The position numbers and the translations under genes were made by a program. Shown piece after piece: positions 1 through 58,160 of a stretch of 58,160 bases of DNA. The stretch's first letter is position 1. Each line of letters starts with the position of its first letter. Location: positions 1-58,160 of the forward strand of contig DYJA01000035.1 in assembly GCA_020723345.1 (NCBI GenBank). The letters are read 5' to 3'. The notes beneath the pieces were generated by a model. It did not search any database. It was given only the letters and a program-made list of their open reading frames with translations, and had not been told where the DNA came from. The DNA comes from Candidatus Aquidulcis sp. (GTDB lineage Bacteria > Chloroflexota > Anaerolineae > UBA4142).

Positions 1-313
1 GCTTGAGCGGGATACGCCAATCTTTTTCCCACACCTCCTCGCGCGGACCGACTTGAACGGAGACGACGACGAAATCTGCGTTCGGCAGCGCCGCGCGGCG
101 ATCCGTTGACGCGTGGATTTGCATCCGCGCGTCCCACGCCGCGTTCATTCGTTCGGCGAGTTGCGTCATCGTCGCCAAGCCGGGCGCGTTGATGTCCACG
201 AGCCAGATTTCCGCGCCGCGCAATCGCCCCGAGCGAATGATCGTCGCGAGCGTGTTGAGTCCAAAAATCGCGCTGCCCGCGCCGATTAAAACGATTTTAG
301 GTGTTCGAGTCAT
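1..313 (-). CDS. GH4-family glycosidase, N-terminal part (runs off the window)
   Basis: Only the first ~104 residues are in the window; the gene continues past base 1. The ATG is the reverse complement of the CAT at 311-313. The protein begins MTRTPKIVLIGAGSAIFG and continues with a Rossmann-type dinucleotide fold, including an acidic end of strand two (EIWLVDIN). GH4 enzymes bind NAD and a divalent metal and cleave alpha- or beta-glycosides, often phosphorylated ones, by a redox-elimination mechanism. The gene is last in the visible operon, downstream of nagB and an ABC importer. E. coli chbF, the chitobiose-phosphate hydrolase, is also GH4. Substrate cannot be fixed from this fragment; alpha-glucosidase and alpha-galacturonidase members start the same way. 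Confidence 0.8.
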   Translation of the reverse strand, partial: MTRTPKIVLIGAGSAIFGLNTLATIIRSGRLRGAEIWLVDINAPGLATMTQLAERMNAAWDARMQIHASTDRRAALPNADFVVVSVQVGPREEVWEKDWRIPLK

Positions 314-331
314 ATTCACTCTTCTCGTTGA

Positions 332-388
332 AGGATGAAGGATGAAAACAATCTTCCGCTTTTTCATCCTTCCGCCTTCATCCTTCTG
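332..388. repeat. Mirrored-word repeat (AAGGATG type)
   Basis: On the plus strand AAGGATGAAGGATGAAAA is followed a few bases later by TTTTCATCCTTCC and TTCATCCTT, its imperfect reverse complement. It fills the gap between the GH4 and NagB-like genes. It is one of many short stuttered inverted repeats in this window, each built from a different word. Confidence 0.6.
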
Positions 389-391
389 CCT

Positions 392-1333
392 TTATGCCGC
401 GGTTCCCGGTATTGGCGCTTGCGCGGTGTTCTGATCTGTGATGATCGCGTAATCCGGATGACCTTGCAAAAGTGTGACGGGATAATCCACATCCTCATCG
501 CCCATCAGCGCGATTCGCAACACGGTACGCTGCCACGTTCCGCCTTGACAGTACAACCGAATCCGGCGCGACGCGAGAATGTCGCGCATACCGAGCGTGA
601 CTGCCATCGGCGGGATCGCGGCGGGGTTGCCGCCGGTCGCGCGCGCGCTGTTCATCACGATGGTTTCCGGTTCGAGTTGAACGAGGCGCGTGAGCGAATT
701 GCGGAATTCCTCCGGCGTCAACTTGAACCAGCGCGAAATCGGCGGCTCGTTGAACGCGACGTGTCCGTGATAGCCGACGCCGCCGTAGCACGTGTCAATC
801 CCGCCGAGTTCCGCGATGCGCGCGCTGATGCGATCCAGATTGAGCGGATCGGGAAAATGGATGTGCGCGTCGGGAATCCGCAAATCGGGATCGAGTTGGT
901 CGAAGAGCGCGCGGCGGATGAATCCTTCGAAACTGAGCGGGTGATCGCGCGAGACCGCGCGTCCTTGCCAATCGCAGTACTCGTCCATGTTGAACGTGAA
1001 AACATCGCGCCAACTGATGCGCTCGGCGTTGCAGAGGTGCGCGAGAATCGGGTACTGGTCAACGGGTCCGACCGGCAAGATCAGGCGCGTCGGTTTGCTC
1101 GCCGCGTTGTTCGCATCGATCTCGTCGGCGATGCTGCGCGCAAAGTGCTGAAAGAGCGCGGGCAAATCGGAAACGATTTCGACGCGCACCTTGCTTGCGC
1201 GCGCGAGTTCGGACGCGGGAACAGTCAACAGTGAACAGTCAACAGTCAACAGTATCCGCATACTGTTCACCGTTGACTGTTCACTGTTCATCTTTAACTG
1301 CTCACTGTTCACTGTTGACTGTTCACTGTTCAT
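392..1333 (-). CDS. nagB: Glucosamine-6-phosphate deaminase/isomerase family protein
   Basis: The protein belongs to the NagB/6-phosphogluconolactonase family. The NagB signatures are present: FNMDEY near the middle, then RDHPLSFEGF, and GVGYHGHVAFNEP, which carries the catalytic His and Glu of the family. NagB converts glucosamine-6-phosphate to fructose-6-phosphate and ammonia in the cytoplasm. The first ~38 residues are not family sequence; they are the translation of a mirrored repeat (1222-1333). An SD-like GGAGG ten bases upstream, inside the end of the permease gene, favours the ATG at 1333, so the repeat seems to have entered just after the native start. An internal GTG at 1189, giving 265 residues, is the alternative start and lacks a clear SD. 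It follows the permease gene with 3 bases between. Confidence 0.8.
   Translation of the reverse strand: MNSEQSTVNSEQLKMNSEQSTVNSMRILLTVDCSLLTVPASELARASKVRVEIVSDLPALFQHFARSIADEIDANNAASKPTRLILPVGPVDQYPILAHLCNAERISWRDVFTFNMDEYCDWQGRAVSRDHPLSFEGFIRRALFDQLDPDLRIPDAHIHFPDPLNLDRISARIAELGGIDTCYGGVGYHGHVAFNEPPISRWFKLTPEEFRNSLTRLVQLEPETIVMNSARATGGNPAAIPPMAVTLGMRDILASRRIRLYCQGGTWQRTVLRIALMGDEDVDYPVTLLQGHPDYAIITDQNTAQAPIPGTAA
1222..1333. repeat. Mirrored-word repeat inside the 5' end of nagB
   Basis: The plus strand carries repeated AACAGTCAACAGTGAACAG words up to about 1252. After a short centre come the reverse-complement words, such as ACTGTTCACTGTTGACTGTT, to 1333. The whole block stays open in the nagB reading frame and adds about 38 residues to the N-terminus. 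Confidence 0.75.
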
Positions 1334-1336
1334 GGG

Positions 1337-2275
1337 TCAACGTCCTCCAAAGCCGGTGAGGTGAATGCCCTGGACAAAGTAGCGCTGCGCGATGAAAAAG
1401 ATAATGATCATCGGAATCAACGCGAAGGTGCCGGAGGCAAACACGATTTCCCACGAGGTGGCGTAGTACTGATCGTTGAACGCGCGAATCGCGACCGCGA
1501 TCGTCCACGTGTTGATGTTGCTCAGATAGATCAGCGGTTCGAGGAAATCGGAATAGTGATACAAGAAACTGAAAATGATCACCGAGACGAGCGCGGGCTT
1601 GGACAACGGCAAAATGATCTGCCACAGGATACGGAACGTGGACGCGCCGTCAATCCGCGCGGCGTCCTCCAACTCAACCGGGATGCTCAAAAAGAATTGT
1701 CGCAGCAAGAAGATGTAGAACCCGTATATCGCGAACCAGGGCGGAACGACGAGCGGCAGAAATGTGTTGATCCACTTGAAACCGAAAATCGCCGGAAAGA
1801 TTTTGCTGAACATGATAAAGCGCGGCACCAGCAAGACGATGCCGGGCAGCATCATCGTCGCGATCAGCAGCGCGAAGAAAATGCTCTTGCCGGGCCAGTC
1901 CATCCGCGCGAACGCGTAGGCGACGAAGACCGATGAGACGACGGTACCCAGCACGGCGAGGAATGACACAACGGCGGTGTTCCACATATTCAGCCACAAC
2001 GGCGCGCGCTCGAACGCGTCCGCGTAGTTTGCCCAGCGCGGTGTTTCGGGAAGCCATTGCATTGGCACGGCGAAGACCTCGGTGGATGCTTTGAGCGACG
2101 ACGAGATCATCCACAGCACGGGAACAATCGCCATCAACGACAAGAGGATCAGCGTCGCGTGGATCAGAATGCGTCCGATGACGTGACCGATGAGGCGACG
2201 CATACGTGCCTGACGGGCGTGCGCGGCAGCAGCATCGGAGCGTGTGAACGTTGCGGATGTAGATTGGTTTTCCAT
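1337..2275 (-). CDS. Sugar ABC transporter permease (MalG/CUT1 type)
   Basis: A 312-residue inner-membrane permease with about six transmembrane segments. A short basic cytoplasmic N-terminus (RQARMRRLIGHVIGR) precedes the first. The EAA loop that contacts the ATPase is visible as EDAARIDGASTFRILWQII, in its usual place before the last segments. Such proteins form a heterodimer with a MalF-type partner and import oligosaccharides delivered by a lipoprotein. The start codon directly abuts the stop of the upstream malF-like gene, implying coupled translation, and nagB follows after 3 bases. No ATPase gene is in this operon. Confidence 0.9.
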   Translation of the reverse strand: MENQSTSATFTRSDAAAAHARQARMRRLIGHVIGRILIHATLILLSLMAIVPVLWMISSSLKASTEVFAVPMQWLPETPRWANYADAFERAPLWLNMWNTAVVSFLAVLGTVVSSVFVAYAFARMDWPGKSIFFALLIATMMLPGIVLLVPRFIMFSKIFPAIFGFKWINTFLPLVVPPWFAIYGFYIFLLRQFFLSIPVELEDAARIDGASTFRILWQIILPLSKPALVSVIIFSFLYHYSDFLEPLIYLSNINTWTIAVAIRAFNDQYYATSWEIVFASGTFALIPMIIIFFIAQRYFVQGIHLTGFGGR

Positions 2276-3199
2276 CTAGCCCCCCTCGTAATAAACCCAG
2301 CGTTCCGACATTCGGAACTGGATGATCGTAAAAATAACGATCACAAGAAACAGCAGCCAGGCAAGCGTCGCCGAGTAGCCCATATTCAAATACTCGAAAC
2401 CTTGCCGATAAATGTACAGCACCATAAACAAAGTCGCGTCTTGCGGACCGCCCTTGGTCATGATCAGCGCGGGCGCAAAGACCTGGAACGAGTTGATGAT
2501 GCCGACGACCAAATTGAAAAAAATCGTCGGAGTCATCAACGGCACGGTGATATTCCAAAAGCGTTGCAGGATGCCCGCGCCGTCAATCGCCGCGGCTTCC
2601 TTCAGCGATTCGGGCACGTTCTGCAAGCCCGCGAGGAACACGACCATCATCGTGCCCATACTCCAAATCCGCATGAAAATGAACGCGCCCAACGCGAGTT
2701 CTGTTTCGAACAACCATGCGCGCGGCGCGATGCCGAACCAGCGCAAGAATTCGTTGATGATGCCGAAATCGGGATGATATGCGCGCTGCCAGATGAACGC
2801 GCTGACGACGATCGGCACGATGACCGGCAAATACAGCGCAGTGCGATAGAAATTGCGAAAGTTTATTTTCTCGTTCAGCAGGATCGCCAGGAAAAACGCA
2901 AACACGACCTGGATGATCGTGCTGACGAACGCGTACATGCCCGTCGCCCACATCGACGCGCCCGCTTTGGGATCGGCAAATAGTTGCAGAATGTTGCCCA
3001 GCCCGATAAATTCCGGTTCGGTGAGCAAGTTCCATTTATGAAAGACGAGATAGATCGAGAATGCCATCGGAAACGCGATGAAGACTACAAAGCCGATGAT
3101 GAATGGCGCGGCAAACAGATACCCCTCGATCCATCGCGCGATTTGCGCTTTGGAGGGTTTCGGTTTGCCGATGGCTTGGCTGCGTGCGAGTATGGTCAT
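2276..3199 (-). CDS. Sugar ABC transporter permease (MalF/CUT1 type)
   Basis: MalF-type permease of 307 residues from the chosen start, with six predicted membrane spans and the EAA-loop motif KEAAAIDGAGILQRFWNI. I place the start at the ATG read from 3199 because GGAGG (the reverse complement of 3205-3209) lies five bases upstream. An in-frame start at 3223 would add eight residues without a better ribosome site. It pairs with the adjacent MalG-type permease and the lipoprotein encoded upstream. A large inverted repeat separates it from the binding-protein gene, a common arrangement that lets the binding protein be made in excess. Confidence 0.9.
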   Translation of the reverse strand: MTILARSQAIGKPKPSKAQIARWIEGYLFAAPFIIGFVVFIAFPMAFSIYLVFHKWNLLTEPEFIGLGNILQLFADPKAGASMWATGMYAFVSTIIQVVFAFFLAILLNEKINFRNFYRTALYLPVIVPIVVSAFIWQRAYHPDFGIINEFLRWFGIAPRAWLFETELALGAFIFMRIWSMGTMMVVFLAGLQNVPESLKEAAAIDGAGILQRFWNITVPLMTPTIFFNLVVGIINSFQVFAPALIMTKGGPQDATLFMVLYIYRQGFEYLNMGYSATLAWLLFLVIVIFTIIQFRMSERWVYYEGG

Positions 3200-3227
3200 T
3201 GGTGCCTCCGCCCTGTGCGACATTTGA

Positions 3228-3254
3228 TAGGGGCAACGCGCGCGTCGCCCCTGT
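3228..3254. repeat. Small palindromic element
   Basis: GGGGCAACGCGCGCGTCGCCCC is a near-perfect palindrome just upstream of the malF-like gene. It shares the GGGGC-GACGCG core with the hairpin at 49891-49929, so it may belong to a dispersed family. Confidence 0.5.
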
Positions 3255-3256
3255 GA

Positions 3257-3372
3257 TCAATACCTTCGTCAATTTACGCCCACGCTGATTTTTCCCCACT
3301 GATCGAAGGGAACGCGGGCGATTCTCTCTGCGTTCTATTCTATCAGTGGGGAAATCTTGGCGAAGGTATTGA
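3257..3372. repeat. Large interrupted inverted repeat between binding protein and permease
   Basis: The outer arms are TCAATACCTTCG (3257-3268) and CGAAGGTATTGA (3361-3372). The inner arms are ATTTTTCCCCACTGAT (3288-3303) and ATCAGTGGGGAAAT (3342-3355). In the minus-strand transcript it lies right after the stop of the binding-protein gene. It could stop RNA decay or act as a partial terminator, lowering permease relative to binding-protein expression. Confidence 0.65.
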
Positions 3373-3386
3373 CGACGTTGGAAGAT

Positions 3387-4790
3387 CTATTTGGGTTTCT
3401 TCGCCCAGTAGTCGTCAAGCATCTTTTGGACGGCTTGATCAACTTTGGGGAGCACCTCGGCGGCTGTCGCTTTGTTCGCGAGCAGCGGATCCCAGCCGAT
3501 GGGCTTGACCGCTTCGTTCCAGAACTGCGCGCGGTTCATTCCGCACACGACATCCACGACGCCGTTGTTGAATCCGGTGACGAGCGCCTTGTAGTTTTCC
3601 ACGCCGTATTCTTGCTTGATGATGGGGCCATAGTACGATTCGACGAGCGCGGGATTGTTCGGCATACGACCGCTCAGTTTCGAGAAGATCTTTTGTCCTT
3701 CTTCGCCGCCCATGAATTTGAGACATTCCCACGACGCCGCTTCGCGCGCCGCGTCGGTCTTCATGATGACGACGCCTTCGACCCAGCCGCGATGCGGTCG
3801 TTTGCCATCTTGTTGCTTGGGCATCAACACCACGTCGAAGGGCACGTCCTTCTTTTCGTCGCGCAACTTGGGGCTGCTCATTTGCGGGAAGAACCAGGGC
3901 CCTTCGTACTTCATCGCCGCGGAGCCGGCGTTGAGACTGCCCGATCCGGCGTCCAGATCGGCGGGTGTCGGCGAGATCTTGGACTTGAAGTAAAAGTCGG
4001 ACGCGACCTCTTGGATGATCTTGACGATCTCGGGTTGGTTGAACGTGGATTTCTTTGGTTCGATGAGCGTGTCGAATTCCTGCTTGCCCGTGCCGCGAAT
4101 CCAGTGAATGTCGCGGAACCAGTTGCCGTTTGCCTGATAGCCGAATTGTTTTTTGCCGCCGACGGGCTTGGTCAGTTTCTGCGCGATTTCGAGGAACTGT
4201 TCGTACGTCCAGTCGTCGGTGGGGTACTTGACGCCGGCTTCGTCGAACAGTTTCTTGCTGTAGAACATCACCATCGTGGCGAGTTGCATCGGCATCAGCC
4301 AGGTCTTGCCGTCGCGAATCGCGTAATCGGTGACGGCTTTGAGTTGGGGCCACGCGTACGAAAAGTTGTCGCGCTTGATCCAGTCGTCCAGCGGCACGAT
4401 CGTCTTGGTGTCGGCGAACGGTTGAAAGCCCCAGCCCTGCATGCTGACGATTTCGGGCTGCGCGCCGCCAGCGATCTGAGTCTGGATCTTGGTGTAGTAC
4501 GTCTCGTCGTTCGGCGCGAAGGTGACTTGGACTTTGATCTTGTCCTGCACCGCCATGAACTGCTTGATGGTCGCGTCAAAGGGTGGCACATCGGCTTGCC
4601 CAAACGCCATGAGATTCACGGTCGCGGGCGCGATGGTTGGCTTGGCGGCGGGCGCGGCAGCCGCGGGCGCTTTGGTTGGTTCAGGCGCGGGACCGCAACT
4701 GGCAAGCACAGCGGCGGTCACAACGGCTTGACCGCTCAGCGCGAGAAACTCGCGGCGCGTGAATTTGCGGGATGTGGATTTTTCGTCCAT
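3387..4790 (-). CDS. ABC sugar-binding lipoprotein (Tat-type signal)
   Basis: A 467-residue extracellular solute-binding protein of family 1. The N-terminus carries a twin-arginine motif (FTRREFLALSG, residues ~10-20), a hydrophobic stretch and a lipobox ending LASC near residue 32. This suggests folded export followed by lipid anchoring. An Ala/Pro/Thr linker (to ~residue 55) leads into the ligand-binding domain, which opens with VNLMAFGQADVPPFD and includes WTYEQFLEIAQKLTKP. It should capture an oligosaccharide for the two permeases downstream. The ligand is unknown; the neighbouring ChbG, NagB and GH4 homologues suggest an amino-sugar oligomer. Confidence 0.9.
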   Translation of the reverse strand: MDEKSTSRKFTRREFLALSGQAVVTAAVLASCGPAPEPTKAPAAAAPAAKPTIAPATVNLMAFGQADVPPFDATIKQFMAVQDKIKVQVTFAPNDETYYTKIQTQIAGGAQPEIVSMQGWGFQPFADTKTIVPLDDWIKRDNFSYAWPQLKAVTDYAIRDGKTWLMPMQLATMVMFYSKKLFDEAGVKYPTDDWTYEQFLEIAQKLTKPVGGKKQFGYQANGNWFRDIHWIRGTGKQEFDTLIEPKKSTFNQPEIVKIIQEVASDFYFKSKISPTPADLDAGSGSLNAGSAAMKYEGPWFFPQMSSPKLRDEKKDVPFDVVLMPKQQDGKRPHRGWVEGVVIMKTDAAREAASWECLKFMGGEEGQKIFSKLSGRMPNNPALVESYYGPIIKQEYGVENYKALVTGFNNGVVDVVCGMNRAQFWNEAVKPIGWDPLLANKATAAEVLPKVDQAVQKMLDDYWAKKPK

Positions 4791-4863
4791 GGATTCTCCT
4801 CCTAGAGAAGTGTGAGTCGATCAATCAGTTGACTGCGTTGTCGTTTGATTCGATGCGTTTGGC

Positions 4864-5784
4864 TCATCCTCCTTTCCTTTCTGATGGCTGCGTGTCCAGG
4901 TTCGCGCGAAATAGATCGCGCAGACGCCGATAGCCAATGAGTTGAATGTTTTGACTCGCCACGTAATCGCGGAATGATGAATCTTGTAACAAGTTGTACT
5001 CATCCACGCGGAAAAACCCGCGCGCCGGATTGATCGCTTCGATGTCGCCGGGCGCGTTGGGGTGGAGCGAAATGAAAGTCAGCCCGGCAGGAATGTCGGC
5101 AACCATCGCGCGATAGGCGGCGTTACATTCCGCGCTCGGTACGGCGGGCGAGATGAAAAAATGATCCACGATTGGCATGCCCAAATTCTCCAACCGCGCA
5201 ATCAGCGCTTGGTGAATTGACAGATCGAGATTGGGAATACCGAGCGCGGTTTTGAATATATCGATCTGGCGCGGATCGAGCACCGGCAGCCGATATTCGA
5301 TGCCGAGCCGCGCGTAAATTTCCATCGCGCCGGGAATCAACGCGACGCCCATGTGCGTGTCGAGATGCGTCACATCGATGCCCGCCGCGAGCGCGGTTTC
5401 GATCTGCGCGCGAAATTCCGCTTCGACCGCTTTGAGATTCAAGTGTTCCGCGGCTTGATGCGTTCGATGATAAAAGTACCCTTCCGCGTCGATCAATCCC
5501 GACGCGCGGTCGCGCGTAGAGATCGGGCCCCAGCGATAATATTTCCATTCGCTCGTCAGAGTCAGGTGGACGCCCAAATCCAGTTCGGGATGATCGCGCG
5601 CGAGCGCGGCGGTTTCCAGAAACCAGGGACAAGGCACCATCACCGAGCCGCACGAAATCAACCCGCGTTGCGAAAGTTCCAGGAACGCGACGTTCGTGCC
5701 GTGACACATTCCAACGTCGTCGGCGTGAAAAATGACGACGCGGTCAGAAGGCGCAAGCCCAAGTTGGGTCAACACAGGATCCAT
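4864..5784 (-). CDS. ChbG/YdjC-family carbohydrate deacetylase
   Basis: The protein of 306 residues starts at the ATG read from 5784, with a GGAGA ribosome site ten bases upstream. The reading frame stays open further upstream, but that part overlaps the regulator gene and lacks family sequence. Metal-binding motifs of the family are visible: HADDVGM (residues 20-26) and THLDTHMG in the middle. ChbG removes an acetyl group from chitooligosaccharides, and relatives act on other N-acetylated sugars. Its place between the regulator and the binding protein, with NagB and GH4 downstream, supports amino-sugar catabolism. A proline- and glycine-rich C-terminus ends QPSERKGG. Confidence 0.88.
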   Translation of the reverse strand: MDPVLTQLGLAPSDRVVIFHADDVGMCHGTNVAFLELSQRGLISCGSVMVPCPWFLETAALARDHPELDLGVHLTLTSEWKYYRWGPISTRDRASGLIDAEGYFYHRTHQAAEHLNLKAVEAEFRAQIETALAAGIDVTHLDTHMGVALIPGAMEIYARLGIEYRLPVLDPRQIDIFKTALGIPNLDLSIHQALIARLENLGMPIVDHFFISPAVPSAECNAAYRAMVADIPAGLTFISLHPNAPGDIEAINPARGFFRVDEYNLLQDSSFRDYVASQNIQLIGYRRLRDLFRANLDTQPSERKGG

Positions 5785-5810
5785 AAGCGATTTTTCTCCG
5801 GGGGCTTTGT

Positions 5811-6542
5811 TCAAACGCCATGCCGCGCGAGGCGGATTTTGTATTCGTATCGATCGCTGCGATAGAACGTCGTCGTGAATTCGATGGGACGCATTTCGGT
5901 AGTGTAGGTGAGGCGGCGGCGGACGAGGAGCGGCGCGTTGCGGGAGACGCCGAGTTTGCGCGCGAGGTCGGCGTCCGCGCTCGCCGCGCTGATCGATTCG
6001 TCGGCTTCGATAAGTGGGGTGTGCAACGCGTTCTCGACGATTTCGTACAACGGCACGCGATTGAGGTCTTGCTGCGCGAGTTGTGCGCCGAGGTCGCAAT
6101 TCCAGTATCCGCGCGCGACGGCAATCGGCTCGCCGTTCGCGATCTGAATGCGTTCGATCAAGTACGCTTGTTGCTTGGCGGAGAGTTTGAGGGCTTGGCG
6201 GATCTCGTAGGGCGGGGTCGTCAACTCGGCGCGCACGAGTTTGAATTGCGGCGTAATGTGGCGGTTTTGCATTTCTTCCGCAAACGAAGTGAGCCGCGCG
6301 AGCCGCTCTTCCAATTTCGCGCGTTTGACGAAGGTGCCTTTGCCGGCTTTGCGATAAATCCAACCTTCGAGCACGAGATCGCGCACGGCGCGGCGGACCG
6401 TCGTGCTACTCAGATTGTAGCGGCGCATCAATTCGTGTTCGGTCGGCAGCGCGTCGCCGGGTTTGTAGACGCCCTGCGCGATGTCGTCGCGCAAGATTTC
6501 TTCCAGCCAGCGATAGTAGGGCGAAAAGCGTGGGGTGGGCAC
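5811..6542 (-). CDS. GntR-family regulator with UTRA domain (HutC type)
   Basis: A winged-helix domain lies near the N-terminus (PTEHELMRRYNLSSTTVRRA) with the wing at GWIYRKAGKGTFV. A UTRA effector-binding domain follows to the end (RRRLTYTTEMRPIEFTTTFY). Such regulators sense a sugar or sugar phosphate and usually repress their own operon. I choose the GTG at 6542: it has GAGGGAGA six bases upstream and sits about 39 bases after the predicted transcription start. The ATG at 6575 falls inside the operator and almost on the transcription start. The gene is first of the amino-sugar operon and probably autoregulated. Confidence 0.9.
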   Translation of the reverse strand: MPTPRFSPYYRWLEEILRDDIAQGVYKPGDALPTEHELMRRYNLSSTTVRRAVRDLVLEGWIYRKAGKGTFVKRAKLEERLARLTSFAEEMQNRHITPQFKLVRAELTTPPYEIRQALKLSAKQQAYLIERIQIANGEPIAVARGYWNCDLGAQLAQQDLNRVPLYEIVENALHTPLIEADESISAASADADLARKLGVSRNAPLLVRRRLTYTTEMRPIEFTTTFYRSDRYEYKIRLARHGV

Positions 6543-6565
6543 TCTGGTTCTCCCTCGAACTGCAA

Positions 6566-6587
6566 AATAGTGCATTAGTGCACTATT
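6566..6587. promoter_or_regulatory. Perfect inverted-repeat operator for the GntR-family regulator
   Basis: Arms AATAGTGCA (6566-6574) and TGCACTATT (6579-6587) are exact reverse complements around a 4-base spacer. The site lies immediately downstream of the -10 box and covers the expected transcription start, a classical repressor position. The regulator gene begins 24 bases further on. Confidence 0.85.
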
Positions 6588-6616
6588 ATTATAGCACGAA
6601 GGCGAACCGGTGTCAA
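6588..6616 (-). promoter_or_regulatory. Consensus promoter of the GntR-led operon
   Basis: Read on the minus strand: TTGACA (6616-6611), 17-base spacer, TATAAT (6593-6588). Both boxes are perfect housekeeping-sigma consensus. It drives the operon from the regulator to the GH4 gene. Confidence 0.9.
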
Positions 6617-6643
6617 TACTCGCGGAGTTCTATTTCGGGCTTT

Positions 6644-6758
6644 GTCAAAGTCAGGTGTAGGTTGTCATTTCGAGCGGAGCGAGAAATCTCCGCCTAGGCA
6701 GCCGAGATTTCTCGTCGGCACAAACCGCCTCCTCGAAATGACAATGACAAAGCCCTAA
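6644..6758. repeat. Long inverted repeat element (GTCATTTCGAG type)
   Basis: GGCTTTGTCA and GTCATTTCGAGCGGAGCGAG on the left are mirrored by CGAAATGACAATGACAAAGCC on the right, with an inner pair around GAGAAATCTC/GAGATTTCTC. The element can fold into one long hairpin. It separates the two sugar operons and may end transcription coming from either side. A related half element (GCGAGAAATCTCGAAT) occurs near 30178. Confidence 0.7.
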
Positions 6759-6808
6759 GTTCTATTTCATCGAGAAAATCGAAACTCGAAATCCAGAACT
6801 TGGCGTCT

Positions 6809-9220
6809 TCAAGCGTGTTCTCGCGGGCAATTCGTGACGACGTGGATGCGCGCGTCGGCGTCCGTCCAAGTTTCGCCGCGCGCGTCGACGCGGCGCGTTT
6901 CGCCCGGCGGCAAGATGAACTCGAGTCGCGAGTACGGCAACGCGAAATCGCCGCGCGCTTGCGTGCCTAGTTCGATGGTGTTTGATTCTGCGATCACCTG
7001 CAAGGTTACTCGAGTCAACGCGCCGCGCTGATAGTTCAGTGTCACGCCGTCGTCCTCGATCAGCGTGAACGCGCCGCGACCTTCGCGCGGAGGCGGGAAA
7101 ACGTACACTTGACGCACATCGTCCGGTTCTGCGCCGATGTGCCGCATCACCTTGCCCATCGGAATGATGCCTCCGGCGGAGACGAACAGCGGAATCCGTT
7201 CGAGCGGCGCGTCCACTTGGATTTCTTGCCCGCCGCGGTACCACTTGCCCGTGTAAAAATCGCACCAGTCGGTTTCCTGGGGCAAATAGACGCGGCGCGT
7301 GCGCGCGCCGGCTTCGTACACCGACGCGACGAGCAAGTTGGGACCGAGCATGAAATCGAACGATTCAGTGTGGCAGCGCGCGTCGCGCGGAAACGCGTAC
7401 ACCATCGGACGAATGATCGGGCGTCCCGTCTGCGCGCTTTCGAACAACAGCGAGTACAGGTACGGCATCAGCCGATAACGGAATTCGATCCATTCGCGAA
7501 TGATGGGCAAAACTTCCGGATACATCCACGGTTCGTTCGCTGTGCCGTCGAGATGCCACGAGTGGATCGTAAAGCGCGGATGAAAGACGCCGTTCTGCAC
7601 CCAACGCACGAACAGTTCCGGCGACGGCGCCAGTCCCATAAAACCGCCGACATCGTGTCCTGTATTTCCCATTCCGGACAGCGACAGCCCCAAGCCCATC
7701 GGAATGTTGTACTTGAGCGTTTCCCACGAGGTTGAATTATCGCCTGACCAGGTTTGCGCGTAGCGTTGCATCCCCGGACACGCGGAACGCGTGATGAGGT
7801 ACGGGCGTTCGTTCGGGTGAAACTCGCGCTGCGCTTCGTACGACGCGCGTACCATCAGCATTGTTTCAAGCGAACGCGCCAGCGCGATGCGGAGCGGTTC
7901 GCCGAACCCGGCGCAGCGCGCGTCGTCATCCCAGATTTCGAACTCGTTGTTGTCGTTCCAGGTTGAGGCGATGCCGTACTCGAGCAATTGCGCGCGGACG
8001 TTTTCTTTCCACCAATTGTAACCCGCTTCGCTCGTGAAATCAATGTACGATCCCTGTCCGCCCCAGAACACACTGGCTTGGGGCGCGTCGCTCTCGGCGG
8101 ATTCGATGAATCCGCCGCGTGATGCCACTTCGTCGTAGCGCGGATGCGTCGTCAGCAAACACGGTTTGATGTTCGCGGTGAGATGAATTCCGGCGCGCGC
8201 GAAATTGTCAACCATCGCGCGCGGATCGGGAATGCGATTGCGATTCCAGGTGAACACATTTCGTTTTTCATCGGCGTCGAGCGTATAGCCCGACGACAAA
8301 TGAAACAAGTCGCACGGAATTTGATGCTCGGCGCACAGCGCGACGAATTGTTTGAGTTGTTCTTGCGCGTCGGGCGCTTCGGTGTAACTCATCGTGGAGC
8401 CGAGATAGCCGAGCGACCAGCGCGGCGGTACGATCTGGATGCGCCCGGTCAGCGCGGTGAACTTTTCGACGACCTGTTCGATGCTCGGACCATAGATCAA
8501 GTAATAATCGAGATCGCCGTCGTCGGCTTGATAGTAGCGATAGCGTCCGTGATACGCGTCTACTTCGCAACCCAGGTCGAACACGCACGGCGCGAAATTG
8601 TCGTAAAAGAGACCGTAGGCGATTTGCGAATCTGGAATGAAGGTGATGTAAAACGGAAAGTGTTTGTAGAGCGGGTCCGTCGTGCGCGCGTTATAGCCGA
8701 GCGCGTCGAGATTCCGCATCCGCATCCGCGTCCCGGCTTTGTCCAGTTCGCCCGCGCGCTCGCCCAAACCGTAGTAATGTTCATCCGGGCGATGTTCCAT
8801 GTAGTGCCAGATCGCTTTGCCCGCGCGATCATAGACGTACGCGCGCCCGGACAAATCGCACGCGAACGGCTCGCCGCGCGCGTCTGACCACTGAATCGCA
8901 AAATCGCTCAGCGTGATGGTGAGTTGCAGTTGCTGGGTCTGGACGCGCAGCGCGTTCTCAACGCGCGCGCTTTCGAAACGCGGCAACGCGAACGGCGAAA
9001 GATCATCGCGACGACGACCTTCGCGCGGTACATCGCCGTCCTTGCCGGCGACTGTCCAAGTGCGCGCGAGGCGCGGCTTGCCCTCCGGAAAATGCTCGAC
9101 GCGAATCAGATCGTCGGCGAGGATCGAGACCCGCAAGATTTCGCCGCGTCCGCCTTGGAAAACAAGCGGATGCGCGGCGGAGTCGAGCGGTGAAACGTGA
9201 GTGACGGCGGTGAGGCGCAA
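6809..9220 (-). CDS. GH31 alpha-glucosidase-type glycoside hydrolase
   Basis: The protein of 803 residues has the usual GH31 length. The nucleophile motif is WNDNNE (W421-N422-D423). The acid/base region is TWSGDNSTSWETL with D494. Other family motifs are YYGLGERAG and HSWHLDGTANEPW. It releases alpha-linked glucose or xylose from oligosaccharide ends. No signal peptide is seen, so it probably acts in the cytoplasm on sugars brought in by the ABC importer encoded just upstream. The start is a TTG one base after the stop of the permease gene, suggesting translational coupling. It is the last gene of the operon under the LacI-type regulator. Confidence 0.92.
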   Translation of the reverse strand: MRLTAVTHVSPLDSAAHPLVFQGGRGEILRVSILADDLIRVEHFPEGKPRLARTWTVAGKDGDVPREGRRRDDLSPFALPRFESARVENALRVQTQQLQLTITLSDFAIQWSDARGEPFACDLSGRAYVYDRAGKAIWHYMEHRPDEHYYGLGERAGELDKAGTRMRMRNLDALGYNARTTDPLYKHFPFYITFIPDSQIAYGLFYDNFAPCVFDLGCEVDAYHGRYRYYQADDGDLDYYLIYGPSIEQVVEKFTALTGRIQIVPPRWSLGYLGSTMSYTEAPDAQEQLKQFVALCAEHQIPCDLFHLSSGYTLDADEKRNVFTWNRNRIPDPRAMVDNFARAGIHLTANIKPCLLTTHPRYDEVASRGGFIESAESDAPQASVFWGGQGSYIDFTSEAGYNWWKENVRAQLLEYGIASTWNDNNEFEIWDDDARCAGFGEPLRIALARSLETMLMVRASYEAQREFHPNERPYLITRSACPGMQRYAQTWSGDNSTSWETLKYNIPMGLGLSLSGMGNTGHDVGGFMGLAPSPELFVRWVQNGVFHPRFTIHSWHLDGTANEPWMYPEVLPIIREWIEFRYRLMPYLYSLLFESAQTGRPIIRPMVYAFPRDARCHTESFDFMLGPNLLVASVYEAGARTRRVYLPQETDWCDFYTGKWYRGGQEIQVDAPLERIPLFVSAGGIIPMGKVMRHIGAEPDDVRQVYVFPPPREGRGAFTLIEDDGVTLNYQRGALTRVTLQVIAESNTIELGTQARGDFALPYSRLEFILPPGETRRVDARGETWTDADARIHVVTNCPREHA

Positions 9221-9221
9221 T

Positions 9222-10277
9222 TTATTTCATCCCTGTCGTCGCGATACCGGTGGTGATATATTTTTCCAGAAAGGCAAAGACAAGCGTGATCGGCAGCAGC
9301 GTGAGTACGGTCATCGCCAGAATGTAATTCCACTGTTGATTGAGTTCGCCCTGGAACGCGTTCAAGCCGACTTGGAGCGTGAACAATTCAGTCTTGCTGA
9401 CGACGATGAGGGGCCACAGAAAATCGTTCCAGCGCCACATGACCGAAAAGATCGCGAGCACGGCGAGCGCGGGCGCGGCAAGCGGGAGGATGATTTGCCC
9501 ATAGATGCGCCATTCGCTCGCGCCGTCAATGCGCGCGGACTGAATCAAGTCGTCGGGAATCGTCAGCATGTATTGGCGCAATAAAAACACGCCGGTCGGC
9601 GTTGCTGCGCCGGGAATGATCAAGCCCCACAAATTGTTCGTCCAGCCGACTTTGGCGATGACGAGGAACGCCGGGATCAAGATCACCGAGACCGGCACCA
9701 TCAATGTACTGATGATGATCAGCAAGATCGCATCGCGCCCGCGAAATTCGTACTTGCTCAACGCAAACGCCGCCATGCTGTTGATGAGTAGGGTAACCAG
9801 CGTGGCAGCCGTGGTGACGATTACGGAATTTTGCAAGTACGTCAGGAATGGAAATTTTTCCACCGCGCCGATATAGTTGTCCCACTCGAACGTGATCGAA
9901 CGCACCGGCGCGCGCTGATCCAGTTTGATGTCGATCGGGTCACTCTGGGGCGCGGCAGGGTCGATCACGCGCGCGCCGATGCCGACCTGGGAAATTTGCG
10001 CGAGGCGGCGGACGGAGCCGTCCGCCATTTTCACGTCGTACAGATCGAGCGGTTTGTCATAGCCCTCGACTTTGACGGATTCCTGTTTGTACGGCAGAAA
10101 CGTCGGCGGAAATTCGTACAGCCCGGACAGCGGCTTGAACGACGACAGGATCAGCCACAGCACCGGCCCAAACATGACGAGCACGCCCGCGAGCAAGTAC
10201 GCATACGTGATGATATCGGCAACATCCAAGCGTTTGCCGCCGTGGCGGCGGGTGAGAAAGGTGGTGATTGTTTGCAT
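9222..10277 (-). CDS. Sugar ABC transporter permease (MalG type) with an enlarged first loop
   Basis: A MalG-type permease of 351 residues. The start at 10277 is set by GGAGA upstream; the open frame continues to 10355 only through repeat sequence. The EAA motif IQSARIDGASEWRIYGQII is intact. Between the first membrane span (VLVMFGPVLWLILSS) and the second lies an unusually long outside loop of roughly 100 residues, including the stretch YDVKMADGSVRRLAQISQVG. Related permeases often carry only about half this. The loop could contact the binding protein. Its neighbours are the MalF-type partner upstream and the GH31 hydrolase downstream. Confidence 0.9.
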   Translation of the reverse strand: MQTITTFLTRRHGGKRLDVADIITYAYLLAGVLVMFGPVLWLILSSFKPLSGLYEFPPTFLPYKQESVKVEGYDKPLDLYDVKMADGSVRRLAQISQVGIGARVIDPAAPQSDPIDIKLDQRAPVRSITFEWDNYIGAVEKFPFLTYLQNSVIVTTAATLVTLLINSMAAFALSKYEFRGRDAILLIIISTLMVPVSVILIPAFLVIAKVGWTNNLWGLIIPGAATPTGVFLLRQYMLTIPDDLIQSARIDGASEWRIYGQIILPLAAPALAVLAIFSVMWRWNDFLWPLIVVSKTELFTLQVGLNAFQGELNQQWNYILAMTVLTLLPITLVFAFLEKYITTGIATTGMK

Positions 10278-10293
10278 GCGAGTCTCCTCATTC

Positions 10294-10353
10294 GACCGCC
10301 GACGACCGACGGCAGACCGCCTCAATGCGGTCGGCGGTCGGCAGTCGGCGGTC
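10294..10353. repeat. Mirrored-word repeat (GACCGCCGAC type)
   Basis: GACCGCCGACGACCGACGGC and GGCGGTCGGCAGTCGGCGGTC face each other around a short centre. It fills the gap between the two permease genes. Translated in the permease frame it would give an Arg-rich tail that is not family sequence, which helped fix the start at 10277. Confidence 0.7.
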
Positions 10354-10358
10354 ATTTG

Positions 10359-11378
10359 CTACGCGGCTTCCTGTCGCCGCTGGAACAGCAGTTGCCCAAT
10401 GGTCAAGATCAGCAGCACGACGGCGAGTACGAGCGATGCCGCCGCCGCCATGCCATAATTGCGGAACTCGAAAGCCGTGCGATAGATGTACTGGACGATG
10501 TAAAGCGTCGCCGTACCCGGTCCGCCGTTCGTCAACACGAATACTTGATCGAATACTTGGACGGCGCGAATGAGCGCAAGCACCAGCACGACGGTCATCG
10601 TCGGCATCAGCAGAGGCAGGGTGACATTCCAAAACGATCGCCACTTGTTCGCGCCATCCATCGAAGCGGCTTCGTACATCTCTTTCGGAATTCCCTGTAA
10701 ACCCGCCAGCAGAATCAGCGTAAAGAAACCCATTTGCGCCCAGACGCTCACCGCGATCACCCAGAACTGCGCCCAATTCGCGTCGAGCAGCCACGGGACT
10801 TTGGTCAGTCCGAGCGAAACGAGAAACGCGTTGAGCAGACCGTTTTGGTACTGCAAAATCCATTTCCAGATCAACGCGACGACGACCGGCGAAAGGAGCA
10901 CGGGATAAAAGAAAATCGCGCGGAAAAAACCGCGCCCCCGGACGTCGCGATTGAGCGCGAGCGCTGTGATGAGCGACATCAGGATGATGAAGGCGACTTG
11001 GAAAACGACGAAAGTCAGTGTGTTCCACGCGCCGCGCCAGAACAAATCTTCGGCGCAGGTGTTGGGCTTGAAGAAATCTTGGCAGCTGAAGATCTTTTCA
11101 AAATTGGCAGCGCCGACGACCGGACGATTCTCCAACAGAATCGAGTCGCCGCCGGTAAAGCCATAATAGAAATTCAATAGCATCGGGATCAGAATAAAAA
11201 TCCCGAAAATCAGGAGATTGGGCAGCACGAAAAAATATGCCATGCGTTTGTACCCAATCAGGTTTTGGAGCGGCGCCAAAATGTAATCGAGCCAGGACAT
11301 TGCCCAGAGAAAGGGCTGGAGCAACAGGTTGCTAGAGAGCCATTCGGGCTTGGATGTTTGCGAGGAAATGGATTGCAT
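10359..11378 (-). CDS. Sugar ABC transporter permease (MalF type)
   Basis: A MalF-type permease of 339 residues, starting at the ATG read from 11378 behind a strong GGAGG. About six membrane spans follow a ~60-residue N-terminal part (first span YFFVLPNLLIFGIFILIPML). The EAA motif reads YEAASMDGANKWRSFWNV. A long extracellular segment after the first span contains two cysteines (SCQDFFKPNTCAEDLFW). These could form a disulphide, which is unusual for the family. It works with the adjacent MalG-type permease and the upstream binding protein. Confidence 0.9.
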   Translation of the reverse strand: MQSISSQTSKPEWLSSNLLLQPFLWAMSWLDYILAPLQNLIGYKRMAYFFVLPNLLIFGIFILIPMLLNFYYGFTGGDSILLENRPVVGAANFEKIFSCQDFFKPNTCAEDLFWRGAWNTLTFVVFQVAFIILMSLITALALNRDVRGRGFFRAIFFYPVLLSPVVVALIWKWILQYQNGLLNAFLVSLGLTKVPWLLDANWAQFWVIAVSVWAQMGFFTLILLAGLQGIPKEMYEAASMDGANKWRSFWNVTLPLLMPTMTVVLVLALIRAVQVFDQVFVLTNGGPGTATLYIVQYIYRTAFEFRNYGMAAAASLVLAVVLLILTIGQLLFQRRQEAA

Positions 11379-11447
11379 GGTCGTCCCTCCGAGGCAGAAT
11401 CGTGCCGGGCTATCGGTTCGCGATAGCCCGGCAGACATCACGCGGAC

Positions 11448-12854
11448 TTATTTCTTGACTGCCGCCGCGGCTTCGTCCATCTTTTGTTGAATTTTCTTGA
11501 TTGCTTCGTCCAGTGACAATTCGCCGGTGATGGCTTGGCTCAAGCGGTCGCGCATTTCCGGATTGAGCGTCTGTCCCAGCGCGTTGAACTGGAGATAGTA
11601 CGATTCGGGCATCAGTTTTCCGACTTCCTTGAGGAAGACATTCATCTGTTTGTTGCTGCTCGGATATGTGACACCCTTCTTCGACAGACTCATCGAGCCG
11701 GGGAGGAAGAGCGACTTGGCGGAGAACTCTGCCAACACATCGTCGCTCGTGAGGTACTCAACCAGCTTGGCGACTTCTTTCGGATTCTTGGACGCTTTGA
11801 ACGCGACGAGCGCCGCGCCGCCGGGCATACCGGTCGATCCGCAGTCGCCATAGGGATTCGGCACCACGTCCCATTCGAACTTGTTGCCGATCTGTTGGGC
11901 GAACTGACCGACTTGCCAGTTGCCGGAGAAGTAGAACACGAGTTGACCGTTGACGAAAACCGTGTTACCGGCGGCATAACCACCGCCGCCGCCGACCCAG
12001 ATTTCGGGAGGCGTGATCTTGTCTTTGTGCCAACCAATCAGCATGTTGGCGGCATTGCGGAAACCGGGCGTGTCGATCGTGAACTTGGTTTCGGTCAAGC
12101 CGTTAACGTAGTGCGCGCATAAACCGAGCGAAGGTCCCCAAAAGCGATGACCGCTGCGATCCATCGCGACGGCATAGGGCGTCTTGGTCGCGGTCGCGAC
12201 TTTTTTCGCCGCGTCCACCCATTCTTGCCAGGTCACTTTATCTTTCGTATCGCTGGGCACGGGCACACCGGCTTGCGCGAACAACGTGCGGTTGATGAAT
12301 GGACCGCTCACCGTGAACTGGGTCGGGAAGCCGTACAGTCCGGTCTTGTCATCCGGTTTGCGGAGCGCGCCGAGGAATGCCGGCGACCAATTCGCTTCCC
12401 AGGCGGCGGCGTTGGTCAAGTTGGGTCGCAGGTCGAGGAAATAGCCCTGGAAGCGCGCGAGATCCGTGACGCGCGCGAGATCGGGCGGCGTGCCAGATTC
12501 AACTTGCGGTTGCAGAATTTTGTTGAGGTCGGCGTAGGCAACCGTATCCATCTTGACGGTGATGTTGGGATTGGCGGCTTGGAACTTGTCCAAGAGTGAG
12601 CGCATCACGGCGCCTTCGTTGCCGTCGTCGTACCACGTGATCCGCAGTTCGACTTTTTGCGCGGCTTGGGTCGGCGCGGTCGTTGGTTTGGGCGCTTCGG
12701 TCGGCTTGGGCGCGTCGGTCGGTTTGGGCGCATCGGTTGGCTTGGGCGCCGCCGTTGGCGGCGCGGCGGTCGGCGCGGGCGTGGGCGCGGGCGCGCAGGC
12801 AAAGAGAGCAAAGAGCGCGACAAGCACGACCGTGAGCAAAACAATTCGTTTCAT
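11448..12854 (-). CDS. ABC sugar-binding lipoprotein with repeat linker
   Basis: A 468-residue solute-binding protein. A Sec lipoprotein signal is visible: a basic start, a hydrophobic core and the lipobox LFAC near residue 20. A stalk follows that repeats KPTDAP several times (about residues 37-60), then the binding domain starting VELRITWYDDGNEGAVM. It should present an alpha-linked oligosaccharide to the permeases encoded directly downstream, judged from the GH31 gene in the operon. The C-terminal motif LSLDEAIKKIQQKMDEAAAA is common to family 1 binding proteins. It is the first gene after the divergent promoter region. Confidence 0.92.
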   Translation of the reverse strand: MKRIVLLTVVLVALFALFACAPAPTPAPTAAPPTAAPKPTDAPKPTDAPKPTEAPKPTTAPTQAAQKVELRITWYDDGNEGAVMRSLLDKFQAANPNITVKMDTVAYADLNKILQPQVESGTPPDLARVTDLARFQGYFLDLRPNLTNAAAWEANWSPAFLGALRKPDDKTGLYGFPTQFTVSGPFINRTLFAQAGVPVPSDTKDKVTWQEWVDAAKKVATATKTPYAVAMDRSGHRFWGPSLGLCAHYVNGLTETKFTIDTPGFRNAANMLIGWHKDKITPPEIWVGGGGGYAAGNTVFVNGQLVFYFSGNWQVGQFAQQIGNKFEWDVVPNPYGDCGSTGMPGGAALVAFKASKNPKEVAKLVEYLTSDDVLAEFSAKSLFLPGSMSLSKKGVTYPSSNKQMNVFLKEVGKLMPESYYLQFNALGQTLNPEMRDRLSQAITGELSLDEAIKKIQQKMDEAAAAVKK

Positions 12855-12970
12855 CAGAAATCCTCCTTTGGTCTGAATGGTTCTTGTGCGGAACGGTTTA
12901 CCTGGCGATTGAATCTGATTCGTGTTGCGGCTTCACTCCTCCCTTCCAATTCGACTGGCAATCGAACAAT

Positions 12971-12996
12971 CGAACGATAATAGGTCAATTCGTTCG
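12971..12996. promoter_or_regulatory. Candidate operator for the sugar operon (LacI-type site)
   Basis: CGAACGA (12971-12977) and TCGTTCG (12990-12996) are exact inverted arms 12 bases apart, just downstream of the minus-strand -10 box. The same CGAACG/CGTTCG arms recur at the divergent promoter (13084-13109). More TCGAAC half sites lie nearby. Confidence 0.6.
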
Positions 12997-13004
12997 CGTA
13001 TTCG

Positions 13005-13033
13005 ATTATACTGTATTTCTTCAAAAATGTCAA
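13005..13033 (-). promoter_or_regulatory. Consensus promoter of the binding protein-permease-GH31 operon
   Basis: On the minus strand TTGACA (13033-13028), 17 bases, TATAAT (13010-13005): a perfect match to the housekeeping consensus. It fires away from the lacI-like gene. Confidence 0.88.
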
Positions 13034-13049
13034 TGGTTTTGGGTGAAAA

Positions 13050-13078
13050 TTGACAATTTCGAACTCGTATGGTATTAT
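13050..13078 (+). promoter_or_regulatory. Near-consensus promoter of the LacI-family regulator
   Basis: TTGACA (13050-13055), 17 bases, TATTAT (13073-13078), 46 bases before the start codon of the regulator gene. Its -35 box lies only 17 bases from that of the divergent promoter, so one bound protein could affect both. Confidence 0.85.
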
Positions 13079-13083
13079 ATTCA

Positions 13084-13109
13084 TCGAACGATTGAACGTA
13101 ACCGTTCGA
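13084..13109. promoter_or_regulatory. Candidate autoregulatory operator of the LacI-family gene
   Basis: TCGAACG (13084-13090) and CGTTCGA (13103-13109) form inverted arms right after the -10 box. A tighter palindrome, GAACG-TAAC-CGTTC (13094-13107), overlaps it and has the size of a typical LacI-family site. Which half sites are used cannot be decided by eye. Confidence 0.55.
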
Positions 13110-13123
13110 GGAGTATCGTCGCT

Positions 13124-14116
13124 ATGCCATCTGTTTCCGAAATCGCGCGCCGCGCCGGTGTATCGAAAAGTACTGTTTCGCTCGCGCTCAACAATCGCCC
13201 GAACGTTTCCAATGCCACGCGCCAGCGCGTCGTGCAGGCGCTAGAAGATCTGCAGCGAGCGACTGCGGCTCGATCGGTCAAAGCGGAGCAAAGAATCAAT
13301 GTGTTGCTCATTCATCCGATCATGCTTGGCTCGCAGCAAGTTTTCCGCGAGTTGTTGCAGGGAGTCAAGAGCGGTGTCGAACAAGCCGATGGTCGCCTCA
13401 CGCTCGCGGTCCATCAACCGCCGCTGCAACCCGAACACGCAACGCACGCGCTGCTGCACGATCACGCGTTTCGCCCGGATGGCGTCATCGTCATGCGCGC
13501 GCGCGTGGATGATCCCATCCTCGACGAAGTGCGCCGCGAGAACCTGCCCTGTGTGTTGCTGGCACGGCAGGACGCCCCGCCGGATATGAGCGCGGTCGGC
13601 ATGGATAACGTCGCTGGCGCGCGTGAAGCGACCGAGTACCTGATCACGTTGGGACATCGCCGCATCGCGTTTGTCGGCGGCGATGCGGGTTATGATTACA
13701 CCCAGTTGCGTCAAGCGGGCTATCGCGCCGCGCTGCAAGCCGCGCAATTGCCAACCGACGATCTCACCTTCCTGGGCGCCGGCGACGAAGCCGCGCGAGC
13801 ATTTTTGAACGCGCGCACACGCGCCACCGCGATTTTTTTCGTGAACGACGAACACGCATTGCGCGCGTTGCCCGTGCTCGCGAAATCCGGTTTGCGGATT
13901 CCAGAAGACTTGTCGGTGATCTGTTTCGACGATACGGATAATGTGCAGCGTTGCAATCCACCGCTCACCGCGGTCTCTGTTCCGCGCACCCAGATTGGTT
14001 ATTGGACCGCCAAAACTCTGCTGGACTGTATTCACCACCGCGACCTCAAGACTGTGCGAGTCATCCTGCGGACGGGGCTGAGCGTGCGCGCTTCGTGCCA
14101 ACCGCTCAAGGAATGA
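13124..14116 (+). CDS. LacI-family transcriptional regulator
   Basis: A 330-residue regulator. The N-terminal helix-turn-helix and hinge are clear (EIARRAGVSKSTVSLALNNR, then VSNATRQRVVQALEDL). A periplasmic-binding-protein-like sensor domain follows, with family motifs such as GAREATEYLITLGHRRIAFV and ICFDDTDNVQRCNPPLTAVS. The start at 13124 follows GAGGAG and fits the promoter upstream; the frame is open further 5' but without family sequence. It is divergent from the sugar operon, and shared CGAACG/CGTTCG sites at both promoters make it the likely repressor of both units. The inducer is probably a mono- or disaccharide released from the imported sugar. Confidence 0.93.
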   Translation: MPSVSEIARRAGVSKSTVSLALNNRPNVSNATRQRVVQALEDLQRATAARSVKAEQRINVLLIHPIMLGSQQVFRELLQGVKSGVEQADGRLTLAVHQPPLQPEHATHALLHDHAFRPDGVIVMRARVDDPILDEVRRENLPCVLLARQDAPPDMSAVGMDNVAGAREATEYLITLGHRRIAFVGGDAGYDYTQLRQAGYRAALQAAQLPTDDLTFLGAGDEAARAFLNARTRATAIFFVNDEHALRALPVLAKSGLRIPEDLSVICFDDTDNVQRCNPPLTAVSVPRTQIGYWTAKTLLDCIHHRDLKTVRVILRTGLSVRASCQPLKE

Positions 14117-14134
14117 TCGCGCCGTCTCTCCGTT

Positions 14135-14164
14135 CGTCGTGAATTCGATGGGGCGCATCTCAGT
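14135..14164 (-). pseudogene. Remnant of a GntR/UTRA regulator C-terminus
   Basis: These 30 bases match 27 of 30 bases of the GntR gene at 5871-5900. On the minus strand they encode TEMRPIEFTT, the same UTRA segment as in that regulator. No other UTRA sequence is visible around it. It looks like a leftover of a second, lost regulator gene, or of a small duplication. Confidence 0.5.
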
Positions 14165-14182
14165 TCTAGGTTCTACCCGCCC

Positions 14183-14211
14183 TTGACCCCATGGTTCGAT
14201 TCAAGTACAAT
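14183..14211 (+). promoter_or_regulatory. Promoter of the Nudix gene, possibly leaderless
   Basis: TTGACC (14183-14188), 17 bases, TACAAT (14206-14211). The expected transcription start is about 14218, where GTG-ATG begins. The message would start at or next to the start codon, with no room for a ribosome binding site. Confidence 0.65.
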
Positions 14212-14220
14212 GCGCTCGTG

Positions 14221-14841
14221 ATGTACGATGATGTTCGCCGCGCGCTTGCGCTGCCGCGGCCCGGACGCGCCGCGCAGATTCGCATGGCGCCGCGACCGCG
14301 GGCAGGCGGAATGTTTCCGTGGCTGGCGAATCGACTAATCAAACAAGCCGGTGTCTTGATTTTGCTGTACCCCAGCACGGATGACTTGGGATTTTTTCTG
14401 ACGCGGCGCGCGGATACGGTCGAAATGCACAAGGGACAAATTTCACTGCCCGGCGGCGCGCAAGAGCCGGGCGAATCGCTCGCGCAGACCGCGCTGCGCG
14501 AAACGCGCGAGGAACTGGGAATTCCTGACGCGCCCATCGAACTGCTCGGCGACGCGTTGACGCCGGTGGATATTCCGGTCAGCGGTTTTCGCGCGACGCC
14601 GTTCGTCGCGTTCACGCCGACGCGCCCGGAGGTTCACGCCGCGCCCGGCGAAGTCGTCGAACTGATCGAGCCGTCGCTGGGATGGATCGTGGACGAAAAA
14701 AATATCGTCGAAGAAACGTGGGACATTCGCGGCTATCCCGCCATCGTACCGTACTTTGCGATCAACGGGCACAAAGTGTGGGGCGCGACGGCGGCAATAT
14801 TGAGTGAGTTTAGCGCGATGTTGCGTATGGTTGGGAATTAG
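14221..14841 (+). CDS. Nudix hydrolase of the CoA pyrophosphatase type (NudL-like)
   Basis: The Nudix box is complete: GGAQEPGESLAQTALRETRE followed by ELG. Just before it lies HKGQISLPGG, matching the segment that marks the CoA/acyl-CoA diphosphatase subgroup (UPF0035). Such enzymes cut CoA to phosphopantetheine and adenosine 3',5'-bisphosphate. From the ATG at 14221 the protein has 206 residues, within the family range. An in-frame ATG at 14191 lies inside the predicted promoter and is less likely. The substrate is inferred from the motif only. Confidence 0.88.
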   Translation: MYDDVRRALALPRPGRAAQIRMAPRPRAGGMFPWLANRLIKQAGVLILLYPSTDDLGFFLTRRADTVEMHKGQISLPGGAQEPGESLAQTALRETREELGIPDAPIELLGDALTPVDIPVSGFRATPFVAFTPTRPEVHAAPGEVVELIEPSLGWIVDEKNIVEETWDIRGYPAIVPYFAINGHKVWGATAAILSEFSAMLRMVGN

Positions 14842-14893
14842 GCAATCAGTCAATTGGTCAACGGGTTGCCTAATTGCCTAGTCGCCCGATTGA
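14842..14893. repeat. Mirrored-word repeat (CAATTGGTCAA type)
   Basis: GGCAATCAGTCAATTGGTCA is followed by GGTTGCCTAATTGCC, its rough mirror. The same words form the repeats at 15880-15935 and 38903-38962, so these three belong together. Confidence 0.65.
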
Positions 14894-14903
14894 CGCGGTG
14901 AGA

Positions 14904-15878
14904 ATGGAATACAAACGACTTGGGCGAACTGGACTAAAAGTATCCGAACTCTGTCTCGGCACGATGACGTTCGGTTGGACCTCGGACGAGAAAAACGCGT
15001 ACGAAGTTTTCGACGCGGCGTTTGCGGCGGGCGTCAATTTTATCGACACCGCCGACGTGTACTCGCGCTGGGCGCCGGGCAATCCCGGCGGCGTCGCCGA
15101 AACGTATATTGGTAAATGGATGCAGACCAAGCCGCGCGATCAAATCGTCCTCGCAACCAAAGCGCGCGGGCGAATGTGGGACGGTCCCAACGGCGAGGGC
15201 TTGTCGCGCGTTCATATCATGAAGGCGATTGACGATTCGCTGCGCCGCCTGCAAACCGATTACGTCGATCTTTATCAGTGCCATCACCCGGACGAAACGA
15301 CGCCGCTGGAAGAAACCTTGCGCGCGCTCGACGATTTGGTGCGCGTGGGCAAAGTGCGCTACATCGGCTTGTCGAATTTCCCGGCGTGGCAGGTGACGCG
15401 CGCATTGTGGCTCGCCGACAAGTACAATCTCGCGCCGGTTGTCAGCGTGCAGCCGCATTACAACCTCGTCTGGCGCGCCGAGTTCGAACGCGAGTTGCAG
15501 CCGTTGTGCGCGCTGGAAGGCATCGGCGTGATTCCGTACTCGCCGCTGCAAGGTGGATTTCTCACAGGCAAATATCGCAAAGGCGCGGCGATGCCACAAG
15601 TCGCGCGCGGCGTCGGAAATGATCGCATGTCGCGGTTCATCAATGAAGAACGCAATATGATCCTGCTCGACAAGATGAACGAAATCGCGCGCACCCACGA
15701 CAAAACGCTGTCGCAGGTCGCGCTCGCGTGGATGCTGGCGAATCCTGTCGTTACCAGTCCGATCATCGGCGCGAACAATGTCGCGCAGTTGAACGAATTG
15801 CTTGGCGTGATTGATTTTCGTTTGGACGGGAACGAAAAGCAAGTGTTGGATGATCTAACGGCGTGGCAGTTGGCGTAA
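14904..15878 (+). CDS. Aldo/keto reductase
   Basis: A 324-residue NADPH-dependent oxidoreductase with a TIM-barrel fold. The catalytic tetrad of the family is present: D48 and Y53 (FIDTADVYS), K86 (LATKAR) and H127 (DLYQCHHPD). The C-terminal cofactor motif reads PVVTSPIIGANNVAQLNE. The start at 14904 opens the conserved MEYKRLGRTGLKVSELCLGT; the frame is open ten codons further but through repeat sequence. A paralogue with the same opening lies at the right end of the window. The substrate is unknown; sugar-derived aldehydes or ketones are plausible. Confidence 0.92.
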   Translation: MEYKRLGRTGLKVSELCLGTMTFGWTSDEKNAYEVFDAAFAAGVNFIDTADVYSRWAPGNPGGVAETYIGKWMQTKPRDQIVLATKARGRMWDGPNGEGLSRVHIMKAIDDSLRRLQTDYVDLYQCHHPDETTPLEETLRALDDLVRVGKVRYIGLSNFPAWQVTRALWLADKYNLAPVVSVQPHYNLVWRAEFERELQPLCALEGIGVIPYSPLQGGFLTGKYRKGAAMPQVARGVGNDRMSRFINEERNMILLDKMNEIARTHDKTLSQVALAWMLANPVVTSPIIGANNVAQLNELLGVIDFRLDGNEKQVLDDLTAWQLA

Positions 15879-15879
15879 A

Positions 15880-15935
15880 CGGTCGATCGGTCAATCAGGC
15901 AACTGGTTGACTGGTTGACTGATTGACTATTTGAC
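15880..15935. repeat. Mirrored-word repeat (GGTCAATC type)
   Basis: GGTCGATCGGTCAATCAGG on the left is mirrored by GGTTGACTGATTGAC and TTTGACC on the right. It ends two bases before the start codon of the next gene, so it also occupies the place of the ribosome binding site. Confidence 0.65.
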
Positions 15936-15937
15936 CA

Positions 15938-17119
15938 ATGACAATCGTACTTCTCATTCGCCACGCGAGCAACGATTACGTGAAAGAAGGGCGGCTCGCC
16001 GGATTATTGCCGGGCGTTCACCTCAACGCGCAAGGTCAGCGCGAAGCGGACGCGCTCGCGCGCCGGCTCGACCATTTGTCGCTGCACGCGATCTATGCGA
16101 GTCCGCTCGACCGGACGCGCGAGACCGCGCAGGCAATCGCGCAGTGCCAGAAACTCGACGTGCAGGTTTGCGACGGTTTGATCGAAGTGGATGTCGGGGA
16201 GTGGACCGGCAAGTTGATCAAAGACTTGGAAGCGACGGACGCGTGGAAGCAGTTGCGCGAGCAACCCGCCACCTTCCAATTCCCGGGCGGCGACAGCGTC
16301 GCGCGAGTGCAGACGCGGATCGTCGCGGCGATTGACGCCATCGTCGCCGCGCATCCGGAGCAAGTCGTCGCCGTCGTTTCGCACGCCGACCCGATTAAAT
16401 TCGCGCTCGCGCATTATCTTGGCATGGATTTGAATCAGTTCAATCGTCTCGTGATCGACCCGGCGTCGGCGAGCGTGTTGATGTTCGGCGAGCGCGGCGC
16501 GACGTTGTTTCGTTCGAACGATACCGGCGCGCTGCCGGCGTTCAAGCCGGTGCAGAAGAAGGACGATCGGCGAAAGGAAGAAAACAAGATGCCTGAAGCG
16601 AATATTCTTTACGATCTCAATCCCGTCTCGCACATTACGGTGGGCGCGATCGGCGAACCGGGCAAGCGCACGTTTTTCATTCAAGGTCAACAAGGATCGA
16701 GCATCGTGACGCTGGTTTCGGAGAAGGAACAGATCGTCGCGTTGTCGCGCGGCATTGACGAGATCGTGGAGCGTCTGGGCGTCGGCGGTCAACCGGTTTC
16801 GATGTCTGAGGAAGAGATGGAATTGGCGGAGCCGGTGGATCCGATCTTTCGCATCGGTCAGTTGGGTTTGGGGTACGATCAAGCGAGCAAACTGCTCGTG
16901 TTGGTGGCGTACGAATTGCCGGAGGAAGAAAACCCGGCGACGATCAACGTCGTGCGCTTTTGGGCGACTACCGAGCAGATGCGAAAACTCGCGCGGCACG
17001 CAGCAGTGATCGTCGCCGCCGGTCGTCCGCTGTGTGTGTTGTGCGGCAGACCGATTGACCCCGAAGGACATTTCTGCCCCAAGCGCAACGGGCACGGCGA
17101 GAAAGCGACGCTAGCGTGA
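15938..17119 (+). CDS. Histidine phosphatase fused to DUF3090
   Basis: Two parts are joined in one 393-residue chain. Residues 1-~200 are a histidine phosphatase (phosphoglycerate-mutase-like): R8-H9 in LLIRHASND, SPLDRTRETAQ, and the second catalytic His in VVSHADPIK. Residues from about 218 (MPEANILYDLNPVSHITVGA) form DUF3090, ending with a zinc-finger-like CVLCGRPIDPEGHFCPKRNGH-type segment. As I recall, actinobacteria encode these as separate adjacent genes (MSMEG_4193 and DUF3090 families) next to an SCO1664 gene, as here. An internal ATG at 16589 behind GGAAG could also yield DUF3090 alone. The pathway is unknown. Confidence 0.85.
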   Translation: MTIVLLIRHASNDYVKEGRLAGLLPGVHLNAQGQREADALARRLDHLSLHAIYASPLDRTRETAQAIAQCQKLDVQVCDGLIEVDVGEWTGKLIKDLEATDAWKQLREQPATFQFPGGDSVARVQTRIVAAIDAIVAAHPEQVVAVVSHADPIKFALAHYLGMDLNQFNRLVIDPASASVLMFGERGATLFRSNDTGALPAFKPVQKKDDRRKEENKMPEANILYDLNPVSHITVGAIGEPGKRTFFIQGQQGSSIVTLVSEKEQIVALSRGIDEIVERLGVGGQPVSMSEEEMELAEPVDPIFRIGQLGLGYDQASKLLVLVAYELPEEENPATINVVRFWATTEQMRKLARHAAVIVAAGRPLCVLCGRPIDPEGHFCPKRNGHGEKATLA

Positions 17120-17175
17120 CACGTGACGAGTGAAACGTGATATAACTTCCGTGTCACTTGTCCCTTGTCACATTT
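17118..17175. repeat. Mirrored-word repeat (GTGACA type)
   Basis: TGACACGTGACGAGTGAAAC is mirrored by GTGTCACTTGTCCCTTGTCAC. It lies between the phosphatase-DUF3090 and SCO1664-type genes. No clear ribosome binding site is left for the second gene. Confidence 0.55.
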
Positions 17176-17188
17176 CTCAGCTTTAGAA

Positions 17189-17929
17189 ATGGCACGTCAA
17201 ATATCTGTACTTGCTCCGGGTGATGACGCCCAAACTCTGCTGACGAATGGCGTGATCGATGTCGAAGGGCTTGTCCCCTGGGGATCGAATTATACATTTC
17301 TCGCGACGATTCGCGATGGCGCGCGCGCGACGCTCGCGATTTACAAACCCTCGCGCGGCGAGCGACCGCTGTGGGATTTTCCAACCGGTACGCTCGCGAA
17401 CCGCGAAGTCGCCGCGTACCGCGTCAGTCAGGCGCTCGGCTGGCCCCACATTCCGCCGACGGTTCTGCGCGAGGGTCCCGAAGGGATCGGCATGGTGCAG
17501 TTGTTCGTCGAGTGTGTGGATGGGCAGCACTTTTTCACTTTGCGCGACGCGCATCGCGACGAAATGAAACGGATCGCCACGTTCGACGCGATCATCAACA
17601 ACACGGATCGCAAGGGTGGGCACATTCTGCTCGGTACGGATGGCACGATTTGGTGCATCGATCACGGCGTCACATTCCACGAACATTACAAACTGCGGAC
17701 GGTGATCTGGGATTTCACGCGGCAGCGCATTCCGCAGCAACTCATCGCCGATATGTGCGCGCTGCGCGACCGGCTGACGCGCGGCGACGCGCTGTTCGAC
17801 TCGCTGCGCGAACTGCTCGCGCCGCGCGAACTGCGCGTGCTGCGCGCGCGGCTCGACGATCTGATCGCGCGCGGGACGTTCCCCGAACCGCCGGAGGATT
17901 GGCCCCCCGTGCCGTGGCCGCCGGTGTAA
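17189..17929 (+). CDS. SCO1664-family kinase-like protein
   Basis: This 246-residue protein belongs to the SCO1664 family, distant relatives of phosphatidylinositol 3/4-kinases. The catalytic-loop-like motif is FDAIINNTDRKGGHIL (D140), followed by CIDHGVTFH, corresponding to the metal-binding loop. An ATP-site lysine is probably in LAIYKPSRGERPLWDFP. It follows the histidine phosphatase-DUF3090 fusion, repeating the gene trio known from actinobacteria. The C-terminus is Pro/Trp-rich (PEDWPPVPWPPV). A phosphotransfer role opposed by the phosphatase is inference. I prefer ATG 17189 over an in-frame TTG at 17165. Confidence 0.85.
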   Translation: MARQISVLAPGDDAQTLLTNGVIDVEGLVPWGSNYTFLATIRDGARATLAIYKPSRGERPLWDFPTGTLANREVAAYRVSQALGWPHIPPTVLREGPEGIGMVQLFVECVDGQHFFTLRDAHRDEMKRIATFDAIINNTDRKGGHILLGTDGTIWCIDHGVTFHEHYKLRTVIWDFTRQRIPQQLIADMCALRDRLTRGDALFDSLRELLAPRELRVLRARLDDLIARGTFPEPPEDWPPVPWPPV

Positions 17930-17934
17930 ACGAT

Positions 17935-17962
17935 TTGACAATTCCGAGTGTTTAGGTAAAAT
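17935..17962 (+). promoter_or_regulatory. Promoter of tRNA-Glu
   Basis: TTGACA (17935-17940), 16 bases, TAAAAT (17957-17962), ending 15 bases before the tRNA. The tRNA-Gln gene has the same TAAAATGCA context. Confidence 0.8.
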
Positions 17963-17977
17963 GCACGGCGGAGTGAC

Positions 17978-18050
17978 GCCCCCATCGTCTAGGGGACTAG
18001 GACGTGGCCCTTTCAAGGCCAAGACTGGGATTCGAATTCCCATGGGGGCA
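17978..18050 (+). tRNA. tRNA-Glu (anticodon UUC)
   Basis: The 73-base sequence folds as a cloverleaf. Acceptor GCCCCCA (17978-17984) pairs with TGGGGGC (18043-18049). The anticodon stem TGGCC/GGCCA closes the loop CTTTCAA, giving anticodon TTC. The T-loop is TTCGAAT. The 3' CCA is not encoded. Confidence 0.95.
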
Positions 18051-18065
18051 CTGACCATACAAACC

Positions 18066-18104
18066 AAAACCTCTGACCGCTTTGCGCGTCGGAGGTTTTC
18101 TTTT
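18066..18104 (+). terminator. Rho-independent terminator after tRNA-Glu
   Basis: AAAACCTC pairs with GAGGTTTT around an inner hairpin, followed by CTTTT. It sits 16 bases after the tRNA. Confidence 0.75.
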
Positions 18105-18160
18105 GCTGACTTGACTCGCACGAGCATTTGCCGTTGTCCCCATGTTCTCATTCACCCCTT

Positions 18161-18188
18161 TTGCCTTTCGCGCAAGTTGTTATATAAT
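18161..18188 (+). promoter_or_regulatory. Promoter of the SPFH operon
   Basis: TTGCCT (18161-18166), 16 bases, TATAAT (18183-18188), then AGGAGG and the GTG start at 18212. It probably drives the SPFH gene, the giant aminotransferase fusion and the ParB-fold gene. Confidence 0.7.
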
Positions 18189-18211
18189 TTGCCGAAAGGA
18201 GGTATGGACTT

Positions 18212-19177
18212 GTGGAAATCACGCTAATCATCGGAGTTGTTTTTGTCGTCGGTCTCATCGCGGTGGTATGGGAATTTCGTTTCCGCCAGCCCGACGTGTT
18301 GGTGTTGTCCGAATCCCAGGATCGCATTCGCCTTCGCAAAGGTCTTTTCTATCCGCGTCATTTTAGTCTGACGCTCAAACGCACGACGTGTCCGATCCAA
18401 TTGACCGTCGAAGCGACGGCAAAGGGCAATATGGGCGTGCGCGTCAAACTCGTCGGCTCGGTCGCGCCGTCGGTCGAACAGATCGCCAGTTTGATTCGCG
18501 TCGGCGGCTGGGATCGCGATGCCGTCGCGCACGCGGCGAATCAAGCGCAAGTTTTGATCGAAGGGATGGTGAAGGAATACGCCGAGCGCGCCGAAATTCA
18601 CGCGCTCTCTTCGACCGGTGTTCTGGCGTACCTGAACGAACATTCGAATTTGCTCGTCGAAAAATTGGGCGTCGAACTCGTTTCGCTCACAGTGCAATCG
18701 TTGGAACCGACGGATCCGGAAATCGCCGACGCGCTCCGGCAGCAGCAGCAAGCGAGTCTGCTCGAGGAAACCGAGCGGCTGAGTCATCAAGCGCGCGTCG
18801 CCGCGGCAAGAGCAAAATACCAAGCCGACGAAGAGATCGCGGAACGCGAACACGCGTTGGAATTGAAAAAAGCCGGGTTGAAACAGATTCTCCTCGAAAA
18901 AGAATCCGCGCTCGCGCATCAGCGTTTGGAAGATGAGTTGACGCGCGATCGGATGCGGCTCGCGTTTGAGAAAGAAGGACTGGACGTTCTTCGCAGCAGC
19001 CCCGAACTGTTGATGTTGACGCCGCAAGCCGCGCGCCTCGCCGAAGCGAGCCAGGGTTTAAAGAACGCGCGCACGGTGATTTCGCTTGCGCCGCAAGAAT
19101 TGGAGCGCGGCTCGGAACTGTTCGGTTGGTTCCAAAACCTTTTGCGCAAAGCGTTGGAAGCCAAGAGAGAGACCTAG
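18212..19177 (+). CDS. SPFH/band 7-like membrane-anchored protein
   Basis: A 321-residue protein with one N-terminal membrane span (TLIIGVVFVVGLIAVVW), a central SPFH-like region (VQSLEPTDPEIADALRQQQQ) and a long charged helical segment from about 180 to 260 that should form a coiled coil. SPFH proteins form oligomeric membrane scaffolds. The GTG start at 18212 follows a strong AGGAGG with nine bases spacing; an out-of-frame ATG at 18204 gives only seven codons. It is only six bases upstream of the giant fusion gene, so the two are probably co-transcribed. A functional link between them is unproven. Confidence 0.75.
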   Translation: MEITLIIGVVFVVGLIAVVWEFRFRQPDVLVLSESQDRIRLRKGLFYPRHFSLTLKRTTCPIQLTVEATAKGNMGVRVKLVGSVAPSVEQIASLIRVGGWDRDAVAHAANQAQVLIEGMVKEYAERAEIHALSSTGVLAYLNEHSNLLVEKLGVELVSLTVQSLEPTDPEIADALRQQQQASLLEETERLSHQARVAAARAKYQADEEIAEREHALELKKAGLKQILLEKESALAHQRLEDELTRDRMRLAFEKEGLDVLRSSPELLMLTPQAARLAEASQGLKNARTVISLAPQELERGSELFGWFQNLLRKALEAKRET

Positions 19178-19183
19178 TTTGCG

Positions 19184-22100
19184 ATGGTCGCTCTCACCAG
19201 TTCTGCCGCGCCCCAACTTGATCCCTTGTCTTTTTTTCGTTTGAAGCCGATTCGCGTCGCGCGCGTTTCGGAGATCAGCGAAACGACTGCCGCCGCGCCC
19301 GTTCCCAGAGAAGCGCGCGTCGATTTCCACATCGGCAATCCGCTGCAAGACGCGCGGCTCTCTTCCGCGTTTTTGCGAATCGCGCTGGGTATCGACATTC
19401 ATCAGGAGAATTTGCGCGACAGCGAACCCGACGCCATCCTCGAATTTCTCCACTGGTCGCCCGCCGACAAGCCCACACTCGAATTTCTGATTCGCGCGAT
19501 CCAAAAAAGTTCGCCGTATTCGCCGCGCGGCGGATATTTGCGGACTGCGCCGCACGCGCTCGTCAAAGCGTTTCGCGCGTGGCTCGAGCATCAGCAAGAG
19601 CCGCTGCAGTACGACGCGGGCGAGCAATCGGGCAGGCGCGAGATCATCCTCGCCTCGGGCGGCATTCCCGAAGCGCTGCGCGTGCTGCTGCTCGCGTTGT
19701 CGGCGTATTTGGAAATCACGCCCGCGCGCATTTTGTGTTATCGCTGCGAACTTGGATCGCCGTTGAAAGGGATCTCGAATCTTTTATTTGACGATCTGGA
19801 TTCCGATGAACGAATCGCGCGCGAACAAGTCGAACAATTTCTGACGCAGCGACCCGAAACGCCGACATTTTTGCTGATCGGCGATGCGCTCGGCGAAGAA
19901 ACGCGGCGCAAATTGCGATTGTTGAGCGTGGGGCGACCGCTCTTTTTCATCGAGGCGAACGACGCGCCGAATCATCTTTCGCTTGCGCGTGAAGCGAAAC
20001 TGGAACAGCGCGTCATTCGCTTGCTTAGTCCCGCGATTTTCGCGCCGCGCTTGCAATCGCTCTCCACCGTGTTCGTCATCGGCAACGCCGATTTTCTCAA
20101 CGTGATCGAGAACGTGCATTTCAATTTGAAGGGAACGCCGTCCGCCTCCGAGGTCGAGTTTCTGACTTTTCTGCTCGATCAAAATCTCGCCGATCTCAAG
20201 ACCGACACGCCCGCGCATGTGCCGCAGGTCAAACCCTCATTCGATGGTCTGGGTTTAGGCATCGCGTCGGAATCGGTTTTGCCGCAACTGGCTGAGCGCG
20301 TGGCAAGTCGGCTCGAACGGTTGTTGAACGATCACGCGGAAACGCTGGCGCAAGCGCTGACGACGTTGGAAGAAAAAACGCGCGCGCTGAATCGCCGCGT
20401 CGAAAACTTTTGGCAGGATGGCGCGGCGGATGAGTTTTCAACCGTCGAAGCGAAAGAACTGCTTGATCGGCTCGTCCAAAATCTCCACGACCCAGGTTGG
20501 CGTCAATCGTTCGAACGCAGTTTCCTCAACGCGTTTGTCAAACATCAACCGCAGTACCGTCTCGACGCGTGTCAGGTTGCCAGCGGTTCGTCCCGCACTG
20601 CGCTCGGCATCCTGGGTTTTCATTGCGGCATCCGCGAGGTCGTGATCCCCGATCTAAGTTGGTCGTACGAACAATGCTTTCCCGTCGTTCACGCCGTGCC
20701 GCTCACGTCGTCGCTCGAACTCGACGTGAACGCGATCATCGAAAAAATCGAAGAACTGTGCCGCTACGATCCGTCCTGGCTCGAACGCGGTGCGGTCGCG
20801 CTCAACAATCCGCACAACGGCACCGGTCGGATTTTCGACGAAGCCGCGATGCGCCAACTGATCGCGTATTGCCTGCAGCACAACTTGTACATCATCGACG
20901 ACCTGGCTTATCAAAATGTCGCGCCGGTCGACGCGCTGCCCGAAATCAAAACGGTGCGCCAACACGCGTCCGAGCTCGTCCGCCTGGGCGTCGTCGACGC
21001 GGAACAAGCCGAGCGCGTGATCACTGTTCACTCAATGTCCAAGACCGATTGTCTCGCGGGCGCGCGCATGGCAGTCGTCGAAATTCGCGATCGTGAACTC
21101 GCGCAGCGCTTTCGCGAATTGAATGCCGCGATTCAACCGAACCTCACCGCGATTTTCATTTGCTATTTGTTCTATCGCAACACAACCGAATCGGCGCGCG
21201 CGTACTGGCATCTGCGTAACGCGATTTTCCGCGAACGCACGCGAGCATTACTTAGCGCCGTCGAAAATTTACCGCCCGAACGCAATCCGTTTGGCTTGAC
21301 GATCATTCCGCCGGTCGGCAGCATGTACCCGTTGTTGCGGATCGAACGCTTGCCGGCGGGCTTGTCATTGGACTGGCTCGCGTCCTCGCTCGCGCGGCGT
21401 GGAATCGGATTGCTGCCGCTCGCGACGTTTGCGCGCACCGAAAAAGGGTACGAGACCGGCAGGACGACTTTTCGTTTGACATTGGGCGGCGTGGACGGCG
21501 CGGAAATTCTGTTGACGAAAACGCGCCGGTTGCTGATCGACTTGAACCGCCTCATCTCGGAAGAGCAAGCGCACTACAACCGCAAGCAACTGCAATTTCG
21601 AAATCCGCCCAGCGCGAGCCATCGCGCGGACGAACTCGCGCGTTCGTGGGACGGAATCGCCAAACAGATTTTGCGCGATTGCCAGAACAATCGCAACGCG
21701 ACGCCCGCGCCGCTTGATAGTCAATCGTTGCATCGCGAATTTCTGCAACACCACGTTCCAGCGCGATTGGATATTTTTCGCACGCGCTTGCTCGACCGCG
21801 CGCTGATCAGCGATGAGTCGATCCGTCGCGCGCTAAACGACAACGGCGATTGGCTTGCCGCGCGCTTGGATCGCGAATTTATGAAGGACGCGCTGCCGCG
21901 GCGGCAAGAATTGTTCCGCTTGCGCTCGCACGATCGCACGGTGCATCCGACGCAGATGTACTCGCTGCAAGCGGAACTCGCGCTCGATGCCATCGTCAAC
22001 GCATTGATCGCGCGCGCGCGAATCGAACCGGCGCAAATCGAACGCGCGACGCAGGAATTGTGGCAGGAATATCTGGGGCGCAATGTCGCGATCACATCGC

Positions 22101-24808
22101 AAGACGAAGCGGACGAACTCTTGCTCGATCTCGCCGCGCAGATCGCGAGCGAAGAACACGCCGAACTCTTTGCCGACGCGGCGTTGTCGCCGTTCTTGTC
22201 GTTCTGGAGCGATTGGGACGGCAGCAACCGACCATCGGGGCAGGGGCATCGCTTGGCGGCTGCGGTCGTGATGGAAAATGTTCGGCGCATGAGTCGCATT
22301 CTCAATTTGCTGCGCCACGCTGATCCGAAGGTTGAGGTAGACGCGGATCTGTTGTCCGAACTCGCCGGGCTGCCGCAGCGCAATCAGCGTTTCACCAAGT
22401 TGCACAACGACATTACGCAACTGACGCATCAATTGGAACAACGCTATCGCGGCATTTTGCCGTTTGCGGTCGATGCGACATCGTTGCAGCGATTGGCGAC
22501 GCGCTTGCGTTTGCGTCGCGATCCCGCGCGTATTTTGTTGCAGCACAACGATCGCACCGAGCGCAGAATGCTCGAAATGCGCCGCGAGCGCCGTGCGATG
22601 CTCGAATATTATTTCGCGCTGAACAAAAAATTGCGGAAACAACTCCACGCGTTGATTCCTGCGCTGCAAGCGAATCGCGCGGCGGAACCGTTGCTGCGCG
22701 AGGTGGTGAACTATCGCGATATTTTGCAGCGCACGGTGATCACGCCGCGCATTCATCAAGGACTGATCACCGCGCGCGATTCGTTCGCCATCGATACGAC
22801 GGTCTACAACCTGCACGAGATCAACGCGATCGCGGGCGAGTACGGCAACCCAGGCATCGCGCTCGGCATCCAACTCAGTTTGTCGACGAAACCCGAAGCG
22901 CTGATCGCGTTGGATCGCAAAATGCGAATTCAGCGCGAGCAAACGCGCCGCGATCATCCGTCAGCCGAACTCCCTTCGATTTGGCTGATTCCGTTGTTCG
23001 AAGATATTGAATCGATCAAAAATATCCGCGCGTACCTCGATCGCGTTTGGGATCACGCGACGCAAAGTCGCCAGACCGCGCAATCGCCGCAGAATCGTTT
23101 TGCCGAAATCATCGCCGAAGTTTTTATCGCAGGTTCGGATTTGAGCCAACAAGTCAGCCAGGCGAATGCCGCGTTTCTGTTTCTGCAAGCCAAGTCCGAA
23201 ACGCAAGCGTGGCTGGCGGAACATCGCTTGGCGGAAGTCGTGCGCGTGAAAATGGGGTGCGGCGAGCCGATGCAGCGACAGGGCGGCTATTATTCGCGCG
23301 TCGCCGGGCGCGCCGCCTTTCCAAATTCCGATGACAGTCGGCGGCGATTTGCGAGTTGTCTGCCCGCCGACGCGCGCAAAAGTACCGCGTACGCGGTCAC
23401 GCCGTTGCAAGGAATTTTTCTCGGCGGCGATTTGCGAACGTTCCAAAGTAATTTGTCCGAGCAGTTGCGAACACTGCCCGCGCGCGAGTTGGTCGATCTG
23501 CTCTATCACGTGCGCGAATCGCAAAAGAAACATCGCCGCGATTTGATTCGCGCCGCCGAGACGATTGCTGAAAGTCGGTTGAGCGCGCCGCGCTGGAGTA
23601 TGCAAGAGCTGGAGCGCATCACCGTCGGAACGAGCGAGCCGCTCTATGAAGAATTTTTGAAAGAACTGACCGACAATTTTCGCCACATTCTTTACGGGCG
23701 CGAAGAGGATGTCGTCGGCATTCACATCATTTCGTACTTCATCGGGCGATCCATTCCGCAACTGCGCGACCGTCCCACGTCGCGTCGCACGGCGCGCACA
23801 GGTACGGAACGCGGTCAACAAATTCTCGCGAGCATCGCCGAAATAATTCCGCTCGCTAAACAGGGAAGTTTGTTGCGCGCGATCTCACACAATCAAGCGC
23901 AAACGGTCGTCCTGGGAATCAATCAGTTGACGACGGGCTTGTTCCGCGCGCTCGAACGTTTCGCGCAAAAAACTTTTGCCGAAGCCGAACGCGAACGCAT
24001 GATCGCGGAACGTTTGCTGCCGCGCCTGCCGGTGTACGAAATTCTCAGCACGCTGCGAATTTATCAGGACTGGCAAGGCGAATTTCTGCGACGCGTCGAG
24101 TCCGCGTTCCCGGCGGGCAATTCCGCGTTCGTCGCGCTGCGCGAGGACAGCGACGCGATGCAGCGCTATTTGCCGTTGTTCCAACAAGAATTGCTGCGGC
24201 GACACGGCGTCAACGTCCAAGATTTTTTCACCCAGGGCGTTTTTGTTCCGAATCTTTTGCCGACGCTGCGCCCCGACCTCGCGGTGCTGTTGCAAAAAAA
24301 TATTTCCAACACCGATGTCGATGTCATGCTGGAAAGTGTTTCAGGACGAATTGCGGACGACTGGCGCGCGCAGGTCGCCGAATTGCTCGAATTGCCGCAG
24401 CAGATTCGCCGCTGGCGTTCGATCATCTGGGACGTGATGGGCGATTCGATTTATCAGCGTGCGCAAAGTTTTACCGAACTTGCCGCCGCGCTGTACGCGT
24501 TTTCGTTGACGCGATCCTTTGGCGCGCCGCCCGCGCTCGGTCGCCCGACAAAACCGCCGCCGACGCTGACCGGCTTTTTCCGCACCGCGCGCGCCGACGA
24601 CGAAATGCGCCGGTTCCTGCTCGGCGCGGTCGAATACCTGAGTTCGTTCGCGGAAGGCAACCTCGAAGTGCCGGTCAGCATCATCCGCGCGATGAACGAC
24701 GTCGAACGCATCGCGCAAATCGAAGAAAGCGCGCTCGCGCCGGAGAAGCAAGACGTGATTCGCTGCTGCGTTTTGCAGATCGCGCGCTTGGCGGGCGAGA
24801 ATGGATAG
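19184..24808 (+). CDS. Giant fusion: degenerate aminotransferase + aminotransferase + PEP-carboxylase-like domain
   Basis: A single 1,874-residue chain without signal peptide. Residues ~45-350 look like a class I aminotransferase (YSPRGGYLRTAPHALVKAF, IILASGGIPEALRVLLLALS) but lack the PLP lysine. Residues ~430-790 form an intact-looking one: NNPHNGTG (541-548), DDLAY (572-576), Schiff-base K620 in SMSKTDCLAGAR, and a carboxylate-binding Arg in GRTTFRLTLG. The last ~1,000 residues resemble PEP carboxylase: RTVHPTQ (H921), PLFEDIESI (E1273), AGSDLSQQ (D1319) and GCGEPMQRQGG (R1365). The lysine normally following the GSD motif is missing. If active, it would turn PEP and bicarbonate into oxaloacetate and then aspartate. 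Host-like codon use suggests a native gene. Confidence 0.7.
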   Translation: MVALTSSAAPQLDPLSFFRLKPIRVARVSEISETTAAAPVPREARVDFHIGNPLQDARLSSAFLRIALGIDIHQENLRDSEPDAILEFLHWSPADKPTLEFLIRAIQKSSPYSPRGGYLRTAPHALVKAFRAWLEHQQEPLQYDAGEQSGRREIILASGGIPEALRVLLLALSAYLEITPARILCYRCELGSPLKGISNLLFDDLDSDERIAREQVEQFLTQRPETPTFLLIGDALGEETRRKLRLLSVGRPLFFIEANDAPNHLSLAREAKLEQRVIRLLSPAIFAPRLQSLSTVFVIGNADFLNVIENVHFNLKGTPSASEVEFLTFLLDQNLADLKTDTPAHVPQVKPSFDGLGLGIASESVLPQLAERVASRLERLLNDHAETLAQALTTLEEKTRALNRRVENFWQDGAADEFSTVEAKELLDRLVQNLHDPGWRQSFERSFLNAFVKHQPQYRLDACQVASGSSRTALGILGFHCGIREVVIPDLSWSYEQCFPVVHAVPLTSSLELDVNAIIEKIEELCRYDPSWLERGAVALNNPHNGTGRIFDEAAMRQLIAYCLQHNLYIIDDLAYQNVAPVDALPEIKTVRQHASELVRLGVVDAEQAERVITVHSMSKTDCLAGARMAVVEIRDRELAQRFRELNAAIQPNLTAIFICYLFYRNTTESARAYWHLRNAIFRERTRALLSAVENLPPERNPFGLTIIPPVGSMYPLLRIERLPAGLSLDWLASSLARRGIGLLPLATFARTEKGYETGRTTFRLTLGGVDGAEILLTKTRRLLIDLNRLISEEQAHYNRKQLQFRNPPSASHRADELARSWDGIAKQILRDCQNNRNATPAPLDSQSLHREFLQHHVPARLDIFRTRLLDRALISDESIRRALNDNGDWLAARLDREFMKDALPRRQELFRLRSHDRTVHPTQMYSLQAELALDAIVNALIARARIEPAQIERATQELWQEYLGRNVAITSQDEADELLLDLAAQIASEEHAELFADAALSPFLSFWSDWDGSNRPSGQGHRLAAAVVMENVRRMSRILNLLRHADPKVEVDADLLSELAGLPQRNQRFTKLHNDITQLTHQLEQRYRGILPFAVDATSLQRLATRLRLRRDPARILLQHNDRTERRMLEMRRERRAMLEYYFALNKKLRKQLHALIPALQANRAAEPLLREVVNYRDILQRTVITPRIHQGLITARDSFAIDTTVYNLHEINAIAGEYGNPGIALGIQLSLSTKPEALIALDRKMRIQREQTRRDHPSAELPSIWLIPLFEDIESIKNIRAYLDRVWDHATQSRQTAQSPQNRFAEIIAEVFIAGSDLSQQVSQANAAFLFLQAKSETQAWLAEHRLAEVVRVKMGCGEPMQRQGGYYSRVAGRAAFPNSDDSRRRFASCLPADARKSTAYAVTPLQGIFLGGDLRTFQSNLSEQLRTLPARELVDLLYHVRESQKKHRRDLIRAAETIAESRLSAPRWSMQELERITVGTSEPLYEEFLKELTDNFRHILYGREEDVVGIHIISYFIGRSIPQLRDRPTSRRTARTGTERGQQILASIAEIIPLAKQGSLLRAISHNQAQTVVLGINQLTTGLFRALERFAQKTFAEAERERMIAERLLPRLPVYEILSTLRIYQDWQGEFLRRVESAFPAGNSAFVALREDSDAMQRYLPLFQQELLRRHGVNVQDFFTQGVFVPNLLPTLRPDLAVLLQKNISNTDVDVMLESVSGRIADDWRAQVAELLELPQQIRRWRSIIWDVMGDSIYQRAQSFTELAAALYAFSLTRSFGAPPALGRPTKPPPTLTGFFRTARADDEMRRFLLGAVEYLSSFAEGNLEVPVSIIRAMNDVERIAQIEESALAPEKQDVIRCCVLQIARLAGENG

Positions 24809-24836
24809 GTCTGGATTTTGAGCTGAAGGAGATAAT

Positions 24837-25673
24837 GTGAAAGACAGTACCGCATTACCGCATTTAGAAATGCTTCCTGTTGACGCTTTGGTGTTGCACG
24901 AAGAATGTGACCCGCGTCGCGTCGAAAAACTATGCCAACGCATTCGCGACGACGCGCACTTGAAACATCCGCCGATTGTCGCCGCGCTGCCGGAGATGGA
25001 TCGCTTCGTCGTGTTGGACGGCGCGAATCGTACGATGTCGTTGCGGGCTTTGGGCATTCGACACGTCGTCGCGCAAGTGGTCAGTTACGGCGATCCCGGC
25101 GTCGAGTTGGGCACGTGGCATCACGTCGTCGCGGGCATGCGGCTCGACGATTTCGAAACGGGCTTGACCCAGGTTGACCGGCTCAAATTGCAGGATTGTA
25201 CGTTGGACGCGGCGCGCACGGCGATTGCGACCGGCGACGCGGCGGCGTACATCGTTTGCGCGAGCGGTGTCCGCAAAGTGGTTAGCGAAAATGGATCGCG
25301 CGCGCGCGACATTCATTTGCTCAACGATCTCGTCGGAGTCTATAAGGGACGCGCCGACATTTTTCGCGCGTCGAACGACATTTGGGAAATCCAATCGCCG
25401 TTCTATCCCAACATCACCGCGCTGATCGTCTTTCCGCCGTACTCGCCCGCTGACATTATGATGCTGGCGCGCCGTGGCGAAAAAGTGCCGACGGGCGTGA
25501 CGCGCCACGTGATTCCGAATCGCGCGCTGTACATCAACATTCCGCTGGAGGTCCTCGGCGCGGCTTGGACGTTGGAGCGCAAGCGCGAATGGCTAAAGCA
25601 GTGGCTGATGGAACAGATGGCGGCGAACGCGATCCGATACTACGCAGAATCGACCTTCTTGTTTGGGCAATGA
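24837..25673 (+). CDS. ParB-fold protein, likely free-serine kinase type (SerK/SbnI-like)
   Basis: The 278-residue protein has a ParB/sulfiredoxin-like N-terminal domain: LHEECDPRRVEKLCQRI (residues 20-36), then VVLDGANR (58-65). The order acidic residue, LKHPPIV, DGxxR matches free-serine kinases SerK (archaeal cysteine synthesis) and SbnI (siderophore precursor). Those carry DGHHR, so N64 replaces a His. Length fits those kinases better than ParB, and no DNA-binding helix-turn-helix is obvious. It follows the aminotransferase/PEPC-like gene after 28 bases. GTG 24837 is chosen as start behind AAGGAG. O-phosphoserine formation is inference; it could instead be a nucleotide-binding regulator. 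Confidence 0.65.
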   Translation: MKDSTALPHLEMLPVDALVLHEECDPRRVEKLCQRIRDDAHLKHPPIVAALPEMDRFVVLDGANRTMSLRALGIRHVVAQVVSYGDPGVELGTWHHVVAGMRLDDFETGLTQVDRLKLQDCTLDAARTAIATGDAAAYIVCASGVRKVVSENGSRARDIHLLNDLVGVYKGRADIFRASNDIWEIQSPFYPNITALIVFPPYSPADIMMLARRGEKVPTGVTRHVIPNRALYINIPLEVLGAAWTLERKREWLKQWLMEQMAANAIRYYAESTFLFGQ

Positions 25674-25687
25674 GTTTGGAGTATACT
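25659..25687 (+). promoter_or_regulatory. Promoter of the stalked lipoprotein gene
   Basis: TTGTTT (25659-25664), 17 bases, TATACT (25682-25687). The -35 box lies in the end of the preceding coding region. Confidence 0.55.
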
Positions 25688-25698
25688 GTGACGGGGAA

Positions 25699-25739
25699 AA
25701 CCTTGCCAAGTTGATTTGTCGATCAATCGTCGCAAGGTT
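25699..25739 (+). promoter_or_regulatory. Leader hairpin
   Basis: AACCTTGC (25699-25706) pairs with GCAAGGTT (25732-25739), with an inner TTGAT/ATCAA pair. It lies in the leader of the lipoprotein gene, about 30 bases before its start. No known riboswitch is recognised. Confidence 0.45.
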
Positions 25740-25771
25740 GCGTCATCGTGGACGCGAAGAGGAGGAGCACC

Positions 25772-26485
25772 ATGCGATTGGCTTTCCTACTCGTAGTAAT
25801 TCTGGCATGTGTGGTGACGAGTTGCGAACAACCGCCGGAGTACTTGTCGGCAACGCAGATTAACGCGACCGTCCAAGCGGCTGTCGCGACCGCGCAGGCG
25901 GCGATGCGGACGCCGAGCATTACGCCGACTGTGACGCCCACCGCTCCACCAACCGCTACCGGCACGCGTACGCCGGTTCCGACGCCAACGGCAACTTCAA
26001 CTCAAACTTTGACGCCAACTCCCACGCCGACTCTGACGCGCACGCTAACCTTGACGCTGACGCCAACGCTGACGATTACGCCGACGGCTACACTGATTCC
26101 GCCCAAAGTCAATACGACGCTTCTGGGGTGTGAAATGGGAATCGATATTGCTCACGGAATGGGCGATGTCACGAACGCTTTCGTGCGCTTCCGCAACCTT
26201 GGCGATACCGAACTCACCAACATCTGCTTCGCGCTGACGCTGGACAACGAAGGGCGCAGTCATCCCGACAAAGTCCGCTGCATCCCATCTCTGCGATCAC
26301 ATTATGAGATCACGCTGAAACTCACGGTTGACACCGACAGCCGCGCGCCAACCTCTGCCGCCGTGGCAGTCATGATGCCTCAGGGCGTAATCGACAAGGT
26401 GTCTGCCCCAGGGTGTCGATTGTTGAGCAGTTTAGAACTCAGTCAGATCAATCTTATTTTGAATGTGCCCAGGGTTATCCAGTAA
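25772..26485 (+). CDS. Surface lipoprotein with Thr/Pro stalk
   Basis: A 237-residue protein starting at 25772 behind GGAGGAG. A lipoprotein signal ends VVTSC near residue 18. A stalk of about 65 residues made almost wholly of T, P, S, A and L (for example TPTPTPTLTRTLTLTLTPTL) follows. The C-terminal ~110-residue domain (LLGCEMGIDIAHGMGDVTNA) contains three Cys and has the character of a beta-sandwich similar to FxLYD/DUF-type adhesion domains; no specific family is recognised. It stands just upstream of a sensor kinase. It is probably outer-face anchored. Confidence 0.75.
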   Translation: MRLAFLLVVILACVVTSCEQPPEYLSATQINATVQAAVATAQAAMRTPSITPTVTPTAPPTATGTRTPVPTPTATSTQTLTPTPTPTLTRTLTLTLTPTLTITPTATLIPPKVNTTLLGCEMGIDIAHGMGDVTNAFVRFRNLGDTELTNICFALTLDNEGRSHPDKVRCIPSLRSHYEITLKLTVDTDSRAPTSAAVAVMMPQGVIDKVSAPGCRLLSSLELSQINLILNVPRVIQ

Positions 26486-26495
26486 CTGCATTTTT

Positions 26496-26524
26496 TTGTC
26501 GGGACGGAAAATCAAGAGTATCTT
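26496..26524 (+). promoter_or_regulatory. Possible promoter of the histidine kinase gene
   Basis: TTGTCG (26496-26501), 17 bases, TATCTT (26519-26524), followed by GAGGAGGAAG and the start at 26561. Confidence 0.45.
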
Positions 26525-26560
26525 TATTCCTGGAACGCGAACTTGCACGAGGAGGAAGAA

Positions 26561-27847
26561 ATGATGAGAACCTCAGTTACTTCGCCAGGCAATGACATCA
26601 ATTTCATCCTGCGTCCATGGCGCACCCGAACCCTCGCGAACATCTTGATCGTCGCAGCCCTTCTCGTTTTTCCCGCGATAGCTGCCACGCTGTTTCGTTT
26701 AGTCGAATTGCAGGAATGGTCCTGGGCGGCTTTCCTACTGGGAATGTACTTCGTCTTGCTCATCCTCACATTCTATCGCAACGTCAATTTTCGACTGCGT
26801 GGGTACACGGTGCTACTCTTGGGCTACGCGGCTGGTATTTTCGCTTTCATCGTCGGGGGCCCGGCGGGAGATGGTCGGCTGTTCCTCATGGTAATGCCCC
26901 TCTACGCTTTCGTTTTGATCGGTCACCGCGCCGGGTGGGTTGCAACCTGCGCCAGTCTTTGCGTCTACCTGACATTCGTCCTGCTGGGCAATGCCGGAGT
27001 CCTCGAGGGAGCATTGCGCGATTTGCCGGCTCGCGTCAGCAGTCCTTTCGCCTCGGTTTTTTGGATGATGACCTGGGCGACGCTTGCCGCATTGCTTGTG
27101 TCGATTGTCACCTTGCTCGACCGTTTCTATCGGTTGCTGCGAGATGCGCTGATCGCCGAGCGTCAGGCAGCGAAGGAACTTGCGCACGCCTATGATACCA
27201 CGCTCAATGTCGCCAGCGAGATGCGCCAGAAACTTGCGCGCGATTTGCACGATGGTCCCACTCAGAAAATCGCCGGGCTGGTGATGCAGTTGTATTATAT
27301 CAATCAGCTGGTTTCGCGAGATCCAGAGGAAGCGCAAAAGGAATTGGAAATCGCACGCGCCACGGCGCAGCGAACCGTCGAGGAGATTCGGACGACACTC
27401 TTCACGCTTCGTCCCCTGGTGTTGGAGTCCAAGGGGTTGTCCGCCGCGCTGCAACAGTACGGCGAACGCCTGCGCAAGGTAGAGCAAGTTCTCATTACGG
27501 TCGAACCGGGCGAGTTTGGCAATGAATTGGACGTCAACATTGCGGCAACCATCTTTGCAATCGTCGAGGAAGCCGTGACCAACGCGCGCAAGCACGCCAC
27601 CAACGCGCCAATCCATGTCTACGTCGACAAGTCCGATAACACGCTCGTCGCCACCGTGCGCGACGAAGGACCCGGGTTCAGCGTGGATCAGGTCATCGGC
27701 TCGTACGACCAAGGTACCCATCTGGGTTTGCAGAATATGCGCGATCGCGCGAGGATGATCAACGGCGAACTGCGGATCGATTCTGCGCCTGGCAAAGGCG
27801 CACGTGTCACTCTCACCATCCCACTGACCCCGCGCGCGCCCGAATAA
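26561..27847 (+). CDS. Membrane sensor histidine kinase (HisKA_3/NarL type)
   Basis: The 428-residue kinase has about six N-terminal membrane spans (~residues 22-210) containing the segment VGGPAGDGRLFLMVMPLYAF. A dimerisation/phosphoacceptor region follows with H230 in ARDLHDGPTQKIAGL, the HisKA_3 signature. The ATP-binding domain shows EEAVTNARKHA (N box) and VRDEGPGF (G box). Partners are normally LuxR/NarL-type response regulators, but none is encoded nearby, so it is an orphan here. The ATG at 26561 is preceded by GAGGAGGAAGAA. It lies between two stalked lipoproteins, which could be its inputs or targets. Confidence 0.9.
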   Translation: MMRTSVTSPGNDINFILRPWRTRTLANILIVAALLVFPAIAATLFRLVELQEWSWAAFLLGMYFVLLILTFYRNVNFRLRGYTVLLLGYAAGIFAFIVGGPAGDGRLFLMVMPLYAFVLIGHRAGWVATCASLCVYLTFVLLGNAGVLEGALRDLPARVSSPFASVFWMMTWATLAALLVSIVTLLDRFYRLLRDALIAERQAAKELAHAYDTTLNVASEMRQKLARDLHDGPTQKIAGLVMQLYYINQLVSRDPEEAQKELEIARATAQRTVEEIRTTLFTLRPLVLESKGLSAALQQYGERLRKVEQVLITVEPGEFGNELDVNIAATIFAIVEEAVTNARKHATNAPIHVYVDKSDNTLVATVRDEGPGFSVDQVIGSYDQGTHLGLQNMRDRARMINGELRIDSAPGKGARVTLTIPLTPRAPE

Positions 27848-27874
27848 GTCAGTGAGTTTGCTCGATGAAAAAAT

Positions 27875-27903
27875 ATGACAACCCGCGGCTCTTGTAGTAT
27901 CAT
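27875..27903 (+). promoter_or_regulatory. Promoter of the second stalked lipoprotein
   Basis: ATGACA (27875-27880), 17 bases, TATCAT (27898-27903); each box has one mismatch to consensus. The start codon at 27944 follows GAGGAG. Confidence 0.6.
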
Positions 27904-27943
27904 AGAATTGCTTGCGCGACGACACTGAATTTTTTGAGGAGAA

Positions 27944-28591
27944 ATGGATCGAATGGATTTGAACAAGCGGGGAACGCGGCTCGCGTTCGCGATCATGCTC
28001 TTCGCAGGCGCGTTGGGTTGCCACATCACCGACACGTTCCTGGCTCAAGCAACGGTGACGCCCACGCGCACCCCGCGCCCGACCCTGACGCCGATTCCTT
28101 CGGCAACCGCGACCCAGGTTCCTACGATGACGGCAACGCCCGCGCCGACCTCGACGTCCACGCGGAGACCGGCAACGGCTCGACCGCCGACCGCCAAGCC
28201 GCCCCCGACTGCCGCGCCGGTAAATCAGCCCACCGTCTCCACAATGGAGTATCACGTCAACCCGCCGACGTGCGCGCACTCGGGTGACACGACCATCCAG
28301 GGCACGGTCTATCTGAGCAAGAGTGATCCAAGTCAAAGGTATTATCGTGCCATCGTCGCGCTGGGCGCGCCGGACGGTTCGACGATTTATGTGGATCCAC
28401 TTTTCACCGATGGCAATGGTCAATACACGTTTGTCCTCGCGGCGCAAAAGTCGTATCCGGGCAATTGGGGAGTCTGGCTTGTGGATCCCTCTAAAAAACG
28501 AAAGTCTGACATCGGCGTCGTCACCACGAACGATTATGGACCTGAGAACCCTGCGGCGTGCTGGTCGGCGGTTGTCGACTTTTGGAAATAA
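27944..28591 (+). CDS. Second surface lipoprotein with Thr/Pro stalk
   Basis: A 215-residue protein. The signal ends with a lipobox-like AGALGC near residue 26, followed by a Thr/Pro/Ala-rich stalk to about residue 100. The C-terminal domain of ~115 residues (YHVNPPTCAHSGDTTIQGTV, DPLFTDGNGQYTFVLAA) looks like a small beta-sandwich, of the kind that repeats in bacterial cell-surface proteins. Two starts are possible, 27944 and 27953; the first is nearer GAGGAG. It is not a copy of the lipoprotein at 25772, as the C-terminal domains differ. A perfect hairpin follows 21 bases after the stop. Confidence 0.75.
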   Translation: MDRMDLNKRGTRLAFAIMLFAGALGCHITDTFLAQATVTPTRTPRPTLTPIPSATATQVPTMTATPAPTSTSTRRPATARPPTAKPPPTAAPVNQPTVSTMEYHVNPPTCAHSGDTTIQGTVYLSKSDPSQRYYRAIVALGAPDGSTIYVDPLFTDGNGQYTFVLAAQKSYPGNWGVWLVDPSKKRKSDIGVVTTNDYGPENPAACWSAVVDFWK

Positions 28592-28612
28592 CGCGGCGTC
28601 GATTGCGCTGCT

Positions 28613-28666
28613 ACCCAAACTCAAACGCGCTTTGGCGATTTTGCCAAAGCGCGTTTGAGTTTGGGT
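28613..28666. terminator. Perfect 24-bp stem hairpin, probably a bidirectional terminator
   Basis: The arms 28613-28636 and 28643-28666 are exact reverse complements of 24 bases with a 6-base loop (GATTTT). Part of the arm reads AAACGCGCTTTGGC. No long T-run follows, only CTTTTC. It separates the plus-strand lipoprotein gene from the converging protease remnant. Confidence 0.7.
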
Positions 28667-28742
28667 GAGGACTTTTCGTGTGTCCGCCCGATCACCAAAC
28701 AATAAGCATAACTGCCGCCGGGAATAGTCGACAAAATATTCT

Positions 28743-29213
28743 TCAATCGCGTCCGCGACATTTCCGCTGCCGGTCGAATCGAGAAATTTCTAGCCCATGT
28801 CCGCTGTTTTTCAGCCCCCACAGCATCGCGTACTGCGGATCGTTGGGACCCTCCGTCGCGCGCACGATGTAATTCGGCTCGGCGTATTCCACGTTCGCAT
28901 CGCGTTTGTACACCTGGACGGCTTGTTCCACCGTACGATTTGCGCCGACTTTGACGACGCGCGCGGGAATATTTTCAAACTCGCGGATCTTTGGGTCGCC
29001 CCGGCGCGCTTCGCCCGCGTCCTTGTCCCAAGTCGTGATGGTGTTTTTGTAACGTACGATCAACTGCCCGCTCACGTACGGCGGCGCGCTGCCTTGCGCG
29101 GACGCGCCCGGCGCGCGTGCTGTCGAGCCGAGTACCAGGATGGCGAATAGTGCGAGCGCGAGAGTGACGCGCCTGATGAATTCTTGCTTCAGGTGGGTGA
29201 TGTTCTTGTGTAT
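28743..29213 (-). pseudogene. Decayed subtilisin-like (S8) protease, propeptide part only
   Basis: The minus strand encodes a signal peptide (RRVTLALALFAILVLGSTAR) and an I9-type propeptide (YVSGQLIVRYKN, VEYAEPNYIV) up to PQYAMLWGLKNSG, the usual junction to the S8 catalytic domain. After that the frame runs into unrelated residues (LEISRFDRQRKCRGRD) and stops at 28743. The catalytic Asp, His and Ser regions are all missing. At the start, GGAGG with six bases spacing precedes ATA (29213-29211), not ATG; a GTG at 29243 extends the frame without a ribosome site. Loss of start and of the catalytic domain marks a pseudogene. Confidence 0.75.
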
Positions 29214-29337
29214 AGAGTTCCTCCGGGTGTGCAGATTCCCCACGCGCCTCCTGTTCGGGTTGAACGTTGAAGATCGTACTGCGACTTGTGCGGCAAGTCA
29301 ATAGTCGATGCGGCGCCGCCCGCGTAAGAAATGCCAC

Positions 29338-29365
29338 GGGCGAGGATCACTCCTCGCCCTATTTT
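29338..29365. terminator. Terminator-like hairpin
   Basis: GGGCGAGGA (29338-29346) pairs with TCCTCGCCC (29351-29359) around a 4-base loop. A T-run (TATTTTTT) follows on the plus strand. It lies just past the stop of the SIMPL gene, which is read on the minus strand, so it may protect or end that transcript. Confidence 0.6.
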
Positions 29366-29366
29366 T

Positions 29367-30143
29367 TCACTGCACTGCGAACCGCACGTCAACCGATACG
29401 TTGATCTCCAGCTCGCCGGTCTCGACCGGAACTCCGGCGGCGTCGGGCGCGATATTCGCAACCGCCGCGCGAAAGACCGGACGCGGCGCGACGCTCCCTT
29501 CGCTGATCGAAATAATTTTGCCGAGTGTCACGTTTGCGGCTTTGGTGAGTTGCGCGGCTTTGTCCTGCGCGTCCTTGATCGCCGCCGCACGCGCTTGCTG
29601 CTGGTACGGCGTCGGATCGTCCACGCCGAACGAAATGCCGTAAACGTTGTTCGCGCCCGCGGCGACGACCGCGTCGAGCACTTTGCCGGTGTCGTCGATC
29701 TTGCGAACGGTGATGCTGACCTGATTGCTGACGCGATAGCCGGTGATCGCCGGCGTGCCGCCCGTCCGGGGCTGCGATGTGATCGGCATGATGCTATAAT
29801 TTGTCGTCTGAATATCTTTTTCGGCGATCCCCAGCGCTTTCAGTTTTTCGATCAGCGTGTTCATCCGCGTGTTCGATTGCGCGATCGCGTCGGCAAGTGT
29901 CCCCGCCGTAATGTCTACTCCGATACTCGCGGTCGCGATGTTGGGTTTGATCCGCACTCTGCCAGTCCCGGAAACGAAAACACCTGCGCTGTCGGTCGTC
30001 GATTGCTGCGCGCTTGTCGCGCTGATGCTGCCTGCGCTCGCGGACGTCGGCGCGAGGCGCGGCGTCATGGCGACGTAACCCAGAACTGCGACGGCGACGA
30101 CGAGCAAGACCGCGGTGATGGCAAGCGAAATTCGATTGAGCAT
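29367..30143 (-). CDS. SIMPL domain protein (DUF541, YggE-like)
   Basis: The 258-residue protein has an N-terminal signal anchor (ISLAITAVLLVVAVAVLGYV) and a SIMPL domain: VSGTGRVRIKPNIATASIGV at the domain start, TTNYSIMPI, and ARAAAIKDAQDKAAQLTKAA near residue 190. The family has periplasmic or surface members of unclear role, linked in some species to oxidative stress or adhesion. The start has a strong AGGAGG seven bases upstream. It is a single-gene unit facing away from tRNA-Gln. Confidence 0.9.
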   Translation of the reverse strand: MLNRISLAITAVLLVVAVAVLGYVAMTPRLAPTSASAGSISATSAQQSTTDSAGVFVSGTGRVRIKPNIATASIGVDITAGTLADAIAQSNTRMNTLIEKLKALGIAEKDIQTTNYSIMPITSQPRTGGTPAITGYRVSNQVSITVRKIDDTGKVLDAVVAAGANNVYGISFGVDDPTPYQQQARAAAIKDAQDKAAQLTKAANVTLGKIISISEGSVAPRPVFRAAVANIAPDAAGVPVETGELEINVSVDVRFAVQ

Positions 30144-30257
30144 TTTTCCTCCTTTGTTATTCCGAGCGATTGTCTGCGAGAAATCTCGAATGGTAGACGA
30201 TAGTACGGATGGAAAAGTTCCCCGCGACTATTTCCGCAGCGTCGGCGTGGGTGGCGG

Positions 30258-30291
30258 CGCGGCAGAATCGAACTGCTTTCATTCTACCGCG
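30258..30291. repeat. Inverted repeat upstream of tRNA-Gln
   Basis: CGCGGCAGAAT (30258-30268) and ATTCTACCGCG (30281-30291) can pair with one wobble pair. The loop with its flank (GAATCGAACTGC) recalls a reversed tRNA T-arm, but no further tRNA parts are found. Confidence 0.4.
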
Positions 30292-30338
30292 AAACGCGCG
30301 CCCGCGCAACCCGCTCGCCGAATCAACCCATCGCCAAT

Positions 30339-30367
30339 TTGCGAAATGCGTCTATCTGTGCTAAAAT
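30339..30367 (+). promoter_or_regulatory. Promoter of tRNA-Gln
   Basis: TTGCGA (30339-30344), 17 bases, TAAAAT (30362-30367), ending 12 bases before the tRNA. Confidence 0.7.
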
Positions 30368-30379
30368 GCAAATCATCGG

Positions 30380-30450
30380 TGGGGCGTGGTGCAGTGGTAG
30401 CACACCAGACTTTGGATCTGTGGACCGAGGTTCGAATCCTTGCGCCCCAG
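30380..30450 (+). tRNA. tRNA-Gln (anticodon UUG)
   Basis: Acceptor TGGGGCG (30380-30386) pairs with CGCCCCA (30443-30449), with discriminator G. The anticodon stem CCAGA/TCTGT closes the loop CTTTGGA, giving anticodon TTG. The T-arm contains TTCGAAT. The 3' CCA is not encoded. Confidence 0.93.
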
Positions 30451-30526
30451 CAGTCAATTGCAGATTGCAGATTGCAGATTGCAGATTGGAAAAATCCGCA
30501 ATCTCAAATCTGAAATCTGCAATTTT
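30451..30526. repeat. Mirrored-word repeat (CAGATTG type)
   Basis: CAGATTG is repeated four times head to tail (about 30462-30488). It is then mirrored by GCAATCTCAAATC and TGAAATCTGCAATT. It lies directly between tRNA-Gln and the glycosyltransferase gene. Confidence 0.75.
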
Positions 30527-30536
30527 GTTCTCACGC

Positions 30537-32993
30537 ATGTTACGATTTTTCGCGCGCCCCAATTTCATACTTGCCGCGATCCTTGCACTCGCCGCGGTCT
30601 TGCGGGTTTATCGCCTGGACGAAATTCCCCCCGGTTTCCAATTCGATCAGGCGTATTACGTCTTTGACGCGATTTTTCTCCTGCGCGGCGATTTCTTCAT
30701 TTTCTTTCGCGACCCAGGTCGCAGCGAGCCGCTCTTCCAATATCTGCTGATGCCATTCGTCGCGCTCTTCGGCGGCGATACGCCGTTGGGTCCCAAAGTC
30801 ACCGCCAGCATCATCGGCGTCGCAACGATTTTTCTGATCTACGGCGTCACACGCGCGCTGTTTACCCCCACCCCAGCCCTCCCCCGTTCGCAAGAACAGC
30901 GAACAAGGGAGGGTGTAGGGGCGCTCGCCGCGCTCTTCGCCGCGATTTCCTTCTGGCACATTTTCTACTGCCGCTACGGCGAGCGCATTCCGCTCACGCT
31001 CTTTTTCGCGACGCTTGCGTTTTGGTTCTTCTGGCGCGCGCTCACGCATCCTTCGACTCCGCTGCGCTCCGCTCAGGACGCATCACGCATCACGCAATAC
31101 GCTTTCACCGGCATCTTCACCGGTTTGACGCTTTACACTTATCCCTCCGGTCGCGTCGTCCCGATCGCGCTAGTACTTCTCACCGCGTACGTCGCGCTGA
31201 CCGATCGCGCGCGCGCGGCGTACTACGTCAAAGGTCTCGTTCTTGCGGGAATGATCGCGACGATTGTTTTTCTGCCGCTTGGTCTCTACTACATTCAGCA
31301 TCCGATTGATTTCGTCTCGCACACTGCCGACGTTTCGATCTTTACTCCACACGGTCAAATCAGCGACAACGCTCCACTAGAATTGGGCAAGAACGCGCTG
31401 AAAATTCTCGGAATGTTTTTTGTCGTCGGCGACGGCGGCGTGCTGCGGAATTTGCCGTACCGTCCCGTGTTCGATCCATTCGTCGGCGCGCTCTTCGTCG
31501 TCGGCGTGATCGTCTGGCTCGCGGAATTAGTTTTGCCGCAGACAACGCGCGTCAATCGCTTGCGCGCGGTTTTCCTCGCGGTATGGCTCGGACTCGCGCT
31601 CGCGCTTTCGCTCGTCAGCGACGACGCGCCGAACAACGGTCGCATCTTGATCGGACTGCCTGTCGTGATGATGTTGCCGGCGTGGGGCGCGGTCGCGATC
31701 TGGGAACGCTTGCAATTGCTCCCTGAGCGAAGTCGCAGGGTGACGCGTCGCGTCGCGGCAAGCGCGCTGAGTGCGATCATCGTGGTCAGCACTGCGCTCG
31801 TCGCGCGCGATACGCTGGTCGTTTGGGCAAACGATCCTGGGACGTACTACGCGTTCGATGTCGACAAAGTCGAGCTGTCGAAATGGATCAATCAAAACGC
31901 GCGGACGCAGCATCTTTATCTCGCGCCGGTCGTCTATCAAGTTGGGACCGTGTCGTTGCTCACGCGCAACGCGCCGTTGAAATCGTTCGATAGCCGCGAC
32001 ACAATCGTGTTGCCGAGTCGCGCGGAGGGCAAGGATGCGCTCTTTATGTTTCCACCCGAGCAGGAGAAACGCCTGCAAACGATGGCGACGCGGCTCGGCG
32101 CGCTCGGCGCGCGCGATCAAATCGCGGATGCCAATGGCGCGCCGCTGGTCGCTGGCGTCCGCGTCCCCGCGCAGAACTTGCCCAGTCCCCAATCTCCAAT
32201 CTCCCATCTTACTCTCGGCGGCGATTTCATCAAGCCGCAAAAAACGACGCGCGCGATCTGGAACGATTCGCTCGCGCTCGTCGGTTATTCGATTGACGCG
32301 GCAGACGCGGCGAAGCGCAATCTGGAAGTGACGCTGTTTTTCCACGCGCTCGAGCCGATGGATGCGGACTACACATTTTCGGTGAAAGCGCGCGACGCGA
32401 AAAATCGCGTGTGGGGGCAAGAGGACAAGCAAGCCGGGAGCAACAGTTATCCCACGAAACTCTGGTCAGCGGGCGATGTCGTCGTCGAAAAATTCTATCC
32501 TGGGTTGAGCGCGTGCGCGCCTGCCGGTGACTATCGCGTCACGGTCGAAGCGTACGATCCGAAGACGATGCGAGTGCTGGAAATACAGGGAACTGAAGGG
32601 AACTTGGTGGAACTCGGCGGAACGCGCGCAGAAGCAGCACCAGGGAATTTGTACGAGCATCTTGAGCCGGAACAGAAACTCGACGCGAAAATCGGCGAGC
32701 GTTTGCAACTGATCGGTTATACGCTGTCGCCGGACGAGGCGCGCGCGGGCGATGAGTTTTCGCTTTCGCTCTTTTGGCGCGGCGTCGGCGCGGGCAGCGC
32801 GGAAACGGTATCGGTGCGAATGAAAAGCGCGGCGCAAGACATCGCGCTTGTTGACGCGCCGATCAAAATTCCCGCCGACGGGCGTGGTATCTGCGCGCTG
32901 TATGATTTGCGCGTGCCGCCGAATTTCCCCGCAGGCGCGGTATCGTTGCTGGTCAACGGTTTCAAGATCGGTGATTTGAAAGTGATCAAGTAA
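30537..32993 (+). CDS. Membrane glycosyltransferase (PMT/ArnT, GT-C type), copy A
   Basis: An 818-residue polytopic protein. After the first membrane span comes RVYRLDEIPPGFQFDQAYY with D37, the expected catalytic acid of the GT-C/PMT superfamily. Some ten further spans follow to about residue 430. The outer C-terminal half includes LEVTLFFHALEPMDADYTFS and is a beta-rich domain. It should transfer a sugar from a lipid carrier on the outer face of the membrane. Three or four short segments are translations of repeats (residues ~112-133, ~171-186, ~394-401, ~548-560). It is followed by a paralogue, copy B. The true start is after the tRNA and repeat; no good SD is visible. Confidence 0.82.
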   Translation: MLRFFARPNFILAAILALAAVLRVYRLDEIPPGFQFDQAYYVFDAIFLLRGDFFIFFRDPGRSEPLFQYLLMPFVALFGGDTPLGPKVTASIIGVATIFLIYGVTRALFTPTPALPRSQEQRTREGVGALAALFAAISFWHIFYCRYGERIPLTLFFATLAFWFFWRALTHPSTPLRSAQDASRITQYAFTGIFTGLTLYTYPSGRVVPIALVLLTAYVALTDRARAAYYVKGLVLAGMIATIVFLPLGLYYIQHPIDFVSHTADVSIFTPHGQISDNAPLELGKNALKILGMFFVVGDGGVLRNLPYRPVFDPFVGALFVVGVIVWLAELVLPQTTRVNRLRAVFLAVWLGLALALSLVSDDAPNNGRILIGLPVVMMLPAWGAVAIWERLQLLPERSRRVTRRVAASALSAIIVVSTALVARDTLVVWANDPGTYYAFDVDKVELSKWINQNARTQHLYLAPVVYQVGTVSLLTRNAPLKSFDSRDTIVLPSRAEGKDALFMFPPEQEKRLQTMATRLGALGARDQIADANGAPLVAGVRVPAQNLPSPQSPISHLTLGGDFIKPQKTTRAIWNDSLALVGYSIDAADAAKRNLEVTLFFHALEPMDADYTFSVKARDAKNRVWGQEDKQAGSNSYPTKLWSAGDVVVEKFYPGLSACAPAGDYRVTVEAYDPKTMRVLEIQGTEGNLVELGGTRAEAAPGNLYEHLEPEQKLDAKIGERLQLIGYTLSPDEARAGDEFSLSLFWRGVGAGSAETVSVRMKSAAQDIALVDAPIKIPADGRGICALYDLRVPPNFPAGAVSLLVNGFKIGDLKVIK
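30869..30924. repeat. In-frame repeat inside glycosyltransferase A
   Basis: CCCCCACCCCAGCCCTCCCC and GTTCG are mirrored by CGAAC and AAGGGAGGGTGTAGGGG. The element translates as TPTPALPRSQEQRTREGVG right after the third membrane region. The paralogue has a similar element at the same protein position. Confidence 0.75.
31048..31095. repeat. In-frame repeat inside glycosyltransferase A (CTTCGACTCCGC type)
   Basis: CCTTCGACTCCGCTGCGCTC, a palindrome-prone word, followed by ACGCATCACGCATCACGC, translates as STPLRSAQDASRITQ. Copy B has no such segment at the aligned place. A related word, CCCTGAGCGAAGTCGCAGGG, occurs at 31722-31741 in the same gene. Confidence 0.6.
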
Positions 32994-33031
32994 TTTCGCC
33001 ATTTGTCATTTGCGCATTTGGCATTTCCAAC

Positions 33032-35455
33032 ATGTCTCATCCGCGTATCTCCAAACAAACTATACTTCTCATCGCGATCATCGCGCTCGGCGCGTTCTTG
33101 CGTTTCTATCGCATCAACGAGGTGCCGCCGGGTTTGCGCTTTGACGAAGCGTTCAACCTGATGGACATTCTCGCGTTGCTGCAAGGACAATTCGCGATTT
33201 TCTTTCCCGCGAATAACGGGCGTGAGCCGCTCTTCAACTATCTCTCCATCGTTGCGACGACGCTCTTCGGCGCGCAGCCGATTGCCTTGCGCGTCACCGC
33301 CGCGCTCATCGGCGCCGCGACGATCCTGTTAGTGTACGGTTTCGCGCGCGCGCTCTTCACCCCCTCCCCTGTCAGCGACGGGGGAGGGCAGGGGTGGGGG
33401 TCTCCCTCCCCTGCGGAGCGGGGGAGGGTTGGGGTGGGGGTGCTTGCTGCGTTCTTCATCGCGATTTCGGTGTGGCACATTTACTACAGTCGCTACGGTC
33501 TGCGCGTCATTCTCGCGCTCGCGTTGACGATTCTGACATTGTGGTGGTTTTGGAATGGCTTGCAACGAAGACGCACGCGCGATTTTGTTCTCGCAGGAAT
33601 TTTTACCGCGCTCACCGCGGGCACGTATCTCAGCGGGCGATTGCTGCCGCTTGTTCTGATCGTGCTGACGATTGCCGCGCTCGCGCTCGACCGCAAGAAC
33701 GCGCGCGCGTACATTCAAGGTCTCGTCATGACGGGAATCGTCGCGTTCATTTTGTTCATTCCGCTCGGCGCGTACTTTGTCACACACCCGGACGATTTTC
33801 TCGCGCACGGTACAAGTCTTTCGATCTTCGACGCGCGCGTGAATCACGGCGATCTCGTCGGGACGCTGACGAGCAACCTGGGCAAAATCGCGGGCATGTT
33901 TTTCGTGCGCGGCGACTTTGAAGATTTTCGCAACGTGCCAGATCGCCCCGTGTTCGATCCGATGATCGGCGCGCTCTTTGTCGTCGGCATGGGATTGCTC
34001 TTGCGCGATCTGCTCGCGCCGAAAACGGATCGCATCGTGCGTTTGCGCGCGGTTTTGATCGCGGTCGCGTTGGTCACGTTTCTCGCGTCATCCGCGCTCT
34101 CCGACGATCCGCCGAATTTTACGCGCACGTTGCCGACGCTGTCGGTGCTGACGATCTTGCCCGCGTGGGGCGCGCTGGCGATCTGGGAACGCGTGCGCGC
34201 GACGTCGGCGCGGCAAATCGCGGCGGGCGCGTTCGCCGTCGTCGCGCTCGCGAGTACCGCGCTCTCGTTCAACGATTATTTCATCACTTTTGCGAATCTA
34301 TCGTCACTGTACTACGCGTTCGACGTGCGGATGTACGACGTGGGCAATTGGATCAATCAGAACGCGCGGGCGAATCAAATCTATCTCGCGCCGTTGTGGT
34401 ATCAACAAGGGACGGTGATGTTACTCACACGCAACGCGCCCTTGAAATCATTTGAAAGTCGTGATACGATTGTGCTGCCGAGCCGCACGCAAGGCAAGGA
34501 CGCGCTGTACGCGTTTCCGCTGGAGCAAGCCGCCAAAGCCGCGAAACTCGGCGAGCGATTGGGCGCGCTCGCGACGCGCGAAATTGTTTTCGGTTCAACG
34601 GGTGAGCAACTGCTGATCGTCTATCGCGTGCGCGCGAATGATTTGCCTGACGCGCAACCTCCATTCTCAAATCTCCAGCGCGGCGGCGATTTCCTCAAAC
34701 CGCAAACTACAACGCGCGCGATGGGGGGTGATTCGTTCGAGATACTCGGTTACTCGATTGACGCGGCGGACGCGGCAAAGCGCAACCTGGAAGTGACCTT
34801 GTTTTTCCACGCGCTCAAACCGATGACCGAGGATTATACTTTTTCGGTTAAGGTGCGCGACGCAAAAGATCGCGTGTGGGGACAAGAAGACAAATGGGCG
34901 GGCAACAACAGTTACGAAACGACGCGCTGGAGCGCGGGCGATCTCATCGTCGAAAAATTTTATCCTGGGTTGAGCGCGTGTGCGCCTGCGGGCGATTATC
35001 GCGTCAGCGTTGAAGTATACAATCCGAAGACGATGCAAGTGCTAGGAATACAAGGGAACTTGGGGGAACTGCGGGAAATTCGCGCGGAGGCATCGCCGGG
35101 AAATTTGTACGAACATCTCGATCCTGATCAATCGCTTGATGTTGAGGTCGCGCCGCAAGCGCGGTTGCTGGGGTACACGCTCGCGCCAAACGAGGCGCGC
35201 GTGGGCGACGCATTTTCGCTTTCGCTGTTCTGGCGCGGCGTCGGCGATGGCAAACAGACGCGCCGCGCGGTGATTCGTCTGCGCGATGCCGCCCAGCGCG
35301 ATTTTGTCTTGTCGGAAAAAGATGTTACACTCGCAATCGATGGGCGAGGTCTCTGCGCGTTCTTCGATTTTCAAGTGCCGCGCGATGCCGCGTCAGGCGC
35401 GGCATCGATTTGGGTGAACGATACGCCAATCACTACGATAAAGGTGACCAAATGA
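33032..35455 (+). CDS. Membrane glycosyltransferase (PMT/ArnT, GT-C type), copy B
   Basis: An 807-residue paralogue of the preceding gene with the same layout. The catalytic acid is D38 in NEVPPGLRFDEAFN. Multiple membrane spans run to about residue 420. A soluble outer half carries LEVTLFFHALKPMTEDYTFS. Long stretches near the C-terminus match copy A almost word for word, showing tandem duplication. A G/P-rich insert (residues ~109-136) comes from a repeat. The stop overlaps the start of glmU (ATGA), so the two are translationally coupled. Acceptor and sugar are unknown; the link to glmU suggests cell-envelope glycans. Confidence 0.82.
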   Translation: MSHPRISKQTILLIAIIALGAFLRFYRINEVPPGLRFDEAFNLMDILALLQGQFAIFFPANNGREPLFNYLSIVATTLFGAQPIALRVTAALIGAATILLVYGFARALFTPSPVSDGGGQGWGSPSPAERGRVGVGVLAAFFIAISVWHIYYSRYGLRVILALALTILTLWWFWNGLQRRRTRDFVLAGIFTALTAGTYLSGRLLPLVLIVLTIAALALDRKNARAYIQGLVMTGIVAFILFIPLGAYFVTHPDDFLAHGTSLSIFDARVNHGDLVGTLTSNLGKIAGMFFVRGDFEDFRNVPDRPVFDPMIGALFVVGMGLLLRDLLAPKTDRIVRLRAVLIAVALVTFLASSALSDDPPNFTRTLPTLSVLTILPAWGALAIWERVRATSARQIAAGAFAVVALASTALSFNDYFITFANLSSLYYAFDVRMYDVGNWINQNARANQIYLAPLWYQQGTVMLLTRNAPLKSFESRDTIVLPSRTQGKDALYAFPLEQAAKAAKLGERLGALATREIVFGSTGEQLLIVYRVRANDLPDAQPPFSNLQRGGDFLKPQTTTRAMGGDSFEILGYSIDAADAAKRNLEVTLFFHALKPMTEDYTFSVKVRDAKDRVWGQEDKWAGNNSYETTRWSAGDLIVEKFYPGLSACAPAGDYRVSVEVYNPKTMQVLGIQGNLGELREIRAEASPGNLYEHLDPDQSLDVEVAPQARLLGYTLAPNEARVGDAFSLSLFWRGVGDGKQTRRAVIRLRDAAQRDFVLSEKDVTLAIDGRGLCAFFDFQVPRDAASGAASIWVNDTPITTIKVTK
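33358..33441. repeat. In-frame repeat inside glycosyltransferase B
   Basis: CACCCCCTCCCCTGTCAGCG-type sequence is mirrored by GGGGGAGGGCAGGGGTGGGG, and a second round follows (CTCCCTCCCCTGCGGAGCGG, then GGGGAGGGTTGGGGTGGGGG). It translates to TPSPVSDGGGQGWGSPSPAE and beyond. It sits at the same protein position as the 30869 repeat in copy A, directly after RALF. Confidence 0.75.
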
Positions 35456-36822
35456 ATCTCGCCGCCGTCATTCTCGCCGCGGGTCAAGGCACGCGGATGA
35501 AAACCCAATTGCCGAAGATACTCCACACGGTTGTCGGCAAGCCGATGGTGTCGTACGCGCTGGAGACTGTCGCCGCGCTCGGCGCGTCGCAAACGATTCT
35601 GGTGATCGGTCACGGCGCAGACCAAGTGCGCGTCGCAACCTCCAACCTCCAACCTCCAACCTCCAATCTCCAATTCGTCGAGCAGCGTGAACAGCGCGGC
35701 ACGGGGCACGCGGTCTTGCAAGCGCGCGAGGTTTTGCGCGGCAAATCGGACGCGGTCTTCGTTTCGTACGCCGATATGCCCTTGATGCGCGTCGAGACGC
35801 TGAAGAAACTGACCGATCTGCACGCGTCGTCGCGCGCGACGATCACGATGCTGACATTGATCTCCGACGATTCGATGGCGTTCGGGCGAATCTTACGCGA
35901 CGCGAATAATCGCGTGGTCGGCATCGTCGAAGAGCGCGACGCGACGCCGGAGCAATTGGCGATTCGCGAACTGAATTGCGGCGTCTATTGTTTCGACGCG
36001 GATTGGCTGTGGGAACATGTCGCGCAACTCAAACCGGCTGGCGTGAAGAACGAATATTATTTGACCGATCTGGTCGCGCTGGCGGTCAAAGAAAACTGCA
36101 TGATTGAAGCGGGCGTGCTGCGCGACGCGACCGAAATGATCGGCATCAACACGCGTGTCCATCTCGCGCAGGCGGAAAAAATCATGCGCGGGCGCATCAA
36201 CACCGCGCTGATGCTGGCAGGCGTGACCTTGATCGATCCGGCGACGACGTACATCGAATCCGATGTGGCAATCGGCGAGGATACGGTGATCGAGCCGAAC
36301 ACGCATCTGCGCGGCAAGACGCGCATCGGCGCGAACTGCCGCATCGGTCCGAACGCGATCATTCGCGATTCGCAAATCGGCGACGCGTGCGAAATCGTCG
36401 CGTCGGACATTACCGGAGCGGTAGTCGAGGAGCGCGTGCAGATTGGTCCGTTCGCGCGGTTGCGCGCCGGATCGCACATCGCGCGCCAAGTCCGCATTGG
36501 CAACTTTGGCGAAGTGAAAAACTCGTACGTCGGCGAGCGGTCGCACATCGGACATTTCAGTTACATCGGCGACGCGGAATTGGGCAAACACGTGAACATC
36601 GGCGCGGGGACGATTACGTGCAATTATGACGGCATGCAAAAAAATCGCACGGTGATTGGCGACGACGCGTTTATCGGCAGCGATACGCTGTTGATCGCGC
36701 CGGTGACGATTGGCGCGCGCGCACGGACCGGCGCGGGCGCGGTGGTGAACAAAAATGTCCCGCCCGATTCGCTCGCGGTCGGCGTTCCGGCGCGCGTGAT
36801 CCGAAGATTGAATGACAAATGA
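35452..36822 (+). CDS. glmU: Bifunctional UDP-N-acetylglucosamine pyrophosphorylase / glucosamine-1-phosphate acetyltransferase
   Basis: A 456-residue enzyme of normal length. The N-terminal uridyltransferase has VILAAGQGTRMKTQLPKILH and GTGHAVLQA, and a DMP motif (YADMPLM). The C-terminal left-handed beta-helix starts near residue 255 (IDPATTYIESDVAIGEDTVI) and holds acetyltransferase signatures GNFGEVKNS and NIGAGTITCNYDG. It makes UDP-GlcNAc for peptidoglycan and other glycans. The ATG overlaps the stop of glycosyltransferase B. About ten residues (ATSNLQPPTSNLQ, ~62-72) come from a small repeat inserted in a loop of the first domain; the frame is kept. Confidence 0.95.
   Translation: MNLAAVILAAGQGTRMKTQLPKILHTVVGKPMVSYALETVAALGASQTILVIGHGADQVRVATSNLQPPTSNLQFVEQREQRGTGHAVLQAREVLRGKSDAVFVSYADMPLMRVETLKKLTDLHASSRATITMLTLISDDSMAFGRILRDANNRVVGIVEERDATPEQLAIRELNCGVYCFDADWLWEHVAQLKPAGVKNEYYLTDLVALAVKENCMIEAGVLRDATEMIGINTRVHLAQAEKIMRGRINTALMLAGVTLIDPATTYIESDVAIGEDTVIEPNTHLRGKTRIGANCRIGPNAIIRDSQIGDACEIVASDITGAVVEERVQIGPFARLRAGSHIARQVRIGNFGEVKNSYVGERSHIGHFSYIGDAELGKHVNIGAGTITCNYDGMQKNRTVIGDDAFIGSDTLLIAPVTIGARARTGAGAVVNKNVPPDSLAVGVPARVIRRLNDK
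35634..35675. repeat. In-frame short tandem repeat inside glmU
   Basis: The unit CCTCCAA is repeated three times and then drifts to TCTCCAA. It encodes ATSNLQPPTSNLQ in an otherwise normal uridyltransferase domain. The same words (CCAATCTCCAATC) occur inside the GH67 gene at 52898. Confidence 0.75.
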
Positions 36823-36896
36823 ACAAATGCAAAATGACAAATTTGTCATTTGCTCACACCTGCCCTGGCGGGCGGTGCCAGGGTTTGTCATTTCTG
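36818..36896. repeat. Mirrored-word repeat (AATGACAAATG type)
   Basis: AATGACAAATGAACAAATGC is mirrored by ATTTGTCATTTGC, and the copy TTTGTCATTTCTG ends the element. It fills the gap between glmU and the CorC-type gene. A half copy (ATTTGTCATTTGCGCATTTG) lies between the two glycosyltransferase genes at 33001. Confidence 0.7.
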
Positions 36897-36903
36897 ATTG
36901 ACT

Positions 36904-38097
36904 ATGATTTGGTTTGAAATTCTCGTCTGGCTTTTATTCCTGCTTGCCGTGGGCGCGGGAAGCGTGCTGCAAACCGTCGCTGCATCGGTGCGCGAGTTGC
37001 AGGAGACGCTGCGGGTCACTCACGCCGCGCGTCTCGAACGCACGCGCATTTTCGGCGCGCTGTTGACAGTGGGCGGGACGATCGGCACGGTGTCGCTCGC
37101 GGTTGAGATCGCCGCGCGGGCGAGCGGCGATGTCGGGGCGGCGGCGTTGAGCGCGGCACTGGCGGTCTTGATTGCGTTTGGCGTCCATTTCGTCGCGCGC
37201 CGTTATGCGCGGCGCAATCTCGAACGTTGGGCGGAGCCGCTCTTGGGCGATGCTGTCGCGTTTCTGCCGCTGGTCGAAACGCGCGATGAACCATCCGAAT
37301 CCGAATCGCGCGAAGAGACGGTCGAGCAAATGGTGGACGCCAGCGAAAAGGCGGGACTGATCGAGTCGGACGAGCGCGAGATGATCGCGGGAATCTTGCA
37401 CCTCGACCGGACGTTGACGCGCGAAATTATGGTGCCGCGCATCGACGTGATCGCGCTCGATGTCGAGACCTCGCTGCAAAACGCGCTCGAGGTCGTGATC
37501 GCAGGCGCGCACTCGCGCGTGCCGGTGTACGAAGAATCCATCGATCACGTGATCGGCTTGTTGTATGCCAAAGATTTGCTCAAGACCTTGCGTGATTGCG
37601 CGACCGATATGTCGGTGCGTTCGTTGTTGCGACCGGTCTATTTCGTGCCAGAATCAAAACGGCTGGACGAGTTGCTTCAGGAATTGCAGCGTTCCAAAGT
37701 TCACATGGTAATCGTCGTGGATGAGTACGGCGGCACCGCCGGGATCGTTACGATTGAAGACGTGCTCGAAGAAATCGTCGGCGAGATTCAGGATGAGTAC
37801 GATACGGGAGAAGAGCCGTTGATCGAGCGCGTCGGCGAGAACGAAGCCGTGTTCAACGCGCGTGTGACGATGGCGCAAGTGAACGAAGCGCTCGCGCTCG
37901 ATTTGCCGAACGAGAGCGATACGCTGGGCGGCTTGGTGTATCAGCATCTCGAAAAGATGCCGAAGGTGGACGATCAGGTGCGCGTTGGGAATGTGGCGAT
38001 TACGGTCTTGAGCGTGATCGGGCGGCGCATCAAAAAGATTCGCGTGACGAAATTGCCCACGGAAAATGAGGAAACTCTCAATGAGGAGAGGATGTAA
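36904..38097 (+). CDS. CorC/HlyC-type CBS-domain membrane protein
   Basis: The 397-residue protein has two or three N-terminal membrane spans. Next comes the conserved motif EETVEQMVDASEKAGLIESD and a CBS pair from about 170 to 290 (MVPRIDVIALD, VPVYEESIDHVIGLLYAKDL, MVIVVDEYGGTAGIVTIEDV). A CorC_HlyC domain follows (ARVTMAQVNEALALDLP). Family members move or regulate Mg2+ or other divalent ions. The membrane part is shorter and less conserved than a full DUF21 domain. Cytidine deaminase starts two bases after its stop, so both are co-transcribed. Confidence 0.88.
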   Translation: MIWFEILVWLLFLLAVGAGSVLQTVAASVRELQETLRVTHAARLERTRIFGALLTVGGTIGTVSLAVEIAARASGDVGAAALSAALAVLIAFGVHFVARRYARRNLERWAEPLLGDAVAFLPLVETRDEPSESESREETVEQMVDASEKAGLIESDEREMIAGILHLDRTLTREIMVPRIDVIALDVETSLQNALEVVIAGAHSRVPVYEESIDHVIGLLYAKDLLKTLRDCATDMSVRSLLRPVYFVPESKRLDELLQELQRSKVHMVIVVDEYGGTAGIVTIEDVLEEIVGEIQDEYDTGEEPLIERVGENEAVFNARVTMAQVNEALALDLPNESDTLGGLVYQHLEKMPKVDDQVRVGNVAITVLSVIGRRIKKIRVTKLPTENEETLNEERM

Positions 38098-38099
38098 GC

Positions 38100-38498
38100 A
38101 TGAAAATTGACTGGGAGAAGTTGATCGCGGCGGCGCGGCGCGCGCGGCGCAACGCCTACGCGCCGTACTCGCGATATACGGTTGGCGCAGCCGCGCTGGC
38201 AAAGTCGGGCGAAATTTACACCGGGTGCAACGTCGAGAACGCGGCGTATCCGAGCGCGATGTGCGCGGAACGCGTCGCGATCTACAAGGGCGCGTCCGCA
38301 GGTGAGCGCGCGTTTGTCGCGCTTGCCGTCGTCACGTCGAATCTCGGTTCGCCGTGCGGCGCGTGCCGGCAGGTGCTGTCGGAGTTTGCGGCGGACGATG
38401 CGGCGATCGTGCTCGCGCTGGCGCGCGGCAAGCGGCGCAAGAAATTTTCGATGAAGCAGATTCTGCCAGATCGGTTCGGTCCGAAAAATTTGAAATGA
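38100..38498 (+). CDS. cdd: Cytidine deaminase
   Basis: A 132-residue small cytidine deaminase. The zinc-binding and catalytic residues are in place: C55 and E57 (CNVENAAYPSAMCAERVAIY), then C86 and C89 (SPCGACRQVLSEF). It turns cytidine and deoxycytidine into uridine and deoxyuridine in the cytoplasm for pyrimidine salvage. The start follows GAGGAG at eleven bases and the stop of the CorC-type gene. A hairpin ends the unit. Confidence 0.95.
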   Translation: MKIDWEKLIAAARRARRNAYAPYSRYTVGAAALAKSGEIYTGCNVENAAYPSAMCAERVAIYKGASAGERAFVALAVVTSNLGSPCGACRQVLSEFAADDAAIVLALARGKRRKKFSMKQILPDRFGPKNLK

Positions 38499-38505
38499 AG
38501 CGCAG

Positions 38506-38540
38506 CGGGGCGATTCTTCAATCGCCCCGTTTATGTGTTT
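38506..38540 (+). terminator. Terminator after cytidine deaminase
   Basis: CGGGGCGAT (38506-38514) pairs with ATCGCCCCG (38521-38529) around a 6-base loop, followed by TTTATGTGTTT. The T-run is weak. Confidence 0.6.
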
Positions 38541-38567
38541 GGAATTTTCAAGATTGTAAGGTATAAT
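38539..38567 (+). promoter_or_regulatory. Promoter of the MazG-like gene
   Basis: TTGGAA (38539-38544), 17 bases, TATAAT (38562-38567). AAGGAG and the ATG at 38591 follow. Confidence 0.75.
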
Positions 38568-38590
38568 AAATTCTCGATAAAGGAGCAAGG

Positions 38591-38902
38591 ATGGTCGAGC
38601 CGGTCGGACTGAATCAAAAGATGCTGGAGGTGCGCGCGCTCGCGGACGGCAAGGGCTTTTCATCCGAACCCGCGCGGATTTGGGAAATGCTCGCGCTCAT
38701 CCATACCGAAGTGTCCGAGGCGACCGACGCGTACAAAAAAGGCGAATCAGTCGATCACGTCGGCGAGGAATTGATCGACGCGATCATTCGTATCCTGCAT
38801 TTGTGTTCCGCGCTCGACCTCGATGCAGAGGCGTTGTTCCAGGCGAAAATGACGCGGAATTGGGAGCGGCCGTACAAGTATAATACCGTACGGGGAGGGT
38901 GA
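38591..38902 (+). CDS. MazG-like nucleotide pyrophosphohydrolase
   Basis: A 103-residue all-alpha NTP pyrophosphatase. The metal-binding pattern ExxE...ExxxD is visible as IHTEVSEATDAYKKG followed by GEELIDAIIRILHLC. Enzymes of this type remove non-canonical nucleoside triphosphates by releasing pyrophosphate. It has its own promoter. Its closeness to cytidine deaminase suggests nucleotide-pool maintenance, but it could also be a dUTPase-like housekeeping enzyme. Confidence 0.85.
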   Translation: MVEPVGLNQKMLEVRALADGKGFSSEPARIWEMLALIHTEVSEATDAYKKGESVDHVGEELIDAIIRILHLCSALDLDAEALFQAKMTRNWERPYKYNTVRGG

Positions 38903-38962
38903 GGTGGCAATTGGTCAATCAGTCAATCGGTCAACTGGTTGCCTGATTGCCTGATTGACTAG
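38903..38962. repeat. Mirrored-word repeat (CAATCAGTCAATCGG type)
   Basis: GGCAATTGGTCAATCAGTCA with TCAACTGGTTGCCTGATTGC and GATTGACTAG forms an imperfect mirror between the MazG-like gene and recO. It shares words with the repeats at 14842 and 15880. Confidence 0.65.
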
Positions 38963-38964
38963 CA

Positions 38965-39759
38965 ATGCGAGAGCGTTTATATCGTGTCGAAGCAATCGTG
39001 TTGAAGCGCACAGATCACGGCGAGGCGGATCGTTTGCTCACGCTGTTCACGCCGGATCTGGGGAAAATGCGCGCGATTGCGAAAGGCGCGCGCAAGCCGT
39101 CGTCGCGCAAGAGCGGGCACGTCGAGTTGTTCGCGCACACGCACCTGCTCGTGGCGAAGGGCAAGCAACTCGATGTCGTGACGCAAGCCGATACGCTCGA
39201 CGCGTTCCTTCCGTTGCGCGAGAATTTGGAGCGCGTCGGTTACGCGTACTATCTCGCGGAACTGGTTGACAAGTTTTCCGAAGAGGGCACTGAAAATCGC
39301 GCGGTCTTTGATTTATTGCTGCACGCGCTTGCCGCGCTCGGCGATGCGACGAATGATCCCGATTTGCTCGCGCGATTTTTTGAACTGCGCGTGTTGCAGT
39401 ACGTCGGCTATCGCCCGCAGTTGTTCAACTGCATTCACTGTGGCAAAGCCATTGAGCCGCAGGAAAATTATTTCAGCGCGGAAGCGGGCGGCGTGCTCGA
39501 TCCGGAGTGCGTGCAAACACAGCGCGAGCAGATCGCGGGGCGCGCGTACGACGCGCAGCCGATTTCGCTGAACGCGCTCAAGTTGTTGCGGTACTTGCAA
39601 ACGCGCGAATGGGGGACGGTGCGCGGGCTCCGCGTCGCAGAGCGCGGCGACGCGATGTCCGAAGTAGAAACGCTGATGTTGCGGTACATCACGCATCATT
39701 TGGAACGCAATTTGAAGAGTGTGGAGTTTTTGAGAGAAGTAAAGCAACCGAATGCATAG
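38965..39759 (+). CDS. recO: DNA repair protein RecO
   Basis: A 264-residue RecO. The N-terminal OB fold begins RVEAIVLKRTDHGEADRLLT, followed by GKMRAIAKGARKPSSRKSG. The C-terminal helical part contains a zinc site (CIHCGKAI with a later C in LDPEC). RecO loads RecA onto SSB-coated single-stranded DNA together with RecR in gap and break repair. The start codon lies two bases after the mirrored repeat, with no clear SD. The next genes differ strongly in base composition. Confidence 0.93.
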   Translation: MRERLYRVEAIVLKRTDHGEADRLLTLFTPDLGKMRAIAKGARKPSSRKSGHVELFAHTHLLVAKGKQLDVVTQADTLDAFLPLRENLERVGYAYYLAELVDKFSEEGTENRAVFDLLLHALAALGDATNDPDLLARFFELRVLQYVGYRPQLFNCIHCGKAIEPQENYFSAEAGGVLDPECVQTQREQIAGRAYDAQPISLNALKLLRYLQTREWGTVRGLRVAERGDAMSEVETLMLRYITHHLERNLKSVEFLREVKQPNA

Positions 39760-39882
39760 ACCGCAACAGAGCTGCAACAAGATGCCGAGGGTCTTCCGGT
39801 CGCAACATCTGTTGGTGTCTGTGAATAGTCTGTCGCGGACTTGGATCCCGACTGGTAGAAATGTGGGTAGGAGAATCTGGTT

Positions 39883-42800
39883 ATGAATTCTTATTCGTCC
39901 AGGAATGGGGCGCAGGGTAATGATAACCGCACGTCAGGCACTCGCGTCCCAGAATTGTTAACAAAGGCTAACAGATCCTTCCAGAAAGGCGACTTGGGGG
40001 AAGCGTTGCGATCCTTCGAGCAGGCGTACAAGATTGGCGATCGCAGTCCTGGAATGTTTCTCCAGTTGGCCCAAACACTACAACGGTTGCAACGCTACGA
40101 TGAGGCGCAGCGGTATCTGGATCTCGGAATCAATGCGCTGAAGCCCAGTCAGCGTACGGCTTTGCTTAATCTCAAGGCGCAGATTTTCTCTTCCCGGAGT
40201 CAATGGGCTGAGGCAGCCGAGGCGTACGAAAGATTGATCCGACAAGATCTGCCACCGGCGGTCCGGCGTTTCTCTCGACTTCAACTAGCGCGCACTTATC
40301 GCCATCTTGGTGAGTTCGATAAAGCAAAAGCGATCCTTGATCAAGTACTTGCCGATTATCCCCAAGATCAAGTAGCAATTCGCATTCGGGCGGCATTGGA
40401 TCATGCCGCCGTAAGCAAAACAACAACCATTCAAGCTGAGTACGACGACGCGATCCGCGAGCTAGAAGTGGATTTGCCGGACGAGGGAATTGATCTTATT
40501 AGTCCAATGTTACGGCGAGACTTGGCCACAACTGAGTATCGTGATCAAAAGATTCTTTTGCAGGGTGGACGTCCTGAAGTCAGTGACGCCAATCGTTTAC
40601 TTGTTGAAGCTGAGAGAACCCAAGGTTCTGAGTTTGGCGAACGTCACCCGCTTTTTCTGGAAGCAGCAAAGGCTTACAATGAGTTACCAGAAGGATCTTA
40701 TGTTCTCGAACGTTTTCACCTGGCTTTGGCTCGATATGCCATGCTGAAAGGTGGGGCATTGGTTTCAGAATTTCGGCGTCGGATTTTGTCTGGTCGAACA
40801 GACCTCACAGAACTTTGTCGTTTGCGAGATAGTGCAACTAGCTACTATTTGGAATCACTTGCCCTTCAAGTGAGAGTGGATGTTCGCTACGCGTTGATAC
40901 CTCTTGCCAACTACCTACGCGCACAGATCGCCTATGCGTTAGTAGAGCGTAGCGAGCCTGTGCCCCCCAAGCTATTTCAGTATGACTTTGCCAGCTTGTT
41001 CAAACTCTGCCAAGAGTACCAAGACGATGGCATCGCGCGTATTGCATATGAATCTGTCGTATCATGGGGCGCGGCGAGTGGCTACGTATGGAACCGTTTA
41101 CAGGGGTTGCCCGGCGGACCCGGTTTCCTAGGGCAAGCATTGGAGAAACCTCCTGCTCGATACCGTCCATACCAAATACTCTCTGCAATCAGTGGGAAAC
41201 ATTTCACGCAGGACCAACGGCCGAGAGAAGTACTTCGAATCGCTTTCCTTGAGCGACGCGCGCGGACCCGCGAGATTCTCGATTTTTTCACGCGGTTGCA
41301 ACAAATGCCCCCCAGTGTTCAAAATTTTCGAGAATTACATTCGCTGTGGCAGGAATTTCCGAATCATCGAGGATCATTGCTGGAGACGGATCTTGAGATT
41401 CGCGACGGGGTGCGCGCGATACTAGATACATTATTACCCTATCAGACGCGATCTCCCGAAGAACGGACGGCAATCTTGTTTACTGCCCGAACCTACCTGG
41501 AAAATTGGTTGCGTTTTATCCAGTCGAATCCAACTTATTGGGGTCGCGTAGGTTTTGAGGGTCTTCTCACGCGCTGGCAGACATCAATTCGTATTATCGA
41601 ACAGCGGCGGTTGGGTGAAATTCAACCTAAACTGGTCGCTAGCCTTGAACCGCCAGTATTTCGCCGGGAAGGGGATCATGTCGAGGGTGGCGTGAACCTG
41701 CAAAACGTTGGACGCGGAACAGCTGAAGGCTTGGTCCTCAACATAGAGCTGTGTGAATATGATTCCGGTGAGATCCTTTGCAAGCGCGAGAGAGAAATCA
41801 TCCGTGAAGAGGTTGCTGTTAACGGGAAGCACTATATCCCAGTTCGTTTCTGTAATTCGGAGCTGTCTCACGGACTAAATGTGCCATATAGATTGCGTCT
41901 GCAAATTGCGCCGATATTCCGGCAGGTGGAACTAGATACTGCAGAACAAGAGTTTACCTTGGAGGTCCGTGCTGAGGTAGGTTTTTCTAAAGAAGATATT
42001 CCTTGGAATGAAATAACGATTCCACCGGAACATTTGTTCAAGGGGCGCGAGCAACTCATCGATCGTTTGGTCACTCATTTGAAATCAGGAGAACGTTCGA
42101 AAACATACATTCTTTATGGTTTGACACGAACAGGGAAGAGTTCTATCCTACGTTATCTCGGCAAGAGAGTTGACCTTCAACCTTTGGAGATAGAGGGAGT
42201 GCCTTTTCGTTTTGTCAGTTTTGAGTGGGACTTGGGTAGGGCAAAGGCCCACAGCAATGCTCAAGATATGTGGGGTTATCTTCTTAATGAGAAAGTTGTG
42301 GCTAAGCTAGATCACATGTCCAGAGCCGGTTTGATTCAGCCGAATCATGCGGCTGTGCTTCGTAATCCCGACAAAATCCGGTTTCGGGATTGGGAACCAT
42401 TGCTGACTTATTTGAGGCGGCAGTGTCTCTATCCTGTTTTTCTGCTGGATGAGTTTTCATACTACCGTGAGATGGTGGACAGCCAACGGTTGGATGCTTC
42501 CTTCTTAGCTGCTATTCGGTCTTTTGCTATCATCGGGCAAGCTAGCTTCGTCTTCGCAGGAACATACGATCTTCGCAAGCTTATCAAAGATCCTGCGTAT
42601 GGAATAACGGGTCAATTTGTTAATGCGATTGAGGAGAAAGTAAGCAAGATCGAACATGGGCCTGCCACGGAGTTGATTCAAGTAATGGGTACCAGTTTGC
42701 GATTTACTCAAGATGCGATCGACCACATCCTGCGCCTCAGTTATCAGGTACCCTATTTTATTCAGCTCCTTTGCAAAAACTGTGCATTTTATGCAGCCAA

Positions 42801-43239
42801 CTCTGGACGAAGTATAATAGGATTTCCTGAGGTAGAGACTGTGGTGCAAGCCCTGAGCGGCGAAAGCGGAGAATTGAGTCTAAAGGATGTCCCTCGGATG
42901 GCACCAGGTGTGTTTATGAACAATATGCATGCCCCCACAGATCCGATAGAATTTGCGGCGCTAATCAGTACAATATGCGATCTGACTCGTGGGCAGTTGT
43001 TTGCCCGGATGGTTACCTATTCGGAGATTCAGGAGGCATGGCATAGGGCTGGAGTTAGCTTGTTCCAAGCTCGACTTGCCCAAGCGATTCAAGAGCTGTG
43101 TGATCGCGAAGTCTTAGTTGCGGGGGAAGATGAGGGTATGCCTGCTTATCGCATCAGTGTCGACTTATTTAGGCGCTGGTGGGCGAATGAGCACAAGTAC
43201 CTAAATCTCGAACTTGATGCCGTGAAGCAGGAGGGCTGA
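39883..43239 (+). CDS. TPR protein with C-terminal AAA/STAND-type ATPase domain
   Basis: An 1,118-residue protein in three parts. Residues ~20-180 form TPR repeats (LGEALRSFEQAYKIG, YDEAQRYLDLGINALKPSQR). A middle region of unknown fold ends in a CARDB-like beta domain (VEGGVNLQNVGRGTAEGLVL, ~610). The C-terminal part is a P-loop ATPase: entry motif FKGREQLIDRLV, Walker A GLTRTGKS (746-753), Walker B FLLDEFSYY (D856-E857), then a likely winged helix. Such multidomain ATPases often sense stress or phage. It starts at 39883 behind AGGAGA, and a second ATPase gene follows four bases after its stop. Codon use (AGA, ATA, TTA, CTT) differs from the flanking genes. Confidence 0.8.
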   Translation: MNSYSSRNGAQGNDNRTSGTRVPELLTKANRSFQKGDLGEALRSFEQAYKIGDRSPGMFLQLAQTLQRLQRYDEAQRYLDLGINALKPSQRTALLNLKAQIFSSRSQWAEAAEAYERLIRQDLPPAVRRFSRLQLARTYRHLGEFDKAKAILDQVLADYPQDQVAIRIRAALDHAAVSKTTTIQAEYDDAIRELEVDLPDEGIDLISPMLRRDLATTEYRDQKILLQGGRPEVSDANRLLVEAERTQGSEFGERHPLFLEAAKAYNELPEGSYVLERFHLALARYAMLKGGALVSEFRRRILSGRTDLTELCRLRDSATSYYLESLALQVRVDVRYALIPLANYLRAQIAYALVERSEPVPPKLFQYDFASLFKLCQEYQDDGIARIAYESVVSWGAASGYVWNRLQGLPGGPGFLGQALEKPPARYRPYQILSAISGKHFTQDQRPREVLRIAFLERRARTREILDFFTRLQQMPPSVQNFRELHSLWQEFPNHRGSLLETDLEIRDGVRAILDTLLPYQTRSPEERTAILFTARTYLENWLRFIQSNPTYWGRVGFEGLLTRWQTSIRIIEQRRLGEIQPKLVASLEPPVFRREGDHVEGGVNLQNVGRGTAEGLVLNIELCEYDSGEILCKREREIIREEVAVNGKHYIPVRFCNSELSHGLNVPYRLRLQIAPIFRQVELDTAEQEFTLEVRAEVGFSKEDIPWNEITIPPEHLFKGREQLIDRLVTHLKSGERSKTYILYGLTRTGKSSILRYLGKRVDLQPLEIEGVPFRFVSFEWDLGRAKAHSNAQDMWGYLLNEKVVAKLDHMSRAGLIQPNHAAVLRNPDKIRFRDWEPLLTYLRRQCLYPVFLLDEFSYYREMVDSQRLDASFLAAIRSFAIIGQASFVFAGTYDLRKLIKDPAYGITGQFVNAIEEKVSKIEHGPATELIQVMGTSLRFTQDAIDHILRLSYQVPYFIQLLCKNCAFYAANSGRSIIGFPEVETVVQALSGESGELSLKDVPRMAPGVFMNNMHAPTDPIEFAALISTICDLTRGQLFARMVTYSEIQEAWHRAGVSLFQARLAQAIQELCDREVLVAGEDEGMPAYRISVDLFRRWWANEHKYLNLELDAVKQEG

Positions 43240-43243
43240 TTCC

Positions 43244-45004
43244 ATGAATCTACAATCCGGTTTTCAACCCAGTTGCGAAGTAACAGACCCAGAATTGCTC
43301 TTCGGCCATAGCCGCCCGGGTGCTCTGCTTGAGCAACTGGTCACTCAGATGCGTTTGGGAACAAATGCTCAACTATTGGGCGAACGTCGTTCTGGCAAGA
43401 CATCGTTATTGAAGTGTTCCATTCCGCGACTGTGTGCAGCAGAGCCACGGGTGGTGCCCGTTTACCTTAACTACCGTAGGCATCACCTGGTGAAGGGGTA
43501 TGCATTAGCACATCGTTTGTTGCTCGCTCATGTACATGCTTCTGCAGTTAGGGGTTGCTATGGTGCTTTCCCCACCCGTCTCATGTTGCGTGGCATAGAG
43601 CTATCACCAAGTCTATTGCCAGAAGAACATTTCGAAAAACTGTCTTCTGTATCGGACTATCGAATTGACGGACTCATAGAGGCATATTTTCATCTACTGG
43701 GTGAGTACGGCTTGGGTGTGGTCTTGTTGCTTGACGAATATGAGCACTTGATGCAACACACGTTTGGAGGGCAAGAGGGAGCGTTCTTCCACATTCGGAC
43801 ACTCTCGTCAGAGGCTCCACCAAGTCGAGGGGCTCCCAAGGCCCTGACATATGTAGTGGCAGGAGCGCTACCATGGAATCAACTTTGTCACGTGATTGGC
43901 TCTCCTGAATTGAATAACATTGGGGTCGTCTTGCCTATCACCCCACTGGATTCTGAGGCTTTTCGACAGATGTGGGAGCAGTGCCTTGCAGACAGCTCTC
44001 CTGCCGTACGACAACACATTTCAATGACAAATATAAAACTGGATAGTATCTACGAACAAGCAGGTGGGTGGCCTTTCTATGGAAAGGTAATTGGACAGCA
44101 CATGAGTTCTGGTTCGTATAATGAGGATGCGATCTATGAGGCCTTGGTTGATCATTTCACAGTGATCTGGTCGCGCCTCAATTTCGCTGAACGGAAACAA
44201 CTGAACGCTGTCTGCAAGGGGCTACCGGAAGCGGTTGACGCCTCAACTCAGACTATGCTCCATCGCGGTCTTGTTGAGTACGACTTGGCAGGGAGGTTGG
44301 GGGTGCGCGGCCAACTTTGGTCGAGGTACGTTCGTGATCAGATTTCAGAATCTGCTACGGACTTGAAGCCAACTGTGCAGGAATCGAACGAAGAGAAGTT
44401 AGGATTAGTGGTCGATAAAATCCTTGACCTAGTTGCGGAAATCAACGAAAGTAGCCTCAATATCTCAGGTGAAGAAATCTTCCGATCAAGTAACCACGAC
44501 AGGCAGATTGAGCGAGATCTCCGCAAGTCTGCAGTTGACGCTGATCAATTTTCTCAGTTCGCTTTATCGCTCTATAATTTGCTCTACGAACGTACCACAG
44601 GCCCCAAACTGGCCAAAGTGGTTAGCAGTGACGGCAAATCAATTGTTGAAGAGAACCGTTTCCGCCCATTGGAGCGACTTCCGAAAAAACTCCGGCGCAA
44701 TCGAAGCATTGTGAAAATTGTGGATGCCGTGCGACATCACTTTGGCAAGGGGCATTTGACCCGCTTGGGTTCATTCAACATCAGCGGGAATGGATTGAAA
44801 ATAAGTGATGTATTGCAGCAATACCTTGGTAGTAGGGCAAATCCGCGGGATGCTCAGTTTTTGGCAATGCAGCTCGGGCTCTTGAATGATGTGGCTTCTT
44901 TCCTTGTCGAACTCCGAAATCTTCTTGATGAGAGCCCAGAGATGTTTTGTAACTCAAGTCCAAGTTCAGACTGTGTTGCAGAAAGTCAAACCGCCCAATC
45001 TTAG
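43244..45004 (+). CDS. AAA/STAND-type ATPase, partner of the TPR-ATPase
   Basis: A 586-residue ATPase. Residues 15-30 give the entry motif (ELLFGHSRPGALLEQLV). Walker A is GERRSGKTSLL (46-56) and Walker B VVLLLDEYEHL (D164-E165). The sensor region PKALTYVVAGALPWNQL follows. The C-terminal ~200 residues are helical, highly charged and unrecognised; they include RFRPLERLPKKLRRNRSIVK. Four bases separate it from the upstream gene, with AGGAGG overlapping that stop, so the products are probably made together and may interact. No nuclease or protease motif is seen. The pair lies between recO and glyQS and looks horizontally acquired. Confidence 0.75.
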   Translation: MNLQSGFQPSCEVTDPELLFGHSRPGALLEQLVTQMRLGTNAQLLGERRSGKTSLLKCSIPRLCAAEPRVVPVYLNYRRHHLVKGYALAHRLLLAHVHASAVRGCYGAFPTRLMLRGIELSPSLLPEEHFEKLSSVSDYRIDGLIEAYFHLLGEYGLGVVLLLDEYEHLMQHTFGGQEGAFFHIRTLSSEAPPSRGAPKALTYVVAGALPWNQLCHVIGSPELNNIGVVLPITPLDSEAFRQMWEQCLADSSPAVRQHISMTNIKLDSIYEQAGGWPFYGKVIGQHMSSGSYNEDAIYEALVDHFTVIWSRLNFAERKQLNAVCKGLPEAVDASTQTMLHRGLVEYDLAGRLGVRGQLWSRYVRDQISESATDLKPTVQESNEEKLGLVVDKILDLVAEINESSLNISGEEIFRSSNHDRQIERDLRKSAVDADQFSQFALSLYNLLYERTTGPKLAKVVSSDGKSIVEENRFRPLERLPKKLRRNRSIVKIVDAVRHHFGKGHLTRLGSFNISGNGLKISDVLQQYLGSRANPRDAQFLAMQLGLLNDVASFLVELRNLLDESPEMFCNSSPSSDCVAESQTAQS

Positions 45005-45034
45005 AATGCGTAGAATAAAAGAGGTTGAGTTCTT

Positions 45035-46405
45035 ATGCCAGACATGGACACGATGGTGTCGTTGTGCAAACGACGCGGCTTTGTCTTTCAAGGTTCGGAA
45101 ATTTACGGCGGCATCGGCGGATTCTGGGATTACGGTCCGCTCGGCGTCGAATTGAAAAATAATATAAAGCGCGCGTGGTGGAAAGCGATGGTGCAGGATC
45201 GCGACGACATCGTCGGCATTGACGCGGCGATCATCATGAATCCGAACGTGTGGGTCGCGAGCGGTCACGTCGCGACGTTCAACGATCCGCTCGTCGAGTG
45301 CAAAAACTGTCATCATCGTTTTCGCGCCGACGAAATTCCCGGCGAAGCGTGTCCGCACTGCGGCAACAAGGGCACGCTGACCGAGCCGCGCCAATTCAAT
45401 GTGATGTTCAAGACGCACGTCGGTCCCGTGGAAGATGACGCGGCGATTGCGTACCTGCGCCCGGAAACCGCGCAAGGCATCTTTGTGAATTTCTCGAACG
45501 TGCAACAGTCGATGCGGAAAAAAATTCCATTCGGCATCGCGCAGATGGGGCGGTCGTTTCGCAACGAGATCATCACCGGCAATTTTATTTTCCGCGACCG
45601 CGAGTTCGAGCAGATGGAGATGGAGTTTTTCGTCAAGCCGGGTTCGGAGGACGAGTGGCACGATCATTGGCGCGACGAGCGACTCGCGTGGTGGAAGAAA
45701 ACGCTGAACATTCGCGACGAAAATATTCGCGTCAAGGTGATTCGCAAAGAGCGAACGTACATTATCGGTCCCGATCCTGATGATGTGAAAGAGGAAAAGC
45801 CGCCGCATTACTCGAAAGGAAATTACGACATCGAGTACCGTTTTCCGATGGGCTGGAGCGAAGTCGAAGGGATTGCGAGCCGCACCGATTGGGACTTGGG
45901 CGCGCATCAAAAATTGAGCGGCAAAGACTTGACGTACTTTGACGATGAGACGAAAGAAAAGTACATTCCATACGTCGTCGAACCCGCTATGGGCGTGGAT
46001 CGCGCGGTGCTCGTCGCGCTATTCGAAAGTTACACCGAAGAAGTCGTGCGCGATGAAAAGCGGATCGTCTTGCGGTTACCCAAGACGCTCGCGCCACTCA
46101 AAGTTGCAGTTCTGCCGCTCGCACGCAATCGTCCGGAGATCGTCGAACTCGCGAAGAAAATTGTCGCGGAACTCAAGCCCTACATGATGGCGATGTACGA
46201 TGACACCGCGAGCATCGGTCGGCTCTATCGCCGCCAAGATGAAATCGGCACGCCGTTTTGCGTGACGGTGGATCATCAATCCGCGTTGCCGGGCGACGAA
46301 AAGTACGACGGCAAGGTGACGATTCGCGATCGCGATTCGATGGAACAGATTCGCGTGCCGGTGGCGGAAGTGAAGAATGTCCTACTGAGTCGCCTGGTCG
46401 AGTAG
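45035..46405 (+). CDS. glyQS: Glycyl-tRNA synthetase, single-chain dimeric type
   Basis: A 456-residue class II aminoacyl-tRNA synthetase of the eukaryote/archaea-like alpha2 type, not the bacterial alpha2beta2 type. Visible are the N-terminal [20 protein letters not shown], a zinc-binding CKNC...CPHCG insert, motif 2 ([19 protein letters not shown]), motif 3 ([18 protein letters not shown]) and the anticodon-binding domain from about residue 350. It charges tRNA-Gly. It follows the ATPase pair after 30 bases. Its original promoter is not clear and may have been displaced by the inserted module. Confidence 0.95.
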
Positions 46406-46432
46406 TCGCGTAGTCGAATAGTCGGATGATAA

Positions 46433-46903
46433 ATGAATGAAGGTGGTTCCATCGGGCAGATTGAAAATTATCTGCCGCAACTGAAAACGATTTTTGAAGA
46501 ACACGGCGTCGTTCTCGCGTATCTCTACGGCTCACAAGCGAGCGGCAACGCGGGTCCGTTGAGCGACGTGGACATCGCGGTGTTGTTCGCGCGCGGCATT
46601 GAATCGAGTGAGCGCTTTGATCGCGTCTTGAGATTGATGGGCGATCTGGCGAGTGTTTTCAAACGCGACGACGTGAATGTGCTAGACTTGGACGAAGGGA
46701 CGCCGCTATTGAACAACAATGTGCGCGTGCATGGGCGCGTAATTTTTTGCGCGGATGAAAAAGCGCGCGCCGATTTTGCGCTGCGCGCGTTGCAGCAATA
46801 TGTTGACACCGAACCATTGCGACGGATGCAGAATCGTTACTTGCGAGAAAAAATCGAGCGCGGCTTATTTGGGCGTCCGATTCCGATTGTGCGCGCGAGG
46901 TAA
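46433..46903 (+). CDS. MNT-domain nucleotidyltransferase (MntA-type antitoxin)
   Basis: A 156-residue minimal nucleotidyltransferase. The active-site motif is intact: YGSQASGNAGPLSDVDIAVL with G33-S34 and D45/D47. MntA enzymes add AMP to a Tyr of the HEPN toxin HepT and silence it. The gene is directly followed (two bases) by a start codon of a HepT-like frame, but that partner is cut short. The length (usually ~140) and C-terminal LRRMQNRYLREKIERGLFGR fit the family. It may now be a leftover antitoxin. Confidence 0.85.
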   Translation: MNEGGSIGQIENYLPQLKTIFEEHGVVLAYLYGSQASGNAGPLSDVDIAVLFARGIESSERFDRVLRLMGDLASVFKRDDVNVLDLDEGTPLLNNNVRVHGRVIFCADEKARADFALRALQQYVDTEPLRRMQNRYLREKIERGLFGRPIPIVRAR

Positions 46904-46905
46904 AA

Positions 46906-47034
46906 ATGGTTGACGTTCCAATGATCCAAGAACGCTTGAAACGATTGGCGGAATATGTCGAGTTTTTGGAGCGGCACAGAAAAGTAACCTACGAGGAATT
47001 CGTCGCCGACAAGTCAATCGAATACTCGGTCTAA
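46906..47034 (+). pseudogene. Truncated HEPN toxin (HepT/DUF86)
   Basis: The 42-codon frame starts two bases after the MntA-type gene: MVDVPMIQERLKRLAEYVEF, then LERHRKVTYEEFVADKSIEY and SV. This matches the first third of HepT proteins, which normally run on for another ~95 residues including the RX4-6H RNase motif. Here a TAA follows immediately and no continuation is seen in other frames downstream. The toxin active site is therefore lost. Confidence 0.75.
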
Positions 47035-47115
47035 TGTTAAATTCCCAAGTGGCTTTTCAAGCAACGGCGCTCTGCAATCCACTGGAAATATTACTTTTCA
47101 TAGGAGGCACAACAC

Positions 47116-49881
47116 ATGGCTGGAAAGAAAGCCGTCGCGAAGAAAGCGGCGAAAAAGACACTCTCGAAAAAATGGGTGTATCTGTTCGAACAAGGCAACC
47201 GGGACATGCGCGAACTTCTCGGCGGCAAGGGCGCCGGGTTGGCGGAGATGACGAACGCCAAATTGCCGGTGCCGCCCGGGTTTACGATCACGACCGAAGC
47301 GTGCAACGCGTACACTGCCGCCGGGAAAAAATTCCCCAAGGGAATGTGGGAACAAACGCTCGCGGCGATGAAAGCGGTCGAGAAAAAATTCGGCAAGAAG
47401 TTCGGCGATCCGAAAAATCCGCTGCTCGTTTCCGTTCGCTCCGGCGCGAAATTTTCGATGCCCGGCATGATGGACACGGTGCTCAACCTGGGTCTCAATT
47501 CCGAAACGCTCAAAGGGATCGCGGCGCGGACCGGCAATCCGCGCTTTGCGATGGACGCGTACCGCCGTTTCATCTCAATGTTTGGGCGCATCGTGATGGG
47601 CATCGAAGGGAAAAAGTTCGACGCGATTTTCGACGGCGCGAAAGCCAGGTCCGGCGCGAAAGCGGACACCGATCTCGACGCGAAGGCGTTGGAAGAAGTG
47701 GTCGCGCAATTCAAAGGGTTGTACAAGAAAGAAATCGGCGCGGAATTTCCCGAGGACCCGTACAAGCAACTCGAACTCGCGATTGGCGCGGTGTTCGGTT
47801 CGTGGATGGGCAAGCGCGCGGTGGACTATCGCCGCATCAACAAGATTCCCGATAACCTCGGCACGGCGGTCAACGTCTGCACGATGGTCTTTGGCAATAT
47901 GGGCGAGGATTCCGGCACCGGCGTCGCGTTTACGCGCGATCCCGGCACCGGCGAAAACGAATTGTTCGGCGAATATCTCGTCAACGCGCAAGGCGAAGAC
48001 GTGGTCGCCGGGATTCGCACGCCGATGAAAATCGCGGAACTGAAAGAAAAGAATTCCAAAGTCTACAACGAATTCCACAAACTCGCGCGGCAAATGGAAA
48101 AACATTACCGCGAGATGCAAGACCTCGAGTTCACGGTCGAGCGCGGCAAGTTGTGGATGCTGCAAACGCGCACCGGCAAACGCACCGCGCGCGCAGCCGT
48201 CCGCGTCGCCGTTCAGATGGTGAACGAAGGTCTCATCACGAAAGAAGAGGCGGTGCAGCGCGTCGAACCCGCGCAGGTCGTCCAGTTGTTGATGCCGCAA
48301 TTCGACGCGGCGGCGAAAGCCGAAGCCGCGAAGCAAGGCAACTTGCTCGCGACCGGTTTGAACGCGTCGCCCGGCGCGGCGACCGGCATCGCGATTTTCA
48401 ATCCCGACGCCGCGGAGAAATTGGGCAAGGAAGGCAAGAGCGTCGTCCTCGTCCGGTACGAAACGTCGCCGGAAGATGTACACGGGATGTACGCGTCGAA
48501 AGGCATTTTGACGCAGCATGGCGGCGCGACTTCGCACGCGGCAGTTGTCGCGCGCGGCGCGGGCTTGCCGTGCGTCGCGGGCTGCGAAGGCATTCACGTC
48601 GACGAAGAAAAGAAAATTTTCACCGTCGGCGGCAAGACGGTCAAGGAAGGCGATGCGATTTCGATTGACGGCGGCGCGGGCGAAGTCTTCCTCGGCGAGA
48701 TCAAGATGGTGCGCCCGGATTTCGACAAGGACGAAGATTTGAAAACCTTGCTCGGTTGGGCGGACGAAATTCGCTTGCGGAAATCGCGCAAGGGCATGGA
48801 TAACGCGCCCGAAGTCGGTTTGCAAGTGTGGGCGAACGCGGATTATCCGCGCGACGCGCGCATGGCGATTCGTTTCGGCGCGCAAGGGATCGGCTTGTGC
48901 CGCACCGAGCACATGTTCTTTGAGACCGATCGCTTGCCGATCGTGCAAAAAATGATCTTGTCGAAGACCGACGAGGAACGCCAAAAATATCTCGATCAAC
49001 TGTTGCCGATTCAGCGCGGCGATTTCCTCGGCATCTTTGAAGCGATGGGCGAACTACCGGTCGTGATTCGCACGATCGATCCGCCGTTGCACGAATTCCT
49101 CCCGTCGCACGAAGAACTGCTGGTGCAGGTGACTGAGTTGCGCGTGCGCGGCGACAATCCCGCGTTGCTGAAAGAAAAAGAAGAGATGCTCAAGGCGGTC
49201 GAAGGAATGCGCGAAGCGAACCCGATGCTCGGTTTGCGCGGTTGCCGCCTCGGCATCACGATGCCGCAGATCACCAAGATGCAGACGCGCGCGATCATCG
49301 AAGCGGCGTGCCAACTAAAAAAGCGCGGCGTCAACGTGCATCCCGAAATCATGATCCCGCTCGTCGGGCACGTGAACGAGTTGAAGAATCAGCGCGAGAT
49401 CACCGAAGCGGAAGCGCAACAAGTGATCGCGGAGCAAGGCGTCGAACTGGAATACAAGATCGGCACGATGATCGAGATTCCGCGCGGCGCGTTGACCGCG
49501 AATCAGATTGCCGAGTACGCGCAGTTCTTCTCGTTCGGCACGAACGATCTCACGCAGACGACGTTCGGTTATTCGCGCGACGACGCGGAAGGCAAATTCC
49601 TGCTCAAGTACGTCGAGAGCAAGATTCTGCCGGAGAATCCGTTCCAGCAACTCGATCAAACCGGCGTCGGTCGCCTGATGCAGATCGCAGTCGCGGAAGG
49701 TCGCGCCACGCGTCCGAATCTCAAGGTGGGCATCTGCGGCGAACACGGCGGCGATCCATCGTCCATCGAGTTCTGTCATCGCACCGGCTTGAACTATGTG
49801 AGTTGCTCGCCGTTCCGCGTGCCGGTCGCGCGGCTCGCGGCGGCGCAGGCGGCGGTCGCGCAGGTTGCGAAGGACAAATAA
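47116..49881 (+). CDS. ppdK: Pyruvate, phosphate dikinase
   Basis: A 921-residue enzyme converting pyruvate, ATP and phosphate to PEP, AMP and pyrophosphate, reversibly. The N-terminal ATP-binding part begins WVYLFEQGNRDMRELLGGKG and has SVRSGAKFSMPGMMDTVLNL. The swivelling phosphohistidine domain has GGATSHAAVVARG (H474). The C-terminal PEP-binding barrel ends with GICGEHGGDPSSIEFCHRTG (C874). The first ~18 residues form a Lys/Ala-rich extension (AGKKAVAKKAAKKTLSKK) beyond the usual start. GGAGG precedes the ATG at 47116. Together with the PEPC-like fusion it could run pyruvate to PEP to C4 acids. Confidence 0.96.
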   Translation: MAGKKAVAKKAAKKTLSKKWVYLFEQGNRDMRELLGGKGAGLAEMTNAKLPVPPGFTITTEACNAYTAAGKKFPKGMWEQTLAAMKAVEKKFGKKFGDPKNPLLVSVRSGAKFSMPGMMDTVLNLGLNSETLKGIAARTGNPRFAMDAYRRFISMFGRIVMGIEGKKFDAIFDGAKARSGAKADTDLDAKALEEVVAQFKGLYKKEIGAEFPEDPYKQLELAIGAVFGSWMGKRAVDYRRINKIPDNLGTAVNVCTMVFGNMGEDSGTGVAFTRDPGTGENELFGEYLVNAQGEDVVAGIRTPMKIAELKEKNSKVYNEFHKLARQMEKHYREMQDLEFTVERGKLWMLQTRTGKRTARAAVRVAVQMVNEGLITKEEAVQRVEPAQVVQLLMPQFDAAAKAEAAKQGNLLATGLNASPGAATGIAIFNPDAAEKLGKEGKSVVLVRYETSPEDVHGMYASKGILTQHGGATSHAAVVARGAGLPCVAGCEGIHVDEEKKIFTVGGKTVKEGDAISIDGGAGEVFLGEIKMVRPDFDKDEDLKTLLGWADEIRLRKSRKGMDNAPEVGLQVWANADYPRDARMAIRFGAQGIGLCRTEHMFFETDRLPIVQKMILSKTDEERQKYLDQLLPIQRGDFLGIFEAMGELPVVIRTIDPPLHEFLPSHEELLVQVTELRVRGDNPALLKEKEEMLKAVEGMREANPMLGLRGCRLGITMPQITKMQTRAIIEAACQLKKRGVNVHPEIMIPLVGHVNELKNQREITEAEAQQVIAEQGVELEYKIGTMIEIPRGALTANQIAEYAQFFSFGTNDLTQTTFGYSRDDAEGKFLLKYVESKILPENPFQQLDQTGVGRLMQIAVAEGRATRPNLKVGICGEHGGDPSSIEFCHRTGLNYVSCSPFRVPVARLAAAQAAVAQVAKDK

Positions 49882-49890
49882 GGTTTGTGG

Positions 49891-49929
49891 TTTTGCAGGG
49901 GCGACGCGTAATCCGTTGCCCCTGCAAAA
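49891..49929. terminator. Hairpin between ppdK and the next gene
   Basis: TTTTGCAGGGGC (49891-49902) pairs exactly with GCCCCTGCAAAA (49918-49929) around a 15-base loop with GACGCG. A short CTTT follows. It may end ppdK transcription and belongs to the same word family as 3228-3254. Confidence 0.6.
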
Positions 49930-49946
49930 CTTTGTGAGGAACTACT

Positions 49947-51005
49947 GTGGAGAACTCCCTTGAGCTTCAGTATCGTTTCTTTGTTGTTGATGAAAAGCCA
50001 TACTGTCTCTGGGACACCGACATCAAGGAAAGAACCATCAAGTTTTTAGAAAGCGTAGATCCAACATACTTCATGCACGTTGCTGATACTCACTTTGAGT
50101 CTTTGGCGGAGGCTAACTCGCAGCAATGTGCCTTGGTGATCCGGAGTACCTACGCTCAGTCGCTGGAGACGCTATTTGCCCTTATTGGTGCCGCTGTTCA
50201 GTCACCTTATTGCGTGCCGGGCTGGATTCTGAAGTACGGAAGCCATGACCTTCGCAGCGTGGTGAAAAAAATTCAGGATCACCAACCTCTTCTGTCACAC
50301 CTACAAAGGAAGAACCTCTCGTGGGCAATAATTGCCGAAGCGCTGCTGGCGTGGCTGGCCTTGGAAGACAAGAACAAGGAGTGCTCAATAAAAACAAGTT
50401 TCGCTAAATTGTGGTCACGCCTCGCATCTGATTTTCTAGATGAGACCTCGATCCACGAATATAACAGTATCAAGCACGGATTGCGGCTTCGAGCAGGTGG
50501 CTTTAGCCTTGCTCTGGGACGCGAGGAAACACCTGGAGTGCCAGCTCCGGCAGAGAATATGCGGTTGTGGGCAAAGAGTGAATACGGTTCGAGTTTCTTG
50601 GTAAGTGAGAAGTTTGGACAAATGAAACACCATATTCATTTTGTGCACCATGCACATAACTGGAACCCCGAAGACCTGGTTTGGGGGATTCATCTTGTTT
50701 CGATTTCAATTTCGAATGTTCTCTCAGCTCTGAAGATTCTTAACGGTATTCCATCGGAACGAGTCAGATTTGAATGGCCTAACGATCTTGCCTCATTTGA
50801 CGAACCATGGAGGCGCGCAATAACATTGGGAACGCGGGCAATGTCGTTTCAGCCAACGGTAATCCCTGAAGAACTAATCACACCATTTAGCAAGGAGGAA
50901 ATTTTGTCCCGGTACCAAAATGGGGAAGATGGCGGAATCCAAAGAATTGTAGTGCGTAATGCTTCTGGAGCGGATGATGAGATCCGAGAAAAGAGCGTAG
51001 GTTGA
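49947..51005 (+). CDS. Unidentified protein, possibly HEPN-like
   Basis: A 352-residue protein I do not recognise. It has no signal peptide or membrane span. The segment RSTYAQSLETLFALIGAAVQ and the later EYNSIKHGLRLRAGGFSLAL look like helices of HEPN-like or ApeA-like proteins, but the RX4-6H motif is not clear. The GTG start follows GAGGA. Base composition (about 48-50% G+C in sampled lines) and codons differ from ppdK upstream and the methyltransferase downstream, suggesting recent transfer. A very strong terminator follows about 100 bases after the stop. Confidence 0.6.
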   Translation: MENSLELQYRFFVVDEKPYCLWDTDIKERTIKFLESVDPTYFMHVADTHFESLAEANSQQCALVIRSTYAQSLETLFALIGAAVQSPYCVPGWILKYGSHDLRSVVKKIQDHQPLLSHLQRKNLSWAIIAEALLAWLALEDKNKECSIKTSFAKLWSRLASDFLDETSIHEYNSIKHGLRLRAGGFSLALGREETPGVPAPAENMRLWAKSEYGSSFLVSEKFGQMKHHIHFVHHAHNWNPEDLVWGIHLVSISISNVLSALKILNGIPSERVRFEWPNDLASFDEPWRRAITLGTRAMSFQPTVIPEELITPFSKEEILSRYQNGEDGGIQRIVVRNASGADDEIREKSVG

Positions 51006-51072
51006 ATCGAACCCATCCATCAGTTCCATACATGTCTCCATGCTCTCTGGACTTTCAGGAACGAAGCGAATT

Positions 51073-51100
51073 TTGACATTCTCGTCTCTCCGCGTACTAT
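51073..51100 (+). promoter_or_regulatory. Promoter-like sequence ahead of a terminator
   Basis: TTGACA (51073-51078), 16 bases, TACTAT (51095-51100). The predicted transcription start, about 51107, falls inside the terminator hairpin that follows. It may serve the methyltransferase gene with an attenuator-like leader, or be fortuitous. Confidence 0.45.
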
Positions 51101-51101
51101 A

Positions 51102-51140
51102 CTGCCGTAGGAAAAGATTTCCTGCGGCAGTTTTTCTTTT
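51102..51140 (+). terminator. Strong rho-independent terminator
   Basis: CTGCCGTAGGAAA (51102-51114) pairs with TTTCCTGCGGCAG (51118-51130), 13 pairs with one wobble and a 3-base loop. TTTTTCTTTT follows. This is the most convincing terminator in the window. Confidence 0.88.
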
Positions 51141-51179
51141 GCAAAATAGGCGCGGATCTGGAAAGTATGGAATAGTCGG

Positions 51180-51959
51180 ATGGACGAAATCGCGCGCTAC
51201 AACCTCGAACGATGGAGGGCGTTGACCAAAGCAGACGCGCTGTTCACGCGTCCGTACTTGAATCTCGACGCGGATTCTGCGCGCGCAAGGATCGATCCTG
51301 AAAACCGACTCGGCGAAATCGCGGGCAGAGATGTGCTGCTGCTTGCCGGGGGCGGCGGGCAACAATCGGCGGCGTTCGCGCTGCTGGGAACGCACGTCAC
51401 CGTCGTCGATCTTTGTGAGGAACAGTTGGAGCGCGATCGCCAAGTCGCCGCGCGTTATCGCGTCGAGATCGAAACGCGGCAAGGCGATCTGCGCGATCTG
51501 TCGTCGCTGCGCGCGGATGCGTTCGACATCGTTTGGCAGCCGTATTCGATCAATTTTGTGCCGGACGCGCGCGCGGTGTTTGCGCAAGTCGCGCGCGTGT
51601 TGCGGCGCGAAGGCATTTACTATTTCAACTGCGCGAATCCGTTCGTCAACGGCTTGACTGAAAAAGATTGGAACGGCGAAGGCTATTTGCTCAAGCAGCC
51701 ATATCGCGATGGCGCGGCGATCACGTCCGCGGATTCGGCCTGGGTTCACAACTCAAGCGACCCGATTCCGCGACCGCGCGAGTATCGTCACACCTTGGGT
51801 ACCTTGGTCAATGGATTGATCGAACAGGGCTTTGAGATTCGTCATCTATCCGATTCGACGGATTTCTCACCCGATCCAAATGCCGCGCCGGGAACCTGGG
51901 AACATTTCACTGCGATCGCGCCGCCCTGGCTGTCTTTTTGGGCAATCTATCATCCGTAG
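51180..51959 (+). CDS. Class I SAM-dependent methyltransferase
   Basis: A 259-residue methyltransferase. Motif I is VLLLAGGGGQQSAAFALLG, with the ribose-binding acid in VTVVDLCEEQLER. Motif II/III lie in FDIVWQPYSINFVPDARAVF and RVLRREGIYYFNCANPF. The N-terminus MDEIARYNLERW is shared by small-molecule methyltransferases. The substrate is unknown. It opens the last plus-strand group of genes and precedes a DJ-1/PfpI gene by about 50 bases. Confidence 0.85.
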   Translation: MDEIARYNLERWRALTKADALFTRPYLNLDADSARARIDPENRLGEIAGRDVLLLAGGGGQQSAAFALLGTHVTVVDLCEEQLERDRQVAARYRVEIETRQGDLRDLSSLRADAFDIVWQPYSINFVPDARAVFAQVARVLRREGIYYFNCANPFVNGLTEKDWNGEGYLLKQPYRDGAAITSADSAWVHNSSDPIPRPREYRHTLGTLVNGLIEQGFEIRHLSDSTDFSPDPNAAPGTWEHFTAIAPPWLSFWAIYHP

Positions 51960-52010
51960 TATTTGCGCGAGATGAGTTTGCGGTCTGTCGCCGCGTTTAC
52001 GAGGAGTCCC

Positions 52011-52589
52011 ATGGGAAAAATCCTGTGCTTTATTTCCGAGAACATGGCGGACTTTGAAATCACGCTCGTGCTTCACAAGTTGAAGCAGATCGGCGCGCGC
52101 GACATCGTCGCGGTGGGCGACACGTTTGGCTCATTCACGAGTGAGTCGGGTTTGCGCTATCTGCCTGACACCACGCTGGCGCAGGCGTTCAATCTGGAAG
52201 ATGTCGAGGGCTTGATCATTCCCGGCGGTCCGATCCAACCACAGCAACCTGTGCTGACGGATTTGATCCGGCGACTCGATGTCGAGAAAAAATTATTGGC
52301 GGCGATCTGTAACGGTCCGCAATATTTGGCGTACGCCGGGATTCTGACGCATCGCAAATTCACGACCTCGTGTTCGCCCGCAGCGATTGCGGAACTGGGA
52401 ATCATCGATCCATTCCCGCGCCAAAATTATCTCGACCGGCGCGTCGTGCGCGATGGACACGTCATCACCGCGAAAGGACGCGCGTTCGTCGACTTTGCGT
52501 TTGAGATTTTCGCGTATCTCGGCATCTATCAATCGGATCCGCAGGAACAAGAGCATTTGTTTCAAGATATTGTCAACAGGAATACATGA
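52011..52589 (+). CDS. DJ-1/PfpI-family protein
   Basis: A 192-residue protein with the DJ-1 flavodoxin-like fold. The start at 52011 follows GAGGAG; the frame is open to 51963 without family sequence. The nucleophile elbow is AAICNGPQYLAYAG with C100, and the acid partner is likely E10/E16 in FISENMADFE. The family contains deglycases, chaperones, proteases and isonitrile hydratases. Its stop overlaps the ATG of the alpha-glucuronidase gene (ATGA), which ties its expression to polysaccharide degradation and hints at a role with reactive sugars. Confidence 0.87.
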   Translation: MGKILCFISENMADFEITLVLHKLKQIGARDIVAVGDTFGSFTSESGLRYLPDTTLAQAFNLEDVEGLIIPGGPIQPQQPVLTDLIRRLDVEKKLLAAICNGPQYLAYAGILTHRKFTTSCSPAAIAELGIIDPFPRQNYLDRRVVRDGHVITAKGRAFVDFAFEIFAYLGIYQSDPQEQEHLFQDIVNRNT

Positions 52590-54673
52590 GTCTCTCCGAC
52601 GAAGACGGTTATGATCTTTGGCTGCGTTATCGCAAAACAGACGACGCGGCGCGCTTGACGCAGTACCGCGACGCGATCAAGCGCGCGGTCGTGCTCGGCG
52701 CAAGCGCGACTGCCGAAATTATTCGACGCGAACTGGCGCGCGCGCTGCCGGTAATGTTGGATCGCGCTGTCCCGATTTTGGATCAGCCAGACAACGACGC
52801 GCTGATCGTGGGTACGGTTGACGAACTCAAAACAATCGGCGTGTCCATCCCGCAAAATGACTCTCGCAATCTAGGCGATGATGGTTTCATCATTACATCC
52901 AATCTCCAATCTTCAATCTCTGATCTCCGAATCATTATCGCCGCCAACTCCGCGTCCGCTACCCTGACCGGCGCGTTTCATTTTCTCCGCTTGCTCCAAA
53001 CTCACCAAGACATCCGTGCACTCGACATTTCAAGCCGTCCTCGGATTCGCCGCCGCATCCTCGCGCATTGGGACAACCTCGACGGCTCGATTGAGCGTGG
53101 GTACGCCGGTCGCTCGTTGTGGAACTGGGACGAGTTACCCAAGACGATTGATCCGCGCTATCACGATTACGCGCGCGCGGGCGCGTCCATCGGCATCAAC
53201 GGTACTTGCTTGAATAACGTCAACGCAGACAGCAAGTCACTCACGACGGAATACTTGGAAAAAGCCGCCGCGCTCGCCGACGCGTTTCGTCCGTACGGCA
53301 TTCGCGTTTATCTGTCGCTTCCGTTCGCCGCGCCGATCCGGCTGGGCGGCTTACGCACAAACGATCCGCGCGATCCGGCAGTCGCCGCGTGGTGGCAGCG
53401 GAAAGTGGATGAAATTTACCGGTTGATTCCCGATTTCGGTGGATTTCAAGTCAAAGTGAATTCGGAAGGACAGCCGGGTCCACACGATTACGGCGCGACT
53501 CACGCCGACGGCGCGAATACGCTCGCCGACGCGCTCGCGCCGCACGGCGGAATCGTGTTGTGGCGCGCGTTCGTGTACGACACAAACGTCGACGCGGATA
53601 GGGCGAAGTGCGCCTACAAAGAATTCGTTCCGCTCGACGGCAAGTTCGCGCGCAACGTTTTCGTCCAGGTGAAGAATGGTCCGATCGATTTTCAGCCGCG
53701 TGAGCCGTTTCACCCACTCTTTGGCGCGCTGAAACAGACGCCGCTCGCGCTCGAATTGCAAATCACCCAGGAATACTTGGGGCAATCTACGCACCTGGTT
53801 TATCTTGGCGGAATGTGGAAAGAAGTTCTGGATTCAGATACGATGGAGATCGCTTCGTCACAATCTTTCGACTCCGCAGCACAAAGCGCTGCTCCGCTCA
53901 AGACACGCCGCGCAATGACACGGGTCGCGCAAGTCGTGGACGGCTCGCTGTACGATCACGCCGATTCATGTGTCATCGGCGTCGCGAATACGGGTACGGA
54001 TCGCAATTGGTGCGGGCATCATTTCGCGCAGGCAAACTGGTACGCCTTCGGTCGGCTCGCGTGGGATTGTGATTTGAGCGCGGACGCGATTGCCGACGAA
54101 TGGATCCGCCTGACGTGGTCGAACGATGCGCGTGTGGTGGGCGCGATCAAAACGATGATGCTCGGTTCGTGGGAAGCGTGCATCAATTATATGACGCCGC
54201 TCGGCTTGCATCACCTGATGCGCGAACAGCATCACTACGGACCCGACCCAGGTTTCAACGCCGCGCCGCGCCCGGACTGGAACAATGTCTACTTTCATCG
54301 CGCCGACGCGCGCGGTCTCGGGTTTGATCGTACCCGCACCGGCAGCGACGCCGTCAGCGAGTATCACAGTCCGCTGCGCGAGCAGTTCGATAACATCACC
54401 ACTTGTCCAGAAAAATTTCTGTTGTGGTTCCATCGCGTACCGTGGGATTATCGTCTGCGATCCGGCAGGACATTTTGGGAAGAGTTGCAGCATCGTTACA
54501 ACGCGGGCGTCGCTTTCGTCGAAGAAATGCGCGATATCTGGCAAAGTTTGCAACCCAGGATCGATCCCGCGCGGCACGCGCACGTTAGCGCGCGACTCGA
54601 ACAGCAGTTGGAAAACGCGCGCGAATGGCGCGCGGTGTGTCTCGACTACTTTGGAAAGTGTGTGCGTTCGTAG
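52586..54673 (+). CDS. GH67 alpha-glucuronidase
   Basis: A 695-residue alpha-glucuronidase that removes (4-O-methyl-)glucuronic acid from xylo-oligosaccharides. Three catalytic carboxylates line up with known GH67 enzymes: E294 in VKVNSEGQPGP, D368 in NGPIDFQPREPF and E396 in LQITQEYLGQ. The motif CVIGVANTGTDRNWCGHHFA follows. There is no signal peptide, so it acts inside the cell on imported oligomers. A short repeat encodes about 12 residues (TSNLQSSISDLRI, ~104-116) in the N-terminal domain without breaking the frame. The start overlaps the DJ-1 gene stop. Confidence 0.94.
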   Translation: MSLSDEDGYDLWLRYRKTDDAARLTQYRDAIKRAVVLGASATAEIIRRELARALPVMLDRAVPILDQPDNDALIVGTVDELKTIGVSIPQNDSRNLGDDGFIITSNLQSSISDLRIIIAANSASATLTGAFHFLRLLQTHQDIRALDISSRPRIRRRILAHWDNLDGSIERGYAGRSLWNWDELPKTIDPRYHDYARAGASIGINGTCLNNVNADSKSLTTEYLEKAAALADAFRPYGIRVYLSLPFAAPIRLGGLRTNDPRDPAVAAWWQRKVDEIYRLIPDFGGFQVKVNSEGQPGPHDYGATHADGANTLADALAPHGGIVLWRAFVYDTNVDADRAKCAYKEFVPLDGKFARNVFVQVKNGPIDFQPREPFHPLFGALKQTPLALELQITQEYLGQSTHLVYLGGMWKEVLDSDTMEIASSQSFDSAAQSAAPLKTRRAMTRVAQVVDGSLYDHADSCVIGVANTGTDRNWCGHHFAQANWYAFGRLAWDCDLSADAIADEWIRLTWSNDARVVGAIKTMMLGSWEACINYMTPLGLHHLMREQHHYGPDPGFNAAPRPDWNNVYFHRADARGLGFDRTRTGSDAVSEYHSPLREQFDNITTCPEKFLLWFHRVPWDYRLRSGRTFWEELQHRYNAGVAFVEEMRDIWQSLQPRIDPARHAHVSARLEQQLENAREWRAVCLDYFGKCVRS
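52898..52931. repeat. In-frame short repeat inside the GH67 gene
   Basis: CCAATCTCCAATCTTCAATC followed by TCTGATCTCC repeats a 7-8 base word. It encodes SNLQSSISDLR and resembles the repeat inside glmU (35634). Confidence 0.65.
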
Positions 54674-54727
54674 TGCGCGATTTATCGCGCTCAAGCGCCG
54701 ACTACGAACCTATCTTTGGGAGAAACG

Positions 54728-55159
54728 ATGAATTACCGTTTTGCCACACTTGACGACATTCCGCTCTTGGCGAAAATGAATCGACAACTAGTTGAAGACG
54801 AGCAGCACCGCAACCGCTTTAAATCGGAAGAGTGGTTTGCGGAACGGATGCGCGGTTTTCTCGCCGGAGAGTATCACGCGGTGTTGTTTGAACTCGACGA
54901 ACAAGTCGTCGGTTACGCGCTGTACCGGAATCATCCCGAACACGGCGATACGATTTATCTGCGGCAAATCTTTGTCAATCGCGCGCACCGCCGACAGGGC
55001 ATCGGCAAAGCCGCGTTGCGTTTGTTGAAAGAAGAAATCTTGCCGCCGGACAAACGACTCACCGTCGAGGTCTTGGTGGGCAATCAAGCCGCGCGCGATT
55101 TTTATCGCGCCGCCGGATTTCGGGAATACGCGCTCGAGTTGGAGATGCCTGCGGCGTAG
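54728..55159 (+). CDS. GNAT-family N-acetyltransferase
   Basis: A 143-residue GNAT protein. The start at 54728 follows GGGAGA. Motif A, which binds acetyl-CoA, is IFVNRAHRRQGIGKAALRLL. The later VEVLVGNQAARDFYRAAGFR is the typical C-terminal motif B. Substrate unknown. It sits between polysaccharide-degradation genes, but such enzymes are common and a pathway link is not established. Confidence 0.9.
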   Translation: MNYRFATLDDIPLLAKMNRQLVEDEQHRNRFKSEEWFAERMRGFLAGEYHAVLFELDEQVVGYALYRNHPEHGDTIYLRQIFVNRAHRRQGIGKAALRLLKEEILPPDKRLTVEVLVGNQAARDFYRAAGFREYALELEMPAA

Positions 55160-55183
55160 GACAAATTTGCAAATTTGTCCTAC
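55156..55183. repeat. Perfect 28-base palindrome
   Basis: GTAGGACAAATTTG is followed directly by its exact reverse complement CAAATTTGTCCTAC, with no loop. It overlaps the stop of the acetyltransferase gene and ends 12 bases before the lyase start codon. Confidence 0.8.
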
Positions 55184-55195
55184 AAGGAGATTCGA

Positions 55196-56386
55196 ATGAT
55201 CGGCAGTAAATGGAAATCAGAAATTCGCGAGTTCAAGGACGACAAGACCGGACGCACGATCAGGCAATTGACTTCGACCGGCAACAACGTGCATTTATAT
55301 TTCACCGAGAACTCGTTCGACGCGAACAAGAACGAAATCATTTTTCGCTCCGACCGCGCGTCGGGCGAGAATCGCGCGCCGCACGAAAACCCCTTTTTCA
55401 ATTTGTTTCGGATGAACCTGGATACCGGCGAAAGCGTGCAATTGACCGATGAGCCAGTGCGGACGACCGGCGACGATACCGGCACGATTCACAGCATCAC
55501 CAAGACGCCCGATAGCGAAATCGTCGTGTATCGTACCGGCAATTGCATCAAGAAACTCGATACCAAGACCGGCGCGATCAGCGTCGTCTACGCAGAGACC
55601 GGCAACTATACGCTCGGCTCGCCTTCGATTGCGCCGAACCGGCGTTACATCGCGTTTTCGCGCAACGAAGACGTTCACGTCGCCGACGGTCCGAACTACA
55701 CCGGCTTTAAGGAACGTTTCTACTTGATCAAAGACGGGCGCATCACGCTCGCGTATCTCGACGGCTCGGGCTGGTTCGACGTGTTCAAGGACACGCATCA
55801 GGTTGGACATTTTCAATTTTGCCCGGTCGACAGTACGATCGGTTCGTACTGCCACGAGGGACCTTGGAACTTGGTCACGCAGCGCATGTGGTTGCTCGAT
55901 TTCGTTGCGCGCGAAGCGCATCCTTGTTTTCGCCAAGACGAACAGGATTCGGTCGGGCATGAATTCTGGACGCGCGACGGCTATCTCTTTTTCGACAATC
56001 GCGGTCCGGGTCACGACGGCACGATCACTTCGGATCGCACGCAGGCGGTCGCGACGAATGTTCAAGTCAATCAGAACGCGATGATTCCATTCGTTGGGCT
56101 GGCGGATCGAAAGGGCAACGTCGTCAAGAAAATCGATATGCCATTTTACTGTAATCACTATCACGCGAACCCGGACAACACGCTCCTTGTCGGCGACGAT
56201 GTGGACGATCTGGTGTTGATCGACATCGCGGGTAAAGAAGCGCGACTGCGCGTGTTGTGCCAGCACAAAACATCGTGGCACACGCAGAGCGCACACGTTC
56301 ATCCGACTTGGAGTTGGGACGGCGAACAAATTCTGTACGCATCAGATCGCGGCGGCAAAGTGAATTTGTATCTTGTCGAGCCATGA
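55196..56386 (+). CDS. Oligogalacturonate lyase-type beta-propeller (PL22)
   Basis: A 396-residue protein with repeated WD-like blades (IAPNRRYIAFSRNEDVHVAD, HPTWSWDGEQILYASDRGGK). It fits oligogalacturonate lyases, which split di- and tri-galacturonate into 5-keto-4-deoxyuronate in the cytoplasm with a metal held by His residues. Candidate ligands are in THQVGHFQFCP, VGHEFWTRDG and FYCNHYHANP. The start at 55196 follows AAGGAGA. It lies next to GH67 and an esterase-like hydrolase, giving a pectin/glucuronoxylan context. An altered substrate is possible. Confidence 0.85.
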   Translation: MIGSKWKSEIREFKDDKTGRTIRQLTSTGNNVHLYFTENSFDANKNEIIFRSDRASGENRAPHENPFFNLFRMNLDTGESVQLTDEPVRTTGDDTGTIHSITKTPDSEIVVYRTGNCIKKLDTKTGAISVVYAETGNYTLGSPSIAPNRRYIAFSRNEDVHVADGPNYTGFKERFYLIKDGRITLAYLDGSGWFDVFKDTHQVGHFQFCPVDSTIGSYCHEGPWNLVTQRMWLLDFVAREAHPCFRQDEQDSVGHEFWTRDGYLFFDNRGPGHDGTITSDRTQAVATNVQVNQNAMIPFVGLADRKGNVVKKIDMPFYCNHYHANPDNTLLVGDDVDDLVLIDIAGKEARLRVLCQHKTSWHTQSAHVHPTWSWDGEQILYASDRGGKVNLYLVEP

Positions 56387-56415
56387 CGCGGAACGTTGAA
56401 CCTGGAAGCGAATCA

Positions 56416-57555
56416 ATGACACAACACTATCAACACCTCGGCATCTTTAGCGATTGGGTTCAAGCGGCGCGCGAACAACAACCGCTTTATCCAAGCGCGC
56501 GTCCTGGTCGGGCAACGCAAGAACGTGTGCGTGAGATCCTGGGATTCTGTAATAAGCCCGAAACACCCCGGGATGTTCGAGTCGAAAAACAATGGGAGTG
56601 CGATGGAGTGCTCGGCGAACAAGTATCGTGGTTTGTGGGCTTTGGTCCGCGCACCCAGGCGTACGTGCTCAAGCCCGCCGGTGTGAGCGGACGCTTGCCC
56701 GGTCTCATCGCGTTACACGATCACGGCGCGTTCAAGTTCTATGGCAAGGAAAAGATCGCGGATGGACCCGACGATCCCCCGGTGATGATCGTCGAGTTTC
56801 GAAAGAAATCGTATGGAGGACGCGCGTTTGCCAATGCGCTCGCGCGATCCGGATTTGTCGTCGTCATCCCGGATGTTTTCTTGTGGGGCAGTCGCAGGTT
56901 TCCGCTTGAGACGATGCCAGAACCAATCCGGGATGTCACTGCCGCGGAACTCAAGGCGACGCCTCCCGATGCGAGCATTCCGTTCGAGATCGCGCAATAC
57001 AATACGGCGGCTTATCACCACGAACATTGGGTTTCCAAATACTGCAATCTGTTGGGCACCAATCTCGCGGGCGTCGTGTGCTACGAAGATCGCATCGCGA
57101 CGAATTATCTATTGTCGCGTGAGGATGTGATTCCGCATCGAATTGGGTGTATTGGTTTGTCGGGCGGCGGAAATCGCGCGGCATTGCTTACGGCGACGCA
57201 CGATCGAATCGCGGCAACCGTGATTGTCGGTTTGATGTGTACGTACGAAGAGTTACTCGATCGCAACATGTCGCACACATGGATGTTTTTTCCGTTCGGC
57301 TGGGCGCGCTATAGCGATTGGCCCGACCTCGCCGCCTGTCGCGCGCCCTCGCCGCTGCTCGTGCAGTACGCGCTTGACGATGAGTTGTTCACTGTCCAGG
57401 GGATGCGCGACGCGGACGCGAAACTCGCCGCGCATTATGCCAGCGTCGGCAAGCCCGATGCGTACGTCGGACAGTTTTATCCGGGTCCGCACCGGTTCGA
57501 TTTGGAAATGCAAGCCGCCGCGTTTGCGTGGCTGGAACAAGTCCTTGCGACATAG
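56416..57555 (+). CDS. Alpha/beta hydrolase, acetyl xylan esterase/dienelactone hydrolase-like
   Basis: The 379-residue protein has the alpha/beta hydrolase fold. The nucleophile elbow reads CIGLSGGGNRAALL with S249. The acid is likely in VQYALDDELFT and the catalytic His in YPGPHRFD near the C-terminus. The early strand LIALHDHGAFKFYGKEKI forms the oxyanion region. Such proteins remove acetyl or other ester groups from plant polysaccharide fragments. The start at 56416 follows GGAAG; the frame is open further upstream but overlaps the lyase gene. No signal peptide is seen. Confidence 0.82.
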   Translation: MTQHYQHLGIFSDWVQAAREQQPLYPSARPGRATQERVREILGFCNKPETPRDVRVEKQWECDGVLGEQVSWFVGFGPRTQAYVLKPAGVSGRLPGLIALHDHGAFKFYGKEKIADGPDDPPVMIVEFRKKSYGGRAFANALARSGFVVVIPDVFLWGSRRFPLETMPEPIRDVTAAELKATPPDASIPFEIAQYNTAAYHHEHWVSKYCNLLGTNLAGVVCYEDRIATNYLLSREDVIPHRIGCIGLSGGGNRAALLTATHDRIAATVIVGLMCTYEELLDRNMSHTWMFFPFGWARYSDWPDLAACRAPSPLLVQYALDDELFTVQGMRDADAKLAAHYASVGKPDAYVGQFYPGPHRFDLEMQAAAFAWLEQVLAT

Positions 57556-57567
57556 AAAGAGGCGAAA

Positions 57568-58160
57568 ATGGAATACACGAATTTAGGTCGCACCGGTTTG
57601 CGCGTGAGCCGATTCTGTCTCGGCACGATGGCGTTCGGGCGCGAGGCGGATGAGCCGACGAGCGTTCGCATCATGGATCGCGCGCTGGAACTGGGTATCA
57701 ACTTTTTCGATACCGCGAACGTGTACGGCAATCCGCGCGGCGTCACCGAAGAAATCGCCGGGCGATGGCTCGCGCAAGGCGGCGGGCGCCGCGAGAAAAT
57801 CGTGCTGGCGACGAAAGTGTACGGCGCGGTCGGCGATGGACAAAATGATCGCGGGCTTTCGGCGTACCACATTCGGCGCGCGTGCGAATCTTCGCTGCGA
57901 AAATTGCAAACCGATCACATTGACCTCTACCAAATGCACCACGTCGACCGCGCGACGCCGTGGGACGAAATTTGGCAAGCGATGGAACAACTCGTACGCG
58001 AAGGCAAAGTGTCGTACGTCGGCAGCAGCAATTTTGCCGCGTGGCACATCGCGCAAGCGCAGAGCGCGGCAGCGGCGCGCAATTTCCTCGGACTCGTCTC
58101 GGAGCAGAGTCGCTACAATCTTGCCGCGCGCACAATCGAACTCGAAGTGATTCCGGCGTG
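57568..58160 (+). CDS. Aldo/keto reductase, N-terminal part (runs off the window)
   Basis: The first ~197 residues are present; the gene continues past base 58160. It opens MEYTNLGRTGLRVSRFCLGT and has D48 and Y53 (FFDTANVYG), the Lys in LATKVYG and the His in DLYQMHHVD, a complete tetrad. It is a paralogue of the reductase at 14904. It follows the alpha/beta hydrolase by 12 bases behind AAAGAGG. It might reduce an aldehyde or keto sugar from uronate breakdown. Confidence 0.92.
   Translation, partial: MEYTNLGRTGLRVSRFCLGTMAFGREADEPTSVRIMDRALELGINFFDTANVYGNPRGVTEEIAGRWLAQGGGRREKIVLATKVYGAVGDGQNDRGLSAYHIRRACESSLRKLQTDHIDLYQMHHVDRATPWDEIWQAMEQLVREGKVSYVGSSNFAAWHIAQAQSAAAARNFLGLVSEQSRYNLAARTIELEVIPA

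Follow-up and report, generated by a model that had tools for sequence, protein, structure and literature searches.

The window analysed here, a stretch of 58,160 nucleotides from Candidatus Aquidulcis sp., carries a gene whose single uninterrupted frame starts with ATG and encodes 1,874 amino acids, in which an aminotransferase is joined to a PEP carboxylase (PEPC)-like half (Table 1). The aminotransferase motifs NNPHNGTG (from residue 541), DDLAY (from 572) and K620 are followed by VHPTQ with H921, PLFEDIE (from 1270), AGSDLSQQ (from 1316) and GCGEPMQRQGG (from 1358), exactly where a sequence-only reading of this DNA had placed them. That reading had also called the composition host-like, in agreement with the GC3 of the fusion gene (0.69, against 0.64-0.75 for its neighbours), and it overlooked both an N-terminal pseudo-aminotransferase-like region and a constant SPFH-like partner gene. 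Elsewhere in the window, one frame joins a histidine phosphatase to DUF3090 (15938-17116, +), and two neighbouring large ORFs of 884 and 807 aa (30339-35455, +) have no Pfam match at 0.001.

Table 1. Coordinates of the fusion gene, its predicted parts and the upstream partner gene in the window.
Feature	Position	Strand	Remarks
SPFH/Band_7-like partner gene, 321 aa	18212..19177	+	GTG start; ends 6 bp before fusion ATG
Fusion gene	19184..24808	+	1,874 aa; divided into the residue ranges below
Probable degenerate (Lys-less) aminotransferase-like domain, residues 1-345	19184..20218	+	Y112 invariant in SPY.PRGG
Variable helical linker, residues 346-415	20219..20428	+	least conserved, low pLDDT
Class I/II aminotransferase, residues 416-795	20429..21568	+	PF00155, hhalign, VIA
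K620 codon	21041-21043	+	PLP lysine
Predicted PEP-carboxylase-fold barrel, residues 801-1430	21584..23473	+	H921, R1189, E1273, D1319, Q1322, C1359, R1365; Foldseek, VIA, hhalign
Helical C-terminal region, residues 1431-1874	23474..24805	+	PEPC-like by visible motifs only

Full-length homologs in a single frame were found in independent genomes, namely an Anaerolineales MAG (L003), two other members of its class (L027, L028), an Acidobacteriales MAG (L004), two members of the phylum of the latter (L094, L096) and an Ignavibacteria MAG (L005); partial homologs were found at L006/L090/L091, L008, L009 and L095/L097. Because the full-length proteins, which come from Chloroflexota, Acidobacteriota and Ignavibacteria, share 50-74% identity with the window protein over nearly its whole length, the fusion represents an established architecture, and an assembly or gene-calling artefact was ruled out. 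Nearly all of the named motifs are kept across the family; Cys1359 is replaced by Ser in many members, and in L096 a clean in-frame deletion around KLGSGEPAFL has removed the MQRQGG loop, which holds the equivalent of a catalytic arginine. The gene is under purifying selection, with dN/dS of about 0.04-0.10 in the aminotransferase and 0.08 in the PEPC-like core. In genome G661 (L095 and L097), the gene is split into two frames of 211 and 1,657 aa, which reflects a frameshift or a sequencing error. A lone 37-aa piece in genome G040 (L086:11756-11866), 76% identical to the last residues of the fusion, stands without the rest of the gene and is a gene relic or a misassembly.

The partner protein has an N-terminal hydrophobic segment (mean hydropathy of 2.75 over 19 residues) and a charged, helical-looking tail. 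Band_7 matches five of seven members of this gene family, with a best value of 5e-6, and the window copy scores 17.4 bits against a cut-off of 23.6. Wherever the sequence of a homolog locus reaches upstream of the fusion (L003, L004, L005, L009, L027 and L028/L029), this gene directly precedes it, and it occurs in three of 400 sampled genomes, exactly the three that carry the fusion, from which we infer directly that the two genes form a functional unit at the membrane. No other neighbour is common to the homolog loci, and a conserved biosynthetic cluster was rejected, since the downstream genes at 24837-25673 and 25748-26485 were not found there. The former (+, 278 aa), which starts 28 bp downstream of the fusion, shows a ParB/sulfiredoxin-like motif by eye (DGANRTMSLRALG); it has no Pfam match and does not adjoin the fusion in relatives.

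The fusion is rare, being present in 3 of 400 genomes of the phylum of the window and in 4 of 396 genomes of the phylum of L004. Neither plasmids nor viral contigs gave a match, and an origin from a mobile element, plasmid or virus was rejected on that basis; a reading as a defence system was likewise dropped, as PADLOC matched neither the fusion nor the SPFH-like gene. An ordinary PEPC is encoded elsewhere in the host genome (G000:C73), which rules out the fusion as the only PEPC of the organism. Among 12 fusion-bearing genomes, PF00311 was found in five and PF14010 above its cut-off in none, although the co-occurrence with PF00311 says little, because many genomes of the phylum are without PF00311 anyway. 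Across these genomes, then, the fusion does not replace PEPC universally and duplicates it only in some.

PF00155 was the sole Pfam family above cut-off in the fusion protein (residues 451-767, 1.4e-17; 64.4 bits against a cut-off of 19.7), and when residues 400-795 were compared by hhalign with 18 aminotransferases of related genomes, the value was 1.7e-22. A model of residues 1-799 could be superposed on PLP enzymes by VIA with Z of 26-29, mostly over residues ~420-793, one superposition giving Z 28.7 over 340 residues. N545, D573, Y576, K620, R628 and R764, which we take to be equivalent to N194, D222, Y225, K258, R266 and R386 of aspartate aminotransferase, are invariant in the first alignment and nearly so in a larger one. 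Both marks of a class I/II aminotransferase, a PF00155 score above the cut-off and a PLP lysine with its Asn, Asp, Tyr and Arg partners, are therefore present, and the complete active site that had been claimed for this domain is borne out.

The N-terminal third (residues 1-345) is present and conserved in all homologs. Its conserved segments, NFHIGNP.QD, SPY.PRGG, REIILASGG and FFIE.ND.PN, resemble those of class I aminotransferases, while the position expected for the lysine holds no lysine; beta/alpha elements were modelled at residues 161-305. Against aminotransferase profiles, the match was collinear and not significant (P=0.2), and a second aminotransferase assigned by sequence profile was dropped for failing significance. 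Segments and model together make this third a probable aminotransferase-like domain that has degenerated. Since the active domain is without the first ~53 positions of PF00155, this third might supply the missing N-terminal part, together with the partner-subunit tyrosine (Y112). The linker that follows (residues 346-415) has the lowest conservation of any segment, with a dN/dS of 0.28 against L009.

For the C-terminal half, zero matches were obtained in Pfam, NCBIfam and PDB sequences, with the single sequence or the alignment, and neither the window protein nor any of the eight family members reached the cut-offs of PF00311 or PF14010. An AlphaFold2 model was built from eight sequences (mean pLDDT 57, pTM 0.49), which is best at model residues 11-560 and leaves the residues after ~1430 unplaced, at low model confidence. 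The top three Foldseek hits of this model were plant PEPC (3zge, 4.5e-6), E. coli PEPC (1fiy, 1.4e-4) and archaeal-type PEPC (3odm, 1.8e-2), each with a probability of 1.00. All of the first 23 VIA ranks were PEPCs (Z 13.7-15.6 over 247-421 residues), and the first other protein was pyruvate phosphate dikinase (Z 12.4). Many of the alignments to PEPC extend over at least 400 residues and take in helices outside the barrel; in the predicted model, the barrel and the surrounding helices of the PEPC superfamily fold are thus both found. Sequence comparison also led to PEPC, as hhalign aligned residues 1140-1400 with bacterial PEPCs, including E. coli Ppc, at an E value of 3.3e-4, and the profile-profile score of 39.3 was reached by none of 320 column or block shuffles (maximum 31.9). 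Residues 1431-1874 are conserved in the family, but nothing significant was found for them against PEPC by profile. The sequence-only reading was to fall if this half had neither a profile nor a structural match to PEPC; curated profiles indeed gave none, whereas structure and profile-profile comparison did. The predicted PEPC fold is supported by these two independent methods, and the C-terminal half is best read as a new, divergent branch of that fold.

The hhalign alignment pairs PLFED, SDLSQQ and GCGEPMQRQGG with PLFET, SDSAKD and GRGGSIGRGG of E. coli, with no gaps within the motifs, at which the modelled strands terminate. E1273 and D1319 fall on the metal ligands Glu506 and Asp543 and are invariant; R1365 falls on Arg587 and is kept except in L096. 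H921 is invariant and lies where a modelled strand of the barrel ends, as expected of a barrel active site, and is likely the counterpart of the catalytic H138, to which it comes near in a forced alignment only. Candidates for Arg396, Arg699 and Arg713 are R1189 (TPR), R1530 (DRP) and R1565 (LRAI), all invariant and located where there is no significant alignment; RDRPTSRR (R1530) looks like SRPAKRR of E. coli, and LRAI (R1565) like LRAIPW. However, the bacterial Lys546 and Arg581 have no equivalents at the aligned positions, which hold Q1322 and C1359 (or Ser), respectively. The order of motifs noted earlier is upheld by the register of the barrel core. In archaeal-type PEPCs of related genomes, the K546 position holds a hydrophobic residue or Thr (RSDPALN, RSDPATN) and the R581 position no Arg (GVGSAPFRG and similar), and such enzymes have been functionally verified as carboxylases, as cited in a review (PMC8100219). 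Loss of both residues is compatible with carboxylation, because archaeal-type PEPCs lost them too.

We propose that the fusion would act as a two-step enzyme on one chain. Its C-terminal half may use E1273 and D1319 to bind Mg2+, and H921, R1189 and R1365 to bind a phosphorylated enol similar to PEP, the most likely chemistry being conversion of PEP and bicarbonate to oxaloacetate. The oxaloacetate would be handed directly to the middle domain, presumably a working PLP aminotransferase (K620), yielding aspartate or a related amino acid; the N-terminal third, probably catalytically dead, would serve as a built-in dimer partner of the active aminotransferase, and the SPFH-like protein would be a dedicated scaffold anchoring the enzyme at the membrane. 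What the data show is a single conserved chain, the aminotransferase family with its PLP residues, the PEPC fold of the predicted model, the active-site register in the core of the barrel and the constant neighbour; PEP as substrate, carboxylation, channelling, the pseudo-dimer and membrane tethering are inferred. We give this fused, membrane-tethered two-step route a little less than an even chance. Channelling from PEP to aspartate, as first suggested for this gene, is plausible; the lack of a curated family match for the C-terminal half, its middling model, replacement of K546 and R581, the missing Arg loop of L096 and the separate PEPC of the host speak against it. A second PEPC for bulk oxaloacetate would not be needed in the host and some relatives, since an ordinary PEPC is present.

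The likeness of the C-terminal half to PEPC could in principle be mere TIM-barrel architecture, with the domain taken from another barrel family, as the silence of the curated libraries and the Z of 10-12 attained by further barrel enzymes would allow. This is very improbable, considering that three types of PEPC fill all the top ranks, with many alignments that include helices outside the barrel, and that the motif register was also obtained by an independent sequence method. Somewhat less improbable, and still unlikely, is that the PEPC-fold half no longer catalyses a reaction and serves instead, as a sensor or scaffold located at the membrane, to place the aminotransferase under the control of a metabolite. 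Its extreme divergence from every curated profile and the loop deletion of L096 would fit such a role, for which the chain would hold a precedent in its putative degenerate domain; the invariant metal-ligand and His positions, the low dN/dS of the core and the motifs remaining at the places required by a catalytic site argue against it.

More serious is the alternative that the PEPC-fold half is active with another reaction, on a different phosphorylated enol or oxoacid, by PEP hydrolysis or as an aldolase or lyase, and that the aminotransferase uses the product, with a specialised metabolite made by the two-gene unit. The replacement of K546 and R581 by conserved residues of a different kind, the rare and scattered occurrence, unlike that of a central enzyme, and the separate PEPC of the host point in this direction, as do other barrel enzymes acting on PEP or pyruvate (PPDK, malate synthase, CLYBL and SbnG), which come next after PEPC at Z 10-12. 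Yet, apart from the SPFH-like gene, there are no conserved neighbours of a biosynthetic kind, and archaeal-type PEPCs without the same two residues are verified carboxylases according to the review (PMC8100219). We consider this reading possible, at a smaller chance than carboxylation of PEP, which we continue to prefer.

PEP carboxylase is a main carbon entry point into metabolism. If the proposed reading is true, a branch of PEPC that is invisible to profiles and joined to the next enzyme would be a concrete test case for oxaloacetate channelling, and the one-to-one pairing with an SPFH-like gene would be one for the question of which proteins SPFH scaffolds carry in bacteria. These rare, giant fusions with their partner hint at an undescribed membrane-tethered assembly leading from carbon to amino acid by a putative reaction. 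No paper on such a fusion, or on PEPC paired with SPFH, was found in the open-access library searched, consistent with the earlier statement that no described enzyme of this layout is known. The layout itself, an active aminotransferase with a PEPC-like half, was strengthened by the predicted structure and the motif register. The review (PMC8100219) distinguishes only two types of PEPC that differ strongly as proteins, the bacterial/plant and the archaeal. That a third PEPC lineage, an active aminotransferase, a pseudo-enzyme partner and an SPFH scaffold together make up a membrane-bound channel from PEP to aspartate not described before is, taken as a whole, possible, at less than an even chance.

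Compared with SPFH/Band_7 proteins (flotillin, stomatin, prohibitin, HflK/C), the partner is similar in its N-terminal anchor, weak Band_7 match and helical charged tail, and differs in its one-to-one pairing with the fusion gene and in a window copy under the Pfam cut-off. The full set of PLP-binding and substrate-carboxylate residues is common to the fusion and class I/II aminotransferases (PF00155), from which its active domain differs in matching none of the first ~53 profile positions and in falling into no assigned subfamily. With bacterial/plant PEPC (PF00311; E. coli Ppc, EC 4.1.1.31), the fusion shares the predicted fold over ~400 residues, the putative equivalents of H138, E506, D543 and R587, the order and spacing of motifs and a similar chain end (NTG in E. 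coli Ppc, ENG in the fusion). It differs from this type in having no Pfam match, in the changes of K546 to Gln and R581 to Ser/Cys, and in its longer C-terminal region and joined aminotransferase. Archaeal-type PEPC (PF14010; 3odm) is a stand-alone protein of about 500 aa that has an HPD motif in place of HPT and no significant sequence match to the fusion. However, its barrel resembles the predicted one (Z 15.6, rmsd 3.1 over 247 residues), both have PLFED and G-x-G-x-x-x-x-R motifs, and both are without counterparts of Lys546 and Arg581.

Follow-up and report, generated by a model that had tools for sequence, protein, structure and literature searches.

A mobile pair of adjacent STAND-type ATPase genes at a variable recO-glyQS junction: a probable two-gene conflict module

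Between recO and glyQS in the genome of a Candidatus Aquidulcis species lie two adjacent genes, A and B, that encode STAND-type ATPases. The two probably make up a conflict module that is mobile and in all likelihood directed against phages. The genes belong to a stretch of 58,160 nucleotides (contig DYJA01000035.1 of assembly GCA_020723345.1), which we refer to as the window. We propose that A serves as the sensor and switch of the pair and B as its effector subunit. The TPR and helical regions of A would recognise an invader-derived cue, upon which its ATPase, acting as a nucleotide switch, would change state and allow A to co-assemble with B, a second ATPase holding an effector in its C-terminal domain. 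Such an assembly would gather the effector domains of B and turn on a toxic activity, probably against RNA, that may stop the infected cell producing virus.

The initial annotation had described two open reading frames of 1,118 and 586 residues, with four bases between the stop of A and the start of B, and its coordinates proved exact (Table 1). Candidate upstream motifs, picked out by eye, stand a few bases 5' of both start codons (AGGAG for A, AGGAGG for B). The Walker motifs are intact in both proteins, as first described: GLTRTGKS (residue 746) and VFLLDEF in A, GERRSGKT (residue 46) and VLLLDEY in B. Past Walker B, alignments reveal an invariant arginine at residue 879 of A, and B carries Arg 185 downstream of its own Walker B. 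The assignment of A as a TPR protein with an AAA-type ATPase also held up: the TPRs are solid by Pfam, and the ATPase domains match weakly (AAA_16/ATPase_2 for A, AAA_22/ATPase_2 for B). Downstream of the TPRs of A lies a long helical region, and a putative Ig/CARDB-like beta-sandwich, for which Pfam gives no profile match, precedes the ATPase core.

Table 1. Coordinates in the window of the A and B genes, their parts and the flanking genes.
Feature	Position	Strand	Description or basis
recO, left edge of variable site	38965..39759	+	Pfam RecO_N/RecO_C
Gene A, 1,118 aa	39883..43239	+	TPR / helical / putative beta-sandwich / STAND-type ATPase / C-terminal winged-helix-like region
A TPR repeats, residues 27-175	39961..40407	+	Pfam TPR_19 5.8e-12, TPR_2 1.1e-9
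A putative Ig/CARDB-like beta-sandwich, about residues 581-695	41623..41967	+	sequence reading alone
A ATPase core	41992..42777	+	AAA_16 1.1e-4 and alignments
A Walker A	42118-42141	+	
A Walker B	42436-42456	+	
Gene B, 586 aa	43244..45004	+	STAND-type ATPase and orphan C-terminal domain
B ATPase core	43244..44338	+	hhalign to B-type ATPases bearing nSTAND2 (97.6) and CHAT (97.8)
B Walker A	43379-43402	+	
B Walker B	43721-43741	+	
B C-terminal orphan domain, residues 375-586, effector position	44366..45001	+	47% identity to G112 copy
glyQS, right edge of variable site	45035..46405	+	74-95% identity, 12 other family genomes

The pair differs in composition from its neighbours, as had been claimed. 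Its GC content is 0.494 in A and 0.489 in B, and its GC3 is 0.47 and 0.48, respectively, against 0.62-0.78 in the remaining window genes, with the exception of ORF 49947-51005. In codon usage, A lies at z = 19 and B at z = 12 from the remaining genes of the window, compared with 1.1 for recO and 0.7 for glyQS.

Within the window's family, the recO-glyQS junction is itself a site whose cargo varies. In three relatives recO and glyQS are directly adjacent, with 16-103 bp between them, and in eight family genomes, two of them from the window's genus, an insert of 594-865 bp takes the place of the ATPase pair (loci L020, L022, L023, L025-L028 and L030). These inserts mostly hold two small ORFs, which by eye appear DUF5678-like and to bear a VDSGA aspartic-protease-like motif. 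Neither long flanking direct repeats nor a tRNA accounting for the insertion was found at the site, and none of the same-genus genomes searched has the pair. A housekeeping role for the two ATPases, linked to recO or glyQS, might be imagined from their location on the glyQS strand and their tight spacing to glyQS, but is very improbable, given that other family genomes have the two genes adjacent or separated by unrelated cargo, and that the closest homologous pair sits at a locus unrelated to recO-glyQS. A functional tie to either gene was rejected on the strength of these empty and alternative sites.

That closest pair comes from a genome of the same class, G112, in which A and B are 55% and 44% identical to their window counterparts and their genes lie three bases apart. 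An A profile run over 396 class genomes matched only the window and G112, and a search with B found no copy in the remaining 151 genomes of the family to which G112 belongs. The G112 pair occupies a block of 6,592 bp and 36% GC, together with a third gene encoding a DUF4062 protein of 324 residues (E 3.9e-30), and the genes flanking this block are side by side in eight genus-mates. In the closest genus-mate, G856 (L144), the flanks are 98.6% and 98.3% identical to those of G112 and 108 bp stands in place of the block, marking a recent insertion or replacement. We infer that A, B and the DUF4062 gene reached G112 together. A mobile, foreign pair is thus supported by composition, by the variable junction and by the block insertion in G112, and the foreign origin first proposed stands. 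Anti-phage action has been demonstrated for DUF4062 proteins, which are TIR-like NADases (PMC13174449), and their association with the pair comes from one genome, G112. The survey of homologue neighbourhoods for defence islands that the initial annotation had advised returned the DUF4062 NADase-type gene beside the G112 pair; no known defence gene was recognised beside the pair within the window.

Beyond G112, five further full-length homologues of A were found, all more distant. Among 400 phylum genomes we found seven full-length TPR-type A proteins, counting that of the window (the others being in G112, G124, G096, G166, G300 and G050). A profile built from the window and G112 proteins aligned with those of G124 and G096 over 945 columns (hhalign 99.2%, E 7.6e-20). 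The C-terminus of the B partner is exchangeable on this shared scaffold. In G124, G096 and G166, B ends in a HEPN_Swt1 domain with the motif RNPLAH (9e-7, 2.7e-7 and 1.1e-8); in G300 it has a degenerate Swt1 part and a tail that is HEPN-like by the motif RNDRTH alone; in G050 it ends in a Ser/Thr kinase (2e-37); and in the window and G112 it carries the orphan domain. Each of the seven modules has a higher AT content than the sequence on either side. The HEPN RNase ends in these relatives and the DUF4062 gene in the G112 block support the initial suspicion that paired STAND-type ATPases of this kind have a conflict or defence flavour. The A gene of G124 (L124:9781-16114) may be split by the insertion of a reverse-strand frame (11251-12498) resembling an IS transposase.

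More broadly, profile comparison sorts the ATPases into two types, A and B. A resembles proteins of 1,302, 1,196 and 969 residues at loci L009, L010 and L008, respectively, and B resembles proteins of 643 residues at L009 (nSTAND2 and kinase) and 691 residues at L008 (CHAT). At both L009 and L008 a single A-type gene has a single B-type gene as its direct neighbour. The B-type profile matched in 43 of 221 phylum genomes, and an A-type gene was present in the same stretch at 18 of the 20 B-type loci fetched, abutting or overlapping in 14. Outside such pairs, the lone further match to the A profile in these stretches was weak (19 bits), to an ATPase with two other P-loops. A and B are inherited as a pair: the genes are adjacent in G112, B-type loci regularly hold an A-type gene, and the A and B similarity matrices correlate across the seven full-length pairs (r 0.86; 25 of 5,040 permutations). 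As read from sequence, the recurrent design is a putative sensor-type STAND ATPase beside a STAND ATPase with an exchangeable domain. The parts seen on A proteins are TPR, beta-propeller, HEAT, GAF, FGE-sulfatase or RelA-like, and those on B proteins are OmpR-type DNA-binding domains, a kinase, CHAT, HEPN or unrecognised tails.

This diversity offers some encouragement to an alternative, namely that the pair is a signalling or transcription-control module in which the state of the cell is sensed by A and passed on by B to gene expression, with no part in defence. Trans_reg_C ends many distant B partners (L071, L072, L077, L087, L122 and L127), and an OmpR-type DNA-binding domain suits regulation over killing; two B partners also bear Ser/Thr kinases, and some A proteins bear GAF or RelA-like HD/TGS domains. 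However, full-length TPR-type A proteins are mostly paired with HEPN RNases, their clade is consistently foreign in composition, and the C-terminus of the window B has no Trans_reg_C match, all of which leaves regulation an unlikely account of the window pair. Two further variations on the A side were seen. At L087:7297-10710 an A-type ATPase shares one protein with RelA/SpoT-type HD_4, TGS and RIS domains, with no synthetase domain reported, and this fusion possibly links alarmone chemistry to the paired-ATPase module. In L119, L120, L088 and L121 a cold-shock-like OB-fold (weak in L120 and L121) lies ahead of the TPRs and suggests nucleic-acid sensing by those A proteins; the window A is without this fold.

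Searches of mobile replicons bear on a second alternative, in which the target of such a conflict module is a plasmid or another mobile element, or the module is itself the selfish cargo of one, and it is not anti-phage. The pair is mobile, rare and AT-rich and offers no phage-specific clue, all of which speaks for this account. Against it, the toxin-antitoxin layout is absent, the effectors of relatives (HEPN and TIR-like DUF4062) are common to anti-phage systems, and tblastn found neither A nor B in 72,556 plasmid records, nor A in 50,697 phage records. We regard this account as slightly less probable than regulation, and an anti-phage module remains our preferred reading. A tblastn search of the phage records with the C-terminal domain of B likewise returned no copy. 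Pattern scans of 85k genome species and viral contigs gave no relatives; the patterns were narrow, so absence from these collections is weak evidence.

The effector itself would reside in the orphan C-terminal domain of B. The initial annotation had recognised no effector domain in either protein, and Pfam, NCBIfam and PADLOC agree in giving none for A or B; a profile search of the PDB with B also returned no matches. Across libraries, phylum genomes (301 for this domain), plasmids, phages and viral contigs, the sole relative found was the G112 copy. The two copies share the invariant block ERLPK...R.IV..VD..RHHFGK.H.TRL, including RHHFGK(G/A)H at 44732-44755. Within it, R497-x6-H504, in which a histidine directly follows the arginine, and E477-x3-K481 are both invariant and agree with the published account of HEPN domains, in which an Rx4-6H motif lies within the HEPN fold (PMC3710099); however, an invariant Rx4-6H is expected by chance in such an alignment with P of about 0.35. 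The attempt to establish HEPN identity by hhalign failed (0.2% against HEPN_Swt1), and Pfam gave no match. A HEPN domain is a tentative candidate here, with the chances somewhat below even.

The initial annotation could name no system to which the pair belongs. A close precedent in layout does exist: Kaur et al. 2021 (PMC8195603, Fig. 6C) predicted a mobile two-gene operon with a STAND NTPase in both genes, in which an NTPase with eroded NTP-binding motifs is fused to an effector, most commonly GT4 or HEPN. They proposed a hetero-multimeric ring with an arginine finger in both proteins, and predicted that such operons, when they carry HEPN or GT4, are counter-invader systems (PMC8195603). The window pair shares with this operon adjacent genes that each encode a STAND NTPase core, mobility, a variable C-terminal domain on one protein (B), and a HEPN domain in the majority of its closest relatives beyond the 55%-identical G112 pair; the arginines past Walker B in A and B are a further likeness. 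It differs in that GERRSGKT and LLLDEY of B are intact rather than eroded, erosion being seen in the relatives L120 and L121, and in that the effector position of B holds the orphan domain, with no GT4 or HEPN profile match. Judged by its domains, then, the pair is close in layout to the Kaur operon and set apart from it by intact ATPases and an orphan domain; the claim of a system without a name is half right.

The NTPase of the Kaur operon belongs to nSTAND2 (PF20702). B has no match to this profile at E<=1, although it aligns (hhalign 97.6) with a B-type protein for which PF20702 gives 1.4e-18. In PADLOC, B matches mad8 of the MADS system weakly (7.6e-4) over a generic ATPase region; full-length Mad proteins are absent, and the pair gave no other PADLOC matches. 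Single-chain STAND defences such as Avs and bacterial NACHT proteins combine a repeat-type sensor with a STAND switch in one chain. The window pair has the same ingredients, but its proposed sensor and effector are split over two ATPases. Swarozyc, a DUF4062 TIR-like NADase (PMC13174449), has a counterpart in the DUF4062 gene beside the G112 pair, whereas in the window neither A nor B nor a gene beside the pair carries DUF4062. It is conceivable, if doubtful, that the pair represents a new type of defence system, built from a TPR-STAND sensor and an intact STAND effector subunit with an effector family other than HEPN, GT4 or kinase, and accompanied in some hosts by a DUF4062 NADase.

Two-gene STAND operons have been a matter of prediction in the literature we searched, where we found no experimental follow-up. 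The window pair is a compact case; G112 and G856 are two nearly isogenic species, one carrying the block and the other lacking it; and effectors (HEPN, kinase, orphan) are swapped on the same scaffold. Together these features open the split between sensor and effector to experiment. Should the orphan domain of B prove to be an effector, it would be a new one.

Several observations concern the surroundings of the pair. ORF 49947-51005, of 352 residues, is a second compositionally foreign gene nearby (GC 0.478, codon z 8.4), and a Pfam search gave it no matches. Between glyQS and PPDK lies a Polbeta-type nucleotidyltransferase (46433-46903) with no HEPN partner in sight; it is shared with one same-genus genome (L020) and missing from several others. 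Finally, the host genome is rich in conflict-type proteins, with nine DUF4062 matches on contigs C67, C49, C14, C53, C4, C128, C80, C26 and C129, mostly within large open frames of 560-1,230 residues.
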